Shown one piece after another: positions 1 to 58,389 of a DNA stretch of 58,389 nucleotides. Source of the stretch: Vicinamibacteria bacterium. GTDB taxonomy: Bacteria; Acidobacteriota; Vicinamibacteria; Fen-336. The translations under genes and the position numbers were made by a program. The notes beneath the pieces are model-generated. The model saw only the letters and a list, made by a program, of their open reading frames with translations. It searched no databases and was not told where the DNA came from. Positions within the stretch are counted from its first letter, which is position 1; every line of letters begins with the position of its first letter. Location: assembly GCA_016934575.1 (NCBI GenBank), contig JAFGSN010000183.1, positions 1-58,389 of the forward strand, in the 5' to 3' direction.

Positions 1-73
1 AATCCGCACGCACGGTTTGAAAGGGGGATTCAGGAGCCCGGGCTCGCATGAGCACCGCGCCTGATTTCTACCA

Positions 74-2494
74 ATGTCGCGTCCTGAGCAACAACGGGCT
101 TGGAATGCCCGGGATTGGTGCTGCATCAGACTTGCGGGTCTCGTCGTCGCCTGGGGTATCCAGGCGATCGTCACCCAGTCTCTGCTGTTGCGTGAGGCCC
201 TGGTCTTGATGTTCGGCAGCGAGTTCGCCTGGGGCGTGGTGCTGTTCGCATGGCTCCTGGGGGTGGCGATTGGAGGGGTCCTCGGCGGATGGCTCGAATC
301 CAGAATCGGGCGACCCGACCTTTGGTTGGTAAGCGTGCTGGCGACCCTGAGCGCATCGTCATGCGGCGAGCTCTGGATTTTTCGCGGCGCGCGGGGCTGG
401 CTGGACGTCGGGCCCGGCGAGTTCCTGCCGCTTGTGACCACCGCGCTCGCGGCCGTCGCCTTTCTCGCCCCCGTCGGCGCGCTCGTCGGCCTGGCGTTTC
501 CCCTGGCCTGTCGCGTCGCGGAACAAATCCGCGAGAGACGCCGGAACGCGACGGCGCTTGGCGTGGGTCCGCTTGGCGACGTCTACGCCCTGGAGTCGAT
601 CGGAAGCTTGATCGGCGGAGCGGCTTTCAGCTTCTGGGCGGTGGAACGTCTCACGCCCGTCGTGATCACGATGCTCTGCGCCGTCGTCACGACTCTCGCG
701 TCCGCCGTTTTGCTTCGACAGACGACGGGACGGTTTCGCGGCCCCGCATTACTGATCTCGTCGGCCGCCGTGATCCTGCTTGCGACGCTCCTGGCCGGTG
801 ATCGGCTCCACGATCACTTGACGCGGCTCCGATGGCGCGGTATCGCGGCGGGCTATGAGCTGATCGTGGAGGCCGACTCGAAGTATCAGAACCTCGCGGT
901 GGGACGTCTGGCGGAACAGCACACTCTTTACGCGAACGGTCAGGTCGTCGCGGATTTCCCCGATCCGTACACGTTTGCGCCGCTCGCTCATTTCTGGATG
1001 TGCCAGCATCCCACGCCCCGCCGGGTGCTGCTTCTGGGAGGCGGCGCCGAAGGCATCCTGTCCGAGGCGCTGCGCCACCCGATCGAAGCGATCGACTACG
1101 TGGAGCCGGACCCGCTTCAGATCGAAATCGTCCGCCCCTATCTGCCCGCAGAGGATCGACGCGCGCTGGCGGACGAGCGCGTCCATGTCCAGCCCCGGGA
1201 CGCCCGATATTTCGTCAAGAACCGACGCGATGCTTACGATCTGATCATCGCCAGACTCCCGGAGCCAACCTCCGCGCTGTACGCTCGTCTTTACACGGGC
1301 GAGTTTTTCGGAGAACTCAGGCGGGCCATGAAGCGGCGTTCGGTGTTGTGCATGACTGTCGCCGCGACTCCCGGCGAGCTCACCGACGCCTCCGGCAAGT
1401 ACCTGGCGTCGATCGTGGCGACGCTCCGCCTCCACTTTTCTCACATCACGGTGAGCTGGGGCGACCCGGCGCAAGTGCTCGTCGCGACGGAAGAAAATCT
1501 GACGAGCGTCGACCCGGCCGCGCTATCCGAACGCTATACGAGTCGAGGCGCGGAGTCGGAGATGTTCCACCCCGTCTGGTTCGAGGGCGCCAACGACTGG
1601 CTCGACCTAAAGAAAATCGAACGGCGCGCCGCCGAGCTGAAAGCGGTCCACTCCATTCGGATCAGCTCGGACCTTTATCCCATCGTCTACCTGCAGCGAC
1701 TCGCGCTTTGGGACCGGATGACCGGCGGTCGTTTCGGTGGAGTGATCGAGAGGCTTCGTTCGATCACCTGGCGACGCTTTCTCGGCGCCTTCATCGTCGT
1801 CGCCGGCGTCATCCTTCTGACTTCGAGAATGCGCGCCGGATCCCGATCCGGCTGGGCGCAAGGCGCGGTGGACCTGTCCGTCGGCGCCACCGGATTCGTC
1901 ACCATGGCGATGAGCATTGCGTGGTTGTTCGCTTTTCAGAACCTCTATGGTTACGTCTACCAGCGCGTCGGCTGGATCATCGCGCTGTTCATGGGCGGAT
2001 TGGCGATTGGAAGCGCGCTGGTCGGTCGCCAGGCGAAGCGCGCCGAAGAAGCGAGCGCGGCTCGCTTCTTCTCGTATTTATGGCGACGGATGATCGCGGT
2101 GGACGTGTTTCTGGCGACTCTCGCTCTCGGCGCGCCGTGGCTGCTGTCCGTATTGGCGTCACTCCCGGCAAGCCGCCTCTCATTCACGATCATCGAGTGC
2201 GCGATTTCGGTCATGGTCGGATGGACCGGCGTTCTGGGCGGCGCCGCCTTTGCCCTGGCGGGCGGAGCGCGACTCGCCGCCATGGGTCGGGCCGGTAGAG
2301 CGGCAGGCGGCATTGTCGGCGCCGATCACGCCGGCGCGTGTCTCGGCGCCTTTTTCACGGGACTATTGCTTGTCCCGGCTTACGGGACGACGACGACCGT
2401 CCTGCTGCTCGGTGGAATCAAGATCGTTTCCGCGGCGTCGCTTATTTTGACGGCGCGCGTGGGTCGGCATATCGGAGAGCCGGGCGGTGAATAA
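74..2494 (+). CDS. Polytopic membrane protein with spermidine-synthase-like domain
   Basis: The 806-residue protein has an N-terminal block of about seven hydrophobic segments (residues 15-255), a soluble Rossmann domain (about 260-560) and a second hydrophobic block (about 575-800). The soluble part has the nucleotide-binding GGGAEG turn and the acidic VEPDP end of strand 2, as in spermidine synthase and SAM methyltransferases. The catalytic Asp region of true spermidine synthases (a DxTDP-type motif) reads ARLPEP, so aminopropyl transfer is doubtful. Both hydrophobic blocks start with a similar GxALG-like pattern, suggesting an internal duplication. An in-frame stop at 62-64 makes the ATG at 74 the first available start. 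The gene converges on a DUF362/radical-SAM operon. The family is well recognised; the substrate is unknown. Confidence 0.85.
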   Translation: MSRPEQQRAWNARDWCCIRLAGLVVAWGIQAIVTQSLLLREALVLMFGSEFAWGVVLFAWLLGVAIGGVLGGWLESRIGRPDLWLVSVLATLSASSCGELWIFRGARGWLDVGPGEFLPLVTTALAAVAFLAPVGALVGLAFPLACRVAEQIRERRRNATALGVGPLGDVYALESIGSLIGGAAFSFWAVERLTPVVITMLCAVVTTLASAVLLRQTTGRFRGPALLISSAAVILLATLLAGDRLHDHLTRLRWRGIAAGYELIVEADSKYQNLAVGRLAEQHTLYANGQVVADFPDPYTFAPLAHFWMCQHPTPRRVLLLGGGAEGILSEALRHPIEAIDYVEPDPLQIEIVRPYLPAEDRRALADERVHVQPRDARYFVKNRRDAYDLIIARLPEPTSALYARLYTGEFFGELRRAMKRRSVLCMTVAATPGELTDASGKYLASIVATLRLHFSHITVSWGDPAQVLVATEENLTSVDPAALSERYTSRGAESEMFHPVWFEGANDWLDLKKIERRAAELKAVHSIRISSDLYPIVYLQRLALWDRMTGGRFGGVIERLRSITWRRFLGAFIVVAGVILLTSRMRAGSRSGWAQGAVDLSVGATGFVTMAMSIAWLFAFQNLYGYVYQRVGWIIALFMGGLAIGSALVGRQAKRAEEASAARFFSYLWRRMIAVDVFLATLALGAPWLLSVLASLPASRLSFTIIECAISVMVGWTGVLGGAAFALAGGARLAAMGRAGRAAGGIVGADHAGACLGAFFTGLLLVPAYGTTTTVLLLGGIKIVSAASLILTARVGRHIGEPGGE

Positions 2495-2516
2495 CGACGC
2501 CCGAAGCGATCCTTAC

Positions 2517-2573
2517 AAGAAGGCGAGATGGCTTCGCTCGATAGCGACCTTGGCGGGCTCGCAGTGACGCATG
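2517..2573. repeat. REP-like short dispersed repeat
   Basis: The stretch between the two convergent genes reads like the small dispersed elements of many genomes: GAGATGGCTTCGCTC near the left end and CTCGCAGTGACGC near the right. Translated on the minus strand it gives RHCEPAKVAIE, very like the spurious RHCEPAKQS peptides that such repeats produce. GCGAG (2523-2527) and CTCGC (2559-2563) form an inverted pair. I see only one copy here, so its repetitive nature is inferred from resemblance. Confidence 0.4.
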
Positions 2574-2586
2574 GGTGTTCCTGGTA

Positions 2587-3786
2587 CTACGCGAGGGAAC
2601 GCAGCGCCTGCGCCTGCGTCCAGACGCCGGGAATCGCGGCGCCGCAATCCGGGCATTTGCCGTTCTTGATGGTGTTGGCCAGGATTCTGTACCCGGCGCG
2701 ACGAATCACGACCTTCCGGCACTGGTGGCAGTGGGTGTTCTCGCCCGGGTGCATGGGAACGTTGCCGGCATAGACATAGCGAACTCCGGACTCGAGCGCG
2801 ATCTCGCGGCAGCGATCGAGAGTCGATACCGGCGTTTTTGGCAGGTTCGTCATTCTGTACGTGGGATGAAAACGCGTGAAATGCAGCGGCACATTCGGCC
2901 CCAGCTTCTCCGCCACCCAGCGGCTCATCCGTCGGATCTCCTCCCGGGAATCGTTCAATGTGGGGATGATCAGAACGACGATCTCGAACCAGATCCCGAC
3001 GTCCTTGAGGATCTCGAGCGTTTTCAGAACCGGCGCCAGCTCTCCGCTGCACTGATTCTTGTAAAACGATTCCGTGAACGCCTTGAGATCGATCTTGACT
3101 CCGGTGAGCTGTCGGCAGAGCTCTCGCAGCGGCTTTTCCTGGATGTAGCCGTTGGAGATCATCACGCTGCCAACGCCCCGCTTGCGCGCCAGAGCCGCTG
3201 AATCGCGCATGTACTCGTAGAAGATGACCGGCTCGGAGTACGTGTACGCAATCGTCGGAGTTTTGTCGGCCAGGCAGGCCGTGACGAGTCTTTCGGGAGG
3301 AACGAGAACGCTTTTCACCTGTTCCGGCCGAAACTGACTGATCTGCCAGTTCTGGCAGAACTTGCACTCGATATTGCATCCGGCGGTGGCGACCGAAAGA
3401 GCCGTTGTTCCAGGCAGGTAGTGAAACAGCGGCTTTTTCTCGATGGGGTCCGTATTGGCGGAGCACAGAGCGCCATAGACCAGCGTTTGATATTTTCCGC
3501 CCTGATTCTCCCGCACTCCGCAATAGCCGCGTTCCACGTCGGCGACCTCGCACTCGCGCGGACAGAGAACGCACTTGATCTTTTTGTCCGGCAACGACTC
3601 CCAGAACACGGCCGGATGCCGTGCAACGCCGTCGAGTGCGGGACCGGTCAGATTGCCGCGTCCGGCGATGTCCTGAGAGAAACCGCGCCGCCGGCCTCCC
3701 GGCCACACCGCCGTGCCGCACGCGGCGACGCTCCATCGCAGCAGATCTCGCCGCGACGGAAACCGGTTCTTGCGATCGACGGACAT
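2587..3786 (-). CDS. amrS: AmmeMemoRadiSam-system radical SAM enzyme with Tat signal
   Basis: The 399-residue protein has the radical SAM triad Cys137, Cys141 and Cys144 (CNIECKFC). A Cys-rich lead-in (CVLCPRECEV, GYCGVREN) and a C-terminal zinc-ribbon-like segment (HCHQC...CPDC) are typical of the AmrS family, formerly annotated as pyruvate formate-lyase activating enzyme-like. The N-terminus SRRDLLRW followed by a hydrophobic stretch is a good twin-arginine signal, implying export of a folded Fe-S protein. The start lies three bases after the stop of the DUF362 gene, so the two are an operon. The usual partners AMMECR1 and MEMO are not in the window. The substrate of the family is not established. 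Confidence 0.88.
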   Translation of the reverse strand: MSVDRKNRFPSRRDLLRWSVAACGTAVWPGGRRRGFSQDIAGRGNLTGPALDGVARHPAVFWESLPDKKIKCVLCPRECEVADVERGYCGVRENQGGKYQTLVYGALCSANTDPIEKKPLFHYLPGTTALSVATAGCNIECKFCQNWQISQFRPEQVKSVLVPPERLVTACLADKTPTIAYTYSEPVIFYEYMRDSAALARKRGVGSVMISNGYIQEKPLRELCRQLTGVKIDLKAFTESFYKNQCSGELAPVLKTLEILKDVGIWFEIVVLIIPTLNDSREEIRRMSRWVAEKLGPNVPLHFTRFHPTYRMTNLPKTPVSTLDRCREIALESGVRYVYAGNVPMHPGENTHCHQCRKVVIRRAGYRILANTIKNGKCPDCGAAIPGVWTQAQALRSLA

Positions 3787-3789
3787 CGA

Positions 3790-4803
3790 CTACACCTCGA
3801 TTCGCTCGATCTTGCCGATATCGGACTCTCCGAGCCCGCGCGCGCCGGCCGTGGCGATGTGACGCGGCGGGCGGCGTTCGTCGGCAAGGGCTCTGAGTCC
3901 TCTGGACATGCGCTGCTCCTCGATGATGCCGGCCGCGACGGCGTCGGCGGCCACGAAATCGGCGCTGATGACTAGGCCCCCGAAAGCCCAGAGATACGCC
4001 GCGCTCCGTCCAGGTCCGTTGTGGAACTGGGCGCGGGTTCCGTCACAGACCGTGAGGCGCCATCTGGGCGCGATGAACCGATGCGAGACGACGTCGACGA
4101 TGTAGGGATCGCAGTTGTCGTCATGATATTTATTGGGATTGTGAATCGCGCCGTAGAAGTTTTTCATCCCCAGCGATACGCCGGCCAGATTGTGATCCTT
4201 GAGCACCGGCACGCAGATCAACGCATCCACCTCTTCGGCGACGATGCGCGAGAAACACGAACCGACGCTTCCGCTGACCTCCACGCCATCCTGGTACCCC
4301 GAGCCGGCGCGCGACGCGTCGGTGCCGCGGCACTTGACTCCCGGACCCGACCGGTTGAGCCTGAATCCCGCCCGTTCCAACTCCACGTCGAACCGGTCCC
4401 AGACGATGATGTCTTGATCGCGGACTCCGGCTTGTTGGAGTCCGTCCACGACGGCGGACACCACGGCCGGATTGGTGGATAGTCCCAAAGTGTTGACCTT
4501 GACGCCCACTCGATCGCCCGGCCTGAACATTCGCTTCCACGCGCTCGCCGCGTTCGAAGAGGATGTCAACCTCTGCATGGAAGCGTCGAGCAGCTTCTGG
4601 AGTCTTTCCCGGTGTCGATCGGCGGATTCACGAGTCAACGCCTCATCCCGCGCGATGATGACTCGTGGCGCGACTCGCTTGCGTGACAGCTCGTCGGCGC
4701 GGCCGCCGCTCTCGGCAAGAAACGACGGCGTCGTGACGGCCATGCCGGCCGCCGCCGCGCCAAGCCTGGCCAGCAACTCCCGTCTTGTGCCTTCCTGAGC
4801 CAT
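3790..4803 (-). CDS. DUF362 family protein with Tat signal
   Basis: From the ATG at 4803 (preceded by GGAGA) the protein is 337 residues. It begins with TRRELL and an Ala-rich hydrophobic segment, a twin-arginine signal. The body has DUF362 hallmarks: GVKVNTLG near residue 100, a central LICVPVLKDHN stretch and SLGMKNFYGAIHNP. An upstream in-frame start at 4854 exists but would bury the signal peptide, so I prefer 4803. It is first in an operon with the Tat-bearing radical SAM enzyme. DUF362 proteins often sit with iron-sulfur or radical chemistry, but their role is unknown. No ferredoxin domain is fused here. Confidence 0.85.
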   Translation of the reverse strand: MAQEGTRRELLARLGAAAAGMAVTTPSFLAESGGRADELSRKRVAPRVIIARDEALTRESADRHRERLQKLLDASMQRLTSSSNAASAWKRMFRPGDRVGVKVNTLGLSTNPAVVSAVVDGLQQAGVRDQDIIVWDRFDVELERAGFRLNRSGPGVKCRGTDASRAGSGYQDGVEVSGSVGSCFSRIVAEEVDALICVPVLKDHNLAGVSLGMKNFYGAIHNPNKYHDDNCDPYIVDVVSHRFIAPRWRLTVCDGTRAQFHNGPGRSAAYLWAFGGLVISADFVAADAVAAGIIEEQRMSRGLRALADERRPPRHIATAGARGLGESDIGKIERIEV

Positions 4804-5189
4804 GATCGGATCTCCGTCGATCAATATCGCACGCCGGCTGCGGGCGAAGTTCAATCCGTCGCACGACGCAGCCTCGTGTAAGTATAGAACCGACGCGCAG
4901 CCTTATCCACGAAATCGGATCCACGGATCCACGGAGCCGAGAGGTCTCGGATCGGTATTACGAGAGACTCGCTGGCCGCCTCGTTCAGGGACGGAAGCGG
5001 TTTCGGCGCCGCTGGCCTGGCGGCCGCGGCCGAAGAACGACAGGCATGGAATCTGGAAGCGAGGATGTTGAGTGCTCCGGCCAGTTCCGCGGGTGGAGAT
5101 CTCCGTCGCCGATCCGCTCGGCTCGCGCCATCAGCGGCGAACGTCGCGGCGTCTCCGGCGCCTTTTCGGGCTCGGGGCCTTGTCCGTAT
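4804..5189. other. Intergenic region, 386 bases
   Basis: This lies between the DUF362 start and the 3' end of the next minus-strand gene. Apart from the candidate promoter at 4881-4909 I see no gene, RNA or repeat. Confidence 0.5.
4881..4909 (-). promoter_or_regulatory. Candidate sigma-70-type promoter for DUF362-amrS
   Basis: On the minus strand TGGATA (4909-4904) and TATACT (4886-4881) are spaced 17 bases, close to -35/-10 consensus, about 78 bases upstream of the ATG at 4803. Assigned by eye only. Confidence 0.4.
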
Positions 5190-6866
5190 TCACTCGAGAG
5201 AGACGTTTGTAATCACGGCCGGGTCTCTCGTCCTGCCGGTCGTGATGAAGATGTCCGGTCCGGGCGCCGCAGCATATTCGTAAGGCGACCGCCACTCGAA
5301 ATCGCCGGACATCTCGAAGGTCGAATACGTCGTCCGTCCGAGGAAACGCCGGATACCGACATAGAGTCTTCCCTCGCCTTTTCCGGCGATTCGCAGCTCG
5401 AGAGGCCGGCGTCGTCCCTCGCCCTTGACTCGCAGAAACAATCCGGACCAGCGTCCCTGCAAGGAGAGGCGATCGTCGTGCGCTTTTGCGCGGCGCACGA
5501 GATGCACGTCGCTGAAACGGGCGACATCGCCTGAAACGACCACACGGCCGTTTGCGAAAGCGATTTGTGAGCCCGAAGGGCCGGCGAGCACCATCGGATA
5601 CCTATGGATCTCGGCGCGGCGATCGCGGATCGCCGGAAGGGCGAGGACGAGCACGCGCTCCCGTGCATGGAAAAGAAGCGGACTGTCGCGCCATGACCAG
5701 AGCGCGGCGTGAAACGACATTCCTTTCCATTGATACAGTCGCTCCCAGCGATAATCGTCGTACGCGAAAGCACCGAGCTGCTGCGCGCCGATCGAAAACA
5801 GAGCGAGCAGCGCGCCAAGCATGGGGAGACGAGCAAGACCGGCGGGCAGGAAGAGAAAAAGAAGCGGAAGCACGCCGGTCATCATGCGCGGTCCCCAGCA
5901 GACGCCTCCATGCCAGGCCCCCCAGCGCCCCATGAAAATCCAGTGAGCGGAGGCGGCCAGCGTCGCGGCGACCGCGAGCCGGCGGTGCGCGCCATGCCAG
6001 CTTCGCGCGATTCCGACGAGCGACACGATCACGACGGGAGTGAAGACGAGCAGCCCGCGCGCCGGCGACAGGAGCAATCCAAAATGCCCGACGCCCCATG
6101 GCGCGTCGAACCAGCCCGCCTTGTCCGAGAAGCCGTGTCGCAGCGGGCAACCGAAGTGCGCCGCCTGATAAAACGACAGAAGGACGAGGACAGGCGCGCC
6201 CCAGGCGACGAGCGACGCGATGCGACGACGCCAGCGCCACGCGATGACGAGCGCGAGAGACGAGACGATAGCGATATCGGCGTGGCGAGCGGCGAACGTG
6301 AGCGCGAGCGGCAGGCCGGCGCGCCCCGCCCAGGCGTCGTCGTTCTCGGCCATCACGATAAAGAGCAGCGTCACCGACAGGAACAACGCCGCGGCCGGAT
6401 GCTGCCACAGCGCCTGACTCGTCGAATGGATGCTCGTGCCCCAGGCGAAGATGAGCGTCGCAATCCATGCGGATCGCCTTCCGTGAAGCCGGAGGACGAT
6501 CATGAAGAAGACCGCCGCCGCCGCGGACGAAAACAGGGAAGCCGCGAATTTTCCGGCAAGAGCGCAACCGGTTTCATTGAAGACGAACAGCGTGTTTGCG
6601 ACGTAGAACACGGGGTACGCCAGAACGGCCGGAAGCACGGGATAGATCGAGACGCGATGCTCGCCGATCTTCATCGAAAACGGCGCCGAGACTTCCGGAA
6701 ACTCGTCGAGGTCGAAATCGCCCGCGGTGACGAGACTGGCGGCGACGCGCTCCATGACGCGTGTGTCGCCGGCGACGATGGGGCGGCCGTTCGCGATCAG
6801 GCCGAGGAATACCAACAGCGCGACCGCGGCCAGCTCACGGAAAGATTGCTTGCGACGATTCACCAT
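5190..6866 (-). CDS. Polytopic membrane protein, glycosyltransferase 39-like
   Basis: The 558-residue protein has an N-terminal hydrophobic segment followed by GDTRVMERVAASLV, a first-loop position where GT-C enzymes carry an acidic motif. About ten further hydrophobic segments follow up to residue 420, then a soluble C-terminal tail of about 130 residues rich in beta-type sequence. This fits the GT-C superfamily of polyprenyl-linked sugar transferases (PMT/ArnT-like), working at the inner membrane with the tail probably in the periplasm. Donor and acceptor cannot be told. A stand-alone gene on the minus strand. The start is the first ATG after a Lys/Arg-rich N-terminus. Confidence 0.6.
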   Translation of the reverse strand: MVNRRKQSFRELAAVALLVFLGLIANGRPIVAGDTRVMERVAASLVTAGDFDLDEFPEVSAPFSMKIGEHRVSIYPVLPAVLAYPVFYVANTLFVFNETGCALAGKFAASLFSSAAAAVFFMIVLRLHGRRSAWIATLIFAWGTSIHSTSQALWQHPAAALFLSVTLLFIVMAENDDAWAGRAGLPLALTFAARHADIAIVSSLALVIAWRWRRRIASLVAWGAPVLVLLSFYQAAHFGCPLRHGFSDKAGWFDAPWGVGHFGLLLSPARGLLVFTPVVIVSLVGIARSWHGAHRRLAVAATLAASAHWIFMGRWGAWHGGVCWGPRMMTGVLPLLFLFLPAGLARLPMLGALLALFSIGAQQLGAFAYDDYRWERLYQWKGMSFHAALWSWRDSPLLFHARERVLVLALPAIRDRRAEIHRYPMVLAGPSGSQIAFANGRVVVSGDVARFSDVHLVRRAKAHDDRLSLQGRWSGLFLRVKGEGRRRPLELRIAGKGEGRLYVGIRRFLGRTTYSTFEMSGDFEWRSPYEYAAAPGPDIFITTGRTRDPAVITNVSLE

Positions 6867-7075
6867 CGGATGAGATTCCCGGATTCCGTATCCCGGCGCT
6901 TTCTTGTCAACCGGCGAAGACGGGTCGCGGGGAGACTACGCCCGTAACGAGATGCAGTCAATGGGCATGACGGAAACGCGACGCCGCCGTCTGACGTGAT
7001 TGATGTAAAACAAAATCATGGCGGGGCGTCGCATGAGAGCGCCCAAGCCGGCAAGAAGCCGCTTTCGTTCAATCA

Positions 7076-7849
7076 TCATTCGTCGCGCATCCGGCTCTGC
7101 GCGCGATCAACGGCGTTTGCGTGGTCGCAATCGGTGGACGAATGGACGACTTGCGGCTTGAACGCCTCGTGAATCGCCGCCACGCCCCAGGTGAGACGCC
7201 GCACAACGACGCGAGCGAATCCAGCATTCTGTATCCGAGCCGCAAGCTCGTTCGCGTCGAGAAAGCGGGGAATGCTCGATGCGAGATATGCGTAGGCCGA
7301 TCGCGATCCGGAGACCGCTCCTCCCAGAGACTCGACGCACGCTCGGACGTAGCGCCGGGTCAGCCAGCGGAGCATCGCTGACCTCGGTCGACTCGTTTCG
7401 AGATTGACGAAACGGCCGCCGGGCCGCAGCACGCGGTGAAACTCAATGAGACAGCTCACCAGGCTCTCGGCGCCGGCGTTCAGATTGCGGGCGGCGAAAG
7501 AGACGGTCACGAGGTCCAGCGACGCGTTCGGGAAGGGAAGCGCGCGAGCATCGGCCACGACGAAGCGCACGCCGGCCGATCCTTTCTTGCGCCGTGCAAG
7601 CTCGATCATCGGCGTCGAGACGTCGGCGGCCATGATCAGCGCTCCGCGCGATAAGCGCTTTCTCAGGACGATCGCCATGTCGGCCGTGCCGGTACAGGCG
7701 TCGAGGCATCGTTTGGGCCTGTCATGGGCGGCGACTCTCGACGCGCATCTTCGCCAGACGACGTCGAGGCCGAAGGTCAGAATATGATTGAGCTTGTCGT
7801 AAGTCGGGGCCGCCTCAGCGAAACGCCGCCGTATCTCGTCAAGGTTCAC
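7076..7849 (-). CDS. ubiE: UbiE/MenG-type quinone C-methyltransferase
   Basis: The 257-residue protein matches the UbiE/MenG family along its length: YDKLNHILTFGLDVVWRR at the N-terminus, LDACTGTADMAI (SAM motif I), ADVSTPMIELARRK (motif II), PFPNASLDLVTVSFAARNL and FHRVLRPGGRFVNLETSRP. It would methylate demethylmenaquinone or its ubiquinone equivalent. No other quinone genes are nearby, so which quinone is made is open. The start is a GTG (7847-7849). The last 25 residues are Arg/Asp-rich and run past the usual end of the family. Confidence 0.85.
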   Translation of the reverse strand: MNLDEIRRRFAEAAPTYDKLNHILTFGLDVVWRRCASRVAAHDRPKRCLDACTGTADMAIVLRKRLSRGALIMAADVSTPMIELARRKKGSAGVRFVVADARALPFPNASLDLVTVSFAARNLNAGAESLVSCLIEFHRVLRPGGRFVNLETSRPRSAMLRWLTRRYVRACVESLGGAVSGSRSAYAYLASSIPRFLDANELAARIQNAGFARVVVRRLTWGVAAIHEAFKPQVVHSSTDCDHANAVDRAQSRMRDE

Positions 7850-8098
7850 GTGTCATCCCGAGTCGCCGTTGCTCCACATGCTGGACGCGGCCCGTCGACA
7901 AAGCTTACAACAATGACCCTTTGAAGCGCAGCCTGCCGCGCGCGGCAGACCGCGACAGCATATTACAGGGCCAGCGGCGGCGGCGATGGCATGACAAGAT
8001 ATCCTCGCCGTCGGCCCACATAAAAAGATCGTCGAGCGCTCGAGGGCGCCGGGCCATGCGTCTCGCTTCGATTACAGGGGTTGCCGTGTATCGCCGCC

Positions 8099-9964
8099 TC
8101 ACCGAGGGGCAAGCCACCAGCGCGGCGATGGAATGATGACGTTGATGGGATCCCACCATGCCTGGAGCATGACGACGCCCAATAGAATCTGGATGAACAT
8201 CGTACCGAGAAGCGTGAGCCGGATCCAACGAATACGTCCCCTCTGTTGCCAGTGGCCCAGACCGAATCCCGCGGCGAGAGCTACAGCGCTCGCGAGAAAA
8301 TACTCGGAGCGGAACGCGATAGCGGACGTGAGCGCCGAAATGCTTAACAAAGAACCGGCCGCGAACCAGGCGATGAGCATTCGGCGCGGGACGGGAGGGA
8401 TCGCGCCGCTTCGAAAGGCAGCGTAGACGGCGGGCAAGAGCAGGCCGTATTTCACAATAAGGTTCTGCAGCAGCTTGCCGAGATATATCCAGCGCACGAA
8501 GAATACGCTCTCGATCCGATTCGAAGCGTCCCTCTTCAGCATCGAGAGCCCGCGCACGCCGGAATCCCAGGCCTCCCAGTAATAGAGAAATAACGCACCC
8601 ACGAGCCCGACCGTCATGGCAAAAAAGATCGTGGCCGAGCGCCGATGATCGCTCGAGTCTCGCTGTCGCCGCTCGAGAAAGATCCAGACGACGGCCAGCA
8701 CGCTCAGTCCGGCGGCCGAGCCGACGTGTCCCAGGTAGGCGAGAATCCACGTCCCCGCGATGACGATGGGATGCCACCGCGCGAGCACGGCCAAGATCGC
8801 AACCAGTACCGCCCACATGCCCATCGCGTTAGCCAGGATTCCTTTCGCGACAACCAGCATTCCTTCGGGCATGACGCATGCCGCGGCCGCGACCCATCCG
8901 GCCGCGCGCGCGGAGCCGCCGGCGGCCCGGCACATGAGCAGCAGCAAAAACGGCGCGGACGCCTCGATGATCGCCGTGGCGCCGCGTGTCAGCGCGACGT
9001 CTTCGTTATGTCGCGCGAGCGGACCGAGGATGGCGTATGCGAGCGGCGGGTATGGAAGCCAGACAGGCGCAGGCGTCTCTTCGGAGATGCTGGCAACGTT
9101 CCGGACAAGCGCGCCTTGGCGGAACGTGTCGAGACGGTGACTGTGTAACGTGGCGTCGATTGACGGGTATGCCGGATGCAGGGCGGCGAGCACTCGAAGG
9201 ACGACCGAGGCGGCGCAGAGCACGGCGGCCTGCTCGGATTTCGTCACCATATCGAGCAGGCGTTTGAGCGCGACGAACACGACGCCGCCGGTAACGAGCG
9301 CGGAAAGACTGGCAACGACGTACGGTTTGGCGAGGACGATCGCTAGCGACAAGGCGATGCCAAGGGCAGGCGTGCTCCAGCGGCGCCCGCGAGAAGCGAG
9401 TCCAATCGTCGCGATGGGCAATGCGAGCAATATGGCGTAGCACAAAAGGCGGCGCGAGGGCGGCATGGCCCCTTGCGTTTGGGTGACAGAGATGGAGAGC
9501 AGTCGATAACTCGGCCTCTGTCCGTCCTGACCGACGCCGAATGGTTCGGGCGTCATGCGCAGACGAAGGATGCCTCGTGCATCGGCCCGAGCACGAATCG
9601 TGAGAAAACCCGCGCGGCCTCCCACCGCATGGGATGAGACGGGGACGCCGTTGATCTCGACGACCAGAATAACGGCGCGCTGAATCGCGGTTGCGGCGCG
9701 CACATTGATTGTGATTGGAGCGTTCGGGCCGAACCCGTCGATTCTCGCTTCCGAACGTGCATCGCCGACCCGGAATCCCGGCGGTTCCCCGGGATGCATC
9801 TGACGCGGATCGAAAGGTCTGTATTCGCGCAACAGAAGCATGTCCCAGACGCCGTCGACGCCGACCCGCGCCCGGCTCGTCGTTGAATCGGCCAAGACCA
9901 CGGCGACCCAGGAGACGACCGTCAGGACAAAAACGCCTTTGAGAAAGCGAGAGCGCATGAGCAC
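8099..9964 (-). CDS. Large polytopic membrane protein with periplasmic N-terminal domain
   Basis: The 621-residue protein has one N-terminal membrane segment (residues 8-25), an extracytoplasmic beta-rich domain of about 130 residues (30-165), then ten or so hydrophobic segments to the C-terminus. This suggests a GT-C-like transferase or a glycan-export membrane protein, but I find no decisive motif. It is divergent from the GT2 gene at 10064 and close to it, which supports a glycan role. The start is GTG at 9964 or ATG at 9958; both keep the signal-anchor. About 250 bases separate it from the methyltransferase downstream, with no visible gene. Confidence 0.5.
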   Translation of the reverse strand: MLMRSRFLKGVFVLTVVSWVAVVLADSTTSRARVGVDGVWDMLLLREYRPFDPRQMHPGEPPGFRVGDARSEARIDGFGPNAPITINVRAATAIQRAVILVVEINGVPVSSHAVGGRAGFLTIRARADARGILRLRMTPEPFGVGQDGQRPSYRLLSISVTQTQGAMPPSRRLLCYAILLALPIATIGLASRGRRWSTPALGIALSLAIVLAKPYVVASLSALVTGGVVFVALKRLLDMVTKSEQAAVLCAASVVLRVLAALHPAYPSIDATLHSHRLDTFRQGALVRNVASISEETPAPVWLPYPPLAYAILGPLARHNEDVALTRGATAIIEASAPFLLLLMCRAAGGSARAAGWVAAAACVMPEGMLVVAKGILANAMGMWAVLVAILAVLARWHPIVIAGTWILAYLGHVGSAAGLSVLAVVWIFLERRQRDSSDHRRSATIFFAMTVGLVGALFLYYWEAWDSGVRGLSMLKRDASNRIESVFFVRWIYLGKLLQNLIVKYGLLLPAVYAAFRSGAIPPVPRRMLIAWFAAGSLLSISALTSAIAFRSEYFLASAVALAAGFGLGHWQQRGRIRWIRLTLLGTMFIQILLGVVMLQAWWDPINVIIPSPRWWLAPR

Positions 9965-10045
9965 GACATGATACCCCGACGGTTGCCCGAGAGGCGCGGA
10001 GCTTCACGTGCGCATGACGCGGCCTCGCTCGTGCGTTTCCTCGAC

Positions 10046-10054
10046 TGATATAAT
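10046..10054 (+). promoter_or_regulatory. Extended -10 promoter of the GT2 gene
   Basis: TGATATAAT is a perfect extended -10 (TGnTATAAT). It ends nine bases before the ATG at 10064, so transcription should start about three bases upstream of the start codon, giving a leaderless mRNA. There is no Shine-Dalgarno sequence. Confidence 0.6.
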
Positions 10055-10063
10055 TCACGCGGC

Positions 10064-10840
10064 ATGTTCAAGAATCGACGTGTCGTCGTCGTGATGCCGG
10101 CATATAACGCGGCGTGCACTCTGAGGCGCACGTACGACGAGGTCATGGCCCAGGGAATCGTGGATCTGGTGATCGTGGTTGACGACGCCAGCCACGACGA
10201 GACGACGGCCATCGCGCGCATGCTGCCCGACACCACGGTCTTCACGCATCCCGAGAACAGGGGATATGGCGCCAATCAGAAGACCTGCTATCGGCTGGCG
10301 CTGGAGAACGGCGGAGACATCATCATCATGGTCCATCCCGACTACCAGTACACTCCCAAGCTCATTCCCGCGATGGCCTCGATGATCGGCAGCGGCCTCT
10401 ATCACTGCGTCCTGGCATCGCGCATTCTCGGTGGGCACGCGGTGCGCGACGGCATGCCCGTCTGGAAGTACGCCGCCAACCGGGGACTGACTCTCATTGA
10501 GAACATCCTCATCGGCGCCAAGCTTTCCGAATACCACACCGGATATCGCGCGTTCTCGCGGACGCTCCTCGAACGCCTGCCGCTTTCGCGCAATTCCGAC
10601 GACTTCGTGTTCGACAATCAGATGCTGGCCCAGATCCTCTGGTTGGGACAGACGATCGCCGAGGTGAGCTGCCCGACGAAATATTTCGCCGAGGCCTCTT
10701 CGATCAACTTTCGCCGGAGCGTCAAGTACGGCCTCGGCTGCCTGCGCACGTCGCTGTCGTTCCGACTGGCTCGCATGGGATTGTCGCGTCCAGATCTGTT
10801 CGCGGGCCTGCCGCACGCGACTCGCTCGTCTTCGTATTAG
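10064..10840 (+). CDS. Family 2 glycosyltransferase, dolichyl/polyprenyl-phosphate sugar synthase-like
   Basis: The 258-residue protein has the GT2 fold markers: VVVVMPAYNA at residues 7-16, the nucleotide-binding VVDDASHDET, NRGYGANQKT and the metal-binding aspartate in MVHPDYQY (the DxD equivalent). The acceptor region YHTGYRAFSRTLLERLP is typical of the DPM/DPG branch. There are no C-terminal membrane helices, so it is a soluble or peripheral enzyme. It likely makes a polyprenyl-phosphate sugar used by GT-C membrane enzymes like those at 5190, 8099 and elsewhere in the window. Confidence 0.85.
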   Translation: MFKNRRVVVVMPAYNAACTLRRTYDEVMAQGIVDLVIVVDDASHDETTAIARMLPDTTVFTHPENRGYGANQKTCYRLALENGGDIIIMVHPDYQYTPKLIPAMASMIGSGLYHCVLASRILGGHAVRDGMPVWKYAANRGLTLIENILIGAKLSEYHTGYRAFSRTLLERLPLSRNSDDFVFDNQMLAQILWLGQTIAEVSCPTKYFAEASSINFRRSVKYGLGCLRTSLSFRLARMGLSRPDLFAGLPHATRSSSY

Positions 10841-11073
10841 CGGAGGTGGCCCGTTTTGGCCTGGAGGAAGGCGCGGATTCGCTTGAACTCGACGGCATCG
10901 CCGCGCTCGAGCGCGGCGATCGCTTCACGCGCCCGAAGCGCCAGCGCGGGCTGATTAAGATCGCTCAGAGCCTGCTCGACCCGTCGCAGCTTCTCGGCGA
11001 TTGACGCGATCGATCCGATCTCGGCGGCGGCCAGCGTTGCGAGGACGAAATCGATCCTTGACGGTTCGGGCAT
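10837..11073 (-). CDS. Small hypothetical protein, 78 residues
   Basis: A helical, Ala/Glu/Arg-rich protein starting MPEPSRIDF. No family recognised. Its stop codon overlaps the stop of the converging GT2 gene by four bases. It fills the only gap between GT2 and the dihydrouridine synthase, has an ATG start and has a plausible amphipathic pattern (IASIAEKLRRVEQAL). No clear ribosome binding site is visible, so it could be spurious. Confidence 0.45.
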   Translation of the reverse strand: MPEPSRIDFVLATLAAAEIGSIASIAEKLRRVEQALSDLNQPALALRAREAIAALERGDAVEFKRIRAFLQAKTGHLR

Positions 11074-11160
11074 GGCGGCGACACTAGCGCGCGGCGTCGA
11101 TGTCTGTCAAGCCTCTCGCCTCTCGGGTTGGAAACAGCTAGACTGCCGTTCCGGTTCACG

Positions 11161-12336
11161 ATGGACGCGCGCTACCTGAACCCGGTCAACCGCGACGTGC
11201 CGCTTGCGCGGAACGGAGAGTTCGTCCCGCTCGCCGTCCGCGAGATCCGCGCCTGGCCGCCGGTCGTTCTGGCGCCGATGGCCGGCGTGACGAATCCTCC
11301 GTTCCGTCTTCTCTGCCGGAGCTTCGGCGCCGGATTGTACGTCAGCGAGATGATCACGGCCCGCGCGCTCGTCGAAGGCAATCGCAAGACACAGCTTATG
11401 GCGAGCTTCGATCCCGCCGAGCCGGTGCGCAGCCTCCAGCTCTACGGCGTCGATCCGCGCCACGTCGGCGAGGCGACGCGGATCCTCGTCGGAGAGGGAC
11501 GGATCGATCACCTCGATCTGAACTTCGGCTGCCCCGCGCCCAAGGTGACGCGGCGCGGAGGCGGCGCGGCGTTGCCCGCCAAACCGCGCTTGCTACGGGA
11601 CATTATTCGAGCCGCGGTGGGAAGCGCCGGCGCCGTGCCCGTGACGATCAAGATCCGCATCGGGATCGACGATGCACGCGTCACGTTTCTCGAAGCTGGC
11701 CGCATCGCGCAAGAAGAAGGCTGCGCGGCGGTCGGACTGCATGCGCGCACGGCGGCGCAGCATTACTCCGGCCATGCGCGATGGGAGGCGATCGCTCGTC
11801 TCAAACAAGCGTTGCCGCGCATTCCGGTCCTTGGGAACGGCGACGTCTGGGAAGCTCAGGACGCGTTGCGCATGATGCGCGACACGGGATGCGACGGCGT
11901 CATCGTCGGGCGCGGCTGCCTCGGCCGGCCATGGCTTTTTCGCGATCTGGCCGACGTCTTCGAGGGGCGCGCGCCGGCCGACCCCCCGGCGCTCGGAGAA
12001 GTCGTCCGTATCATGCTCGATCACGCGCGACGCCTGGTGAGCTGGTCGGAAGAGGCGGGAGGCATGCGCTCTTTTCGCAAGCACGCTTCCTGGTACACGA
12101 AAGGGTTTCCGGGATCGGCCGTTCTGCGCGACCGTCTCATGCGCGTCGTGTCGCTGGCCGATCTCGAGAATACATTAGCGACGGTCGACCGCGACCTGCC
12201 ATTCCCGCCCGAGGCGATGCGCCTGCGTCGCGGTAAGAGCGGCGGCGTCCAGAAGGTCGTCTTACCAGCCGGTTTCCTGGACGATCTCGATGCCGGCGCG
12301 CCGGACGTCGCCGGCGGGCGCGCGGCGAAAGGCTGA
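11161..12336 (+). CDS. dusB: tRNA-dihydrouridine synthase
   Basis: The protein is 391 residues from the ATG at 11161; a TTG at 11128 is a less likely alternative. It is an FMN TIM-barrel enzyme that reduces uridine in the tRNA D-loop. The family signature is clear: PPVVLAPMAGVTNPPFR, VSEMITAR, LDLNFGCPAPKVTRRGGGAAL (with the catalytic Cys), VTIKIRIG, VGLHARTAAQ and GCDGVIVGRGCLGRPW. It is the DusB/NifR3 type. Eight bases after its stop the DinG-like helicase begins, so the two may be cotranscribed. Confidence 0.92.
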   Translation: MDARYLNPVNRDVPLARNGEFVPLAVREIRAWPPVVLAPMAGVTNPPFRLLCRSFGAGLYVSEMITARALVEGNRKTQLMASFDPAEPVRSLQLYGVDPRHVGEATRILVGEGRIDHLDLNFGCPAPKVTRRGGGAALPAKPRLLRDIIRAAVGSAGAVPVTIKIRIGIDDARVTFLEAGRIAQEEGCAAVGLHARTAAQHYSGHARWEAIARLKQALPRIPVLGNGDVWEAQDALRMMRDTGCDGVIVGRGCLGRPWLFRDLADVFEGRAPADPPALGEVVRIMLDHARRLVSWSEEAGGMRSFRKHASWYTKGFPGSAVLRDRLMRVVSLADLENTLATVDRDLPFPPEAMRLRRGKSGGVQKVVLPAGFLDDLDAGAPDVAGGRAAKG

Positions 12337-12343
12337 CGCTTTG

Positions 12344-14284
12344 GTGAAAACGCGACTGCCGACAAAACGCATGCACGGCTCGCTTGGCGCGTGCGTGTCG
12401 TTTTTCGGCGCCGGCGGGCTTTTATCCCGGGCGCTGGAGGGCTACGAGGTTCGTCCCGCGCAGGAACGCCTGGCCGAGGCCGTGGAACGTACGCTGCATG
12501 ATGGCGGTCTCCTGCTTGCGGAAGCCGGCACGGGCACGGGCAAGACGCTCGCCTATCTGTATCCCGCCACGCATCTCGATCGTCGTGTCGTGGTCTCCAC
12601 CGGCACCAAGAACCTGCAGGAGCAGCTCGTGGACAAGGACATCCCGCTTCTCGCGCGCGCCCTCGGCCGCCGATTGCGCGTGGCGGTGATGAAGGGACGC
12701 GCGAACTACCTCTGTCGCGCGCGTCTCGGATCCTTTCTGCGGGCGGGCGCTTTTACGAGACGCGAGGAAATCCCGCTGTTTCGTAAAGTCGAGAGCTGGG
12801 CCAAACGCACGCGCACCGGGGATCGCGCCGAGATCCGCGATCTGCCCGACCGAGTCGAGTTCTGGCGCGAGATCTCGGCCGCATCGGAGAGTTGCCTCGG
12901 CGGCGCTTGTCCGCATCTCGACGAATGCTTCGTGACGCGCATGCGTCTGAACGCGACGGCGGCGGATATCGTCGTCGTCAACCACCATCTGCTCTGCGCC
13001 GATCTCGCCGTCATGGATGAAAGTCGGGGCCAGGTCATCCCGCGGTATGACGCCGTCATCCTGGACGAGGCGCACGCGCTCGAGGACGTGGCCTCGCAAT
13101 ACTTCGGCACGCATGTCTCCGCCCGTCGTGTCGAGGATTTGTGTCACGACGTGGAACGTGAGCTGGGAGCGACGCGGCGCGTCGATGCGTCGGTCGTGGC
13201 CGCGGCGCGCGCGGCGCGCAAGCATGCCGTGCGCTTCTTCGCCCTCATCGAGGGCGACGGAGGCCGCAGGCTCGTTCCGGCATGGCAAACGAAGATCGCC
13301 GCGGAAGCCTCGAATGCGCTCATTACGAGCTTGAACGTTCTGTCGACCGCCTTGCGGGACATCGAAAAGCATTCCGATGCGTTCGGCGCGCTTTCGAAGC
13401 GCGCCCAGGCTCTCGCCGCGGAGACGCGATTCGTTGTCGACGCCGAAAACGACGATTTCGTCTACTTTGTCGAGGCGCGCGGGCGCGGCGTCTTTGTCCG
13501 CGCCCAGCCCATCGATGTTTCGTCGCTCCTGAGTGATTTGCTTTTCAAGCGCGTCCGCGCGGCGGTGCTCACCTCGGCCACGCTCGCCGAGGAGGGCAGC
13601 TTCGCTTACCTCAAAACACGTCTCGGCGTCGAGCCCACCGATGAGTTGGTGCTCGACTCTTCCTTTGATTACGCGCGCCAGGCCACGCTCTATGTTCCGC
13701 GCGGCATGCCCGACCCCCAGTCGCCGCGCTTCGTCGATCGCGTCGCCGAGGAAACGGCGCGGCTCCTCGACCTGAGCCGCGGCCGCGCTTTCGTGCTCTT
13801 CACCTCCCACGCCAACATGAATGCGGTGGCCGAGCGATTGGCGGACGCGATTTCCTATCCGATGCTCGTGCAGGGCGAGGCGCCCAAGGCGGCGCTGCTC
13901 GAGATCTTTCGCGCGACGCCCGGCGCGGTTCTGCTGGGGACGGCGTCGTTTTGGCAGGGAGTCGACGTCGTCGGCGAAAGCCTGTCTTGCGTGATCATCG
14001 ACAAGCTGCCCTTTGCCTCGCCCAGCGATCCTGTCGTCGCGGCGCGCATCGACTGGCTCAAGAAGCGCGGCGGCGATCCCTTCGCCCAGTACCAGGTGCC
14101 GGTGGCGATCCTGGCGCTCAAGCAAGGCCTCGGGCGACTCATCCGCTCGACCGCGGATCGCGGCATTCTGGCGGTTCTCGACAGCCGTCTCGTCACACGT
14201 CAGTACGGCCGGCGTTTTCTGGCGAGCCTGCCTCCGGCGCGTCTTGTGCACGACCTCGAAGCGATCGCTCCGCTCGACGCCTGA
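12344..14284 (+). CDS. dinG: DinG/YoaA-family iron-sulfur ATP-dependent DNA helicase
   Basis: From the GTG at 12344 the protein is 646 residues (ATG at 12371 is the alternative). It is an XPD-like superfamily 2 helicase, 5'-3', acting on replication or repair structures. Visible motifs are Walker A EAGTGTGKT, four cysteines placed to bind a 4Fe-4S cluster (Cys124, Cys184, Cys189, Cys195), the DEAH box in VILDEAHALEDVA, LTSATL, SFWQGVDVVGE and the arginine-finger motif QGLGRLIR. It lies just after dusB on the same strand. No exonuclease domain is fused, which separates it from Gram-positive DinG. A decayed PIN gene follows. Confidence 0.92.
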   Translation: MKTRLPTKRMHGSLGACVSFFGAGGLLSRALEGYEVRPAQERLAEAVERTLHDGGLLLAEAGTGTGKTLAYLYPATHLDRRVVVSTGTKNLQEQLVDKDIPLLARALGRRLRVAVMKGRANYLCRARLGSFLRAGAFTRREEIPLFRKVESWAKRTRTGDRAEIRDLPDRVEFWREISAASESCLGGACPHLDECFVTRMRLNATAADIVVVNHHLLCADLAVMDESRGQVIPRYDAVILDEAHALEDVASQYFGTHVSARRVEDLCHDVERELGATRRVDASVVAAARAARKHAVRFFALIEGDGGRRLVPAWQTKIAAEASNALITSLNVLSTALRDIEKHSDAFGALSKRAQALAAETRFVVDAENDDFVYFVEARGRGVFVRAQPIDVSSLLSDLLFKRVRAAVLTSATLAEEGSFAYLKTRLGVEPTDELVLDSSFDYARQATLYVPRGMPDPQSPRFVDRVAEETARLLDLSRGRAFVLFTSHANMNAVAERLADAISYPMLVQGEAPKAALLEIFRATPGAVLLGTASFWQGVDVVGESLSCVIIDKLPFASPSDPVVAARIDWLKKRGGDPFAQYQVPVAILALKQGLGRLIRSTADRGILAVLDSRLVTRQYGRRFLASLPPARLVHDLEAIAPLDA

Positions 14285-14287
14285 TTT

Positions 14288-14616
14288 TCCACGAAGGCGG
14301 AACCGCCTAACGCCAAGACGTTTGTGCGCAGGATCTGGCTGGTTTCGGTGAGCGGTCTACGCGCCGGCAGCTTGGCCGTGAAAAAGTGTACGAGATCCTG
14401 GCGGCCGTCGAGATCGTGGAGGTGACGCGACCGGTCCTCAACCGCGCGGCGCAGCCTTTCGGTGCGACGCTGGGGACGTTGGACTCCATTCATCTCGTCA
14501 CGGCGTTGCTATGGACGGAGTCCAGAGAGACAGCGCTGACTTTCGCGACTCACGACGAGGCGCCGGGCCGCGCCGCGCGCTCATGCGGTCTCGGCGTTGT
14601 AGGGATCAGGACTTGA
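14288..14616 (+). pseudogene. Remnant of a PIN-domain (VapC-like) toxin
   Basis: The reading frame from 14311 gives the C-terminal half of a PIN domain: REKVYEILAAVEIVEVT, then LGTLDSIHLVTALL with the conserved Asp-x-x-His pair, then LTFATHDEAPGRAARSCGLGVVG. The frame just upstream (14288-14350) encodes KAEPPNAKTFVRRIWLVSV, which looks like the preceding PIN segment, so a frameshift around 14340-14355 splits the gene. The N-terminal strand with the first catalytic aspartate is absent, and no antitoxin gene is present. The only possible start for the intact piece is a GTG at 14386. I infer a dead toxin-antitoxin relic. Confidence 0.6.
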
Positions 14617-14659
14617 TCACGCGGGACGAAGGGACGCCGCGCGCCAGGCTCCGAAAGCT

Positions 14660-15724
14660 TCAGTCCACGCCCAGCATGCGGTCGATCGCTCGTCTGGCTT
14701 TGACGCGAATCGCTTCGGGCACGTCGACTTCGTGAACCTCGTCCTCGAGAGAGCGCAGGATCTTGTCGAGCGTGATGCGGCGCATGTGCTGGCAGAAGAA
14801 GCCGCACGTACGAACGAACTCGACTTGCGGGAACTCGCTGGCGAGATTGGCGGCCATCTCGCACTCGGTCGCCAGGTACACGCGTACGAGACCGGGGCGC
14901 CGCGTGATGTAGCGCGCCATGTCGGAAGTGCTGCCGCAGTAATCGGCTTCGGCCACGACTTCGGGCGGGCATTCCCAGTGAACGAGAACCGCCGCGTTCG
15001 ACGCGCCTTTCGGCATGTCGAACTGACGCCGGATGTCGCGGATGTGCTCCGCGGTGAACTTCTCGTGGACCTCGCAACGGCCAAAAAGGTCGTCATCCCT
15101 GCCGGGATAGACGACCTCGAGATCATAGCCGTCACGACGCAGTTCGTTTTGTATGTTGCGCGCCATGAGCGAGTCGGGAAAGAAGATGACGCGCCGGGCG
15201 CCCGACTCGCGCGCGGCGTGCTTGACGACCGCGATCGCGTTGGCCGAGGTGCAGCAGTAATCGGACTCGGCCTTGACGTCCGCGTAGCTGTTGATATACG
15301 TGACGACGGGCGAGCCCGGATAGCGTGCTCGATAGGCGCGGATGTCATCGGCGGTAAACGGGTCGGCCAGGCTGCAGCCGGCCTCGACGTCGGCTATGAG
15401 CACCTTCTTCTCCGGGCTCAGGATCTTGGCGGTCTCGGCCATGAAGCGCACGCCGTCAAAGAGAATGATCGGCTTTCTGGTCTCGGCGGCGCGGCGGGAA
15501 AGAGCCAGTGAATCGCCGCGTTCCTTTTCTCCGGAGATGCTGTAGACCAGCGGCGCCATGTAGTTGTGGCCCAGCACGAGCACGTTCTTGCGTTCGACCA
15601 GCTCGAGAATGCGCGTTATCTGCTCTTTGTGGGCGAGAAAATCCAGATGCTGGTCACCCTGGCCACGTAAGCGCTCTTCGATCGAATCCAGTTTGCTTTT
15701 GATGGAGATATCTTTATGGCTCAT
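14660..15724 (-). CDS. nadA: Quinolinate synthase
   Basis: The 354-residue protein makes quinolinate from iminoaspartate and dihydroxyacetone phosphate in NAD synthesis, with a 4Fe-4S cluster. Family landmarks are VLVLGHNYM, DGVRFMAETAKIL, the EAGCSLAD cysteine, YINSYADVKAESDYCCTSANA, FFPDSLMARN, ATECEM and CGFFCQHM. The three cluster cysteines are therefore all present. nadB and nadC are not in the window. The ATG has an upstream GAAGG. The predicted coenzyme role is firm. Confidence 0.93.
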   Translation of the reverse strand: MSHKDISIKSKLDSIEERLRGQGDQHLDFLAHKEQITRILELVERKNVLVLGHNYMAPLVYSISGEKERGDSLALSRRAAETRKPIILFDGVRFMAETAKILSPEKKVLIADVEAGCSLADPFTADDIRAYRARYPGSPVVTYINSYADVKAESDYCCTSANAIAVVKHAARESGARRVIFFPDSLMARNIQNELRRDGYDLEVVYPGRDDDLFGRCEVHEKFTAEHIRDIRRQFDMPKGASNAAVLVHWECPPEVVAEADYCGSTSDMARYITRRPGLVRVYLATECEMAANLASEFPQVEFVRTCGFFCQHMRRITLDKILRSLEDEVHEVDVPEAIRVKARRAIDRMLGVD

Positions 15725-15741
15725 GTGCTCGCCCTTCTAGA

Positions 15742-15770
15742 AGTGTATCGTCACGCCAGGAGTCCGTCCA
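15742..15770 (-). promoter_or_regulatory. Candidate promoter of nadA
   Basis: On the minus strand TGGACG (15770-15765) and TACACT (15747-15742) are 17 bases apart, 17 bases before the nadA ATG. Matches sigma-70 elements at four of six and five of six positions. Confidence 0.4.
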
Positions 15771-15880
15771 TGATCGTGTTCGGGGGAATCCCGGCTGGTT
15801 CCGCCCCCGCCTGCGGCGGATCGTTCAAGGGTGGAATAAGGCTCCAATGTGTATTCAATAACTTACGGGAGGATTCCAGG

Positions 15881-17086
15881 TCAAAGTGAGCCTTCGAGGA
15901 TCTCGGCCAGCTCTTCGTCCGTCAGCCGCACGGGATTGGCGCGCATGCTGCTGGCGGCCTTGGCCCGTTCGACGAGAGCGGGGATGTCGGCCGAAGAAAC
16001 GCCGAATGATGCGAGCCGCGGGACTCCAAGCTCACGTGTTAGGTCGCGCACCCAGGTCACGCCATCCTCGGGAGCGGCGTTGCTTCGACCCGTCAGTATG
16101 CAAGCGATCTCTCGATAGCGAGCGACGCCGCCTTCGCGAGACGCGCGCGTGCGCAGCGCCTGAATGTTGATCTCCATCACGGAGGGGAGCAGCGCGGCGC
16201 AGACGAGGCCATGTGGAGCGGCAAAGCGTCCGCCGATCGGCGCGGCAAAGCCATGCACGGCGCCGAGGCCGGCGTTGGCCAGGCCGAGACCGCCGAAAAG
16301 GCTGGCCAGGGCAAGATCGGCGCGCACCGCGGCGGCGAGATCGCATCCATGGGCTCGTCGCAAAGAACGTGCGGAGCGGGCGAGACCGTCGCGGCACAAC
16401 GCGTCGGTTGCCGGATTCGCGCGTTTGCACACAAAGGGCTCGATGAGCTGGGAGAGGGCGTCAAGCCCGCTCGCGGCGATGATGGACGGCGGCGAATCAC
16501 GCAGCAGGTCCGGATCGACGAGCGCCGCCGCGGGAAGCATGAACGGGCCGCGCAGGCTGGCCTTGACGCCATGCGCACGTGAGACGAGCACGGCGTTGCG
16601 CGTGACTTCCGTGCCCGTGCCGGCCGTGGTCGGGATCGCGATGAACGGCGTCGAAGGACGCTCGAGAGGACGACCGCGACCGACGATCTCGATGTAGTCG
16701 AGCGGATCGCCGCCGTTGCCGAGCAAGGCGGCGACCGACTTGCCCGTGTCGATGGCGCTTCCGCCGCCCATCGCAATCACGAGATCGCGGCTCGACTCGC
16801 GCGCGTGTCGCGTATGGTCGCGAACGTCGTCGATCGTCGGTTCGGAGACGGCGGCGCGGGTCGCGACGTCAAGGCCTGCGCGTCGCAACGCCTCGACCAG
16901 CCGCGCGGATCGCGCCGCCTCACGTCCCGTAACCAGGAGAACACGCCGCCCATGCGCGCGCGCGATCGCCGGCGCCTCGCCGACGACGCCCGCGCCGAAA
17001 AGGATGCGACCGGTCGTGGAAAACTCGAAACGCTCGCCGATCGCGGTCTCGGCGCTTCGCCTGCCCTCGCGGCGTGACCGAGTCAT
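15881..17086 (-). CDS. Iron-containing alcohol dehydrogenase family protein
   Basis: The 401-residue NAD(P)-dependent dehydrogenase has MGGGSAIDTGK (residues 106-116, cofactor loop), PTTAGTGTE (152-160) and the metal region. The usual four metal ligands would be Asp209, position 213, His278 and His292. Position 213 is Gln (DALSQLIEPF) rather than His. The pair His278/His292 is intact with the canonical 14-residue spacing. Gln here may mark a subfamily. The gene starts seven bases after the ABM monooxygenase stop, so the two are an operon. The substrate is unknown; the pairing suggests oxidation or reduction of a quinone-like or aromatic compound. Confidence 0.85.
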   Translation of the reverse strand: MTRSRREGRRSAETAIGERFEFSTTGRILFGAGVVGEAPAIARAHGRRVLLVTGREAARSARLVEALRRAGLDVATRAAVSEPTIDDVRDHTRHARESSRDLVIAMGGGSAIDTGKSVAALLGNGGDPLDYIEIVGRGRPLERPSTPFIAIPTTAGTGTEVTRNAVLVSRAHGVKASLRGPFMLPAAALVDPDLLRDSPPSIIAASGLDALSQLIEPFVCKRANPATDALCRDGLARSARSLRRAHGCDLAAAVRADLALASLFGGLGLANAGLGAVHGFAAPIGGRFAAPHGLVCAALLPSVMEINIQALRTRASREGGVARYREIACILTGRSNAAPEDGVTWVRDLTRELGVPRLASFGVSSADIPALVERAKAASSMRANPVRLTDEELAEILEGSL

Positions 17087-17093
17087 CCGGGGC

Positions 17094-17411
17094 TCAGTAA
17101 TCGTCGTCTTCCGGGAAGATCGTGACGTGCTTCACGCTGTCGCGCGGCTCGGCCATCATGGCCGTGACGGCGTCGCGCCAGGTCACGTAGTGCGACGTCT
17201 GCTTGTGAGCGGCGGCGGCTGCGGGGTTGCGATAGACCTCGACGAGCACGAATCTCGTCGGGTCCTCGACTTCCTGCAAGACGTCGAACCGCACGACACC
17301 CGCCTCGTTCAGGCTGGCCGCGGCGTTGGTGCGCGTGGCGGCGATGAACGCGTCGATCGCATCGGGCTTGACGTGGGCGTGGACGTGAACGGCGAGTAGG
17401 GTTCCTGGCAT
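17094..17411 (-). CDS. Antibiotic-biosynthesis-monooxygenase (ABM) domain protein
   Basis: The 105-residue single-domain protein begins [17 protein letters not shown] and has the dimeric alpha-beta barrel pattern [41 protein letters not shown] and HYVTWRDAV. This is the YgiN/LsrG class, small cofactor-free oxygenases or isomerases. An ATG further out (17438) is possible, but the ATG at 17411 has GGAGA upstream. It is translationally close to the iron-ADH gene. Confidence 0.8.
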
Positions 17412-17489
17412 GGCGTGCTCTCCACCAGCTCGCTCCACGGACGCGAGGTGATCGAGGGGAGTCTCGCTCGACGCGAGCTTCGCGTCAAC

Positions 17490-18248
17490 CTATGGCTCGC
17501 GGATGAGCGTCGGCGAGCGGTCGGCGAGGTCGGCGCCGGACTCATCCTCGAAAACGACGGTCACCGCCGTGAATCGATCCGCGCTCCATTGATCCTCTCG
17601 CAACAGCCATCCGCGCACGAACTCGGCCACGCGTCGCCGGCAGGTCTCGCGCACGAAGTCGAGCGTCTCGCGGTCGGCCGCGCGTTCTACGAGCGTCGGC
17701 GTGATGCTTCGTTCCAACACGGCCATCTGCTCCTCGACGTTGAATCGCAGCCATCCGCGCTCGCTGCGCTTTTCCATGCGGTCCGTATGAATCGCGGGGG
17801 GGAGCGTCGCTCGGATGCGCGGAGCGCGCACCAGACAAACCGCGCCGCGCACATCGAGGTGCCACGGATCGGAAAGGCGCAGGTGATATCGGTAAGTGAC
17901 GGGCGCTCGAATCTCGGCGACCGTCTTGCCCAGCCGGATAAGATCGAAGAGGACGGCGCGCTCGTCGGTGCGCGTGAAGGTTTCCGTGGCTTCAAAGGCC
18001 GCCAGCTCGAGCAGCGGGCCGCCGGGTTCCAGGCGTGGAATAGCCGCGACAAACGTCGTCGTGATACGGCCGCTTTTAAAGCGCTCGGCCATCTCGCCCA
18101 CGCCGCGAGCAAGCTCATGGCCGGCGTTTCGGCCCTCCTCGACGATGTGGCAGGCGCGCCATGCGACGAGAGACAACAGGCCGGCCGCGAGAACGACAGC
18201 CAGCGGCCAGCGGATGAGATCAACGAGACGCGAGATTCGCTCGTTCAC
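17490..18248 (-). CDS. Membrane-anchored protein of unknown function
   Basis: The 252-residue protein has a single hydrophobic segment at residues 13-30 and an extracytoplasmic or cytoplasmic body with no motif I recognise. The body contains GRITTTFVAAIPRL, ATETFTRTDERAV and a charged amphipathic C-terminal half. The GTG start at 18248 is inside the end of the upstream GNAT gene (29-base overlap), with GGAG eight bases before it, so the two are translationally coupled. It may be cotranscribed with the downstream ABM and iron-ADH genes after a 78-base gap. Confidence 0.6.
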   Translation of the reverse strand: MNERISRLVDLIRWPLAVVLAAGLLSLVAWRACHIVEEGRNAGHELARGVGEMAERFKSGRITTTFVAAIPRLEPGGPLLELAAFEATETFTRTDERAVLFDLIRLGKTVAEIRAPVTYRYHLRLSDPWHLDVRGAVCLVRAPRIRATLPPAIHTDRMEKRSERGWLRFNVEEQMAVLERSITPTLVERAADRETLDFVRETCRRRVAEFVRGWLLREDQWSADRFTAVTVVFEDESGADLADRSPTLIREP

Positions 18249-19395
18249 GTTGGATGCTCCGGATCGGCCGATCGTAAATACGATATCGCTTGTAGGGCGA
18301 AAAACCCATCTTGAGAAGCGCGTTGTTCATCGGGCCGTTGTCTTCAAGGATCCAGCCCGCCTCGCCCCAGCGGTATCCCTTGGGGAAGCCTTTGTCCCAG
18401 ATGTGCCGATAAAGCACGGCGTCGATGCCCTTGCGCCTCCACTCGGGAAGCGTGCCGAGGAGCATGATGCGAAGGCGCGAGATGTGCCGCGACGCCCACA
18501 GGATTTTGACGATGCCCGGGAACAGGCGCCCCGACGGGTTCGTCTTGAGCGCGGTGTTGAGATCGGGGACGACGACCGCGAAACCGATCGGCTTGCCGTC
18601 CTTGAGAACGAAGGGAAGAATGTCGGGATCGGCGATCGGCTTGAGTTGCGCCGCGACGTGATCGATTTCTCGATCCGTGAGCGGCACGAATCCCCAGTTG
18701 CTTTCCCAGGCTTTGTTGTAGAGCTCCTTGATGAGGGCGATCTCGGCGTCGAATCGGGAGAAGTCGAGGCTCCGAGTCGTGAGACCGTAACGTTTCTCGA
18801 GCAGCGCGGCGCCCTGTCGCAAGCGCTGAATGAGCGGCCCGCCGAAGTCCATGTGCACTTCGGTCGACTGGTAGCTGATGAGATCCTTGACCTTGACGAA
18901 TCCGGCGTCTTCCACGAGCCGCGTGTAATATCGCGGATTGTAGGGCGACATGATCGCCGGGGGAGCGTCGAATCCGTCGACGAGCAGCCCGACTTCATCG
19001 GTCGCCATCGCGAAGCTGATCGGTCCGCGCAGAACGTTCAGGTCGCGCGCGCGCAGCCAATCGGCGGCGGCGTCAAGGAGCGCGCGCGCCGCTTCGGAAT
19101 CGTCGGCGCACTCGAAAAATCCGAAGAATCCGACTCGGTCATCGAACAGCGCGTTGTGCCTGCGATTGCTGAACGCCGCGATCCGTCCGACCGTATTGCC
19201 GGTCCGGCGCGCCAGGAAATACCGCGCTTCGGCGTACTCGAAGAAAGGGTTCTTTTTCGGCGAGAGGAGTTTCCTGACCTCGGCGCGGAGCTGGGGAACC
19301 CACAGCGCGTCGCCGCGGTGCAGGCGGTAGGGATAACCGATGAACTCGTTCAGCGTCCGGCGCGTCCTGACTGGAACGATCTCGATTTCGTTCAA
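18220..19395 (-). CDS. GNAT-fold N-acetyltransferase-like protein (YghO-like)
   Basis: The 391-residue protein begins EIVPVRTRRTLNEFIGYPYRLHRGDALWVPQL. It has the segments FFEYAEARYFLARRTGNTVGRIAAFSNRRHN and VGFFGFFEC typical of the large YghO-like GNAT family. The C-terminal half has an acetyl-CoA-binding-type run LLGTLPEWRRKGIDAVLYRHI. Substrate unknown. The start is TTG at 19395 with GGAGAG five bases upstream. Overlaps the next gene by 29 bases. Confidence 0.7.
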   Translation of the reverse strand: MNEIEIVPVRTRRTLNEFIGYPYRLHRGDALWVPQLRAEVRKLLSPKKNPFFEYAEARYFLARRTGNTVGRIAAFSNRRHNALFDDRVGFFGFFECADDSEAARALLDAAADWLRARDLNVLRGPISFAMATDEVGLLVDGFDAPPAIMSPYNPRYYTRLVEDAGFVKVKDLISYQSTEVHMDFGGPLIQRLRQGAALLEKRYGLTTRSLDFSRFDAEIALIKELYNKAWESNWGFVPLTDREIDHVAAQLKPIADPDILPFVLKDGKPIGFAVVVPDLNTALKTNPSGRLFPGIVKILWASRHISRLRIMLLGTLPEWRRKGIDAVLYRHIWDKGFPKGYRWGEAGWILEDNGPMNNALLKMGFSPYKRYRIYDRPIRSIQRERANLASR

Positions 19396-19490
19396 TGATT
19401 CTCTCCGGTCATGCCTCGATCGCCGACAAGATCATAGTCTCGGAGCGCGATACGTCAAGAAGAGCGCTTGATGATCGCGGCCGAGTCGCG

Positions 19491-19856
19491 TCATTGGGAT
19501 CGTTTTCTGTCGCGTTGTCCGCCGAACAACGTGTTGACCGCCCAGTTCACGAGAGCGATGACGATGCTGCCGAGAATTCCAGCCACGGGACCCGAAACGC
19601 TATACCCCGGCAAGACATGGGAGGCCAGCCAGAGCAGAAGACCGTTGAGAATGAAGTAGAACAATCCCAACGTGAGGATCAGCGCCGGCAACGACAGGAT
19701 CATCGCGATCGGACGCACAATGGCGTTGAAAAGCCCGAAGATCGCTCCGGCCACGAGCAATGTCAGCAGGGTGCCCCGAAACTCGATGCCCGGCACGACT
19801 ACCGTTGCCAGCAACGCGACGGAGTTCACGACGATTGCGGCGATCAGACGTTTCAT
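19491..19856 (-). CDS. Phage-holin-family 4-TMS membrane protein (YvlD-like)
   Basis: The 121-residue protein has four hydrophobic segments, with the family motif VPGIEFRGTLLTLLVAGAIFG followed by NAIVRP. It ends with FGGQRDRKRSQ. This matches the family often called mycobacterial 4-TMS phage holin, which in most bacteria is a chromosomal envelope protein and not a phage gene. The ATG follows a strong GGGAGG. Function unknown. Confidence 0.85.
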   Translation of the reverse strand: MKRLIAAIVVNSVALLATVVVPGIEFRGTLLTLLVAGAIFGLFNAIVRPIAMILSLPALILTLGLFYFILNGLLLWLASHVLPGYSVSGPVAGILGSIVIALVNWAVNTLFGGQRDRKRSQ

Positions 19857-19924
19857 GCCTTTCCTCCCGTTCGACCCTCCATCCTACTCCATCTATTCCG
19901 CTTGATGACGCCCTTGGATTGTGG

Positions 19925-19933
19925 TGCTAAAAT
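19925..19933 (+). promoter_or_regulatory. Candidate extended -10 upstream of the YfiR-like/diguanylate cyclase operon
   Basis: TGCTAAAAT fits an extended -10 (TGnTAAAAT), about 94 bases before the TTG start at 20027. No clear -35 at the usual distance. Confidence 0.35.
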
Positions 19934-20026
19934 TTACACAAAGAGTCGCAGGCTGCCGTCATGATCGCCATGGAGAACAGCCCGGCTCGACGCTGTTGCC
20001 CTCTCTCAGTGACGGAGGTGGGTGTT

Positions 20027-20554
20027 TTGACGAGCCGGTCGACGGTACGGACCTGGTGGAACGTTTCTGCGTTTTTTCGCGCCCGCCTGTTTCATTTCGC
20101 GATCACGACCGTTCTTGTCTTCGTCCTCGTCGGCCCGTCTCGCGCGGCCGAGCGCGGCGTCGCTGATCCGGCCGATCCGAGCATCGAGCGGCTCATGGAC
20201 GTCGAAGCGACCTCGGCGTCCCGTAAAGAGCAGCATGTCGGGGAGACGGCCATCGTCGCGCGTTGTCGTTCCGTGAAAGAGCTTGGGCCGTGTCGCGGCT
20301 TGTTCATCTCCGAGCCCGAGTACGACATGCCGCCGGACATCTTCGAGGCGCTCGCGGGGCGCGGCCCGCGCGCGGTCGGCGACGCGCCGCGTTTCGCGGC
20401 TCGCGGAGGCGTCATCGGCTTCACGATGGAGCGTAATCGAGTTCGTTTCGAGATCGACATCGAGGCCGCCGCGCGCGCCAAAAACAGAATCAGCTCCCGT
20501 CTCCTGCGCCTGGCGCGCGTTGCTCGGGACGAGCCGGGAGACGAGGGGGGCTGA
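20027..20554 (+). CDS. Chimeric TonB-receptor-leader / YfiR (DUF4154) C-terminal protein
   Basis: From TTG 20027 (GGAGG eight bases before) the protein is 175 residues; an ATG at 19961 has no such site. It has a signal peptide (RLFHFAITTVLVFVLVGPSRAA). Residues from DPSIERLMDVEATSASRKEQ to ETAI match the pre-plug N-terminus of TonB-dependent receptors (DLSLEELMNIEVTS type). From VARCRSVKELGPCRGLFIS to FEIDIEAAARAKNRISSRLLRLARV the sequence matches the C-terminal half of YfiR. The N-terminal half of YfiR is missing. I infer an in-frame deletion joining a receptor gene to its neighbour yfiR. YfiR normally represses the diguanylate cyclase encoded next door. Confidence 0.7.
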   Translation: MTSRSTVRTWWNVSAFFRARLFHFAITTVLVFVLVGPSRAAERGVADPADPSIERLMDVEATSASRKEQHVGETAIVARCRSVKELGPCRGLFISEPEYDMPPDIFEALAGRGPRAVGDAPRFAARGGVIGFTMERNRVRFEIDIEAAARAKNRISSRLLRLARVARDEPGDEGG

Positions 20555-22666
20555 ATGCGCGCCTTCCGCGACTTTTCGATTCGTTCCAAGCTGACGCTCA
20601 TCGCCATGTTGACGAACGGCGCCGTGCTGCTGCTCTCCGTCACCGCCTTTGTCGGGTACGAGCTGATCGCCTTCCGGGCGGCCATGAAGCAAAACATCGA
20701 GACGCTCGCGGATGTCGTCGGATCGAACAGCACGGCGGCCCTGACCTTCAACGATCAGGCCGCCGCCGAAGCGACGCTCGGAGCGTTGCGCGTCGCGAAG
20801 CACGTCATCGCCGCGGCGATCTTCACGAAGGACGGACGGCTCTTCGCGACCTATCTGCGATCCGATCTTACGGCGATGCCGGAGCTCGACCGGCATGCCG
20901 GCGGTCACGTTTTCGAGAGGGAATCGCTGAGCGTGTGCCGCTCGATCATGCTCGACGGCGAAAGAATCGGCGCCGTGAGCGTGCGTTCGGATCTGACGGC
21001 CATGGGCTCGCGTCTCATGCGCTATGCGTGGGTCGTGCTGGCCGTGCTGGCCGCTTCCTCGCTCCTGACGTTGCTGATTTCCGCGCGCCTGCAATCCTTG
21101 ATCTCGCGGCCCATCTCTCATCTGGCCGAGACTGCTCGCCGCTTTTCGATCGACAAGGACTTCGCGGCGCGCGCCCAAAAGCGCGGCCAGGACGAAATCG
21201 GCGTGCTCATCGACGGCTTCAACGAGATGCTCGAGCAAATCGCCGAGAGCAACGTGGTCTTGCAGCTCACCCACGACGATCTGGAGCGACGCGTGCAGGA
21301 GCGCACGCTTGAGCTGCGCCAGGAGATCACGGCGCGCAAGCGCGTTGAAGGGACCATTCGTCGTCTCGCGTATCACGACGCCTTGACCGGGCTGCCCAAC
21401 CGCCTGCTCTTCGGCGATCGCCTGTCGCAGGCCCTGGCGCGCGCCGAGCGCAGTCGGATTATGCTGGCGGTGCTCTTCCTTGATCTGGATCGTTTCAAGA
21501 TGATCAACGACCTGCTCGGCCACGCCGTCGGCGACAAGGCGCTGTGCGAGATCGGGCGGCGCCTGCTGCAGAGCCTGCGGATCGAGGATACGGTGGCGCG
21601 ACTGGGCGGCGACGAGTTCCTCGTCTTGCTGCCCGCCGTGGACGCGATGCGTGACGCGACGTTGGTGGCCGAGAAAATACTGCGCGCGTTTCAGCCCGCG
21701 GTCGTGATCGAGGGTCATCCGCTGAACATCACGGTGAGCATCGGTATCTCGGTCTTCCCGTTGCACGGACGCGACGGAGAGACGCTGATCAAGAACGCGG
21801 ATCTGGCGCTTTACCACGCCAAGGAGCGCGGACGAAACAACTGGCAGCTTTTCGTCACGAACAATGAGGAGACGGCTCTCGATCGACTGTCGCTGGCGAA
21901 CGACCTGCGCCAGGCGATCGATCGCGGGCAGCTCCGTCTCCATTTCCAGCCGCAGATCGACGCGCGCACGAACGAGATCGTGTCCGTCGAGGCCCTGCTG
22001 CGATGGGCGCATCCCGAGCGCGGTTTGCTGGATCCGCGCGCCTTTATCGGACTGGCGGAGGAGATCGGAGTCATAATGCCGATCGGCGAGTGGGTTTTGC
22101 GGGCGGCCTGTCGCCAGGGCCGCGTCTGGCGCGAATCCGGATTGTCCGCCCTGCGACTGGCCGTCAATGTCTCCGTTCGCCATTTTCGAAAAGCGAGCTT
22201 CGAGGAGACGCTCGAACGAATCGCGGACGAGGAAAAATTCGACCTCGGGTCGCTCGAGGTGGAGATCACCGAAAGCGTATTCATGGAGAACATCGCCGAG
22301 GCGGCGCGCACGATGCAGGCGCTGAAGAAGCGCCAAGTGTCGCTCGTCATCGACGGGTTCGGCACCGGCTACTCGTCGCTCAGTCATCTGCGGCGTTTGC
22401 CGGTGGATGCCCTGAAAATCGCTCAATCGTTTGTGAGCGCGACTCCGGAGGACGCCGACAACGTCGCCATCGTGACGTTGATCATTGCCATGGCTCATAA
22501 TCTCGGTCTCAAAGTCGTCGCCGTGGGCGTCGAGAAAGAGACCCAGCGTGATTTTCTGCTCTCCAGCCATTGCGATCTCATGCAGGGCCATCTGTTCGGG
22601 CCGCCGATGTCGATCGAAGACGTGACTCGCTTGCTGCAACGTCAACTTGACGATTCGCGAACGTGA
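20555..22666 (+). CDS. CHASE8-HAMP-GGDEF-EAL protein, YfiN/TpbB-like diguanylate cyclase
   Basis: The 703-residue inner-membrane protein has two membrane segments (about 12-35 and 152-175) bracketing a CHASE8 periplasmic domain (TLADVVGSNSTAALTFND). It continues with HAMP and a short coiled coil (205-270), GGDEF and EAL. The active site GGDEF at 351-355 and the inhibitory RxxD (RIED, five residues before it) are intact, so it should make c-di-GMP. The EAL domain keeps EAL (478-480) and Asp600 but has Gly601 for the second Asp of DDFGTG, Ala623 for Asp in KID and Val657 for the first Glu of EGVE, so it is probably not a working phosphodiesterase. It starts right after the YfiR-like stop (TGAATG). 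Confidence 0.9.
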   Translation: MRAFRDFSIRSKLTLIAMLTNGAVLLLSVTAFVGYELIAFRAAMKQNIETLADVVGSNSTAALTFNDQAAAEATLGALRVAKHVIAAAIFTKDGRLFATYLRSDLTAMPELDRHAGGHVFERESLSVCRSIMLDGERIGAVSVRSDLTAMGSRLMRYAWVVLAVLAASSLLTLLISARLQSLISRPISHLAETARRFSIDKDFAARAQKRGQDEIGVLIDGFNEMLEQIAESNVVLQLTHDDLERRVQERTLELRQEITARKRVEGTIRRLAYHDALTGLPNRLLFGDRLSQALARAERSRIMLAVLFLDLDRFKMINDLLGHAVGDKALCEIGRRLLQSLRIEDTVARLGGDEFLVLLPAVDAMRDATLVAEKILRAFQPAVVIEGHPLNITVSIGISVFPLHGRDGETLIKNADLALYHAKERGRNNWQLFVTNNEETALDRLSLANDLRQAIDRGQLRLHFQPQIDARTNEIVSVEALLRWAHPERGLLDPRAFIGLAEEIGVIMPIGEWVLRAACRQGRVWRESGLSALRLAVNVSVRHFRKASFEETLERIADEEKFDLGSLEVEITESVFMENIAEAARTMQALKKRQVSLVIDGFGTGYSSLSHLRRLPVDALKIAQSFVSATPEDADNVAIVTLIIAMAHNLGLKVVAVGVEKETQRDFLLSSHCDLMQGHLFGPPMSIEDVTRLLQRQLDDSRT

Positions 22667-22730
22667 ATGTAGTGTCCTCGCGGGCATTCGAGACGGCGGC
22701 GCCGTCCGCCATTCAAAAGGGAAGGCAAGC

Positions 22731-23696
22731 ATGCGAGTCCTCGTCGTGGGGGGCGCCGGATACATCGGAAGTCATGTTGTCAGAGCTCTTCTCGACCAGA
22801 AACACGAAGTCGCCGTTTACGACAATCTTTCCTTGGGATGTCGCGAGAACCTGTTCCCCGAGGCGCGTTTCGTGCTCGGCGACATTCTGGACGCGGCGGC
22901 TCTTAGCGCGGCCATGGCGTGCGGCGTCGATGCCGTCATGCATCTGGCGGCCTTCAAAGCCGCCGGCGAATCGATGATTCATCCGGAAAAATACGCCGTG
23001 AACAACATCACGGGGACGATCAATCTGCTCAACGCGGCCTGCGAGATCGGAGTCCGCCGGCTGGTCTTTTCCTCGTCGGCCGCCGTTTACGGCGAGCCGC
23101 GATACGTTCCGGTGGATGAAGCGCACCCCTGCAATCCCGTCAATTTCTATGGTTTCACCAAGCTCGAGATCGAGCGTCTTCTCGAGTGGTACGAACGGCT
23201 TCGCGGACTACGATTCGCGTCTCTTCGCTATTTCAACGCCGCGGGATATGACGTTCTGGGCAGGGTGCGCGGATTGGAGCGCCATCCGGCCAACCTCCTG
23301 CCCGTCATTATGGAGACGGCGGCCGGCCGTCGCGATTGCCTGGAGATCTTTGGAGACGATTACGCGACGGAGGACGGCACGGGCGTTCGCGATTACATTC
23401 ACGTCAATGACCTTGCGGGCGCTCACCTGTTGGCTCTCGAATACGTGGCGCAAGATCGGAGTCTGATCGTCAATCTTGGAAGCGAGACCGGCATCAGCGT
23501 CAGGGCGATGCTGGAGACGGCGCGCCGCTTGACCGGACGGACGATTCCGGCATGCGTCGTGGCGCGCAGGCCCGGTGATCCTCCGACGTTGGTCGCCTCG
23601 TCGAAAAACGCGCGCCAGGTTCTGGGCTGGAGGCCGAAGCACAGCGACGCGGAGACGCTGATCGCCAGCGCGTGGGCGGCATATCAGCGGCGCTGA
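22731..23696 (+). CDS. galE: UDP-glucose 4-epimerase
   Basis: The 321-residue extended SDR interconverts UDP-glucose and UDP-galactose. It shows the NAD motif GGAGYIGSHVVRALL at residues 7-21, YDNLSLG, HLAAFKAAGESM, SSSAAVYGEP, YGFTKLEIE (the YxxxK active site), RYFNAAG and GTGVRDYIHVNDLAGAH. The length is typical. The start is the ATG at 22731 preceded by AAGGGAAGG; an upstream in-frame start is unlikely. It probably supplies sugar for the window's glycosyltransferases. Confidence 0.93.
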   Translation: MRVLVVGGAGYIGSHVVRALLDQKHEVAVYDNLSLGCRENLFPEARFVLGDILDAAALSAAMACGVDAVMHLAAFKAAGESMIHPEKYAVNNITGTINLLNAACEIGVRRLVFSSSAAVYGEPRYVPVDEAHPCNPVNFYGFTKLEIERLLEWYERLRGLRFASLRYFNAAGYDVLGRVRGLERHPANLLPVIMETAAGRRDCLEIFGDDYATEDGTGVRDYIHVNDLAGAHLLALEYVAQDRSLIVNLGSETGISVRAMLETARRLTGRTIPACVVARRPGDPPTLVASSKNARQVLGWRPKHSDAETLIASAWAAYQRR

Positions 23697-23741
23697 TCCA
23701 AGGGCGGCATCGTGCTCAAACAAGCCGTCGGCTCGGCGGTT

Positions 23742-25448
23742 TCACGGAAGGCGGCGTTCGCGAGACCGATCGGTTGAAGCGTTCCCGTTCGTCGGGGGGG
23801 ACGTGCTCTGACGCAATCCGTGGATCTCGTGAATCTCCATCATGCCGATGCCTTTCAGGCGGATCTGGCCGAGCGATGCGCCCTCGCAAACGTCGGCGAC
23901 CTGCGACCATGTCGTCGCGCTCACGTTGACGAAGCCGTTGTGGCCGTGGCTCTCGACGCGCGCCGCGGTGTTGACGGTGTCGCCCCAAAGATCGAAGAGA
24001 TACTGGCGGTGTCCGACGACGCCGGCGGTGACCGGACCGACGTGAATGCCGACGCGCACGTCCCAACCGGCGGGCAGGCTTCGCGCGGAAGCGACCATGT
24101 CGAGACCGCAACGCACGGCGTTCAGCGCCGGCCGCGCGACCGGGCGGATCGCTCCCGCCGTGGCCATGAAAGCGTCGCCGATGGTCTTGATCTTCTGCAT
24201 CTCGTGTTGGATGGAGATCTCTTCAAAAGCCTCGACGAGCTGCTGCAGATGGCGGACGACCTCGTCGGGTTCGCGGCTTGCGCAAAACGGGGTGAAACCG
24301 ACGACGTCGCAGAAAAGCACGGCGACATTCTCGTAGCGTTTGGGCTTGACGGCGTTCGTGGCCTTGAGCTCTTCGACGATCTCGTGAGGCAGAATGACGT
24401 GAAGCAGCTCGTCGGCGCGCCGTCGCTGTTCCTCGATCATGCGGAGATGCAGGACCTCCCGGTCGCGCAGCCGCTTCTTCTCGATGCAGGCTCCGATGCG
24501 CGCCCGCAGCAACACGGGATTGAAGGGTTTGGGGAGATAGTCCTCGGCGCCTCCTTCGATGCAGCGCACCACGCTATCCAGCTCGTCAAGAGCCGAGATC
24601 ATGATCACCGGAACGTGCCGGAGAGCCTCGTCCGCCTTGAGTCGCCGCAATACCTCGTAGCCGTTCATCTCGGGCATGATCACGTCGAGGAGAACGAGAT
24701 CAAGGCCGCCCCGTGCGACCATTTCGAGGGCCTGGCGGCCGTTTGATGCCGTGGCCGTCTGGTATCCCTCGCGCATCAGGCGCCGTGCAAGCATGTCGCG
24801 GTTGATTTCGTTGTCGTCGACGACGAGAATCGACCCGGAGGCCGCCGCCTGGACGGCGTTCTCTCCGGACGAGGTCGGATGGAGGGCGCTGACGACGTCC
24901 TCGATCATGCCGGCCACCGCCGTATCCGCCTTTGGAAAGTCGTTCGTCCGCGTTTCCATCGCCGAGAAGCGCACGATGTCGTCGATGAGCATGAGCAGCT
25001 TTGCGCCGGCGGAACGGATGCGCTCGAGATCGGCGGTCATCGCCGCTGCGTTTGATCCGGCGACGTCCTCGATCAGCATCTCGCTGTAGCCGATCACGGC
25101 GTTGACCGGCGTGAGGAGATCGTGACGCGCGCGGGCGCCCATGGCCTCGATGTCGACGCCCTCACGTTCGAGCTGCTCCGGATCGAGCAGCTCATTGATG
25201 AGTTTGAGCAAGCTCTCGCCGGCGCGGTGGATGCGCTCGAGGTCGTCGACCGTCTCGCATCCGCTCGCGCGAGCGTCTTCGATCAGCATCTCGCTGTAGC
25301 CGAGAATGGCGTTGACGGGCGTTCGAAGCTCATGGCGCATGTGCGCCAGAAACGCGGCGCGCTCGAGACGCGGCTTTTCGCCATCATCCGGCCTCGAACC
25401 GGCTTGGGATTCCGCTTTCGGGACGGCGTTTGTTTCCTTCTCCGTCAA
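23742..25448 (-). CDS. Double-HisKA, receiver and class III adenylate cyclase protein
   Basis: The 568-residue cytosolic signalling protein has two near-identical HisKA segments (His39 in HMRHELRTPVNAILGYSEMLIED, His109 in RHDLLTPVNAVIGYSEMLIED). There is no ATPase (HATPase_c) domain. A receiver with Asp255 (LVLLDVIMPEMNG) and a class III cyclase follow. The cyclase has both metal aspartates (Asp381, Asp425), the adenine-selecting Lys421 (KTIGDA) and Asp486 (FDLWGD), and the Asn493/Arg497 pair, so cAMP is expected. It starts with TTG overlapping the stop of the upstream receiver gene (TTGA). The kinase that phosphorylates it must be another protein. Confidence 0.85.
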   Translation of the reverse strand: MTEKETNAVPKAESQAGSRPDDGEKPRLERAAFLAHMRHELRTPVNAILGYSEMLIEDARASGCETVDDLERIHRAGESLLKLINELLDPEQLEREGVDIEAMGARARHDLLTPVNAVIGYSEMLIEDVAGSNAAAMTADLERIRSAGAKLLMLIDDIVRFSAMETRTNDFPKADTAVAGMIEDVVSALHPTSSGENAVQAAASGSILVVDDNEINRDMLARRLMREGYQTATASNGRQALEMVARGGLDLVLLDVIMPEMNGYEVLRRLKADEALRHVPVIMISALDELDSVVRCIEGGAEDYLPKPFNPVLLRARIGACIEKKRLRDREVLHLRMIEEQRRRADELLHVILPHEIVEELKATNAVKPKRYENVAVLFCDVVGFTPFCASREPDEVVRHLQQLVEAFEEISIQHEMQKIKTIGDAFMATAGAIRPVARPALNAVRCGLDMVASARSLPAGWDVRVGIHVGPVTAGVVGHRQYLFDLWGDTVNTAARVESHGHNGFVNVSATTWSQVADVCEGASLGQIRLKGIGMMEIHEIHGLRQSTSPPTNGNASTDRSRERRLP

Positions 25449-25819
25449 CTCGGCTTTTTCTGAAGGAGCGTTTCGATCTTGCCCAACAGGCGCGGAAACT
25501 CCACGGGTTTCGTGTCGTAGTCGTCGCAGCCCGCATCGAGAGCTTTCTCGCGATCTCCCGCCATGGCGTGAGCGGTCAGGGCGATGATGGGCAGGGCGCG
25601 CGTGTTCTCGTCGGCCTTGAGCCGTCGGGCCACTTCCCAGCCGTCGATGACGGGCAGGCTCATGTCGAGCAAAATGACCTCGGGCGCGTCTTCCTGCGCG
25701 CGCGTCAGCCCCTCCTGGCCGTCGACGGCGATCGTTACCTCGTATCCTCGGCGTTCGAGCCGTCTCGAGAGCATGTCCCGGTTCATTTCGTTATCTTCGA
25801 CCAGAAGGATCTTGGGCAT
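25445..25819 (-). CDS. Single-domain response regulator
   Basis: This 124-residue CheY-like receiver has the acidic pair in LLVEDNE, phosphoacceptor Asp in VILLDMSLPVIDGWEV, Thr in ALTAHA and Lys in TKPVEF. There is no output domain. It is 4-base overlapped with the double-HisKA cyclase gene and has strong GGAGGAG upstream of its ATG. It could be the phosphate donor or sink for the histidines of the downstream protein. Confidence 0.9.
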   Translation of the reverse strand: MPKILLVEDNEMNRDMLSRRLERRGYEVTIAVDGQEGLTRAQEDAPEVILLDMSLPVIDGWEVARRLKADENTRALPIIALTAHAMAGDREKALDAGCDDYDTKPVEFPRLLGKIETLLQKKPS

Positions 25820-25866
25820 GTCGCGCTCTCCTCCTCAGCTCATCGTCGGACGCGACGATCGAGACG

Positions 25867-26142
25867 TCAAGATTTGACGGCCTTTTTGAGATCCTTGCCG
25901 GGAGCGAATCGCGGCGCGCGCCCGCCGGATATTCTCATCAACTCGCCGGTTTGCGGATTGCGGCCGCGTCGACTCTTGCGGCGTGAGACCAGGAACGTGC
26001 CGAACCCTACCAAGGTGACGCGTTCGCCTTTCTTGAGAGAGCGCGTCACGTGAAAGACGAGCGCATCGATGACCCGGTTCACGGCGACCTTGGTCAGGTC
26101 GCAATCCTTGGAAATCGTGGCCACGAGATCGGCCTTGTTCAT
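25867..26142 (-). CDS. hup: HU/IHF-family DNA-binding protein
   Basis: The 91-residue nucleoid protein begins MNKADLVATISKDCDLTKVAVNRVID. It has the HU arm and core GERVTLVGFGTFLVSRRKSRRGRNPQTGELMRI and PRFAPGKDLKKAV. The ATG at 26142 has GGAGG six bases upstream; the ATGs further out are unlikely. Monocistronic or at the end of the upstream run. Confidence 0.93.
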   Translation of the reverse strand: MNKADLVATISKDCDLTKVAVNRVIDALVFHVTRSLKKGERVTLVGFGTFLVSRRKSRRGRNPQTGELMRISGGRAPRFAPGKDLKKAVKS

Positions 26143-26270
26143 GAGGTCCTCCGCGTCCATCGGCGGAACCACGGCGAGCGCGCCGTCGCCGCGGATAAAA
26201 GGATCTTTCCGTCATGGCGTCCAATCCAATTCATCATCGCATCACGCCGATCGCAAGCGTGGCCGGGCGA

Positions 26271-27428
26271 TCAAGCGGCGGCCTCGCGGACGCTTTCCAG
26301 GAGCACTTCGATGCCTTTCTCGAGGATCGGGTCGCCGCTCGATTCCGTCTCGCTCTCGTCCCCCTGAGGGGAATCGACCGGAACGCTCGGCTCTATGCCC
26401 TCTCCATGAATCGGCTTGCCGTTGAGGCGCAAGTAATGCGCGACAGTGAGTCTCAGGGCGCCCCGTTCGAGCGGAATCGTCTTCTGGGCGGCGGCGCGGC
26501 CGAACGTGCGCCGCCCGACAAGTTTCGCGCGTCCCGAGTCGAGCAGCGCCGCGGCGAGAATCTCGCCGGCGCCGGCCGTGCCGGCGTCGATCAGGACCGT
26601 CAGCGGAAGCCGCCACTCCGGTCGTATCGCTCCGGTGGCGAGAACCTCTTCGCCGGCGGTGCGTCCGGAGAGGCGCGCCACGGCGCCTTCCATGAAGAGC
26701 GCCGCGATCTTGGCCGCCTCCTGAGGTTTGCCGTGGGCCGCGCCGCGAAGATCGAGCACGAGCTTGTTTGCTCCGTCTCTCTTGAGAGCCGTGATTTCCA
26801 CGACAGCGAGATCGTCCGTCCCGGCGGTTAACTCCGGAATCTTGAGGTATCCGACAGACTGCTCACACATGCGGCTCGTTGGAACGGCGCGCGCGATCTT
26901 CTCGCGCACGATCGCAAAATTGAGAGGATCGGTGCCGGAACGGAAAACGGCGAGCTTGACCAGGGAGCCCGGCGACCCCCGAAGCATGCTCTCGCCGATG
27001 GGCACGCTCACGGCATGCGTGTGCTTTCCGTCGATCGTTTTGATGATGTCTCCGGATCGTAAGCCGGCGCGATCCGCCGGAGAATCGGCCCGCGCGGCGA
27101 CGACCATGAGAAATCCGAAGCGCCGCGTCAATACGGCGCCGATTTCGCCTTCCTCGGACGGCTGCTTGAGCGCCGCGAGGTCCGCGTCGGACAGGAAGGA
27201 GCTGTCTCCGTCGAGCGCCTCCGTGAGGCCGAGCTGGGCGCCGTTCATGGTGCGCTCCATGTCCACCGGCTCGACGTACGCGTTGAGAACGATGTGCAGG
27301 ACCTCGTTGAAGAGAGCCAACTGAGTATAGGCGCTGTCTCCCAGGACCATTCCGAGCCAACCTAGAGACACATACGCCGCCAGGAGCGCCGAGATCAGAG
27401 CGACGATCAGATGTCCGCGCGCACTCAT
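26271..27428 (-). CDS. S41-family (CtpA-like) pseudoprotease
   Basis: The 385-residue protein has an N-terminal membrane or signal segment (7-28), a linker, a PDZ domain (about 90-165; GFLMVVAARADSPADRAGLRSGDIIKTIDG) and an S41 domain (about 190-350). In CtpA and Prc the catalytic residues are Ser in SASASEI and Lys in TFGKG, 25 residues apart. Here they are Gly286 (GTAGAGEI) and Arg311 (TFGRAAAQ) with the same spacing. Both catalytic residues are gone although the surrounding fold sequence is good. It starts seven bases after the EnvC-like gene, the usual EnvC-CtpA arrangement. I infer a binding or regulatory role at the cell envelope. Confidence 0.8.
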   Translation of the reverse strand: MSARGHLIVALISALLAAYVSLGWLGMVLGDSAYTQLALFNEVLHIVLNAYVEPVDMERTMNGAQLGLTEALDGDSSFLSDADLAALKQPSEEGEIGAVLTRRFGFLMVVAARADSPADRAGLRSGDIIKTIDGKHTHAVSVPIGESMLRGSPGSLVKLAVFRSGTDPLNFAIVREKIARAVPTSRMCEQSVGYLKIPELTAGTDDLAVVEITALKRDGANKLVLDLRGAAHGKPQEAAKIAALFMEGAVARLSGRTAGEEVLATGAIRPEWRLPLTVLIDAGTAGAGEILAAALLDSGRAKLVGRRTFGRAAAQKTIPLERGALRLTVAHYLRLNGKPIHGEGIEPSVPVDSPQGDESETESSGDPILEKGIEVLLESVREAAA

Positions 27429-27435
27429 GAAATCA

Positions 27436-28578
27436 TTATAAGTGACTTCTTCGAAGCCAGTCCATCGGGTTCTCGGGCTTGCCCTGGAAGCGCATCTCGA
27501 AATACAGACCCGGCCCCTGCAAGCCGGCGCCGACCGATCCCACGACCTGTCCGGCGGTGACTTGGTCGCCCACGCGGACGTTCGCGTCGGACAACCGGCC
27601 GTAAAGCGACAGGTGGCGGCCGCCGTGATCGATAACGACCAGCAAGCCGTAGCCCAGCAGTCGATCGGAGAAGACGACCGTGCCGTCATGCACGGCGGTC
27701 ACGGCCGCGTCGGGCGCGGCCTCGATTTCGATGCCGTTCTGAATCGTATAGGTGGAGAACCTGGGATGCTTGCGACGGCCGAACGGCACGCGTACGCGTC
27801 CGGTCACCGGCCACGGAAGCGAGCCCTTGAAGACCGAGACGGGCACGCTCACGGGCCCTTCTTCGAAGCCCGAGAGAAGTTGCCGCAGCCTCTGCTCGGC
27901 TTCGGACAGCTCGTCCAGGAAGGCGTCGTTTGTCTCTCTGCTCGCCACGATGTCTCTCAGGAAACTCCGCTTGGCGATGCGCTCGGCGTTGAGCCGTTGA
28001 CGCTGCGATCTGGTCTCGATCCGTAACGATTGGACATCCTGCGTTCTGCGAACAAGCTCTTCGCGCGTATCGTTCAGCGCCTTGAGATCCCGGCGAAATT
28101 TCGCGATCCGTTCGTTGTCCTTGCGCGCCAGCGCCGTGACGTATCGGAAGCCCTCGAGGATCGCCGCGGGACGTTCGACCGAGAGCAGCAGGCGCAGATA
28201 CGAAAGACGTCCGAGCTTGTAGAGCGCGCGTGCGCGCGCGACGACGAGCGGTCGCGCCTGATCGAGATCGCTCTCGATTTCACGGACTCGCCGCAAGGTG
28301 CGATCAAGATCCAGATTGGCGCGCTCGAAAACGAGCCGCAGCTCGCGCAATTCCGTTCCACGCAACCGAACCGCGAGGTCCAGGCGCTCGATCTCGCGCA
28401 ACAGGCCTTTCTCCTCGTTTTGCAGGCGATTGATTTCGTTTTCCAGCGCGATCCGACGCTGCTTGACCTTCTCGATCCTCGCGTCGATCGAAGCGACCAG
28501 GGAAGCGGGCGGAGCTTTCTGCGAGCCGTCGGACGGCGCGGCGGCGGCAAGCATCAATGTGATCGCCGCGACGCTCAA
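27436..28578 (-). CDS. envC: EnvC-like murein hydrolase activator (coiled coil plus LytM domain)
   Basis: The 380-residue secreted protein has a signal peptide (VAAITLMLAAAAP), long coiled coils (residues about 25-225) and a C-terminal M23/LytM domain. The LytM metal ligands are replaced: the position that is H-x-x-x-D in active M23 enzymes reads NGIEIEA, and the HxH position reads LYF (GLYFEMR), as in E. coli EnvC. So it should activate amidases and not cut peptidoglycan. The TTG start overlaps the stop of the upstream DUF3108 gene (TTGA) and has GGAGG five bases upstream. Confidence 0.88.
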   Translation of the reverse strand: MSVAAITLMLAAAAPSDGSQKAPPASLVASIDARIEKVKQRRIALENEINRLQNEEKGLLREIERLDLAVRLRGTELRELRLVFERANLDLDRTLRRVREIESDLDQARPLVVARARALYKLGRLSYLRLLLSVERPAAILEGFRYVTALARKDNERIAKFRRDLKALNDTREELVRRTQDVQSLRIETRSQRQRLNAERIAKRSFLRDIVASRETNDAFLDELSEAEQRLRQLLSGFEEGPVSVPVSVFKGSLPWPVTGRVRVPFGRRKHPRFSTYTIQNGIEIEAAPDAAVTAVHDGTVVFSDRLLGYGLLVVIDHGGRHLSLYGRLSDANVRVGDQVTAGQVVGSVGAGLQGPGLYFEMRFQGKPENPMDWLRRSHL

Positions 28579-29372
28579 GACGCCTCCTCGTCCATGCGGG
28601 CCGGCGGAACGTAGCTTTCGAGGTCTGCGGACACCGAGCCGATTGGGATTTTCGAGCGCATGCGCACGGGAATCCGCCGATGATCGTCCGTGAGCCAGAT
28701 CTTGAGATTTCCCTTGCGAACGAAGAGGCCCGAGCCTTCCATGAGCGTCGGTTCCACGATCACCGTCGGGCAGCGTTTTCCCAGAGGCGACGGGAGATCG
28801 AGCCGTTCGCGGCCCAGGAACCGCACGGCGAGCTGATAGCGTCTCCCGTTGTCGAAGACCGACAGGGTGAGCGGCGAGGATTCCGGGACGCCCCGGACGC
28901 GCGTGACGAAGAAGGCCGACAGCACGTCGAGCGTGCAGGGCGGCAGCTCGAATCGGGACTCGCTGATCTTGCGGTCTTCGACGCGCGTGGCGCCGCTTTC
29001 GGGGTCAATCCTGACGACCTGATCCCGTTTCGCGCGTCCTTCCCGCAAGTGTTTTTCGATTCCCAGAGAGCAGCCCGATTTCGGTTCCCAGGTCGCCACC
29101 GTGCGATCGCGCACGCGGAAGCGGTAGAACCGCGGGAAGAATCCTTCAGTCCAGGCCTGGGCGATGAGATTCCAGACCGGACGACCTTCTCGTTCCGCGG
29201 CTTCCACGCTCATGCGCGCCCGTCCGGCGAGGATATGCGCGCATGTGATCTTCATCTGGATGATCTCGCCTGGTCCGAACGGCGGCTCCGTCGCGCCGGT
29301 CTGCTGCGTCGGCGCCAGCGTTGCCGCCAGGATCACGGCGGCGCACGGACAGGCGGCTCGGAGCGGCCGCAC
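28575..29372 (-). CDS. DUF3108 domain-containing envelope protein
   Basis: From the GTG at 29372 the protein is 265 residues with a signal-peptide-like start (AACPCAAVILAATLAP). The body carries the DUF3108 pattern: FRVRDRTVATWEPKSGCS, ESRFELPPCTLDVLSAFFVTR, LTLSVFDNGRRYQLAV and WLTDDHRRIPVRMRSKIPIGSVSADLESY. The frame stays open to 29777, but upstream residues are Arg-rich and not protein-like. It overlaps envC by four bases. Probable periplasmic protein of unknown role. Confidence 0.8.
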   Translation of the reverse strand: MRPLRAACPCAAVILAATLAPTQQTGATEPPFGPGEIIQMKITCAHILAGRARMSVEAAEREGRPVWNLIAQAWTEGFFPRFYRFRVRDRTVATWEPKSGCSLGIEKHLREGRAKRDQVVRIDPESGATRVEDRKISESRFELPPCTLDVLSAFFVTRVRGVPESSPLTLSVFDNGRRYQLAVRFLGRERLDLPSPLGKRCPTVIVEPTLMEGSGLFVRKGNLKIWLTDDHRRIPVRMRSKIPIGSVSADLESYVPPARMDEEAS

Positions 29373-29512
29373 ATCAGCGCCATCTCGCTCGGATTTTCTC
29401 GCGATGGAAGCCTTGTGCGGGCGACGGTTGGGAGAAGGCGCGTCTTTCGCCTGACCGAGTTGGGCGCGAGTTGCGCGCCGTTCCGTCCAGGATCTCGCGA
29501 GATTGGACAACA

Positions 29513-30157
29513 CTAGTCCTTGCGTGAGTGAAATCGGAAACGCCGCCCGCGTCGAGATCCGGAGGATGCTCCCGGCTCCGTGTCCGGCGTCGCGTCCTCC
29601 GCCTGCTCGACGTCCGATTCGCTGGACTCGTTCGTGGGTTCGAGCGCGCGTTTTTCGGTTTGCATCAGATCGATTTGCTCGTGGAGATGCGTCAGTCGCA
29701 ACGATGCGGAGAGTGCGATGCCCGCCATGGCACGGAGCGGTTCTGTCGTTCCCGATGGAATTCCGGCGAAGGCGCATGGATGCGATGAGGCGAGGACGGC
29801 TATGGCGCGCGGGTCCTTCGCGGTTGTCAGCGGGAGCATCAGGAGCGAACGCAGCCCTCGTTTCAGAAGCAGCGCGCGCGTTTGGGGAAAACGCGTGGCG
29901 TCGGGTATGTCGTCGAACCTCAAGACGCGATCATGGCTCAGGACATGATCCAGCGCGTCGTCCGCGGCCAGGCTTTCGGACGGGGCGATCATGGGCAGGC
30001 GGCGCGTTGTCCCTTCCAGCGCAAGGATGATCTCTCCCGCCTCGGCTCGCATATGCGCCGGCAGCACCTCCAGCAAGCGCTGCGCCAAGGTCGCGCCCCC
30101 ATCGGGCTCGATCGCGTCGGCCAGTCGTAGTAGCTTCCGGGCAATCTCCGAAATCAT
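29513..30157 (-). CDS. GAF-domain protein
   Basis: The 214-residue protein reads MISEIARKLLRLADAIE, then a GAF-like region (residues 25-160; RFDDIPDATRFPQTRALLLKRGLRSLLMLPL, VLASSHPCAF), then a low-complexity charged tail of about 45 residues (RALEPTNESSESDVEQAEDA, ending RFRFHSRKD). No output domain follows, so the ligand and target are unknown. The start is the ATG at 30157, very near an extended -10 box. Confidence 0.65.
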   Translation of the reverse strand: MISEIARKLLRLADAIEPDGGATLAQRLLEVLPAHMRAEAGEIILALEGTTRRLPMIAPSESLAADDALDHVLSHDRVLRFDDIPDATRFPQTRALLLKRGLRSLLMLPLTTAKDPRAIAVLASSHPCAFAGIPSGTTEPLRAMAGIALSASLRLTHLHEQIDLMQTEKRALEPTNESSESDVEQAEDATPDTEPGASSGSRRGRRFRFHSRKD

Positions 30158-30170
30158 TACGCGAATAGTT

Positions 30171-30179
30171 ATTGTAGCA
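30171..30179 (-). promoter_or_regulatory. Extended -10 promoter for the GAF gene
   Basis: The minus strand reads TGCTACAAT, an extended -10 (TGnTACAAT), ending 13 bases before the ATG at 30157. The predicted leader is only a few bases and no Shine-Dalgarno is visible. Confidence 0.5.
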
Positions 30180-30264
30180 CCTGATCTCGACCTCGGGAAT
30201 GACGGGGAGTCGAAGGGGGCGGTGAACAGCAATGCTATGGCGCGATATGCTAGTCTCATCGCCT

Positions 30265-30281
30265 CGGAGCCTTTGGCTCCG
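30265..30281 (+). promoter_or_regulatory. Hairpin just upstream of the ymdB start codon
   Basis: CGGAGCC and GGCTCCG form a perfect 7-bp stem with a TTT loop, ending five bases before the ATG at 30287. The GGAG in the left arm is the only Shine-Dalgarno-like sequence nearby and is paired in the stem. Confidence 0.45.
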
Positions 30282-30286
30282 AAGTC

Positions 30287-31084
30287 ATGATGCGGATTCT
30301 CGTCGTCGGCGACATCGTCGGAAGTCCGGGGCGCTCGCTTCTCAAGCAGGCCTTGCCTGCTCTGCGACGGAAGCACGAGATCGATTATTGCATCGCAAAC
30401 GTTGAAAACGCGGCCGGAGGATTCGGGCTCACGAAGAACACTTGCGACGAGATCCTCGACGCGGGCGTCGACTGCCTGACGACGGGAAACCACGTCTGGG
30501 ACAAGAAGGAGATCCTCGATTTCATCGATCTCATCCCGCAGCTTCTGAGGCCGGCCAACTATCCGCCGGATCAACCCGGCGCCGGGTCCTTTGTCGGTCG
30601 TGGACGGCTCTCGGGACATCCCATCGCCACTCTCAACCTGAGCGGTCGTGTTTTCATGGGAGGCGCGATTGACGATCCTTTCCGCCGCGCGAGCGCGGAA
30701 GTGGAGCGACTGAAGCGGGAAACCGACGTGATTATCGTCGACTTCCATGCCGAGGCCACTTCGGAAAAGACCGCGCTCGGCTATCATCTCGACGGCCAGG
30801 TGTCGGCGGTCCTCGGCACGCACACGCATGTGCCGACTTGCGACCAGAGGATCCTGCCCGGAGGAACCGCATACTGCACTGATATCGGCATGACCGGGCC
30901 GTATGATTCCGTGATCGGCGTGACGACGGAGGCGATCCTGCGCCGCTTTCTCACGGGCATGCCGACGCGTTTCGAAACGGCCAAGGGCGACCCACGCTTC
31001 GCCGCCGTGATGGTCGAGGTCGATCCGCGCGGCGGGCGAGCGCTGAGCGTCGAGAGAATGCTGCTCGGGCCGAAAGATCTCTAG
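30287..31084 (+). CDS. ymdB: YmdB-family metallophosphoesterase
   Basis: The 265-residue protein is a calcineurin-like phosphodiesterase of the YmdB type, which hydrolyses 2',3'-cyclic nucleotides. Metal-binding motifs are VGDIVGSPGR near the N-terminus, NVENAAGG, the GNHVWDKKE block, VDFHAEATSEK and the VLGTHTHVPT block. The DIGMTGPYDSVIG block and C-terminal length are typical. In Firmicutes ymdB follows rny; here no rny is adjacent. It is divergent from the GAF gene. Confidence 0.92.
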   Translation: MMRILVVGDIVGSPGRSLLKQALPALRRKHEIDYCIANVENAAGGFGLTKNTCDEILDAGVDCLTTGNHVWDKKEILDFIDLIPQLLRPANYPPDQPGAGSFVGRGRLSGHPIATLNLSGRVFMGGAIDDPFRRASAEVERLKRETDVIIVDFHAEATSEKTALGYHLDGQVSAVLGTHTHVPTCDQRILPGGTAYCTDIGMTGPYDSVIGVTTEAILRRFLTGMPTRFETAKGDPRFAAVMVEVDPRGGRALSVERMLLGPKDL

Positions 31085-31139
31085 TAGGTGTTATCCTCGA
31101 ATATGAATCGCGAACGTCGATTCTGACGTCGTTCACGAT

Positions 31140-32189
31140 TCATGTGACGTATTTCCCGCCGCGCTTCATGGCCGCCGCCATCTCGGATGGATTCATTCGG
31201 TGGAGCAAGGAGATCTCGTTGATCGTGCGCACTCCGGGCCGAGCGACGAGCAGCTTGGGCAGGCAATTCATGGCGATCGCGGCCGTGGCGGCGTCGCCGC
31301 CGATGCCGCCGGCGATCGTCACGTCGAGAGGCGGCGCGCCGTCGACCAGGATGTGGTCCCGCGGCGCTTCCGCGCCGACGTAGAGTTGAAGATCAAGGCT
31401 GACGATCAGCTCTCCCTTGCGGTAGGCGCGCGCATATTGCTTGATTCCGGAGACGGCGCCGGCGGGAACCCGTATCTGCTCGGTGTCGAGATCGCGCGGC
31501 GCGATGACGGGCTCGATCGTCTCGTCGATGCGGTCCAGCTTCCATCCGAGCGTATGGGCGATCATGTGCGTCGACTGCAGCAGTCCGACGTGGCGGACGT
31601 TGCCCTCGGCGAGCGCGCGACGGAACTGATGGACGCTGAGACCGGCGCCCGCCTTGCGCTGCAACGATCGCCGTCGCGCCGCGAGATCGACGACGCGCGT
31701 CGCCGAGATTCGGCGCACCTCGCTGCACGGGGCGGTGAGCATGAGCGGCAGGGCGTCCATGGCGAAACCGGGATTGACTCCCGTCGAGAGCAACGTCACC
31801 TTCTTGGCGCGCGCCTCCCGATCCAGCGTCTTGAACGCCGCCTGGTTTCCGGGAATGGGATAAGCCAGCTCCTCGCAGGTCGTGACGACGTGCAAGCCTT
31901 TTTTGATCAGCTTGATCAGGAGCTCCTTGCACTCCGAGAGAGACGAGCTTGTCGCCAGGATCGCGACGTCCGCCCGGAGCTTGGAGAGCCGGCGATCCAT
32001 GTCATCACGGACACGGATCCGCAGTCGTCTGGGAAGTCCGAGAACCTCGCCCAAGTCCTTGCCGGCTCGATCGGGCGAAAGATCCGCGGCCGAAACGATC
32101 GTTATGCCCGGGGTTTCGAGCGCCAGCCGGGCGATCGCCTGGCCGATCGGGCCGAGGCCGAAGTGCGCACAACGCAAAGCGCGCCCCAT
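31140..32189 (-). CDS. DapB-fold dehydrogenase, 2,4-diaminopentanoate dehydrogenase-like
   Basis: The 349-residue protein has an N-terminal NAD(P) fold (FGLGPIGQAIARLALETPGITIVSAADLSPDRAGKDLGEVLGL). It matches the Ord/DapB-like family (ATSSSLSECKELLIKLIKKG, EELAYPIPGNQAAF, STGVNPGFAMDALPLML). A central substrate-binding domain with QSTHMIAHTLGW follows. Ord oxidises 2,4-diaminopentanoate in ornithine fermentation; here the neighbour is a lysine 6-transaminase, so the natural substrate could be a cyclic imine from lysine. It starts 12 bases after the small protein gene of the same operon. Confidence 0.8.
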   Translation of the reverse strand: MGRALRCAHFGLGPIGQAIARLALETPGITIVSAADLSPDRAGKDLGEVLGLPRRLRIRVRDDMDRRLSKLRADVAILATSSSLSECKELLIKLIKKGLHVVTTCEELAYPIPGNQAAFKTLDREARAKKVTLLSTGVNPGFAMDALPLMLTAPCSEVRRISATRVVDLAARRRSLQRKAGAGLSVHQFRRALAEGNVRHVGLLQSTHMIAHTLGWKLDRIDETIEPVIAPRDLDTEQIRVPAGAVSGIKQYARAYRKGELIVSLDLQLYVGAEAPRDHILVDGAPPLDVTIAGGIGGDAATAAIAMNCLPKLLVARPGVRTINEISLLHRMNPSEMAAAMKRGGKYVT

Positions 32190-32201
32190 GACGGCCTCGA
32201 C

Positions 32202-32417
32202 TTAGCGCTCCACGTCCAGAGAAGGCATCTCCTCGATAGCGTCAGCGGCGAGAATCACGGTCGATGCGATCGGCAGCAGGCCCGTGTATTGCCGTCCTCC
32301 GGATTCAAGCGTGATCTCGTAATATCCTTCAGGCGCCACGCGCACGAGACGTCCGCGGGCGCCCTTGGCTCCCAGAACATCGCTATAGATCTTGACCGGC
32401 GCTTCGCGTTCGATCAT
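32202..32417 (-). CDS. Small conserved-looking protein in the lysine transaminase operon
   Basis: The 71-residue acidic protein begins MIEREAPVKIYSDVLG. It has a beta-rich core (GRLVRVAPEGYYEITLESGGRQYTGLLPI), possibly an SH3-like barrel. It overlaps the end of the transaminase gene by 35 bases and precedes the dehydrogenase gene by 12, the tight packing of a real operon gene. No known family assigned. Confidence 0.6.
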   Translation of the reverse strand: MIEREAPVKIYSDVLGAKGARGRLVRVAPEGYYEITLESGGRQYTGLLPIASTVILAADAIEEMPSLDVER

Positions 32418-33801
32418 CGCTTACCCCCAAGAGCTGCTTCAGGCTCGTTCTCACGATTTCCAGCCCGTGATCCGCCTCCGCCGCGCTCAAGTTGAGGGGC
32501 GGACGGAATCGAATGGAACATACGCCGCATCCAACGGCCAGCAAGCCGTTTCTGACGAGGGCCGCTTGAGTCTTCGCTCTCAGCTCGGCCGAAGGAAGAT
32601 CGAAAGCGACCATGAGGCCGCGACCGCGCGCGTTCGACATCAAGCCGCCCGTGTCGCGCTCGATTTCCCGCAAACCCGCGAGCAGACGCTCGCCGACGAC
32701 GCGGGCGTTGTCGACGAGGAGATCTTCATCGATGATTTCGAGATAGCGCGTAAAACGCACCATGTCCGTGAGATTCCCGCCGAATGTCGACCCCAACCGC
32801 GACGGGACGCGGAAGACGTTCTCCGGTTCCTCGTCGACTCTTGGCCCGACGAGGCAGCCGGCAATCTGAGCTTTCTTCCCGAAAGCGAGCGCATCCGGCC
32901 GGAGGCCGAAGTGCTCGTGAGCCCAGAAGCGCCCTGTTAGGCCGACGCCGGTCTGAACCTCGTCGACGATGAAAAAACAGTCGTTCTCGCGGCATTTTTG
33001 TTCGACGGCGCGCAGGAACTCGCCGCGGAAATGGTTGTCTCCGCCTTCGCCCTGGATCGGCTCGACGATCACGGCCGCGATGTCCGGCGCGAGCTCGGCG
33101 AAGGCGCGTTCGATCTGCTCGATGGCGCGTCTCTCGGCAGCCTTCGTCCCGATTTCGTTTTCGGGCGTGACCGGGAAGCGCTGCTTGGGATTGTCGATAC
33201 GCGGCCAATCGAACTTGGGAAAGCCGTCGGTCTTGACGGGATCGGTGTTCGTCAAGGACAGCGTGTAGCCCGTGCGTCCATGGAAGGCTTCGCGGAGGTG
33301 GACGATCCGTGAGCCGAGAGCCGCGCCCGCGCCGCTGGCGCGGTTGCGGCGCACTTTCCAGTCCATGGCCGTCTTTAGCGCGTTTTCCACGCCCAACGCT
33401 CCGCCCTCGAGGAAAAAAGCATGCTTGAAATATGAAGGCACGGCAAGCCGGCGAAAGGTCTCGACGAAATGCGCGTACTCCGGAGCATGGAAGTCGGATA
33501 GAGACGGCTTGATGCGCGCGACGCGTCGCAGCGTCTCCTGGAATGTGGAATCGTGTAATTTTGGATGATTGTAGCCGACGGGGCTCGATGCGAAGAATGT
33601 AAAAAAGTCCAGGTACTCCCGGCCGGTGCGTGCGTCCACCAGCCATGATCCGTGGCTTCGGTCGTGGTCAAAGACTTGCTCGAAACCGTCTGTAAGCGCC
33701 AGCCGTCCGACAACCGAACGAACGGCGCCGGGATCGATGGAGAACCATCCCGATGGGTGTCGCAGGGAGCGATCATTGCGATTGTGATTGTCGAATCCCA
33801 T
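32383..33801 (-). CDS. lat: L-lysine 6-transaminase
   Basis: The 472-residue PLP enzyme transfers the epsilon-amino group of lysine to 2-oxoglutarate, giving 2-aminoadipate semialdehyde, which cyclises to piperideine-6-carboxylate. The Lat-type motifs are YLDFFTFFASSPVGYNHPK, KPSLSDFHAPEYA, FFLEGGALGVENALKTAMDWK, HGRTGYTLSLTNTDP, IVEPIQGEGGDNHFR, VDEVQTGVGLTGRFWAHEHFG and the PLP lysine in AFGKKAQIAG. The gene starts the operon and overlaps the small protein gene by 35 bases. Confidence 0.92.
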   Translation of the reverse strand: MGFDNHNRNDRSLRHPSGWFSIDPGAVRSVVGRLALTDGFEQVFDHDRSHGSWLVDARTGREYLDFFTFFASSPVGYNHPKLHDSTFQETLRRVARIKPSLSDFHAPEYAHFVETFRRLAVPSYFKHAFFLEGGALGVENALKTAMDWKVRRNRASGAGAALGSRIVHLREAFHGRTGYTLSLTNTDPVKTDGFPKFDWPRIDNPKQRFPVTPENEIGTKAAERRAIEQIERAFAELAPDIAAVIVEPIQGEGGDNHFRGEFLRAVEQKCRENDCFFIVDEVQTGVGLTGRFWAHEHFGLRPDALAFGKKAQIAGCLVGPRVDEEPENVFRVPSRLGSTFGGNLTDMVRFTRYLEIIDEDLLVDNARVVGERLLAGLREIERDTGGLMSNARGRGLMVAFDLPSAELRAKTQAALVRNGLLAVGCGVCSIRFRPPLNLSAAEADHGLEIVRTSLKQLLGVSDDRTRSAGQDL

Positions 33802-34058
33802 GGTCGCTCATGGATGTGTCGGGCGTAATCCTTTACGCATCAGCGAATTGCGTGATCGATAACGTCTGATCTGCACGGTACGATAACGAATCGAGCGCAT
33901 CTTAACAGAAGCAGCGCGCGCAGGGTAGCTTGCCCGTGTTTTTCGACGTTCCGCGCCGCCGCGAGCGTGAACGGCGATGGGCGCCCTCGCGCGATCCTGG
34001 CCAACGCGGCTAGAATACGAAGCCTCATCAACGCGGATGCTTTCTGGAGGAACGCTGT

Positions 34059-35306
34059 GTGCGCACGGTTGACCACGCGAGGCGAGACTCAGTGAGCGAG
34101 GCGCAATCGACCGCGAGGACGCGGCCCCTGCGCATCCTGTTGCTCGCGCCTCAGCCGTTTTTCGCTGTCCGTGGCACTCCGCTCGCCGTGCGTTCGCTGG
34201 CCGTCGTCTTGTCCGAGCTGGGTCACGAAGTGGATTTGCTGAGCTTTCCACAAGGCGAAAAGATCGACCTTCCCGGCGTGCGTCTCTTGCGCAGCATGTG
34301 GCTCCCCGTGGGGCGAGTCAGGCCCGGTTTCTCGTTCTCCAAGCTGATCCTCGACGTGCCTTTCCTGCTGGAGAGCGCGGCCCGCCTGATCGCGGGACGA
34401 TATGACGTGGTGCATGCCGTGGAGGAGGCGGCGCATCTCATGGCGCCGCTCGTGAGCCGCTGGCGAAGCGCTCTCGTCGTCGACGTGGATTCGTCCATTC
34501 CGGAGCAGCTTCGGAACGCCAGGATCCCGGCTTGTGAATCGCTGATTCGAATCGTGAATCGCATGGAAAGGCACGCTTTCCGCAACGCGGTCGCCGTGAT
34601 CACGATATGCAGCCGACTGACGGATCATGTCCGGTCCATCGCGCCGCAGACCGCCGTCTTTCAGATCGAGGACCCGCCGCTTGTGGACGGCGACAGTCTT
34701 CCCGGCCCGAAGGAGGCCGCCGCGCTTCGCGCCGAGTTGAACCTGGGCACGGGTCCGGTCGTCCTCTACACGGGGAATTTCGAGCGCTATCAGGGCGTCG
34801 AGATGCTCGTGACCGCCTCGGCGCGTCTGCCTGGAGCGCAGATCGTGCTGATGGGCGGCGAGCCGGGCGAGATCGCCGCTTTGAAAAGCCATGCCGTCGT
34901 TCACGGATGCCTGCCGCGCTGCCATTTCATCGGAAAACGTTCGCCGGCCGAGCTCCCGCGATTTCTCGCGCTGGCTGACGTTCTCGTTTCGCCCCGTTGT
35001 CTTGGCGGTAATACGCCGTTCAAGATCTATACGTACCTGGCGTCGGGAAAACCGCTCGTGGCGACTCGCATTCCGAGCCATACGCAGCTCCTGGACGACA
35101 CTCTGGCGACGCTCGTCGATCCGGATCCGGACGCGCTCGTGGCGGGCATTCAGAACGCCCTTGCCGATCCGCTGGCCGCGGTGGAGCGCGCGGTTCGTGG
35201 GCGCGCGCTGATCGAACGAAAGTACGGCCCGCGGCGGTTTCGCGATAAAGTCGCCGAGGCATATGCTCACGTGGAACGTTCTCTCGTTCGAGGCGAAACC
35301 GCATGA
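34059..35306 (+). CDS. Family 4 glycosyltransferase
   Basis: The 415-residue GT-B enzyme starts at GTG 34059, eight bases after GGAGG. N-terminal half: ILLLAPQPFFAVRGTPLAVRSLAVVLSELGHEV and DVVHAVEEAAHLMAPL. C-terminal donor half: GPVVLYTGNFERYQGVEMLV, LPRFLALADVLVSP, then GGNTPFKIYTYLASGKPLVA with the Glu-type position replaced by LGGNTPFKI. It ends with a short helical tail. Probable transfer of a sugar in envelope glycan or lipid synthesis; glpD follows 60 bases downstream. Confidence 0.85.
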   Translation: MRTVDHARRDSVSEAQSTARTRPLRILLLAPQPFFAVRGTPLAVRSLAVVLSELGHEVDLLSFPQGEKIDLPGVRLLRSMWLPVGRVRPGFSFSKLILDVPFLLESAARLIAGRYDVVHAVEEAAHLMAPLVSRWRSALVVDVDSSIPEQLRNARIPACESLIRIVNRMERHAFRNAVAVITICSRLTDHVRSIAPQTAVFQIEDPPLVDGDSLPGPKEAAALRAELNLGTGPVVLYTGNFERYQGVEMLVTASARLPGAQIVLMGGEPGEIAALKSHAVVHGCLPRCHFIGKRSPAELPRFLALADVLVSPRCLGGNTPFKIYTYLASGKPLVATRIPSHTQLLDDTLATLVDPDPDALVAGIQNALADPLAAVERAVRGRALIERKYGPRRFRDKVAEAYAHVERSLVRGETA

Positions 35307-35366
35307 CGTGCGCACGACTCTCGTCGCATGCCGGTCGAGGCGATGAGCCTTTATCATGAGAGGGCC

Positions 35367-36857
35367 ATGAAAAGAGACCTTGAGACATTGACGTCGCGCG
35401 AGCACGATCTGCTCATCGTCGGCGGAGGCGTCATCGGCGCCGCGATCGCCTGGGACGCGGCCCAGCGCGGCCTCGCGACGGCGCTCGTCGAGGGCGCCGA
35501 CTTCGCCTCGGGCACCTCCTGGAACAACATGAAGACGATTCACGGGGGTTTGCGTTATCTGCAGAAACTCGATCTCCGACGCACGCGCCAGTCGATCGGC
35601 GATCGGAGGGCGCTCTTGCGCATCGCGCCGAACCTCGTCAGGCCGCTTCCGTTTCTCATTCCATTGTATGGTCACGGAGTTTTCGGCCCGGAGGCGTTGT
35701 GGCTGGGATTGAAACTCTACGATCTTGTCGGCTGCGATCGGAACATCGGAATTCCGCAGAGCCATCACATCCCCTCGGGCCGCATGCTCTCGCGCCGTGA
35801 GGTCGTGGCGCGAGTGCCTGGAATCGACGCGCGCGGACTTACGGGAGGCGCTATATGGTTCGACGCGCAGGTGTCGAGCGCCGAGAGGTTGGTGCTCGCG
35901 TTTCTCGACGCCGCTCATGGCGCCGGGGCATGCCTGGCGAACTACTGTGAGGTCTCGGAGATCGCGCGGGCTGGACGCCGCGTCGTGGGCGCGCGTGTCC
36001 TGGATCGCGAGAGCGGGGTGACGGTGGACATTCGTGCGCGCGTCGTGATCCTGGCGACCGGTCCCTGGACCGATAGCCTGCTCCACAAAGCCGGAGTTCG
36101 ATCGGCGCGGATCCCGCTGTTGCGTGCCACGAACGTCGTGCTGCGACGCTCGGTGCTTGATGGTCCGGTCGTGGGCGCGCGCCGCGCCGGACGTTTTCTT
36201 TTCGTCGTGCCCTGGCGTGGCCGCACGATCGTCGGCACGGAGTACGCGCCGCATGGGCCGATTCCGGAAGAGGAGATCGATTGTTTCGTACGTGAAGCGG
36301 CCCGCGCCTTTCCCTGGGCCGGGATCACGATGGACGACGTGAGTCTCGTTCATCGTGGTTTCGTGCCCGGCACGCGCGATGCATCCGGCCTGTGGTCGCG
36401 CGACCTCATCCTCGACCATGACCGTGATGGAGCTCCCGGCCTGGTCAGCGTCGTCGGCGTCAAATACACGACGGCGCGTGAAGTGGCACAGCGGGCGGTC
36501 GGCCGTGTCTATCGTATCTTGCGACGATCCGTCCCGGCCTGCCGCACCGCGACGACTCCGCTCTCGAACGCCGCGCTGACCGCGCTGCCTCTCGATGAAG
36601 CGACACGGCGCGCCGTTCGGGAAGAGATGGCGCTTCGATTGACCGACGTCGTCCTGAGACGCATGGACCTCGGGAACGCCGGCCCTCCTTCCGGAGATGC
36701 TCTCGATCTCGTGGCGAGCACGATGGCTCGCGAGCGAAAGTGGAGCGCCGAGCGTCTCGATCATGAGCGCAGGGCCCTCGCCCGTCGCTATGCGAACGGC
36801 TTCGAGCTACAGCCGCCCGAATACGAGAACGGTCCGCCGGCTCGGCAGGAAGAGTAG
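35367..36857 (+). CDS. glpD: FAD-dependent glycerol-3-phosphate dehydrogenase
   Basis: From the ATG at 35367 (preceded by GAGAGG) the protein is 496 residues. It has the FAD dinucleotide motif LLIVGGGVIGAAIAWDAAQRGL, then DFASGTSWNNMKTIHGGLRYL (family signature), RPLPFLIPLYGHG, VILATGPWTDSLLHKAG, LFVVPWRGRTIVGTEY and VSVVGVKYTTAREVAQ. It oxidises glycerol 3-phosphate to dihydroxyacetone phosphate at the membrane face, delivering electrons to quinone. The C-terminal region is shorter than E. coli GlpD. It is followed one base later by a GGDEF gene. Confidence 0.9.
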   Translation: MKRDLETLTSREHDLLIVGGGVIGAAIAWDAAQRGLATALVEGADFASGTSWNNMKTIHGGLRYLQKLDLRRTRQSIGDRRALLRIAPNLVRPLPFLIPLYGHGVFGPEALWLGLKLYDLVGCDRNIGIPQSHHIPSGRMLSRREVVARVPGIDARGLTGGAIWFDAQVSSAERLVLAFLDAAHGAGACLANYCEVSEIARAGRRVVGARVLDRESGVTVDIRARVVILATGPWTDSLLHKAGVRSARIPLLRATNVVLRRSVLDGPVVGARRAGRFLFVVPWRGRTIVGTEYAPHGPIPEEEIDCFVREAARAFPWAGITMDDVSLVHRGFVPGTRDASGLWSRDLILDHDRDGAPGLVSVVGVKYTTAREVAQRAVGRVYRILRRSVPACRTATTPLSNAALTALPLDEATRRAVREEMALRLTDVVLRRMDLGNAGPPSGDALDLVASTMARERKWSAERLDHERRALARRYANGFELQPPEYENGPPARQEE

Positions 36858-36858
36858 A

Positions 36859-38355
36859 ATGGCCAACGGAACGACAAGGATGGGCGCCCCGACGACGCCG
36901 ACGAGCGATCAGGCGCGGGATATGCGTGCGCAGGCCATCAGGATCCTGACGAGCCTGGCCGAGGATCTCACCATCGAGCGCGACGAAAAGCGCATCCTGG
37001 CATCCGGCCTGGAACATCTCGTCGAGATCTTTGGCCTAGACTCCGGGGCGGCGTATCTCTGCGGCGTCGATCAGACTCCGGCGCTCGCCGCGAAGCACGG
37101 TCGTCTGGGCGAGGAAAACAAGGCGGCGCCGGATATCGTTCATGAAGCCCTGGACGGCGATCGAGCCGTCGTCCGTAGTCTCACGGACGGAGGGTGGCTC
37201 GTCGCCATGCCCTTGCAGGCGAGCGTTCATCCCCTGGGCGTTCTCGTGCTCCGGCGTTCCGGTCCGGGAAATGATCCGCCGGACCTGGAGCTGCTCGATG
37301 CCGTGGGAAGGCAGATGGGCGCCGGTATCGTGAACGCACGGCTGTGCGCCGAGCTGCGCACCTCCTCGAATCGTGCCGAGGCTCTGAATCGCGTCACGGC
37401 CGCGCTGACGTCCAGCATGGACCTCCGCCTGGCGCTGCCGGCTTTCGCCCAGGAGATGTCGTCGCTTCTATCCTTCGATCGGCTGATTGCGGCGCTTGTC
37501 AACGAATCAGGCGACTACATTGAGGTGCTGGGACATCCGGAGGGCAGCACCTGGGGTTTGGGAAACGTGCTGCCTGTCGTCGGAAGCGGACCCGGAGCCG
37601 TGGTGCTGAACAACCAGGCCATCGTTCAAGATGATCTGCTGCGTTCTCATCGCTTCATCGAGGACATGCGGCTGCTTGAAGAAGGGATTCGTTCCTACAT
37701 GCTCCTTCCCGTCAGCTCGCATACGCGCAGCATCGGCGTCCTCGGCTTTGGAGCGCGCGAGGTGAGCGCTTACAGCGAGATCGTTTGCCGCCGGATGCAG
37801 CCGCTCGCCGACGCGGTGGCCCTGGCGCTCGAGAACGTGCGTTTGTTCCAGAAGACGCGCGAGCTGTCGATCACCGACGACGTGACGCCGCTTTACAATT
37901 TCCGTTTCTTCCACCAGATTCTCAGTCGAGAGCTCAAGCTCGTCGATCGATACGGTTCGATGCTCTCGATCATCTTCGTCGACCTCGACCACTTCAAGCC
38001 GATCAACGACACCTACGGGCACCTGAGGGGAAGCCGTGTGTTGCGCGAGGTGGGCTTTCTGTTGCGCTCGGCGGTTCGGGAAACGGACTATCCGGTGCGT
38101 TACGGCGGAGACGAGTTCGTCGTGATTCTGCCGCAGACCGAAGGCGACGCCGCGCATGCCATCGGCCAGAAGATTCAGCAGCTTATCGAGGGTCATACGT
38201 TTCTGCAAGAAGAGGGAATCAACGCGCAACTGGGTCTCTCCTTCGGCGTGGCGACGTATCCCAGGGACGCCCAGACGAAGGAGGCGCTCATCCGACTGGC
38301 GGACGAGCGCATGTACGCGGAGAAAGAGGTGCGCAAGAGCAGCCGGAAATCCTAG
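36859..38355 (+). CDS. GAF-GAF-GGDEF diguanylate cyclase
   Basis: The 498-residue soluble protein begins MANGTTRMGAPTTP at 36859, one base after the glpD stop. It has two GAF-like domains (residues about 40-170 and 175-340) and a C-terminal GGDEF domain. The GGDEF motif is intact (RYGGDEFVVILP, residues 416-420) and the inhibitory RxxD is RETD, five residues before it, so it should be active and product-inhibited. Other motifs are DLDHFKPINDTYGHLRGSRVL and FGVATYP. It could couple glycerol use to c-di-GMP, but this is only proximity. Confidence 0.9.
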   Translation: MANGTTRMGAPTTPTSDQARDMRAQAIRILTSLAEDLTIERDEKRILASGLEHLVEIFGLDSGAAYLCGVDQTPALAAKHGRLGEENKAAPDIVHEALDGDRAVVRSLTDGGWLVAMPLQASVHPLGVLVLRRSGPGNDPPDLELLDAVGRQMGAGIVNARLCAELRTSSNRAEALNRVTAALTSSMDLRLALPAFAQEMSSLLSFDRLIAALVNESGDYIEVLGHPEGSTWGLGNVLPVVGSGPGAVVLNNQAIVQDDLLRSHRFIEDMRLLEEGIRSYMLLPVSSHTRSIGVLGFGAREVSAYSEIVCRRMQPLADAVALALENVRLFQKTRELSITDDVTPLYNFRFFHQILSRELKLVDRYGSMLSIIFVDLDHFKPINDTYGHLRGSRVLREVGFLLRSAVRETDYPVRYGGDEFVVILPQTEGDAAHAIGQKIQQLIEGHTFLQEEGINAQLGLSFGVATYPRDAQTKEALIRLADERMYAEKEVRKSSRKS

Positions 38356-39461
38356 TACCAGGCTCGCATCTCGAGTCGGACGCGTTTCGACCAGCGGTCG
38401 CGCTCTTCAAGGTCGGGAGCGTCCTTGAATCTTTGGAGCTGGCCGATCAGATGGAGCGAGGTGCGTGGACCAATGCGCGCCGCGACCTCGCCGCGGTGTC
38501 CATCCCAGCCTGTTCCCCAAAGAAAATCGTCCGTGGCGTAGGCGGCCAGGACGGCGTCTCGATCCACGCGCGCGTAGGCGTAGTTGAATCTCGCGAGCGA
38601 CAAGCCCAGATCGCCAAGCGTGAAGCTCAGCCACAAGCCGCGATTCTTTTCTTCCGCTTCGATGTTCCAGCAGTAATCCACAGAGAGGCTCAGCGGAACG
38701 TCGGCCGAGCTTTTCAGCGCTCCCGAGACGTCGATGACCCTGTATCGTGACTCGAGCTTGCCGTTCTGAAGGCTGTTTTGGCGATAGAGTCGTTGATCGA
38801 GGTCTTCGAGTCGCGAGAACTGGAGAAACGTGCCGGCGAGTCCGAGCTCGGTGCGCTGTCGCTGCGTGTACGGTCCCGGATGCATGCCGAGGCGCGCGGA
38901 TGCGAGCAGGAGATCGCCGTGTTTGTGATCGAGGGCGTGGCTGCCGCGGGCCCAGAGGAGGGTGAGACCGGTTCGGCTCCATGTGCCGCTTCCATCAGAT
39001 TGACTCACGCTGATCGCGGCTCCCTGCGGGCGCAAGTCCGGATCCCACACCATCTCCGTCAGTTCCCCGGGCATCGGGAATCGGCCGCCTTGGATCTCGA
39101 TCCAGGTCATGGGACGAATCCTGATGTATGCCAGGTCGAGCCGGCCGGCGCGTGAATCATAATTGTCGCGAAGCAGCCTGGGCGCATCATCGGGAAGCTC
39201 GGTGTTCTTGTCGCTGCCGTGGTTGAACTCCGCGCCGATTCCCAGGGCCAACGATGGACCACCCAACTCGATCTTGGGTCGCAGGCGCAGCAACCAGCGG
39301 CGCGCCTCGACGTACTCGTCCGGCGCTTCTTCGTTCCACTCGTATCGGGCCAGCGTGTCGACCGTGAATGCGTATGGCTCGGATTGTCGTTGGTACGTCT
39401 GCCCGGACGCCGACGACGTGACGAGCAGGGCGCTCAACACCAAACAATACGTTGTTTTCAA
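38352..39461 (-). CDS. Outer-membrane beta-barrel protein (putative porin-like)
   Basis: The 369-residue protein has a signal peptide (TYCLVLSALLVTSSASGQ). Alternating polar/aromatic strands run throughout (WLLRLRPKIEL, LALGIGAEFNHG, WIEIQGGRFPMPGEL, GLWLSFTLGDLGLSLARFNYAYAR), ending in RLEMRAWY with the C-terminal aromatic typical of barrels. I see no TonB box or plug. It converges on the GGDEF gene with three bases overlapping. The start is TTG at 39461, with GGAGG five bases before it. Confidence 0.75.
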   Translation of the reverse strand: MKTTYCLVLSALLVTSSASGQTYQRQSEPYAFTVDTLARYEWNEEAPDEYVEARRWLLRLRPKIELGGPSLALGIGAEFNHGSDKNTELPDDAPRLLRDNYDSRAGRLDLAYIRIRPMTWIEIQGGRFPMPGELTEMVWDPDLRPQGAAISVSQSDGSGTWSRTGLTLLWARGSHALDHKHGDLLLASARLGMHPGPYTQRQRTELGLAGTFLQFSRLEDLDQRLYRQNSLQNGKLESRYRVIDVSGALKSSADVPLSLSVDYCWNIEAEEKNRGLWLSFTLGDLGLSLARFNYAYARVDRDAVLAAYATDDFLWGTGWDGHRGEVAARIGPRTSLHLIGQLQRFKDAPDLEERDRWSKRVRLEMRAWY

Positions 39462-39633
39462 TCAAACCTCCGCGGAATTCATGGTTTCCGCCGCGAGTCT
39501 ATCACGTCGGATCTCGGGAGACGTCGTCCAGCGCGGGATATTCCGCTATCATGCCGGCGTGCGGTTGAGCCGGATCATCCGGCCGTGCTAGGCTCGATTT
39601 TTCAAAGTCGCTGTCGGCGGCAAGGGAAGGGCG

Positions 39634-42600
39634 ATGGATCGCGCGAAGGGCCGGTTCGTCTCTGAAGTCGGAGCGGAGGAGGAGTCGCAGGCGAGAAGCT
39701 CCATGAACCGCCGGACCATGCCCGGACGGGATGTGGATGCAACCGAATGTCCGCCGCTGCTCGGGCTGGACATCGGATCGACCAGCGTGAAGGCCACGTT
39801 GCTCCAGTGCGGATGCGAGATCTGCACGGAAATCATCGACCATGAAGGAGATATCCCGGGCGCGCTTCGGACGGCGCTGCGTCGCTGCGGTTCGAACGGC
39901 GAAACCCAGGCGATATGCACGGGCGGGTCCGCCCGCCATCGTATCAACGCGCCGACCGTCATCCCGACGCAGGCGATCGAGGCTGCTCTCGCCGCGATCG
40001 GCGAGCGGCCCGATGCGGTGGTCTCCGTGGGCGGCGAGTCGATTGTCGTCTATACGATGCGTTCAGGCGCCGAGACGGCGGCCGTGATTACGGGCGACAA
40101 GTGCGCCGCGGGCACGGGCGAGTTCCTGAGGCAGCAACTGGGGCGAATGGGCATGGATCTCGCGGACATGTCCGCCATTCCCGCCGACATCCGTCCCCAG
40201 CGTCTGTCGGCGCGTTGCTCGGTCTTCATGAAAAGCGACTGCACGCACAAACTCAACAAGAAGGAGGCCACCAAGGAGGAGATCGCCGTCAGCCTCACGA
40301 GCCTTATGGCGGCCAAGGCCGCCGAATTCCTGCGACGCGCGCGTATCACGCGCGGACGCGTCGTCGTCATCGGCGGCGTGACGCGTAATCGTTTCCTCCT
40401 GCCCCAACTGCGCCTTCAGTTGCCCGAAGTCGATTTCATCGTCCCCGACCAGGCGCATTACTTCGAGGCGTTCGGCGCGGCGCATCTGGCCGCGCGTAAC
40501 AAAACGGTCCTGCCGTCGCCGTCACGACTTGTACGCGAAAGCAGCGTGTCGTTCGGCAGGTATCCGCCGCTTTTCGATTCCGAACGATCGGTGAGGCGTC
40601 TCGCCGCCGCCCGTGGCCAGGTCGTTACCGGCGGGGGATATGTTCTCGGCATCGACGGCGGATCGACGACGACCAAGGCGGCGCTTGTCGACATGGAACG
40701 GCGCGTGATCGTCGCCGCGCACTATGGGCGAACGCATGGCGATCCGATCGCGGCCCTGCGACAGGTCTTGCGGGAGATCCGCCGTCAGGTGCGCGAGGCG
40801 ATTGGCGAAGGCGCGATTCGTATCCCGCTGGCCGCCACGACCGGATCGAGCCGCGAAGTCCTGGGCGTTTTCGTCGAGACGCGGGACGTCCACAACGAGA
40901 TCATCGCTCACACCGTGGGCGCGACGCATTTCCAGGGCGCGATCGACACGATTTTCGAGATCGGCGGGCAGGACGCCAAGTACGTCAGTCTGAACAACGC
41001 CGTGCCGGTCGACTATGCCATGAACGAGGCCTGCAGCGCCGGCACCGGCTCTTTTCTGGAAGAGTCGGCGCGCGGCGATCTCAACATCCTTTCCGCGGAC
41101 GAGATCGGCCCGATCGCCTTGCGTAGCCGCGGACCGCTCAAGTTCGGCGAACACTGCTCGGCCTTCATCAACTCGAACATCAGGACGGCGATCCAGGAGG
41201 GCGCGACACGCGAGGACATCGTGGCCGGGCTTGTCTATTCCATTGTCTCGAATTATCTGAACCGCGTCGTCGGCAACCGGCGCATCGGACAAACCATCGT
41301 CTTGCAGGGCGGCGTGGCCAAGAATCCGGCCGTTCCCGCGGCGTTTGCCGCGCTTCTCGGACGAGAGATCGTCGTCCCGCCCGAGCCGGAGTTGCTCGGG
41401 GCGTTCGGCGTCGCGCTGCTGGCTCTCGAGAAGCGCGACCAGGACGCGCCGGCCGGGAAGAGCCTTGATCTCGACGAGCTGATCGAGCGCCAGATCACCT
41501 ACGGCGAGCCGTTCACCTGCCGCGCATGCGAGAACAACTGCATCATCCAGACGCCGCATGTCGCGGGACGTCGATACCTTTTCGGCGGTCGTTGCAGCAA
41601 ATACGCCAATCTCTTGCGCGGCCGGCGCATCGATCCCAGCCGTGTGCAGAACCTCGTGAACGAGCGCCAGCGGCTCCTGTTCGAAGAACACGCGCCTGAT
41701 CCGGCGACGTTGCGTCGCAGAACCGAAAAGACGGTGGGCGTTCCCCGGGCATTCACGGTCCATAGCTTCTGGCCGCTCTACGCCGGCTTCTTCCACGATC
41801 TGGGCGTGCCGATTCGTCTGTCGCGCGAGAGCATCGAGGAAGGCGTCCGGCGCGCCGAAGCGCCCTTCTGCTGGCCGGCCGAGATCGCGCACGGCATGAC
41901 GGCCGAGCTTTTGCGCGACGGCGTCGACTATCTCTTCCTTCCCCAAGTCGTGGACGTGCAGTCTCTTGAGCCGGGCGTCAAGGCCTGTTTCTGTCCCATC
42001 GTGCAGGGCTTGCCCTACTATCTGCGACCCGCGTTCGACCTTCCGGACGACCGTATCCTGCGGCCCGTGCTCTCGTTTCGCGACGGATGGGAAGGCGCCG
42101 AGACGCCGTTCGCGACAATGGCCCGTTCTCTCGGTTTTTCCGCGGAGGACGGCCGCCGCGCTTACCGCGCCGGCGTCGCGAAGCAGACAGCTTTTCAGTC
42201 GCGGTTGCATGCAATGGGTCGCTTGTTCCTCGAACAGGCGCGCCGCGATGACCAGGTGACGATCGCCGTCTTCGGCCGGCCCTACAACGCCTTCGCGCCG
42301 GAGGCGCATCTCGGCATCCCGGCCAAGTTCGCCAGTCGCGGATATTCGGTGCTGCCGGTCGACGCCTTCCCCGTCTCGGACGAGCCCATCTCCGACAACA
42401 TGTACTGGCATTTCGGCCAGATCCTGCTCAAAGCCGCGCGGATGGTACGCGAGCATCCCAACGTATTTGTCTGTTACATCACCAATTTCGGGTGCGGTCC
42501 GGACAGCTTTCTGCTCCACTTCGTCCGTCACGCGATGGGATCTAAGCCTTACCTCGTGCTCGAGCTTGACGGACACACGGCGGACGCGGGTCTCGACACG

Positions 42601-44013
42601 CGAATCGAGGCGTTTCTCGACATCGTCGCCGGATATCGACGAAAAACGTCGGCGGAGCCGACCGAGCGACGTGCTCCGCGTTTTCGCGCCAATCTGGAGA
42701 AAGGCCAGGCATGTGTCGTGGATCAACGCACGGGAGAACGCATTTCTTTGCGTGATCCTCGCGTGCGCGTCCTGATTCCATCGATGGGACGTTACACGAG
42801 CGAGGCCGCCGCCGCCGCGCTCTTTCAGAACGGCATTCAGGCCGAGGCCATGCCGCCCGCGGACGTCAACGCGCTCCAGCTTGCACGCAACCTGGCCAGC
42901 GGCAAGGAATGCTTGCCGACGCTGCTCGTCCTCGGGCAGCTCCTGCGCGCGTTGCGCGACGATCCGCCCGCCGCCGGGGAGATCCGCCTGCTTTTTCTCA
43001 CGCGCACGACCGGACCGTGTCGCATGGGGCAGTACGGCCCCTTTTACGAGCAGACCTTTCTCGATCAAGGCATCGAAAACGTCGCCTGTCTTTACCCCAA
43101 CGTCGAGAACGGTTACAAGGATCTCGGGCCGCGCTTCACGCGCGACGCCTGGCACGCCGTCGTGCTCGGCGACCTCTTCGCGGACATGGAGCGCGCGCTG
43201 CGGCTGACGGCGGTCGAGCCCGCGATCGCGCTTTCCAAGATGAATGAGGCCTGGGACGAGATCGTCGCCGGGATGAGACGGGGCGCGCGGCATGCCCGAC
43301 GGTCGCTCGCCCGCGTTGCTTCTCGCCTCACGGAGCTGCCGCGCCGCGCGCGCCTCGAAGACGTGCCCAAGATACTCGTCGTGGGCGAGGCATACGTACG
43401 GCGCGACGATTTTTCCGCCTCCGAGTTGGTCGAGCGTCTGCTCGCCATGGGGATCTGCCCGAAGGTGTCCGGGCTCGGCGAATGGATTCATTTCGTCGAC
43501 TATTTACGTGATCGCTCTTTCAATAAACGTCGCTCGCGCGAGCTCGGACGGATCGCGCGGATCATGGCGAAGCTCAAGATCAAGATCGAGCGTCTCGTCA
43601 TGCAGCGCATCGAAAGACGCCTTGTCGCCCTGGTCGCGCCGACAGGCCTGCTGGCGCCGGCCCCTCATGACATGGACGAGATCATGGCCGGCGTCGACGA
43701 CGTGGCTCACATTGACTTCGACGGCGAGGCGACGATCTCCACGCTCACGGCGCGACTCGCGGTCAAGCACGGTCTGAGCGGCATCGCCTGTCTGGGGCCC
43801 TTTTCCTGCATGGCGACGCGTCTCATTCAATCGATGCTCGATCCGTACTGTCGCGCGCGCGGGATTCCCTTCCTGGCGCTCGAGTGCGACGGCGCGCCCT
43901 TCCCGGCCACGACCGTCTGCCAGCTCGAGATTTTCGCCGTAAACGTGCGCCGTTATCACGAGCGCGCGCTGTCTGAAGCGCGTTCCGACACCACGACCGC
44001 GCGCCGCGATTGA
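39634..44013 (+). CDS. Acyl-CoA dehydratase activase fusion (BcrAD/BadFG tandem plus DUF2229-type region)
   Basis: The 1459-residue protein has two tandem BcrAD/BadFG ASKHA ATPase domains (about 45-300, 335-620). Each has the phosphate loop (LLGLDIGSTSVK; VLGIDGGSTTTK) and the iron-sulfur cysteines (KCAAGTGEF, ARCSVFMKSDC; EACSAGTGSF, HCSAFINSNI). A middle Cys-rich segment (CRACENNC...GGRCSKYANL) precedes a region of HgdB/HgdA-like character (residues about 700-1450). The architecture is that of the 2-hydroxyacyl-CoA dehydratase activator-related protein of anaerobes. It would couple ATP hydrolysis to low-potential electron transfer. No dehydratase subunits are adjacent. Start 39634 has AAGGGAAGGG upstream; 39703 is an alternative. 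Confidence 0.85.
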   Translation: MDRAKGRFVSEVGAEEESQARSSMNRRTMPGRDVDATECPPLLGLDIGSTSVKATLLQCGCEICTEIIDHEGDIPGALRTALRRCGSNGETQAICTGGSARHRINAPTVIPTQAIEAALAAIGERPDAVVSVGGESIVVYTMRSGAETAAVITGDKCAAGTGEFLRQQLGRMGMDLADMSAIPADIRPQRLSARCSVFMKSDCTHKLNKKEATKEEIAVSLTSLMAAKAAEFLRRARITRGRVVVIGGVTRNRFLLPQLRLQLPEVDFIVPDQAHYFEAFGAAHLAARNKTVLPSPSRLVRESSVSFGRYPPLFDSERSVRRLAAARGQVVTGGGYVLGIDGGSTTTKAALVDMERRVIVAAHYGRTHGDPIAALRQVLREIRRQVREAIGEGAIRIPLAATTGSSREVLGVFVETRDVHNEIIAHTVGATHFQGAIDTIFEIGGQDAKYVSLNNAVPVDYAMNEACSAGTGSFLEESARGDLNILSADEIGPIALRSRGPLKFGEHCSAFINSNIRTAIQEGATREDIVAGLVYSIVSNYLNRVVGNRRIGQTIVLQGGVAKNPAVPAAFAALLGREIVVPPEPELLGAFGVALLALEKRDQDAPAGKSLDLDELIERQITYGEPFTCRACENNCIIQTPHVAGRRYLFGGRCSKYANLLRGRRIDPSRVQNLVNERQRLLFEEHAPDPATLRRRTEKTVGVPRAFTVHSFWPLYAGFFHDLGVPIRLSRESIEEGVRRAEAPFCWPAEIAHGMTAELLRDGVDYLFLPQVVDVQSLEPGVKACFCPIVQGLPYYLRPAFDLPDDRILRPVLSFRDGWEGAETPFATMARSLGFSAEDGRRAYRAGVAKQTAFQSRLHAMGRLFLEQARRDDQVTIAVFGRPYNAFAPEAHLGIPAKFASRGYSVLPVDAFPVSDEPISDNMYWHFGQILLKAARMVREHPNVFVCYITNFGCGPDSFLLHFVRHAMGSKPYLVLELDGHTADAGLDTRIEAFLDIVAGYRRKTSAEPTERRAPRFRANLEKGQACVVDQRTGERISLRDPRVRVLIPSMGRYTSEAAAAALFQNGIQAEAMPPADVNALQLARNLASGKECLPTLLVLGQLLRALRDDPPAAGEIRLLFLTRTTGPCRMGQYGPFYEQTFLDQGIENVACLYPNVENGYKDLGPRFTRDAWHAVVLGDLFADMERALRLTAVEPAIALSKMNEAWDEIVAGMRRGARHARRSLARVASRLTELPRRARLEDVPKILVVGEAYVRRDDFSASELVERLLAMGICPKVSGLGEWIHFVDYLRDRSFNKRRSRELGRIARIMAKLKIKIERLVMQRIERRLVALVAPTGLLAPAPHDMDEIMAGVDDVAHIDFDGEATISTLTARLAVKHGLSGIACLGPFSCMATRLIQSMLDPYCRARGIPFLALECDGAPFPATTVCQLEIFAVNVRRYHERALSEARSDTTTARRD

Positions 44014-44235
44014 GCGGCATGGATGACGATCTCCCGTGGAGCGCTTGCAGCCGCAGCGACGACCGAAGCGTCGATTCCGACGAGAGCTGGCGCGCCGGGA
44101 CCGAAGCTGGCCGTGCGAGAGCTGGCGCATCAGCCGATCCGTGCCGCGTCAAGTGCGCGAAACCGTCATCGGCTTGCCGGCCACGGACGCGCGTGAGGAT
44201 CCGCGCCTCGCGGCGGCCGACAGCGTTCATCGTTT

Positions 44236-45075
44236 TCAGCATGCCGTTGGACACGATTTGGAGGACGGTTGACACCGCGGGCAATAACGCGCCTCCCGTG
44301 ACCGTATCGTCGCCTTTCGTATGCCGGCTCCGCAGCGCGGGCAAAGTGACGGCATTCGCGCCTTGAAAGCGCCGTGGACCTCGACATCGAGCGACTCGCA
44401 TCGCGAAACCTCGTCCATGGCGTTCTTCACGATGTGCGTGACGGCGCCATGGAGGCGCAACGCCTGCGCATGTGTCAGGTCACGGCATCTCGTTTTGGGA
44501 TGGATTCCCGCTTTGAGCAAAGCCGCATCGACGAAGACGTCGCCCAGGCTGTCGATGGCGCGCTTGTCCGCCAGCATCGCATGCACGGGATCCTGTCGAT
44601 GCTTGAGCAGGCTCACCAGACGCTCGGGAGTGAATTGCGGTGAAAGGATATCCACGCCCATGGCGTCCATTCCAGGGACGACCTTGTGGTCGCCCGTGGC
44701 GGTGACGTACGTTCTGCTCGTCCTTTTCTTGTCGATCAGACGCAACTCGCGGGCGGCCGCACGCGCCGGATCGGGATTGTGAATGCCCAGGGCGAAGATC
44801 ATTGCCTCCTCGTCTCCGTCTCCGGCGTCGGCCAGACGAAAACGTCCGCCCGCCGACGCATTCATCACAAGGTCCAGGCCCTCGAAGCGCACGATGATGA
44901 AATGTCCGTGACGCGCGACGTCCTCGATGCGTCGTCCAAGGAGCAAAGACATGTTGCCGGGCACGGTGAAACGCAGAGCCGCCGCCGCGCGCACGCGCTC
45001 CGTGGCCACGTTCATTCCGACGAGTTGCGCGCGCAACCGCGTGACGGCGTGCAGCAGATCGGGCAGCTCCGGCAT
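44236..45075 (-). CDS. Divergent formamidopyrimidine-DNA glycosylase family protein
   Basis: The 279-residue protein begins MPELPD, so it keeps the catalytic Pro1 and Glu2 (mature numbering) of Fpg/Nei, and ends in a zinc finger (CPRC...CPRC). The DNA-binding lysine at mature position 57 is His (VARHGHF), and the HLGMxG-type intercalation loop reads MNASAGG. It belongs to the Fpg-like branch with an extended loop. It might be a weak lyase or bind other lesions. It is a lone gene on the minus strand; the 222 bases between it and the activase hold nothing I can name. Confidence 0.78.
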   Translation of the reverse strand: MPELPDLLHAVTRLRAQLVGMNVATERVRAAAALRFTVPGNMSLLLGRRIEDVARHGHFIIVRFEGLDLVMNASAGGRFRLADAGDGDEEAMIFALGIHNPDPARAAARELRLIDKKRTSRTYVTATGDHKVVPGMDAMGVDILSPQFTPERLVSLLKHRQDPVHAMLADKRAIDSLGDVFVDAALLKAGIHPKTRCRDLTHAQALRLHGAVTHIVKNAMDEVSRCESLDVEVHGAFKARMPSLCPRCGAGIRKATIRSREARYCPRCQPSSKSCPTAC

Positions 45076-45282
45076 TCTTGCCTCGCCGTTGTTACGTGGA
45101 ATCCTTCCTCGGATGATACTGCTTTATGGTCCCTGGATTCGACTCGGATGAGAGCGCGTCGGGAAAAGCCTTGCGGGCTCCCTTTGGTTGACGAGTGTCG
45201 TTTCAGCGCGTCGGGCGCGCGCGATGCGCGTCGCCGTCCTCCATTGCGTCGCCAGACGGCAATGGATCCATCGATCCGCGGA

Positions 45283-46272
45283 TCATGCCTGCGTCCATCC
45301 GGATGGCGAGAAACCGGCGGCGGCCAGCATCCGCCGGTCGGCCTCCCATCCCTGCCCCGTGGTCGTGAGGTATCCGTCCGTGAAGATCGAGTTGGCGGGA
45401 TAGAGCGCAAGCGCCTGAAGCGCGCCCAGGCAGGCCTCTCTTCCGCCCGCGGCGCGGATTTCCCGTTTCGGGTTGACGAAACGAAACATCGCCAGCGCGC
45501 GCAGGCAATCGGCCGGCGTCGGCGGCTGGGTCTTATCCAACGGCGTGCCGGAGCGCGGGTTGAAGAAGTTGACGGGAATCGAATCCGCCTCGACCGCGTC
45601 AACCGAGAACGCCAGATCGACGCGATCCGCGAGCGTCTCTCCCAGTCCGATGATTCCGCCGCAACACAGATCCAGACCCGCGCGCTTGACTGCCTTTGTC
45701 GTGGCGATCCGATCAGAGTAGCCATGGGTCGAACATATTGTGGGGAAGAAGCGCTCGGACGTCTCGAGGTTGTGGTTGTAGCGATCCACGCCGGCATGCC
45801 TGAGATCCGACGCCTGCTTGTCGTCAAGGATTCCCAGGGACGTGCAGATTTCAACGCTTCCGCAATCCTCCGTTTTCTTGATCCGGCGCGCGGTCTCGCA
45901 GATCCGCTCGATATCGTTGTCGGAAGGACGGCGACCACTGGTTACGATGCAATAGCGCTTCGCTCCCAGGCGCCGCGCCTCGATCGCGCCCCCCAGTATC
46001 TCCTCGCTCGTTTGCATGGAGTAGCGCTGAATGTCGCTTGTCGCGGCGACCGATTGGCTGCAAAAGCCGCAGTTCTCGCTACATCGGCCGCTCCGAGCGT
46101 TGCGAATGACTTGAACGTGAACCTTTCGACCGAAATAGGCTTTACGGATAATGAAAGCCGCGTCAAGAACCGCGAGCAACTCGTCGTCCGAGGATTCCAG
46201 GAGAGCGAGCGCTTCGTCACGGCTGATGCGTTGACCTTGGAGTGTTCGGTGACTGAGATCCTGCCAGTTCAT
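45283..46272 (-). CDS. bioB: Biotin synthase
   Basis: From the ATG at 46272 (GAGGT upstream) the protein is 329 residues. It is a radical SAM enzyme that inserts sulfur into dethiobiotin. The CxxxCxxC triad is CSENCGFC. The [2Fe-2S] ligands are all present: Cys in KRYCIVTSG, Cys in VEICTSLG, Cys in LDLCCGGIIGLGE, and Arg in AGGRE. YNHNLETSERFF and FFNPRSGTPL fit as well. No other bio genes are adjacent, and I see no BirA operator. Confidence 0.93.
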   Translation of the reverse strand: MNWQDLSHRTLQGQRISRDEALALLESSDDELLAVLDAAFIIRKAYFGRKVHVQVIRNARSGRCSENCGFCSQSVAATSDIQRYSMQTSEEILGGAIEARRLGAKRYCIVTSGRRPSDNDIERICETARRIKKTEDCGSVEICTSLGILDDKQASDLRHAGVDRYNHNLETSERFFPTICSTHGYSDRIATTKAVKRAGLDLCCGGIIGLGETLADRVDLAFSVDAVEADSIPVNFFNPRSGTPLDKTQPPTPADCLRALAMFRFVNPKREIRAAGGREACLGALQALALYPANSIFTDGYLTTTGQGWEADRRMLAAAGFSPSGWTQA

Positions 46273-46638
46273 CGTGACCTCGATCGCCGCGCGAGAACGC
46301 CAGCCGAAGCCTTTGAGCGGCGGTAAATGACGTCCCTGATTGTAGATTTTTACCGGTCTTTTTTCATGGCATGCGAACCGTGATCGGACGGCTCCCATCA
46401 TACGTGACAATGGAGCTTATGGAATATAACTCGTTGATGCATAGCGAGAAACGTCCGTTCGTCTGTCTTGCGGAAAGGTGTTGCTGCATCCTTGTGCAAT
46501 GCGGTGAGACGCTCGTGTGGAGCGGGTATTCAAGGTCTCTTCCACATGCTTTCCACAGTTGCTGTGGATCTCTGAGTCAGTCGCGCCGGACCATCTCACT
46601 TTCGATACGATAGGCAACATCAACGCAAATCTTGCGTG
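46273..46638. other. Intergenic region, 366 bases
   Basis: Between the bioB start and the end of the next minus-strand gene. It holds the possible -10 at 46339 and, at 46538-46571, two TTCCACA-type sequences and one TGTGGAT. The last two overlap a perfect inverted repeat CCACAG-TTG-CTGTGG (46553-46567). The three resemble DnaA boxes but each has two mismatches to TTATCCACA. No gene seen. Confidence 0.4.
46339..46344 (-). promoter_or_regulatory. Possible -10 box upstream of bioB
   Basis: The minus strand carries TACAAT about 66 bases before the bioB ATG, in an A-rich stretch. No convincing -35. Confidence 0.3.
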
Positions 46639-48339
46639 TCAGCGGGCTGCGGTCGGCGCGTGTTTATCGTCAAACGACGACAGCTCGTATACGTACGCCG
46701 GACCGAATCGGTCGACGAGGCGAACGAACGGAGGGAGAGGCGTCTCGATCACGCGACGTCGCCGTCGTTTCCCGAGGCGATCCATATGCGCGATGACATA
46801 GCGCACGCCGGCCTTCTGGATTCGCCGAGTAAAAGCCGGCCGTGGAAATCCTTGGCCCTCGCCGCCGAGGCTTTCGGCGAGCGGGGCCGGGAAAGCGCCC
46901 CATCCGTTCACGAGAGGCTGCCAGTGTGCTGTCGACCAGACCATGAAAAAAGGGCTTGATTCGTAAGGCAGTTCGAGAACCGAACCGCGAGGCGCTTGAG
47001 CGAGCCACTGCGTGTATGGCGGGGGAGGCGGTATCGGACGGAAGGAGCGCGAGAGTCCGAAAGGAAAGCCCTCATAAACGATGAACGCTCCCGCGAGAAC
47101 GACGGCGAGCCCCTGGATGGTCCTGGAGCGCGATCGCATGATGCGGGCCCACCCCAATGCGGCCAAAATGGCGAATGCTAGTATGACAAGCACGCCGATA
47201 CGCGAGGGGACACGCATCATGTTTATCGGCGGAACATGACGCAGCCAGTCGAACGGCCCTGGTATGGCCACGGAACCAAGGCGAATCTCTGGTCCCAGCG
47301 ACAGCATGAAGGAGACGACGCCCACCGCGAGGGCGAGCCGCACGGCTTCGCGCCGGCGAGAGGCCAGGATCGCGACGACCGACAACAAGATCGTGAGCAA
47401 GCCGGGGAACAGCGGTTCCGCGGATCGGCCAGTCCATCCTCTCAACCAGCGAAGGTGTGGCAGGGAGCATCGTCCTACATAATCGCCGGGATACAAGAAA
47501 CTCACGGGTTTTGCGCTCCAGTAAACGCACGTCTCACGCGATCGCGTGATTCCATGGCGTTCCTGAAGAACACGGTAAGGCCATCCCGTCAAAAGCGTGA
47601 AGGCGGCCGTCAACGCCAGCATGGCGGCGATGGGACGCCAGGTGGCTCGGCGCCACAGCCGAGGCGCATCGACGAGCAGGAGAGTGCCGAGCAACGCCGC
47701 CATGAGAACGGCGTAATAGCCGCTGCTCAGCGTCTGCAGCGCGATGAACAAGGACAGCGCCGCGACGCGCCTCAGCGTCGCGTGATGCGCCGATCGCAGA
47801 AAGAATAGAATCACGAAAGGGAACCACTGCGTCGACGCCGGGCCGAGGTGTACGAGATGTTTCCATTTATACGCGCAGAACGCATAAACCAGCCCGGCGA
47901 GAAAGGCCGCGGATCTCGATCCGCTGAGCCCTCGGGCGAGCAGATACATCCCGAGGCCGCCGATGCCGAAACTCATCAACAACAGGAAGTTGTACGCGAG
48001 GATGGGATTGCCGCCGAGAAGCAGGAGCGGCGCCGCCAGCGCTGATTGCGCGAACAGGCTCTCGCCGTGCGCCAGGCTCAAGTCATACGGCCAATAGATG
48101 TTGGCATCGAAGACCAGGACGGGATTCGTGAACGTCTGATGAACCACCCAGGCCACAGCCCAGGCGTGACTCAGCAGATCGCCGTTCGGGATGGCCAGCC
48201 TGGCCGGCGCTTTGGCGACGGGCCAGGTCATCGCGACGGTGACGGCGCAATAGATGAGAAAGACGCCGAGCGTCAGAAGCAGCTCGTGTTTCCGTTTGGC
48301 TTCCGCTTGTAAAGTGTCTTCCGCCGAGTTCCCAGCCAT
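46639..48339 (-). CDS. Polytopic membrane protein, glycosyltransferase-like
   Basis: From the ATG at 48339 the protein is 566 residues with about eleven hydrophobic segments and a soluble C-terminal domain of about 120 residues. After the first helix comes PNGDLLSHAWAVAWV, the acidic first-loop motif expected of GT-C enzymes. The run SGSRSAAFLAGLVYAFCAYKWKHLVHLGPASTQWFPFVIL is seen in large membrane glycosyltransferase-like proteins. The C-terminal RRRRRVIETPLPPF is basic. Substrate unknown. Confidence 0.55.
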   Translation of the reverse strand: MAGNSAEDTLQAEAKRKHELLLTLGVFLIYCAVTVAMTWPVAKAPARLAIPNGDLLSHAWAVAWVVHQTFTNPVLVFDANIYWPYDLSLAHGESLFAQSALAAPLLLLGGNPILAYNFLLLMSFGIGGLGMYLLARGLSGSRSAAFLAGLVYAFCAYKWKHLVHLGPASTQWFPFVILFFLRSAHHATLRRVAALSLFIALQTLSSGYYAVLMAALLGTLLLVDAPRLWRRATWRPIAAMLALTAAFTLLTGWPYRVLQERHGITRSRETCVYWSAKPVSFLYPGDYVGRCSLPHLRWLRGWTGRSAEPLFPGLLTILLSVVAILASRRREAVRLALAVGVVSFMLSLGPEIRLGSVAIPGPFDWLRHVPPINMMRVPSRIGVLVILAFAILAALGWARIMRSRSRTIQGLAVVLAGAFIVYEGFPFGLSRSFRPIPPPPPYTQWLAQAPRGSVLELPYESSPFFMVWSTAHWQPLVNGWGAFPAPLAESLGGEGQGFPRPAFTRRIQKAGVRYVIAHMDRLGKRRRRRVIETPLPPFVRLVDRFGPAYVYELSSFDDKHAPTAAR

Positions 48340-48712
48340 GGTCGATCGCGTCGGATTCTTCGCCCGACATCGGCTGAAGTCAAGCAAGCGGCGCGATGCT
48401 CGCAGCGCACGACGCTCCCGTGATAATGGATTTACCGTGGCTACTGACGCTGTTCGCTTCAATGCTCAAGATCTGCGCGCGCAAGGCCAGCGCGGCTCTT
48501 GGGCCCCGGATCAGATCGGTTCGGTTGCGGCCGGATGTCGCGTTCACAGTTGCCGGCGATCGAGTACGGACGAGGATCCGGCGGCGGACGCGCTGTGACA
48601 TTGACCGCCGGTGCTTTCCCGCACTATGCTCACTCAAGCGCCGTGATCGGCGGTCTTTCGAGGATCGATCGCGGCGTGGTGCGCGGAACCGACGGATCCT
48701 TGACGCCACGTA
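48340..48712. other. Intergenic region, 373 bases
   Basis: Divergent gap between the minus-strand membrane protein and the plus-strand YHS-like gene. The reading frames across it are Arg/Ser-rich with no family resemblance. I see no RNA or repeat. Confidence 0.4.
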
Positions 48713-49027
48713 ATGAGAATGCTCGTTTACCTCTTCCGTTTCCTGCTCGTTCTCGTCTTTCTACGCCTGCTGTTTCGCTTCATCGGCGGTCTCTTTCGCG
48801 GTTATCGCCAGGCGGAGCCCGTCAGCGGCGGGGCTCGTGGGGTTCCGCTCGTCCGCGATCGCGTGTGCAACACCTTTCTTCCGGAGGAACGCGCCTTGCG
48901 CGCCGTCATCGCCGGTCGTGAGGAGTTCTTCTGTTCGGCGGCTTGCCGTGACCGCGCCCTTGCTGATGCGTCCGTATCCAAAAGCCTGGCGGGCGCTCGA
49001 GATCTTCCCCCCCATTCCACGCATTAG
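48713..49027 (+). CDS. Small membrane protein with YHS-like Cys motif
   Basis: The 104-residue protein has one hydrophobic N-terminal segment (LVYLFRFLLVLVFLRLLFRFIGG). Its body resembles the YHS/PP0621-type family: VRDRVCNTFLPEERALRAVIAGREEFFCSAACRDRAL. Cys in VCNTF and CSAAC may bind a metal. It is 8 bases from the O-methyltransferase frame and may be cotranscribed. The start is the ATG at 48713 (a second ATG at 48719 is in frame). Confidence 0.7.
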   Translation: MRMLVYLFRFLLVLVFLRLLFRFIGGLFRGYRQAEPVSGGARGVPLVRDRVCNTFLPEERALRAVIAGREEFFCSAACRDRALADASVSKSLAGARDLPPHSTH

Positions 49028-49035
49028 TCCGGAGC

Positions 49036-50118
49036 ATGATCGTTGTGGAGGTGCATGAGAACGGCGATACTTGCGCGATGACACGCAACGATTTTTTAAC
49101 GCGCGCGCCGACGACGGACCCGACGTGGCTTTATCGGACTCGTGACGGTATCTATGCCGCGGATTTGCTGGTCGCGGCCATCACCCATCTCGACCTGTTT
49201 GCCTGGATGGCGACCCAAGAAGCCGCGTCTCTCGACGCCGTTTGCGAACGCTTTGCCCTGGCGCGGCGTCCGGCGGACGTGCTCCTGACACTCACGACCG
49301 CCATGGGTCTCACGACCAGAGATGACGATGTCTTCCGGCTGACGCCGACGGCGCGGGAGCATCTCGTCCAGAGCTCACCCTGGTGTCTGGTTCCCTATTA
49401 TTCGGGTCTCGGGGAGCGCCCGCAAGTGGCGGAGCTGCTTCGCGTTCTGCGCACAGGCAAGCCCGCTCACTGGGGCAGCGATCGCGACGGCGACGATTGG
49501 GCCCGTTCCATGAAACGGCCGGAGTTCGCCGCGCGGTTTACGGACGCGATGGATTGCCGCGGGATCCATCTGGGCCGCGCTCTTGCCGCGCGGCTTGATC
49601 TCGCGTCCCACGCGCGGCTGCTCGACGTCGCCGGCGGCTCCGGCATATATAGTTGTTGTCTCGTGGCGCGCCATCCTCATTTGCGTGCAACGGTCCTCGA
49701 AAAGCCGCCGGTCGACCGCGCGGCGCGCGAAGCGATCGCCCGGCAAGGCCAGGTCGAGCGCATCGACGTGATCGCGTCCGATATGCTCGCGGGTCCTTTT
49801 CCCGGCGGTTATGACATTCATCTCATGTCGAACGTCCTGCACGACTGGGATGAGCCGATCGTGCGGGATCTGCTCGGCCGGTCCAGCGCCGCGCTGCCGT
49901 CCGGCGGCCTGCTCGTCATTCACGACGCCCACCTCGACGCCGACAAGACGGGGCCGTTGCCGGTGGCGCAATACTCGGTCCTCCTCATGCACTCGACGGA
50001 AGGCCGCGGCTACTCGGTCGGCGAGATGACGACGTGGCTCGGTGAAAAGGATTTCATCGTCGATTGGCATGGCCCGACGACCGCGGATCGCGGCGTGATT
50101 GTCGCGCGAAGGACCTGA
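49036..50118 (+). CDS. SAM-dependent O-methyltransferase (Methyltransf_2-like)
   Basis: The 360-residue protein has an N-terminal winged-helix dimerisation region (about 20-110, SLDAVCERFALARRPADVLLTLTTAMGL). The C-terminal SAM domain has LLDVAGGSGIYSCCL (motif I), VLEKPPVD, DMLAGPFPGGYDIHLMSNVLHDWDEPIVRDLL and LLVIHDAHL. The fold is that of secondary-metabolite O-methyltransferases. The start could instead be the ATG at 49078. The acceptor cannot be told. Confidence 0.85.
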   Translation: MIVVEVHENGDTCAMTRNDFLTRAPTTDPTWLYRTRDGIYAADLLVAAITHLDLFAWMATQEAASLDAVCERFALARRPADVLLTLTTAMGLTTRDDDVFRLTPTAREHLVQSSPWCLVPYYSGLGERPQVAELLRVLRTGKPAHWGSDRDGDDWARSMKRPEFAARFTDAMDCRGIHLGRALAARLDLASHARLLDVAGGSGIYSCCLVARHPHLRATVLEKPPVDRAAREAIARQGQVERIDVIASDMLAGPFPGGYDIHLMSNVLHDWDEPIVRDLLGRSSAALPSGGLLVIHDAHLDADKTGPLPVAQYSVLLMHSTEGRGYSVGEMTTWLGEKDFIVDWHGPTTADRGVIVARRT

Positions 50119-50126
50119 AGCGATCC

Positions 50127-52748
50127 TCAGTAAACCGACGTCACCCTCCACCAGCCCGTGTCGTCGGGATAATTGTTCCGATCGGCGCTTGTCACCCGAG
50201 CGACGCCGTCGACCCGAGCGGCGTTTTCAGGAACGCCGCAGCGGCGATAGACCTCATCGAGAACGGACGGATCCCACTTGCGATCGACGACGAAAAAGGC
50301 CGGTTTGTGGCTCATGCCGGTCAAGAAGCGCAGGTGGAATCGAGAGGCGGCGCCGCTCGCGGGTCCTTTGAGCACATATCCGCCGTAGGTTTTATATCCC
50401 TTTTCCGGAAGCGATCGGTGACACAGGACATACGCCGCGTTTTGGACATCGAAATCGTCTCGTGAGGCGAGCGGAAACGTGAAGACGGATCGCTCGTCGA
50501 CCGTCAGCTCCGCGCTCGTCCGGCCGGCGGAATAGGCGCAGAATCCCCAGGCCGCGCTTCCTCGCGGTGCGGGCGCGCTTTCCCAAGCCGTCTCGCCCTC
50601 GTTTCCGGCGGTGGCGATCAATCGGATACGGACGACGCTGCGCAGACGGCGCTTCGCGCCGCTGGGCTCGATCGCATAGCTCGTCGTCGCCTTGCTTTCG
50701 AGACGGCGGCGTATCGGCAGCCGGGAGTCGGCGTCATATTCCATCTTCAAGGCCACCCAGTGCGGCCAGTCTCCGAAAGACGGCCCTTCGTAGCGCTCAT
50801 TCTGACCGCCGAAACGGTCGGCGGTAAGAGCAAGCGCCGCGTTCGAATCCGCCTTGAGGGTAACGCGCAGGGGCGCGTGCTCGGAAGAGGGGATCATCCA
50901 CGGCTCGACGGGGATCGCCCACCACTGCCGATAGCCGCGCCAGTCGCGTCCTCCCGTGAACGTCGACTCGCCGAGCGGCGGCATCGTCGGCACGAGCCGC
51001 TCTACGGGAATATCACGGCCCTGGACCGTCAGGATCATGCCGCTCGTATCTCCGCGTGGGACGGCGAGGTCGAAGACGATGAACGATTGCCTGGTTCGCT
51101 GCAGCGTCGCTATCGCATCAGACGTCAGTCGTATCTCTTGTTCCACGCCGGGCGCGTTACGGCCGATCGTGAGCGTCGTCTCGTGCCAGAGGCGGTCGCG
51201 CATGACATGGCTGAAAAACAAGATGACGAGCATCAGGTACGCGGCGAGCGCGAAACCGGCGCGCCGCCGCGTTTTGGAGAGAAGGCCGGAAACGATGAAC
51301 GGCACGGCCAGCATCGCGACCAGGCCCGCGACCGAAAGAGCATGCGCGATCTCCGGCATGCGAGAGAACGCGGCTGCTCCCGCGGCGAGCAGCGCGGCGC
51401 CGATCCCCGTCGCGATCAACGCTCGCCGATCACGAAGGACGCGCCGTGATTCGCGCCTGAACAGCAGCTCGCCCGCATATGCCCCGGCCGCGGCGATGAG
51501 GATCGGCATTGCCGGCATGTTGTATCGCGGCCATGAAAAGAGCAGACCATGAAGCGGCAGCAACGACAGCGGCATCAGAAAGATCCCGAGCGTCGCGCCG
51601 CGGCGTGACGCATACAGGGCGATGCCGGACAGGGCGAGAACGCAGATCAATCGCTGATACCAGACCTGGAGCCGATACGAGAACGGATAATCCCACTTAT
51701 AGTCGTTGGCCGGACGATCGTAAAGCCTGTAGGCGTTGTGCAAGACGATCAGCGTCGAGAGCGCCGGTCGTCGCGAGGCGTATTGCGCCGCGAACCGCGC
51801 CTGACGCCAGCGAGAACGGAGGACCTCCGGCTCGCTTCGGCCGCGTTCCTCGAGCGCCTTGTAGAAAGGCTCCGTTTTCAAGCGATAGGGTCCCACCCAT
51901 CCGTCCGTCTCGAGATTCTGCCAGAAGCCCAGAATGTAGGACGGCCGGAAGGAGAAGTTGCCGAGGCGCGTGACGTCGTCGCGTTCGCCGACGGCGCGGC
52001 TGACGCCCAGCCAGATGAACCAGATCGGCAGAAGCGCAAGCGCGAGAGTCAGGGCCAGCCGGCGGCTGCGCCGAGAACGAAGCCACCAGCGCGCCGTCAT
52101 AGCGAAGGCGAAAGGCAGCACGATCAACATGTAGAGCGCGATTTGCAGGCGAACGATGAGCGCCGCGACGAACAGCAGGCCGGCGAGAGCCATCCAGCGG
52201 CGGCTTGATCGCTGAACGCCTTCGATGTATGCCCATGCCGACCAAACGAAAAGGCAGCATGTCAGAGGATCGGGATAGAGACGGCCCGTTTGTAGCGCGA
52301 ATGACGGATAAATTGCGGCAAGAACGAGCGCCGTCAAGCCGCACGCAAAGGATCGTGTCAGGCCGCGCGCCAGCAGGAACACACCCAGCATTGCCAGCGT
52401 GTTGCATCCGGCGAAGAATAGGCGGAAAAAGGCAAAGTCGCCGGGGCGGATCGTTTCGAGCAAGGCGAACACGGCGCTGACGCCAAAAATATAGAAGTAA
52501 CCGCGAACGCCGTCGAATGCGGCGGACCAGCTTCCGCCGCCGGCGATCTGGTCGAACGCTGCAAGAAACCGCTGTCCCGTCGCATGGTATCCGGCCGGAT
52601 CGCCGAAGAGAATCGGTTGCGGAAACGTTCGGAAGAAGTGCGCCTGCAGTCCGAAACCGGCGGCGAGCAACGCGACGACGGCCAGTGCGCGAGCACTGCG
52701 AAAGCCGCGGTGTTTCTCGGGCGTTGGAATCGAAAGCTTCTGATCCAT
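50127..52748 (-). CDS. Family 39-type membrane glycosyltransferase
   Basis: The 873-residue protein begins with a signal-anchor (ALAVVALLAAGFGLQAHFF), then an acidic loop LFGDPAGYHATGQRFL matching the GDxxYY position of PMT/ArnT enzymes. About ten more hydrophobic segments run to residue 540. A 330-residue soluble, probably periplasmic C-terminal region is rich in beta-type sequence, with no recognised domain. It probably moves a sugar from polyprenyl phosphate onto an extracytoplasmic acceptor. Convergent with the methyltransferase gene, with 8 bases between. Confidence 0.7.
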   Translation of the reverse strand: MDQKLSIPTPEKHRGFRSARALAVVALLAAGFGLQAHFFRTFPQPILFGDPAGYHATGQRFLAAFDQIAGGGSWSAAFDGVRGYFYIFGVSAVFALLETIRPGDFAFFRLFFAGCNTLAMLGVFLLARGLTRSFACGLTALVLAAIYPSFALQTGRLYPDPLTCCLFVWSAWAYIEGVQRSSRRWMALAGLLFVAALIVRLQIALYMLIVLPFAFAMTARWWLRSRRSRRLALTLALALLPIWFIWLGVSRAVGERDDVTRLGNFSFRPSYILGFWQNLETDGWVGPYRLKTEPFYKALEERGRSEPEVLRSRWRQARFAAQYASRRPALSTLIVLHNAYRLYDRPANDYKWDYPFSYRLQVWYQRLICVLALSGIALYASRRGATLGIFLMPLSLLPLHGLLFSWPRYNMPAMPILIAAAGAYAGELLFRRESRRVLRDRRALIATGIGAALLAAGAAAFSRMPEIAHALSVAGLVAMLAVPFIVSGLLSKTRRRAGFALAAYLMLVILFFSHVMRDRLWHETTLTIGRNAPGVEQEIRLTSDAIATLQRTRQSFIVFDLAVPRGDTSGMILTVQGRDIPVERLVPTMPPLGESTFTGGRDWRGYRQWWAIPVEPWMIPSSEHAPLRVTLKADSNAALALTADRFGGQNERYEGPSFGDWPHWVALKMEYDADSRLPIRRRLESKATTSYAIEPSGAKRRLRSVVRIRLIATAGNEGETAWESAPAPRGSAAWGFCAYSAGRTSAELTVDERSVFTFPLASRDDFDVQNAAYVLCHRSLPEKGYKTYGGYVLKGPASGAASRFHLRFLTGMSHKPAFFVVDRKWDPSVLDEVYRRCGVPENAARVDGVARVTSADRNNYPDDTGWWRVTSVY

Positions 52749-53045
52749 CGTTGTTCAGTCGAGGCCTGATCGCGCCGAGCTCGTCGTGTCCGAGGTTTTC
52801 ATGCCGTCCGGTACACTAGCAACTCTCCTGGCGGCGTTCAATAAACGCGAGTTCGCTGACACGCAAAAGGGCGCGCGTGATTCGCCGTCCTGTCGGGACT
52901 TGTAGAGCGATCCCTCGCCGGGGGGCGATGATTCTCGCGACTGTGCGTCTTTGAATCCTCGCGCGACTATTCATTTGATGCGCCGCCGCTTGACGGATAG
53001 ATTAATGATGAATGCGGCTCTGCACGGGGGAAGGATCAAGAGCGA

Positions 53046-53819
53046 ATGACTGGAAATATCAGAATCATGCCTTGCCTGGACATGCGAGACGGACGGGTGG
53101 TCAAGGGCGTGCGGTTCGTCGACATCCGAGACGCCGGAGATCCGGCGGAGTGCGCCCGCGCCTATTGCGAGGCCGGCGCGGACGAGCTGGCCATGCTTGA
53201 CATCACGGCCACCGTGGAGAATCGGCCGACCCTGCTCGAGGTCGTGCGTCGCGTGGCGGATGTGACGGACATTCCATTCACGGTCGGCGGGGGCGTCGCC
53301 GACCTCCGGTCCGCGACGGCGGTTCTCGCCGCCGGCGCCGACAAGATCTCGACCAGCAGCGCCGTCTTTCGTCAGCCGGAGTTGATCGGCGAGATGGTGC
53401 GGGAGATCGGTCCGGAGAAGGTGACGGTCGCAATCGACGTCGTCCAGAGCGGTCGAATGCCGTCCGGCTATGAGGTCTGCATCGACGGCGGACGCACGGC
53501 AACCGGAGCGGACGCGATCGAGTGGGCTAAAAGAGTCGATGATTTCGGCGTGCGCACGATTCTGCCGACGAGCAAGTCCACGGACGGCGTGAAGACCGGA
53601 TACGATCTGCCGCTCATTCGACGGATCAAGGCGTCGACTTCGGCCGAGGTCGTCGCCTCCGGCGGCGCCGGCAAGCTCGATCATTTCCATGACGCCGTTC
53701 TGGCTGGCGCCACGATCCTGCTCGCCGCATCCGTCTTTCACTTCAAGATCATCGGCATCACCGAGCTCAAGGAGCATCTCCGCGCGCTTGGCGTCGACGT
53801 GACGCAGGCGTCGTCCTGA
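53046..53819 (+). CDS. hisF: Imidazole glycerol phosphate synthase subunit HisF, orphan
   Basis: The 257-residue TIM barrel has PCLDMRDGRVVKGVRFVDIRDAGDP, LDITATVENRPTLLEVV, VGGGVADLRSATAVL, GADKISTSSAVF, VAIDVVQ, HF and VASGGAGKLDHF. The catalytic aspartates (in CLDM and AIDV) are present. The loop usually TSxDRDGT reads TSKSTDGV, so one conserved Asp is Ser. No hisH, hisA or other his gene is adjacent. Its product feeds histidine and AICAR synthesis; an ancillary role is possible given the isolated position. The ATG at 53046 is used. Confidence 0.9.
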   Translation: MTGNIRIMPCLDMRDGRVVKGVRFVDIRDAGDPAECARAYCEAGADELAMLDITATVENRPTLLEVVRRVADVTDIPFTVGGGVADLRSATAVLAAGADKISTSSAVFRQPELIGEMVREIGPEKVTVAIDVVQSGRMPSGYEVCIDGGRTATGADAIEWAKRVDDFGVRTILPTSKSTDGVKTGYDLPLIRRIKASTSAEVVASGGAGKLDHFHDAVLAGATILLAASVFHFKIIGITELKEHLRALGVDVTQASS

Positions 53820-54182
53820 AGAGTCAATACGAAAGGCCGTCGTCGCGAGATTTTGTCCCTCCCGGAATGCGGACCCACGGTGCAATGAGCTTCGCCGCCG
53901 TCGCGAGAAGGGCGCGTTTGGTCGCCGTAGAAGCGATCCGTCGTCTCAAGGCGGGCCGTGGAGACGGCTTCGTCTCACCGCGCAATGACTGATCCGAATG
54001 GAATCATGCGTGGCTGCGATGTCTTGATTTTTACAGTACTGTAACCTGCGTATTCGTCGCTCGGTGTTACCGTCGGGCTGGGAGCAAGAGATGACTCTTC
54101 TCCAAACCATGATCGTCGACGGTTTGTCGGACTTCAGGAGAGTCGGCGCCTTCGACGGTTGGAACGAGAAAGGAATCCCATC
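53820..54182. other. Intergenic region, 363 bases
   Basis: Upstream of the ARPP-1 gene. It contains the perfect palindrome TTACAGTACTGTAA at 54031-54044 and otherwise no gene that I can support. Confidence 0.5.
54031..54044. promoter_or_regulatory. Perfect 14-bp palindrome, candidate operator
   Basis: TTACAGTACTGTAA is perfectly self-complementary and AT-rich against the high-GC background. It lies about 140 bases before the ARPP-1 ATG. The TACA/TGTA half-sites vaguely resemble BlaI/CopY-type operators but the spacing differs, and no such regulator is in the window. Confidence 0.4.
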
Positions 54183-55220
54183 ATGGCATCCTGCAGGACG
54201 GTTCGAATACGGCCGCTCATTTCTCTGACTCTGGGACTTGCGCTCACGACGGTTTTTCTCTGGGCCCAGGCGCCGCCTGGCGGCAGGAACGCCGCGCCTG
54301 CTTTGCGTGTGTCCGGTCCTTACGTATACGCGGGCTTTGATCTGTACCTCGTCCACGGCTCTGATGCGTCAGGCGATCGCAAGATCGTTCCGCTCGCGGA
54401 CGCGCTCGAACAGGGCAAGATCGTCGTGCGCGAGACGAGCAACGTATCGCAACTGACCGTGGAAAACACTTCGAGCGAAGAGGTCTATATCCAGGCGGGC
54501 GACATCGTCAAGGGCGGCAAACAAGACCGCGTGCTCGCAACCGATCTTGTTTTGAAACCGCGTTCTGGTCCGGTGCCCATCGCCTCGCATTGCGTCGAGC
54601 AGGGGCGCTGGCGGAGCCGTGATGGCGAAGCATCCGATCGCTTCGCAAGCTCGAAGCAAGCGCTGAATTCCAACGCGTTGAAGATCGCGAACCACCGCGG
54701 ATCACAAGCGGAAGTCTGGCGCAACGTGCAGGCGGCCCAAGAAAGCCTGGCGAGGAAACTACGGACCAACGTCCGATCGTCGATATCCGCGTCGAGCCTT
54801 CAGTTGACGCTCGAGAACGAGCACGTTCGCGCCGGAGTCGAAGGGTACGTCAAGGCGTTTTCGCCTCTCGTCCAGGCGCACAATGACGTCGTCGGCTATG
54901 CGTTCGCCGTTGATGGCCGTTTGAAGTCCGCGGACGTGTATGCTTCGCGCGCGTTGTTTGTCAAGCTGTGGCCCAAGATGCTGCGCGCGGCCGCGACCGA
55001 GGCTCTGGCGGAGAGAACGCCCGCGACCGCTCACACTCCGCCGGCGATCGAGAGCGTGCGATCGTTTCTATCCGATGCCCGTCAAGGCCGCGTCACTGAG
55101 AAATCGCTTGGCGCCGAACAAAACGCCGTCGTGCGCGAAACCGACGAGGACCTGATCGTGGAGACGCGGGACGTTCGCCGGGACGGCCGCTGGATCCATC
55201 GGAACTACATCCGCAAGTAA
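54183..55220 (+). CDS. ARPP-1 domain envelope protein
   Basis: From the ATG at 54183 (AAGGA eight bases before; a TTG at 54159 is the alternative) the protein is 345 residues with a signal peptide (ISLTLGLALTTVFLWAQA). The core matches the ARPP-1 domain: LTVENTSSEEVYIQAGDIVKGGKQDRVLATDLVLKPRSGPVPIASHCVEQGRW, then FASSKQALNSNALKIANH. The rest is alpha-helical with a repeat-poor C-terminal tail. Exact role unknown; in other genomes the domain is linked to RNA- or peptide-associated systems. Followed by a two-component pair. Confidence 0.8.
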   Translation: MASCRTVRIRPLISLTLGLALTTVFLWAQAPPGGRNAAPALRVSGPYVYAGFDLYLVHGSDASGDRKIVPLADALEQGKIVVRETSNVSQLTVENTSSEEVYIQAGDIVKGGKQDRVLATDLVLKPRSGPVPIASHCVEQGRWRSRDGEASDRFASSKQALNSNALKIANHRGSQAEVWRNVQAAQESLARKLRTNVRSSISASSLQLTLENEHVRAGVEGYVKAFSPLVQAHNDVVGYAFAVDGRLKSADVYASRALFVKLWPKMLRAAATEALAERTPATAHTPPAIESVRSFLSDARQGRVTEKSLGAEQNAVVRETDEDLIVETRDVRRDGRWIHRNYIRK

Positions 55221-55342
55221 GGAGCGCGGCATGCGGAAAACGGGCTGATTCGGGGCCGAAAGCGCCGGGCGTTCCAGAGTAACATCATTGACGAAACCCG
55301 CCGAGACGGCGCGGCTTTGCCCGGCAAGGGGAGGAATCGAGG

Positions 55343-56050
55343 ATGACGTCCAGGCGCGTGCTCGTGATCGAGGACGATGCGGCCATTCGCCGCGGGCTCG
55401 TCGATGTTCTGCATTTTCGCGGATACGAGACGCGCGAAGCATCCAACGGGATCGACGGTCTGAACGCGGCGCTCGGACCCGACTACGATCTGCTGCTTCT
55501 CGATCTCGTTCTTCCGGGAGGCGAGGGGCTCGAGATCCTGCGGGAGGTCCGCCTGGCCTTTCCCACTCTGCCCGTGATCATTCTCACGGCGAAAGGCGAC
55601 GAGGCCGACCGCGTGAACGGATTGAAGCTCGGCGCCGACGACTACGTCGTCAAGCCGTTCAGCGTCAAGGAGCTTCTGGCCCGAGTGGAGGCGGTCCTGA
55701 GGCGCAGCCCTGAACGTCCCCGGCCGACCGCGATGCTGCATTTCGAATTCGGAGAAGCGGATCTTGTCACGGGCGAGGTCCGCTTCCTTTCCGGAGAGCG
55801 GTCGCGGCTTTTTCCTCTCGAGATGGAGCTTTTGCGCTATCTCGCCGCGAATCCCGGCCGTGTCGTCTCGCGCGACGAGATCCTCTCGCGGGTGTGGCAT
55901 GCGCGGCTCACCGGCGCGGAGACGCGCACGGTCGACGTCCACATGGCGCGCTTGCGCGAGAAACTTCGGGACGACCCTGAGCGGCCGCGCCTGATCCGCA
56001 CGATCCGCGGTCGCGGATACGTGTTCATGGCGCAGGCGGCGCCGCCATGA
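55343..56050 (+). CDS. OmpR/PhoB-family response regulator
   Basis: The 235-residue protein has a receiver (residues 1-120; acidic pair in VLVIEDDA, phosphoacceptor in LLLLDLVLPGGEG, Thr in ILTAKG, Lys in VVKPFSV). Its winged-helix DNA-binding domain (135-230) has LFPLEMELLRYLAANPGRVVSRDEIL, ETRTVDVHMARLREKL and IRTIRGRGYVF. The ATG follows GGGGAGG. It overlaps the start of the sensor kinase by four bases (ATGA), so the two form a cotranslated pair. Confidence 0.93.
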   Translation: MTSRRVLVIEDDAAIRRGLVDVLHFRGYETREASNGIDGLNAALGPDYDLLLLDLVLPGGEGLEILREVRLAFPTLPVIILTAKGDEADRVNGLKLGADDYVVKPFSVKELLARVEAVLRRSPERPRPTAMLHFEFGEADLVTGEVRFLSGERSRLFPLEMELLRYLAANPGRVVSRDEILSRVWHARLTGAETRTVDVHMARLREKLRDDPERPRLIRTIRGRGYVFMAQAAPP

Positions 56051-58155
56051 GCAACGGCCGCGTTCTCGCAATCTTCGGGCTATGCGCGGCGGCGCTCCTG
56101 GGCGTCATGGCCTGGCTCACGTCGACGATCAGCGACCTCGATCGCGCGCAGCGCCAGGCGCGCCAACAGGCGGCGCTCGAAGAAAGCGTCCGCCTGGCGT
56201 TGTGGCGCATGGAATCGCTTCTCGGCCCTCTGATCGCGCGGCAAAACGCCGCGCCTCACTCCTTCTATGGCAAGGCGCTCGCGGCCGAGTCGTCCGTTGT
56301 CCCTGCCTCGCCATACGTCCGTCTCCATTTTCAGTGGGATGGGCGAAATCGCCTCACGACATCGCCCCGGTCCGCTCACGTGGAAGTCAACATCGGAATG
56401 CTGGAGCGGCGGACCAGCCAAGCCACGCTCCTGGCGCGTCTCAAGATGGATTGGACGCAAATCGAGCCGGCGCATGAGGCCGTCATCCAACAAGCCCGCG
56501 CGGAGCGGAACACGGCTCCTGTTCAGACGGGGGCAGCGCCCGCGCCGTGGCCGCCGGCCGTAACCCCCGAGCCAGTGCTCGATCGAGAGCGGGCTCAACA
56601 AGAGACGGAAGCGCGGGTATCGGCGGATGCGCGGCCGCAAACGATCGAGATGCGGAACGAGCAGAACGACTCGATGCGACAGACGGCCCTCAACCGGCAG
56701 GAATTCATGGCGCGCCATCAATTCGCCCTGTCGAACGTCGTTCCGATCGTCGAAAAGCAGCGGCGCCCCACGCCGAAAAAGCAGCAGGAGAGCCGACCGG
56801 CGCGCTCGTCGTCTCCAGAAGTCGGCGGCGGTACGCCCGTGAGCTCCCGGACTCCCGAACTGACGCCCGAGCCAGAACGCGTCCAACAGACGGGAACACC
56901 CGCGGTGGAAAACGAACCGCCAGGGACGGATGCTCGGAACGATTCCAGGCAGCAAGCGACCCTCCCCCGGCCGGAGAGCATGGCGCGCGATCTATTCACC
57001 GTGCCGCACGGCGCTGCGCTCATTCAGGAGCGGAGCCCCGAACCGAAGAAAAAAGCAGCGAGCCTTCTCTCGCGCGCGGCGTCCCCGGAAGTCCGCATTG
57101 GGATGATGGAACCCCTCTGGATGGATGACATTCTCGTACTGGCCCGGCGCGTCCGCATCGGAAAAGACGAACTGGTTCAAGGCTGCTGGCTCGACTGGCC
57201 CAGGCTCGACGCCTGGCTTCTGGGCTCGGTCCGCGACCTCCTGCCCGAGGCGCGCCTCCATCCCGTTCGCGATGGCGAGACCGATCCCGCGCGGCGCTTG
57301 GCCGCTCTACCGGTCCGGCTCGAACCAGGACGAGTCGCGGCTCCGCTCGCTGCCGCTCCCTCCACGCTGCGACTCCCGCTGGGCGTGGCTTGGGCCTCGG
57401 CGATCGTTTCGCTCTTGGCCGTCGGAACGCTGCTCGTGGGCATCGCGTCTCTTGGCGAGAGACGCGCCGCGTTCGTCTCGGCGGTCACGCACGAGCTGCG
57501 CACGCCGCTCACCACGTTTCGGATGTACGCCGAGATGCTGGCTGACGGCATGGTCAAAGACGAAACACAAAGACATGACTATCTCGCCACGCTGCAGCGC
57601 GAGGCCGAGCGCCAGTCTCATCTCGTGGAGAACGTCCTTGCTTATGCGCGCCTCGAACGGGGACGGTACGGCGCCGTGCGGGAAGAGACGACCGTCTCCG
57701 CTCTCCTTGGCGTCACGATCGATACGCTCCGTCGGCATGCCCGTCGTTGCGGCATGACGCTCACCGAGTCCGTTCCGCCGGAGTGCGGCGCCGCGCGCGT
57801 CTCGGTCGACGCATCGGCCGTCGAGCGCATTCTCTTCAACCTCGTCGACAACGCCTGCAAGCATGCGGGTCACGCCGAAGATCGGCGGATCCAACTCGAT
57901 GCGGGCGTTTCCAGAGGAGTCGTCACGCTGACCGTCTCCGATCACGGGCCGGGGCTCGGCCTCAAGGAGGCGCGACGGCTCTTCCGGCCCTTCCGCAAGT
58001 CGGCGCGTGAAGCGGCGAACTCGTCGCCCGGAGTCGGTCTTGGGCTGGCGCTATCACGCCGCCTCGCCCGCGCGATGGGCGGCGACCTGCATCTGGCACG
58101 TTCCGATTCCGGAGGCGCCTCGTTCAGCCTGCGACTCCGGCGTGTCCAAGAATAG
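56047..58155 (+). CDS. Sensor histidine kinase with repeat-bearing periplasmic region
   Basis: The 702-residue protein has an N-terminal membrane segment (7-27), a periplasmic part of about 410 residues, a second segment (about 445-470), then directly HisKA (His482 in VTHELRTPLTTFRMYAEMLADG) with no HAMP. The ATPase domain follows: N box LVDNACKHAG, G1 SDHGPGLG, G2 SSPGVGLGLALSRRLA. The periplasmic part holds two related 80-90-residue units (about 172-260, 270-350), each with a TPEP segment, a run ending MAR, and KK...SPEV. Both units are rich in Gln, Arg and Pro, as in disordered linkers. It should phosphorylate the regulator at 55343. Confidence 0.88.
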   Translation: MSNGRVLAIFGLCAAALLGVMAWLTSTISDLDRAQRQARQQAALEESVRLALWRMESLLGPLIARQNAAPHSFYGKALAAESSVVPASPYVRLHFQWDGRNRLTTSPRSAHVEVNIGMLERRTSQATLLARLKMDWTQIEPAHEAVIQQARAERNTAPVQTGAAPAPWPPAVTPEPVLDRERAQQETEARVSADARPQTIEMRNEQNDSMRQTALNRQEFMARHQFALSNVVPIVEKQRRPTPKKQQESRPARSSSPEVGGGTPVSSRTPELTPEPERVQQTGTPAVENEPPGTDARNDSRQQATLPRPESMARDLFTVPHGAALIQERSPEPKKKAASLLSRAASPEVRIGMMEPLWMDDILVLARRVRIGKDELVQGCWLDWPRLDAWLLGSVRDLLPEARLHPVRDGETDPARRLAALPVRLEPGRVAAPLAAAPSTLRLPLGVAWASAIVSLLAVGTLLVGIASLGERRAAFVSAVTHELRTPLTTFRMYAEMLADGMVKDETQRHDYLATLQREAERQSHLVENVLAYARLERGRYGAVREETTVSALLGVTIDTLRRHARRCGMTLTESVPPECGAARVSVDASAVERILFNLVDNACKHAGHAEDRRIQLDAGVSRGVVTLTVSDHGPGLGLKEARRLFRPFRKSAREAANSSPGVGLGLALSRRLARAMGGDLHLARSDSGGASFSLRLRRVQE

Positions 58156-58265
58156 GCTCCTCTATTCCAAAGCCTGGCCACTCGATCAATCGCGGCCGGT
58201 TTAGCTCTCGGAGTATCACCGCTCGCCAACGATCGGCGACGGCATCTTGACCGGCAGCTTGCCAG

Positions 58266-58310
58266 CAGGAGCCGGAGCCGCTATTCTTGAGAAGTCGCAT
58301 GCGGCTCCTG
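58266..58310. promoter_or_regulatory. Inverted repeats upstream of tRNA-Arg
   Basis: CAGGAGCCG (58266-58274) and CGGCTCCTG (58302-58310) are perfect inverted repeats 27 bases apart. GGAGCCGC (58274-58281) can instead pair with GCGGCTCC (58301-58308). The right arm thus has two alternative partners. It could be a terminator for the kinase operon or a processing structure. Confidence 0.35.
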
Positions 58311-58311
58311 T

Positions 58312-58388
58312 GCGCCCCTAGCTCAGCTGGATAGAGCAACAGACTACGAATCTGTAGGTCGGGTGTTCGAATCACCCGGGGCGCACCA
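58312..58388 (+). tRNA. tRNA-Arg(ACG)
   Basis: The acceptor arms GCGCCCC and GGGGCGC pair perfectly, followed by discriminator A and an encoded CCA (58386-58388). The anticodon loop CTACGAA sits on an ACAGA/TCTGT stem, giving anticodon ACG. The T loop TTCGAAT sits on GGGTG/CACCC, and the D arm is GCTCAGCTGGATAGAGC. The gene ends one base before the window end. Confidence 0.97.
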
Positions 58389-58389
58389 A

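Follow-up and report, generated by a model that had tools for sequence, protein, structure and literature searches.

A half-YfiR protein with a TonB-dependent receptor leader, apparently formed by in-frame deletion, precedes a CHASE8 cyclase gene in a Vicinamibacteria bacterium

Introduction

A known relative of the locus reported here is the YfiBNR (TpbB) system of Pseudomonas aeruginosa (structures 4yn7, 4yn9, 4zhu and 5eb1), in which the gene for a periplasmic DUF4154 repressor, YfiR, adjoins that of a CHASE8/PAS-HAMP-GGDEF enzyme. In this organism, yfi mutations including loss of function of YfiR derepress the cyclase YfiN, and misfolding of YfiR activates it (PMC3375315, PMC4655355). The surface of YfiR proposed to bind YfiN is mainly C-terminal and is formed by helices 3 and 4 and strand 7 (PMC4655355, PMC3375315), with a further contribution of helix 1 and of the loop between helix 1 and strand 1 (PMC4655355). 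On the side of YfiN, the AAVVF patch is the proposed contact with YfiR.

A second arrangement, the TOL_0244/TOL_0243 module, is defined in NCBIfam by the models NF053590 (TonB_dep_TOL0244), NF053591 (YfiR_like_TOL0243) and NF053592 (HK_near_YfiR_like). No paper describing this receptor version of the module was found in the open-access papers searched; the NCBI models show that it is recognised. What is new is the fusion by deletion, the module and the two protein families being known already. Here, we describe this fusion in a stretch of 58,389 nucleotides (the window) of a Vicinamibacteria bacterium (GCA_016934575.1, contig JAFGSN010000183.1).

Results

The fusion gene and the enzyme encoded downstream of it occupy the following positions of the window:

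19905..19933, + strand: sigma-70-like promoter match, the sole match upstream of the fusion gene and not evidence of function
20014..20019, + strand: Shine-Dalgarno sequence GGAGGT, 7 nt before the TTG at 20027, read from the sequence
20027..20554, + strand: fusion gene encoding 175 aa, in which a TonB-dependent receptor leader continues in frame into the second half of YfiR
20027..20146, + strand: putative signal peptide, hydrophobic FAITTVLVFVLVG followed by SRA-AE, read from the translation
20147..20251, + strand: receptor-derived leader, ...SIERLMDVEATSASRKEQHVGETA, scoring 23.1 bits against the N-terminal profile of TonB-dependent receptors
20245..20257, + strand: estimated deletion junction, placed from the end of the receptor alignment, the start of the YfiR homology and the spacing in relatives
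20252..20521, + strand: second half of DUF4154/YfiR, strand 2 to C-terminal helix (Pfam and NCBIfam)
20555..22666, + strand: CHASE8-HAMP-GGDEF-EAL gene, 703 aa (Pfam, NCBIfam and alignment)

The open reading frame at 20027-20554 starts with TTG, is translated into 175 residues with no internal stop and ends directly at the start of the downstream gene (TGAATG). A further in-frame ATG is present upstream of the TTG, at 19961. The promoter match agrees with the consensus at 9 of 12 positions and carries a TG before the second hexamer, shuffled sequences giving a mean of 0.0 in the same consensus scan. By its sequence, the N-terminus of the protein (residues 1 to about 40) resembles a signal peptide.

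To characterise the segment that follows, a profile was built from 24 receptor N-termini taken from YfiR-containing loci and their genomes (nearly all from the loci). Residues 18-75 of the fusion matched this profile with 23.1 bits, and the alignment ended exactly at ...RKEQHVGETA75, whereas the highest score reached by 2000 versions in which residues 41-75 were shuffled was 9.2 bits. About 35 residues, ending in SIERLMDVEATSASRKEQHVGETA, therefore show homology to the N-terminal segment that precedes the plug in TonB-dependent receptors linked to YfiR. No Pfam match to a plug or a barrel was found in the fusion frame, in which the pre-plug leader alone is left of a TonB-dependent receptor of the TOL_0244 family. 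The preliminary description of this DNA placed the receptor N-terminus right after the signal peptide; the homology stands, but about 11 residues separate the cleavage site from the conserved segment.

The remainder of the protein belongs to YfiR. Residues 66-164 match positions 45-143 of the 143 positions of Pfam DUF4154 (E 6.2e-18; score 65.7 bits, cutoff 24.9 bits) and positions 48-147 of 150 of NF053591, with 61.3 bits, below the cutoff of 125 set for full-length proteins; the fusion therefore falls short of a whole DUF4154 domain (about 143 positions). In the alignment, the YfiR homology begins at approximately I76, and none of the K-A-A, F, F and W-P residues that hardly vary in the first half of YfiR is present, in agreement with the earlier proposal that half of a YfiR follows the receptor leader. 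The significant Pfam match indicates that the C-terminal half, with most of the proposed sensor-binding surface, is present. As judged from the alignment, this half is moderately conserved: of 19 columns with a conservation of at least 75%, 13 are kept, the main departure being three adjacent residues where the nearly invariant V-L-T is replaced by P-R-A. Its leave-one-out score of 80.6 bits lies towards the low end of the values of 34 full-length relatives (62.6-121 bits), and its GC3 of 0.80 is coding-like. With a score inside the family range and this composition, the DUF4154 half is not strongly decayed.

The sensor domain of the downstream enzyme scored 223.7 bits against NF053592, over the cutoff of 194, and is thus a YfiR-associated sensor according to this model. 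Both the GGDEF motif (ARLGGDEF) and the RIED I-site are intact, and an AALTF segment is kept where YfiN has its AAVVF patch. By contrast, the EAL motifs (21900-22620) are degenerate, with IDGFG, KIA and AVGVE in place of the DDFG, KID and AEGVE that are retained in the four closest full-length relatives of the enzyme (loci L059-L062). The phosphodiesterase domain is probably inactive and the enzyme a cyclase. In a sensor-domain tree, the window protein is placed with none of the groups; its GGDEF-EAL effector may have arrived with the module or have replaced another one later.

In relatives of the same class, the genes encoding the receptor and full-length YfiR are separate; they often adjoin each other and a CHASE8-HAMP signalling gene. 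Receptors and YfiR proteins of relatives and one of their kinases pass the cutoffs of NF053590, NF053591 and NF053592, respectively. When nine third genes of relatives were scanned with Pfam, seven encoded a histidine kinase and two a GGDEF or GGDEF-EAL protein. An ancestral receptor-yfiR-cyclase order had been suggested for the window; the order receptor, yfiR, signalling gene is indeed that of the relatives, but the third gene is mostly a CHASE8 histidine kinase. An intact set with the effector type of the window (receptor, full yfiR and CHASE8-GGDEF-EAL) is found in L062, a locus of a Nitrospiraceae metagenome-assembled genome. One receptor-YfiR pair is in this way accompanied by varied CHASE8 outputs, histidine kinase, hybrid kinase, GGDEF or GGDEF-EAL (L040, L041 and L166 compared with L044, L062 and the window), a pattern that, from gene content, is one of output swapping behind one sensor.

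The spacing of these genes gives the size of the missing DNA. In the phylum, the starts of the receptor and YfiR matches are 2.0-2.5 kb apart in 29 pairs with an upstream receptor and about 0.1 kb apart in the window, which is why approximately 2.1 kb, corresponding to the receptor body and the first half of YfiR, is estimated to be missing. Since the receptor match stops at residue 75, YfiR begins at about I76 and the first-half YfiR residues are absent, the junction is placed at about 20251/20252, within the interval 20245-20265 named earlier. The nearest genomes compared are of the same family and not of the same genus, so that the parental sequence is not readable and the deletion is inferred. 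The relatives' spacing and the uninterrupted frame bear out the earlier view of a frame-keeping loss of the receptor body and of half of YfiR.

To search for the same fusion elsewhere, a profile of artificial leader-plus-half-YfiR chimeras was compared with 396 phylum genomes. Both halves were found in one frame in the window only (165 bits); elsewhere, the leader belongs to frames as long as a receptor (in most cases about 640-970 aa) and the YfiR matches lie in frames of their own. The fusion recurred in none of 193 class genomes and none of the 396 phylum genomes, and a search of genome contigs retrieved no close relatives of the fusion protein. The in-frame fusion is therefore unique among the genomes searched. 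The same short protein in relatives without a receptor would have counted against a deletion, and none was found in the 396 phylum genomes. One apparent longer match (contig C163 of genome G478) proved to be a normal YfiR with a chance extension. A candidate for a second N-terminally truncated YfiR (L183 in G085) was also set aside, its Pfam match starting at position 17, which corresponds to a smaller change.

Loss on the receptor side was observed at other loci. In L164 (5305-6643 of contig C20, genome G124), a 249-aa receptor stub directly precedes an intact yfiR, with a spacing of 829 bp; this stub consists of the leader joined to a piece of the barrel, followed by an early end, and by its sequence represents a separate case of receptor loss within this class. 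In L059 (2864-7073, from a Nitrospirae metagenome-assembled genome), the receptor frame is broken and shorter than in intact sets, and a stop separates the signal peptide of yfiR from the YfiR domain, sequencing errors being possible; the CHASE8-GGDEF-EAL gene downstream is intact. L060 and L061 encode CHASE8-GGDEF-EAL proteins 42-43% identical to that of the window, and neither YfiR nor a receptor was found just upstream of these genes. Receptor-side loss with retention of the signalling gene is therefore not unique to the window.

The genome that carries the fusion contains a second, intact set, different from that of the window, on contig C212 (L036, 4392-9707). It encodes a receptor of 787 aa, a divergent YfiR-like protein of 201 aa (28 bits to DUF4154) and a CHASE8 hybrid histidine kinase.

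To assess the consequence of the deletion for the YfiR fold, structures of the fusion and of a full YfiR relative were predicted. In the latter, a helix (residues 35-48), a strand (62-68) and a second helix (73-81) precede the part kept in the fusion; according to this model, the deletion takes out helix 1, strand 1 and helix 2. The mean pLDDT was 68 for the fusion compared to 89 for the full relative. The fusion model matched the YfiR structure 4yn9 with a TM-score of 0.60 and put the hydrophobic signal peptide, a segment that would be cleaved, in the position of strand 1. The prediction was rejected as proof that the half folds, as the input alignment had forced the signal peptide into strand 1. 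Deprived of helix 1, strand 1 and helix 2, the mature remnant would probably be unable to fold as a stable YfiR.

Discussion

We consider it likely that a single in-frame deletion within the module left a remnant without a stable YfiR fold and a cyclase free of receptor and YfiR control. The starting point would have been a three-gene outer-membrane sensing module composed of a TonB-dependent receptor, a periplasmic YfiR-like repressor and a CHASE8 sensor enzyme. One deletion of about 2.1 kb may then have joined codon 75 of the receptor gene to the middle of yfiR, so that the start and export signals of the receptor gene would now drive synthesis of a 175-aa protein made of the leader and the C-terminal half of YfiR, the stop of which still abuts the cyclase start. 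Once its signal peptide is cleaved, the remnant would lack the elements needed for a stable YfiR fold. If it cannot fold as YfiR, the cyclase would no longer be under receptor/YfiR control; by analogy with YfiN of P. aeruginosa after loss of YfiR function, it could be derepressed and limited by its own I-site, or else it could work through another input. The cyclase is thus probably uncoupled from its receptor, and the fusion has the look of a deletion scar that arose once, in a module of known type. Against the reading as a scar, the YfiR half, which is not strongly decayed, and the kept AALTF segment could reflect either a recent event or continued function.

Continued function could take the form of a working half-repressor, in which the exported half, with its CHASE8 contact surface, still or newly modulates the cyclase in the absence of the receptor. 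The mainly C-terminal location of the proposed YfiN-binding surface, the maintenance of frame, signal peptide, start signals and coding composition, and the retrieval of YfiR (4yn9) by the fusion model are all compatible with this reading. However, helix 1 and the helix 1-strand 1 loop, which are part of the binding surface, are gone, the confidence of the model is low compared to the full relative and its strand 1 is occupied by a cleavable segment placed there by the alignment, V-L-T has changed to P-R-A, and no second genome among those of the class and the phylum carries the fusion. We therefore regard a working half-repressor as unlikely. Less likely still, the leader and the half YfiR may constitute a new minimal periplasmic regulator of a CHASE8 cyclase, produced in one deletion step and kept for binding to the sensor.

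The junction might also be an artefact, two separate places having been joined wrongly in the contig of an organism whose receptor gene and yfiR are intact. The assembly is a draft of 247 contigs (98.4% complete, 4.4% contaminated) that comes without reads, and the junction is found in no second genome. A chimeric contig normally leaves the missing pieces elsewhere in the assembly. Yet the other contigs of this assembly yielded neither the missing N-terminal half of YfiR nor the missing receptor body: its two DUF4154 matches are the fusion and the set on C212, and its best matches to a partner receptor are 23-32% identical. Moreover, no second copy of the junction DNA, which could have misled the assembler, is present, and the genes on either side of the join, which is in frame, would be expected to be adjacent. 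These observations make misassembly improbable, and sequence comparison favours a genuine loss of about 2.1 kb that kept the frame.

That the frame now serves mainly as a translated leader by which ribosomes are coupled to the cyclase gene, with no role for its peptide, appears very improbable. In this reading, the frame would have been kept because out-of-frame deletions would lower cyclase expression. The abutting stop and start and the intact GGDEF motif and I-site downstream agree with such coupling, but the cyclase could have a ribosome-binding site of its own. Finally, an N-terminus native to a divergent short YfiR-like family, to which the placement of the hydrophobic signal segment at strand 1 in the fold model could point, can be virtually dismissed, as the leader scores far above its shuffled versions, all full-length YfiR relatives checked have a complete N-terminal half and no other genome searched encodes the short form.

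If the deletion is real, it is a natural one by which a sensor-enzyme module has been deprived of its input at the outer membrane and of half its repressor, with enzyme and frame left intact. Such a case would illustrate how receptors are lost from these modules and would offer a natural test of the portion of a YfiR-like protein required to restrain a CHASE8 enzyme; otherwise, it is an ordinary deletion scar.

Among described systems, the TOL_0244/TOL_0243 module shares with the window its gene neighbourhood and a sensor domain that scores over the NF053592 cutoff. It differs in that the intact receptor-repressor pair is cut in the window to one 175-aa fusion, and in that the effector of the window is a GGDEF-EAL protein and that of the module a histidine kinase. 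Compared to YfiBNR, the window has the same juxtaposition of a DUF4154 gene and a CHASE8 enzyme gene, the retained half aligning, weakly by sequence, to residues 110-185 of YfiR. Unlike YfiBNR, in which the outer-membrane partner is the OmpA-like lipoprotein YfiB, the relatives of the window have a TonB-dependent receptor, and the window itself lacks half of YfiR and has an added EAL domain. The closest counterpart is L062 (Nitrospiraceae bacterium UBA6905), whose CHASE8-HAMP-GGDEF-EAL protein is 41% identical to that of the window over nearly its full length; there, the receptor (cut at the contig edge) and the full YfiR are separate and free of deletion, and the EAL motifs are conserved.

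Follow-up and report, generated by a model that had tools for sequence, protein, structure and literature searches.

A CtpA-type pseudoprotease without the Ser-Lys dyad, encoded behind EnvC in Acidobacteriota

The stretch of DNA analyzed here, the window, covers 58,389 nucleotides of a Vicinamibacteria bacterium contig (JAFGSN010000183.1, assembly GCA_016934575.1). On its minus strand, a CtpA-type S41 protein is encoded directly behind an EnvC-type protein, and a preliminary description of the sequence regarded both as catalytically dead. This locus raises the question of what a CtpA that does not cut could do beside a murein hydrolase activator, and whether the loss of its catalytic residues is shared by its relatives.

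The pseudo-CtpA ORF (26271-27428, minus strand) is intact and encodes 385 aa, as judged by ORF, domain, alignment, and model evidence. The protein showed the full CtpA domain order, with an N-terminal helix (residues 3-23), dimerisation-type helices (residues 32-72), a PDZ domain (about residues 95-166), the S41 core (residues 192-350), and a C-terminal helix ending in EAAA (residues 367-384). PDZ and Peptidase_S41 both exceeded the Pfam cut-offs (S41: 107.5 bits). The score for the NCBIfam prc model (TIGR00225) was 173.9 bits and did not reach its cut-off of 218.6 bits, but the Pfam thresholds were passed by far, so a Pfam-based pipeline would call this protein an S41 peptidase. The nearest solved relative by sequence was Pseudomonas aeruginosa CtpA (7rpq, E 2.8e-48). 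The AlphaFold2 model had a mean pLDDT of 83 and a pTM of 0.78, and Foldseek matched it to the P. aeruginosa and Helicobacter pylori CtpA structures with TM values up to 0.88 (H. pylori). By Foldseek E, the best match was chain B of the complex that P. aeruginosa CtpA forms with LbcA. The model was closer to this chain and to the H. pylori resting structures than to chain A, which is possibly a property of the predictor and was not counted as functional evidence.

Alignment to 7rpq placed Gly286 (codon 26571-26573, minus strand; motif GTAGAGE) on the catalytic Ser302 and Arg311 (codon 26496-26498, minus strand; motif TFGRAAAQ) on the catalytic Lys327, with a spacing of 25 residues. The preliminary description had placed Gly and Arg at these positions with exactly the spacing of active CtpA, and the alignment bears this out. 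In P. aeruginosa CtpA, S302A and K327A each abolish activity (PMC11021448). Gln315 was retained, and the oxyanion-type NPGG motif after DLR was missing, the protein reading DLRGAAHG. Two further positions were replaced, namely the equivalents of His84, which aids catalysis in P. aeruginosa CtpA, and of the PDZ-hinge Phe of H. pylori CtpA (PMC11021448, PMC12749690). Both were also changed in the two Acidobacteriota lineages that still carry Ser and Lys (family f34 and gp11), so these changes alone are no sign of inactivity. A substitute dyad, which would have counted against the earlier claim, was likewise sought: column statistics over 94 pseudo members gave no conserved Ser/Thr/Cys and Lys/His pair.

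The loss was common to the orthologues. Of 120 short S41 proteins inspected in about 60 Acidobacteriota families, all of them EnvC-linked or orthologous, 116 had no Ser-Lys dyad, which rules out chance or a sequencing error as the cause of the loss. These 120 proteins comprise 106 short S41 proteins, 12 more divergent EnvC-linked S41 proteins, and two gp11 records. In the class sample of 60 genomes, an S41 match was found in all and a short orthologue in about 57; three genomes (G006, G013, and G042) had the longer S41 type only, and none of the aligned short orthologues had Ser and Lys together. Further short S41 proteins came from the phylum sample of 198 genomes, and with these, Ser and Lys were present in 2 of the 106, both from f34 (the broken copy of G003 was left out). 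All 12 divergent proteins lacked the pair, and both gp11 records retained it. Among the 116 proteins without the dyad, two still had Lys, with Gly (G116) or Asn (G071) in place of Ser. The EnvC-linked CtpAs found in Pseudomonadota were all Ser-Lys-Gln, bar one truncated match.

Some single loci deserve mention in their own right. The gp11 (L173, L174) and f34 (L115, L129) proteins are Acidobacteriota short CtpAs with Ser-Lys-Gln and a KAA-type tail, and are natural comparators. The reading frame of the G003 orthologue (L035:5422-6809) is interrupted by a shift around residues 196-210, and the locus contains masked sequence or Ns; this copy is either a relic or an assembly problem. In two Chloroflexota loci (L196 and L197, S41 genes near 3309-4469), Ser was kept, with Asn at the Lys and Ala at the Gln position, possibly a separate lineage in which CtpA is inactive or altered.

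The residue pattern in the 94 pseudo members was uneven. The Ser position held Gly in 79 and Ser in 3, and the Lys position held Arg in 41, the rest being scattered (L, M, A, Q, S, E, V, D, W, T). In the NPGG motif, the leading Gly was present in 15/15 actives vs 25/94 pseudo members. Gln315 was retained in 82% of them; D226, E289, and G310 never varied, and R228 and G305 hardly did. The substrate-sensing residues known from the PDZ domains of CtpB and H. pylori CtpA are Arg168/162 and Phe105 (PMC11021448, PMC12749690). The PDZ Arg (position 150) was retained in 54 of the 94 and the Phe hinge was lost; as these residues are only partly kept, peptide binding by the PDZ may differ from that of CtpB and H. 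pylori CtpA.

In a maximum-likelihood tree, built after removal of the catalytic columns, the Acidobacteriota short S41 proteins formed one group (SH-aLRT 100) with both Ser-Lys lineages nested inside. Dyad presence or absence required three changes on this tree. A single loss was rejected by constraining all pseudo members to one clade (AU p 0.0002), a result qualified by the quick tree search, the long branches, and the use of the trait itself to define the constrained group. The dyad was probably lost more than once, with regain formally possible on these sequences. Close pairs of pseudo-CtpA gave dN/dS values of 0.08-0.39, similar to EnvC, which indicates that the gene is maintained. The intact orthologues together with these values rule out a pseudogene. 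Judged by sequence, the protein is a maintained non-catalytic pseudoprotease whose loss is common to orthologues under purifying selection.

The S41 gene lies in a tight run on the minus strand. The EnvC-type murein hydrolase activator (27436-28578, 380 aa) precedes it with a gap of 7 nt, and the TTG start of EnvC overlaps by 4 nt the stop of an upstream DUF3108 gene (28575-29777, the ORF being taken from the first start codon, with the true start possibly further inside). The neighbour is EnvC-type, with coiled-coil helices at residues 25-133 and 137-237 (about 25-237) followed by a degenerate LytM domain at about residues 250-377; its score for the NCBIfam EnvC model was 122 bits, below the cut-off of 270. 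Its metal ligands are gone, as the preliminary description had stated: QNGIEI and LYFEMR stand where HxxxD and HxH would be expected. Its treatment of this as a second anomaly was rejected: in Lysobacteraceae and Oleispira, the EnvC proteins encoded next to an active CtpA also lacked the ligands, and the LytM domain of E. coli EnvC is degenerate (PMC10268282). Ligand loss is usual in EnvC, so the EnvC half of the finding is ordinary.

The order S41 after EnvC was found phylum-wide, and EnvC lay directly upstream of S41 in most EnvC-carrying families. Downstream of S41 came YibQ/SddA (Pfam PF04748), a TPR protein, or thrS, and about 15 Acidobacteriota families other than this one had the order EnvC-S41-YibQ; in this window, yibQ was not next to S41. 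In many families mltG and ruvX were near EnvC-S41, including mltG/ruvX-EnvC-S41-thrS loci, and E. coli Prc has MltG among its substrates (PMC7481392). In P. aeruginosa, envC and ctpA are followed by the sddA/yibQ orthologue PA5135, and the active CtpA degrades cell-wall hydrolases (PMC12569750). The Acidobacteriota locus is thus the positional counterpart of the Pseudomonas envC-ctpA-sddA operon. A large TPR protein was observed 3' of S41 at L099:4123-6111 (plus strand), with equivalents in f28, f36, f52, f55, f58, f60, and f67, and belongs to the same protein class as LbcA, the adaptor of P. aeruginosa CtpA.

With the Acidobacteriota EnvC profile, full-length EnvC was found in most families. 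About 19 families with pseudo-CtpA gave only partial matches, mainly to LytM (E about 1e-20 to 1e-36); these include near-complete genomes, and the absence, which in draft genomes may be only apparent, recurred within families. Conversely, families f14, f33, f35, f37, and f70 had EnvC without a short S41 gene beside it. EnvC and pseudo-CtpA are tied by location and not by strict co-occurrence.

Two other observations concern the window around this run. A protein at 23742-25448 (minus strand) combines two HisKA domains, a response-regulator receiver, and an adenylate/guanylate cyclase catalytic domain, and Pfam found no kinase ATPase domain in it. A 2,4-diaminopentanoate-dehydrogenase-like gene (31140-32189, minus strand) adjoins an L-lysine 6-transaminase gene (32383-33801, minus strand; above the NCBIfam cut-off), and the pair possibly belongs to a lysine-derived pathway.

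The rest of the genome contains a second, active-type CtpA, for which the preliminary description had asked: the paralogue L001 (G000:C243) has Ser, Lys, and Gln intact. It shares only about 32% identity with the pseudo-CtpA, and the two differ in length and lie at separate loci. A tricorn-like S41 protein (L003) was also present. Adjoining FtsE and FtsX genes were found, with one FtsX extracellular-domain match, together with two Amidase_3 proteins. By eye, both amidases have an extra stretch between the SIHAN/SLHAN and PFxVL motifs, which by its sequence may be likened to the regulatory insert of EnvC-activated amidases. With FtsEX, EnvC, and two amidases encoded, the components of an FtsEX-EnvC-amidase pathway are present.

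The C-terminus of the protein (EAAA and stop, 26271-26285, minus strand) is a variant of a conserved [K/R]xAA-COOH tail. An AA end was found in 70 of 109 S41 proteins vs 0 of 185 neighbouring-family genes (Fisher p 9e-40, relatedness ignored). Among the AA-ending tails, 26 were KKAA and most others [K/R]xAA or KAAA. The KKAA-type tail occurred in 33 of 50 families, including the Ser-Lys-bearing f34 and gp11 members; it was missing in some lineages, and none of the examined CtpAs from Pseudomonadota had it. Nonpolar C termini are the ligands of CTP PDZ domains. The PDZ of CtpB binds a Val-Pro-Ala end, and this binding is enough to switch the enzyme into its active conformation, even in a Ser mutant (PMC3808539). 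By analogy with this ligand preference and conformational response, a role of the tail as a self- or partner-ligand is plausible.

We consider it about an even chance (roughly 0.5) that the protein is a non-cutting, PDZ-based oligomeric binder, orthologous to envC-linked CtpA, which acts on the regulation of peptidoglycan hydrolases. Fold, dyad loss, residue conservation, dN/dS, loci, and tail are all consistent with such a binder, while the incomplete retention of the PDZ sensing residues and the lineages that lack a KKAA tail weigh against it. An envC-linked CtpA orthologue without proteolysis would be an envelope-located, oligomeric PDZ-binding protein. It would reside at the membrane or in the periplasm and would assemble as a dimer or hexamer. 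Peptidoglycan hydrolases, or the proteins that regulate them, might be bound by their C-terminal tails in its PDZ and substrate tunnel without being cut, and this binding might hold or gate them at division sites. The KKAA-type C-terminus could serve as a PDZ ligand, either within the protein's own oligomer or towards the active CtpA paralogue. A more specific form of the idea is tentative: the protein may have been converted, more than once, into a ligand-gated non-cutting switch, in which its own KKAA-type tail or hydrolase tails in the PDZ would toggle the resting/active change of CtpA as a signal.

Two other roles are conceivable, and we regard both as rather doubtful. The protein could be a regulatory subunit of active CtpA, tuning the proteolysis of cell-wall enzymes through mixed dimers or hexamers with L001 or through competition for its adaptor. 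An active-type paralogue in the same genome and an LbcA-class TPR protein directly downstream in about seven families are in line with this, but the low identity to L001, the unequal lengths, and the lack of a shared locus argue against it. Equally, it could be devoted to EnvC, positioning EnvC, FtsEX, and the amidases as a scaffold or co-activator, in the sense of the scaffolding or amidase-activating complex suggested in the preliminary description. For this role speak the 7-nt gap, the directly upstream EnvC of most EnvC-carrying families, the FtsEX and amidase genes, and the finding that SddA, encoded beside this pair in other lineages, modulates how amidases are activated in E. coli (PMC12440217). 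Part of that proposal stands, since a conserved pseudoprotease does sit in a tight operon with EnvC in a genome encoding FtsEX and two amidases. As the whole story it fails: with many pseudo-CtpA lineages in which no EnvC was detected (about 19 families without a full-length match), a scaffold for EnvC only cannot be the whole function, and the five families in which EnvC has no short S41 gene nearby also weigh against it.

Two readings that would do without a binding role are far less probable than the binder. A peptidase of altered chemistry, using another nucleophile and base, is very improbable. The Ser kept in 3 of 94 pseudo members, the mostly kept Gln315, and a conserved Thr284 two residues ahead of the Ser position would fit it; however, the Thr284 position is Ser/Thr in active CtpAs as well, no nucleophile and Lys/His pair is conserved, the Lys position is variable, the oxyanion motif is lost, and the single substitutions S302A and K327A already kill P. 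aeruginosa CtpA (PMC11021448). Least probable of all, and largely refuted, is a decaying relic of an active CtpA. The broken G003 copy and the 3 of 60 sampled genomes without a short copy could be read in this way, but it is contradicted by full-length intact ORFs throughout Acidobacteriota and by dN/dS values that stay well under 1.

If these proteins are binders, the envC-ctpA operon would have a protease-independent role, which may be hidden in active CtpAs such as that of Pseudomonas. Pfam-based annotation will label these proteins S41 peptidases throughout the phylum, where cutting is almost certainly absent. The coexistence of natural families with and without the dyad makes it possible to tell apart what CTP proteases do in cell-wall control as scaffolds and as proteases. 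Among the open-licence papers searched, none described an S41/CtpA pseudoprotease, and a phylum-wide dead CtpA is apparently undescribed there. It is nevertheless a case of a known kind, the pseudoproteases, and no new kind of system.

Compared with known systems, the protein is most similar to P. aeruginosa CtpA in operon position behind envC, domain order, fold, and closest structure by sequence. P. aeruginosa CtpA has an active Ser302-Lys327 dyad and is activated by LbcA, whereas the Acidobacteriota protein has Gly and Arg and has lost the NPGG motif, the His84 equivalent, and the Phe hinge. H. pylori CtpA and Bacillus subtilis CtpB share the PDZ-gated S41 fold but are active proteases with about 26-27% identity to it. 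The EnvC neighbour resembles E. coli EnvC in its coiled coil, degenerate LytM domain, and the FtsEX and amidases of its genome, and differs in scoring below the NCBIfam EnvC cut-off and in being co-encoded with a dead CtpA. MamO and CspC are likewise bacterial protease folds without catalysis which gained binding or regulatory roles (PMC4794232, PMC6636752), although they belong to other protease families. In the Agrobacterium envC operon, Atu2773, an SddA homologue without zinc ligands (PMC12440217), is also a retained, catalytically dead enzyme, in that case a deacetylase and not a protease.
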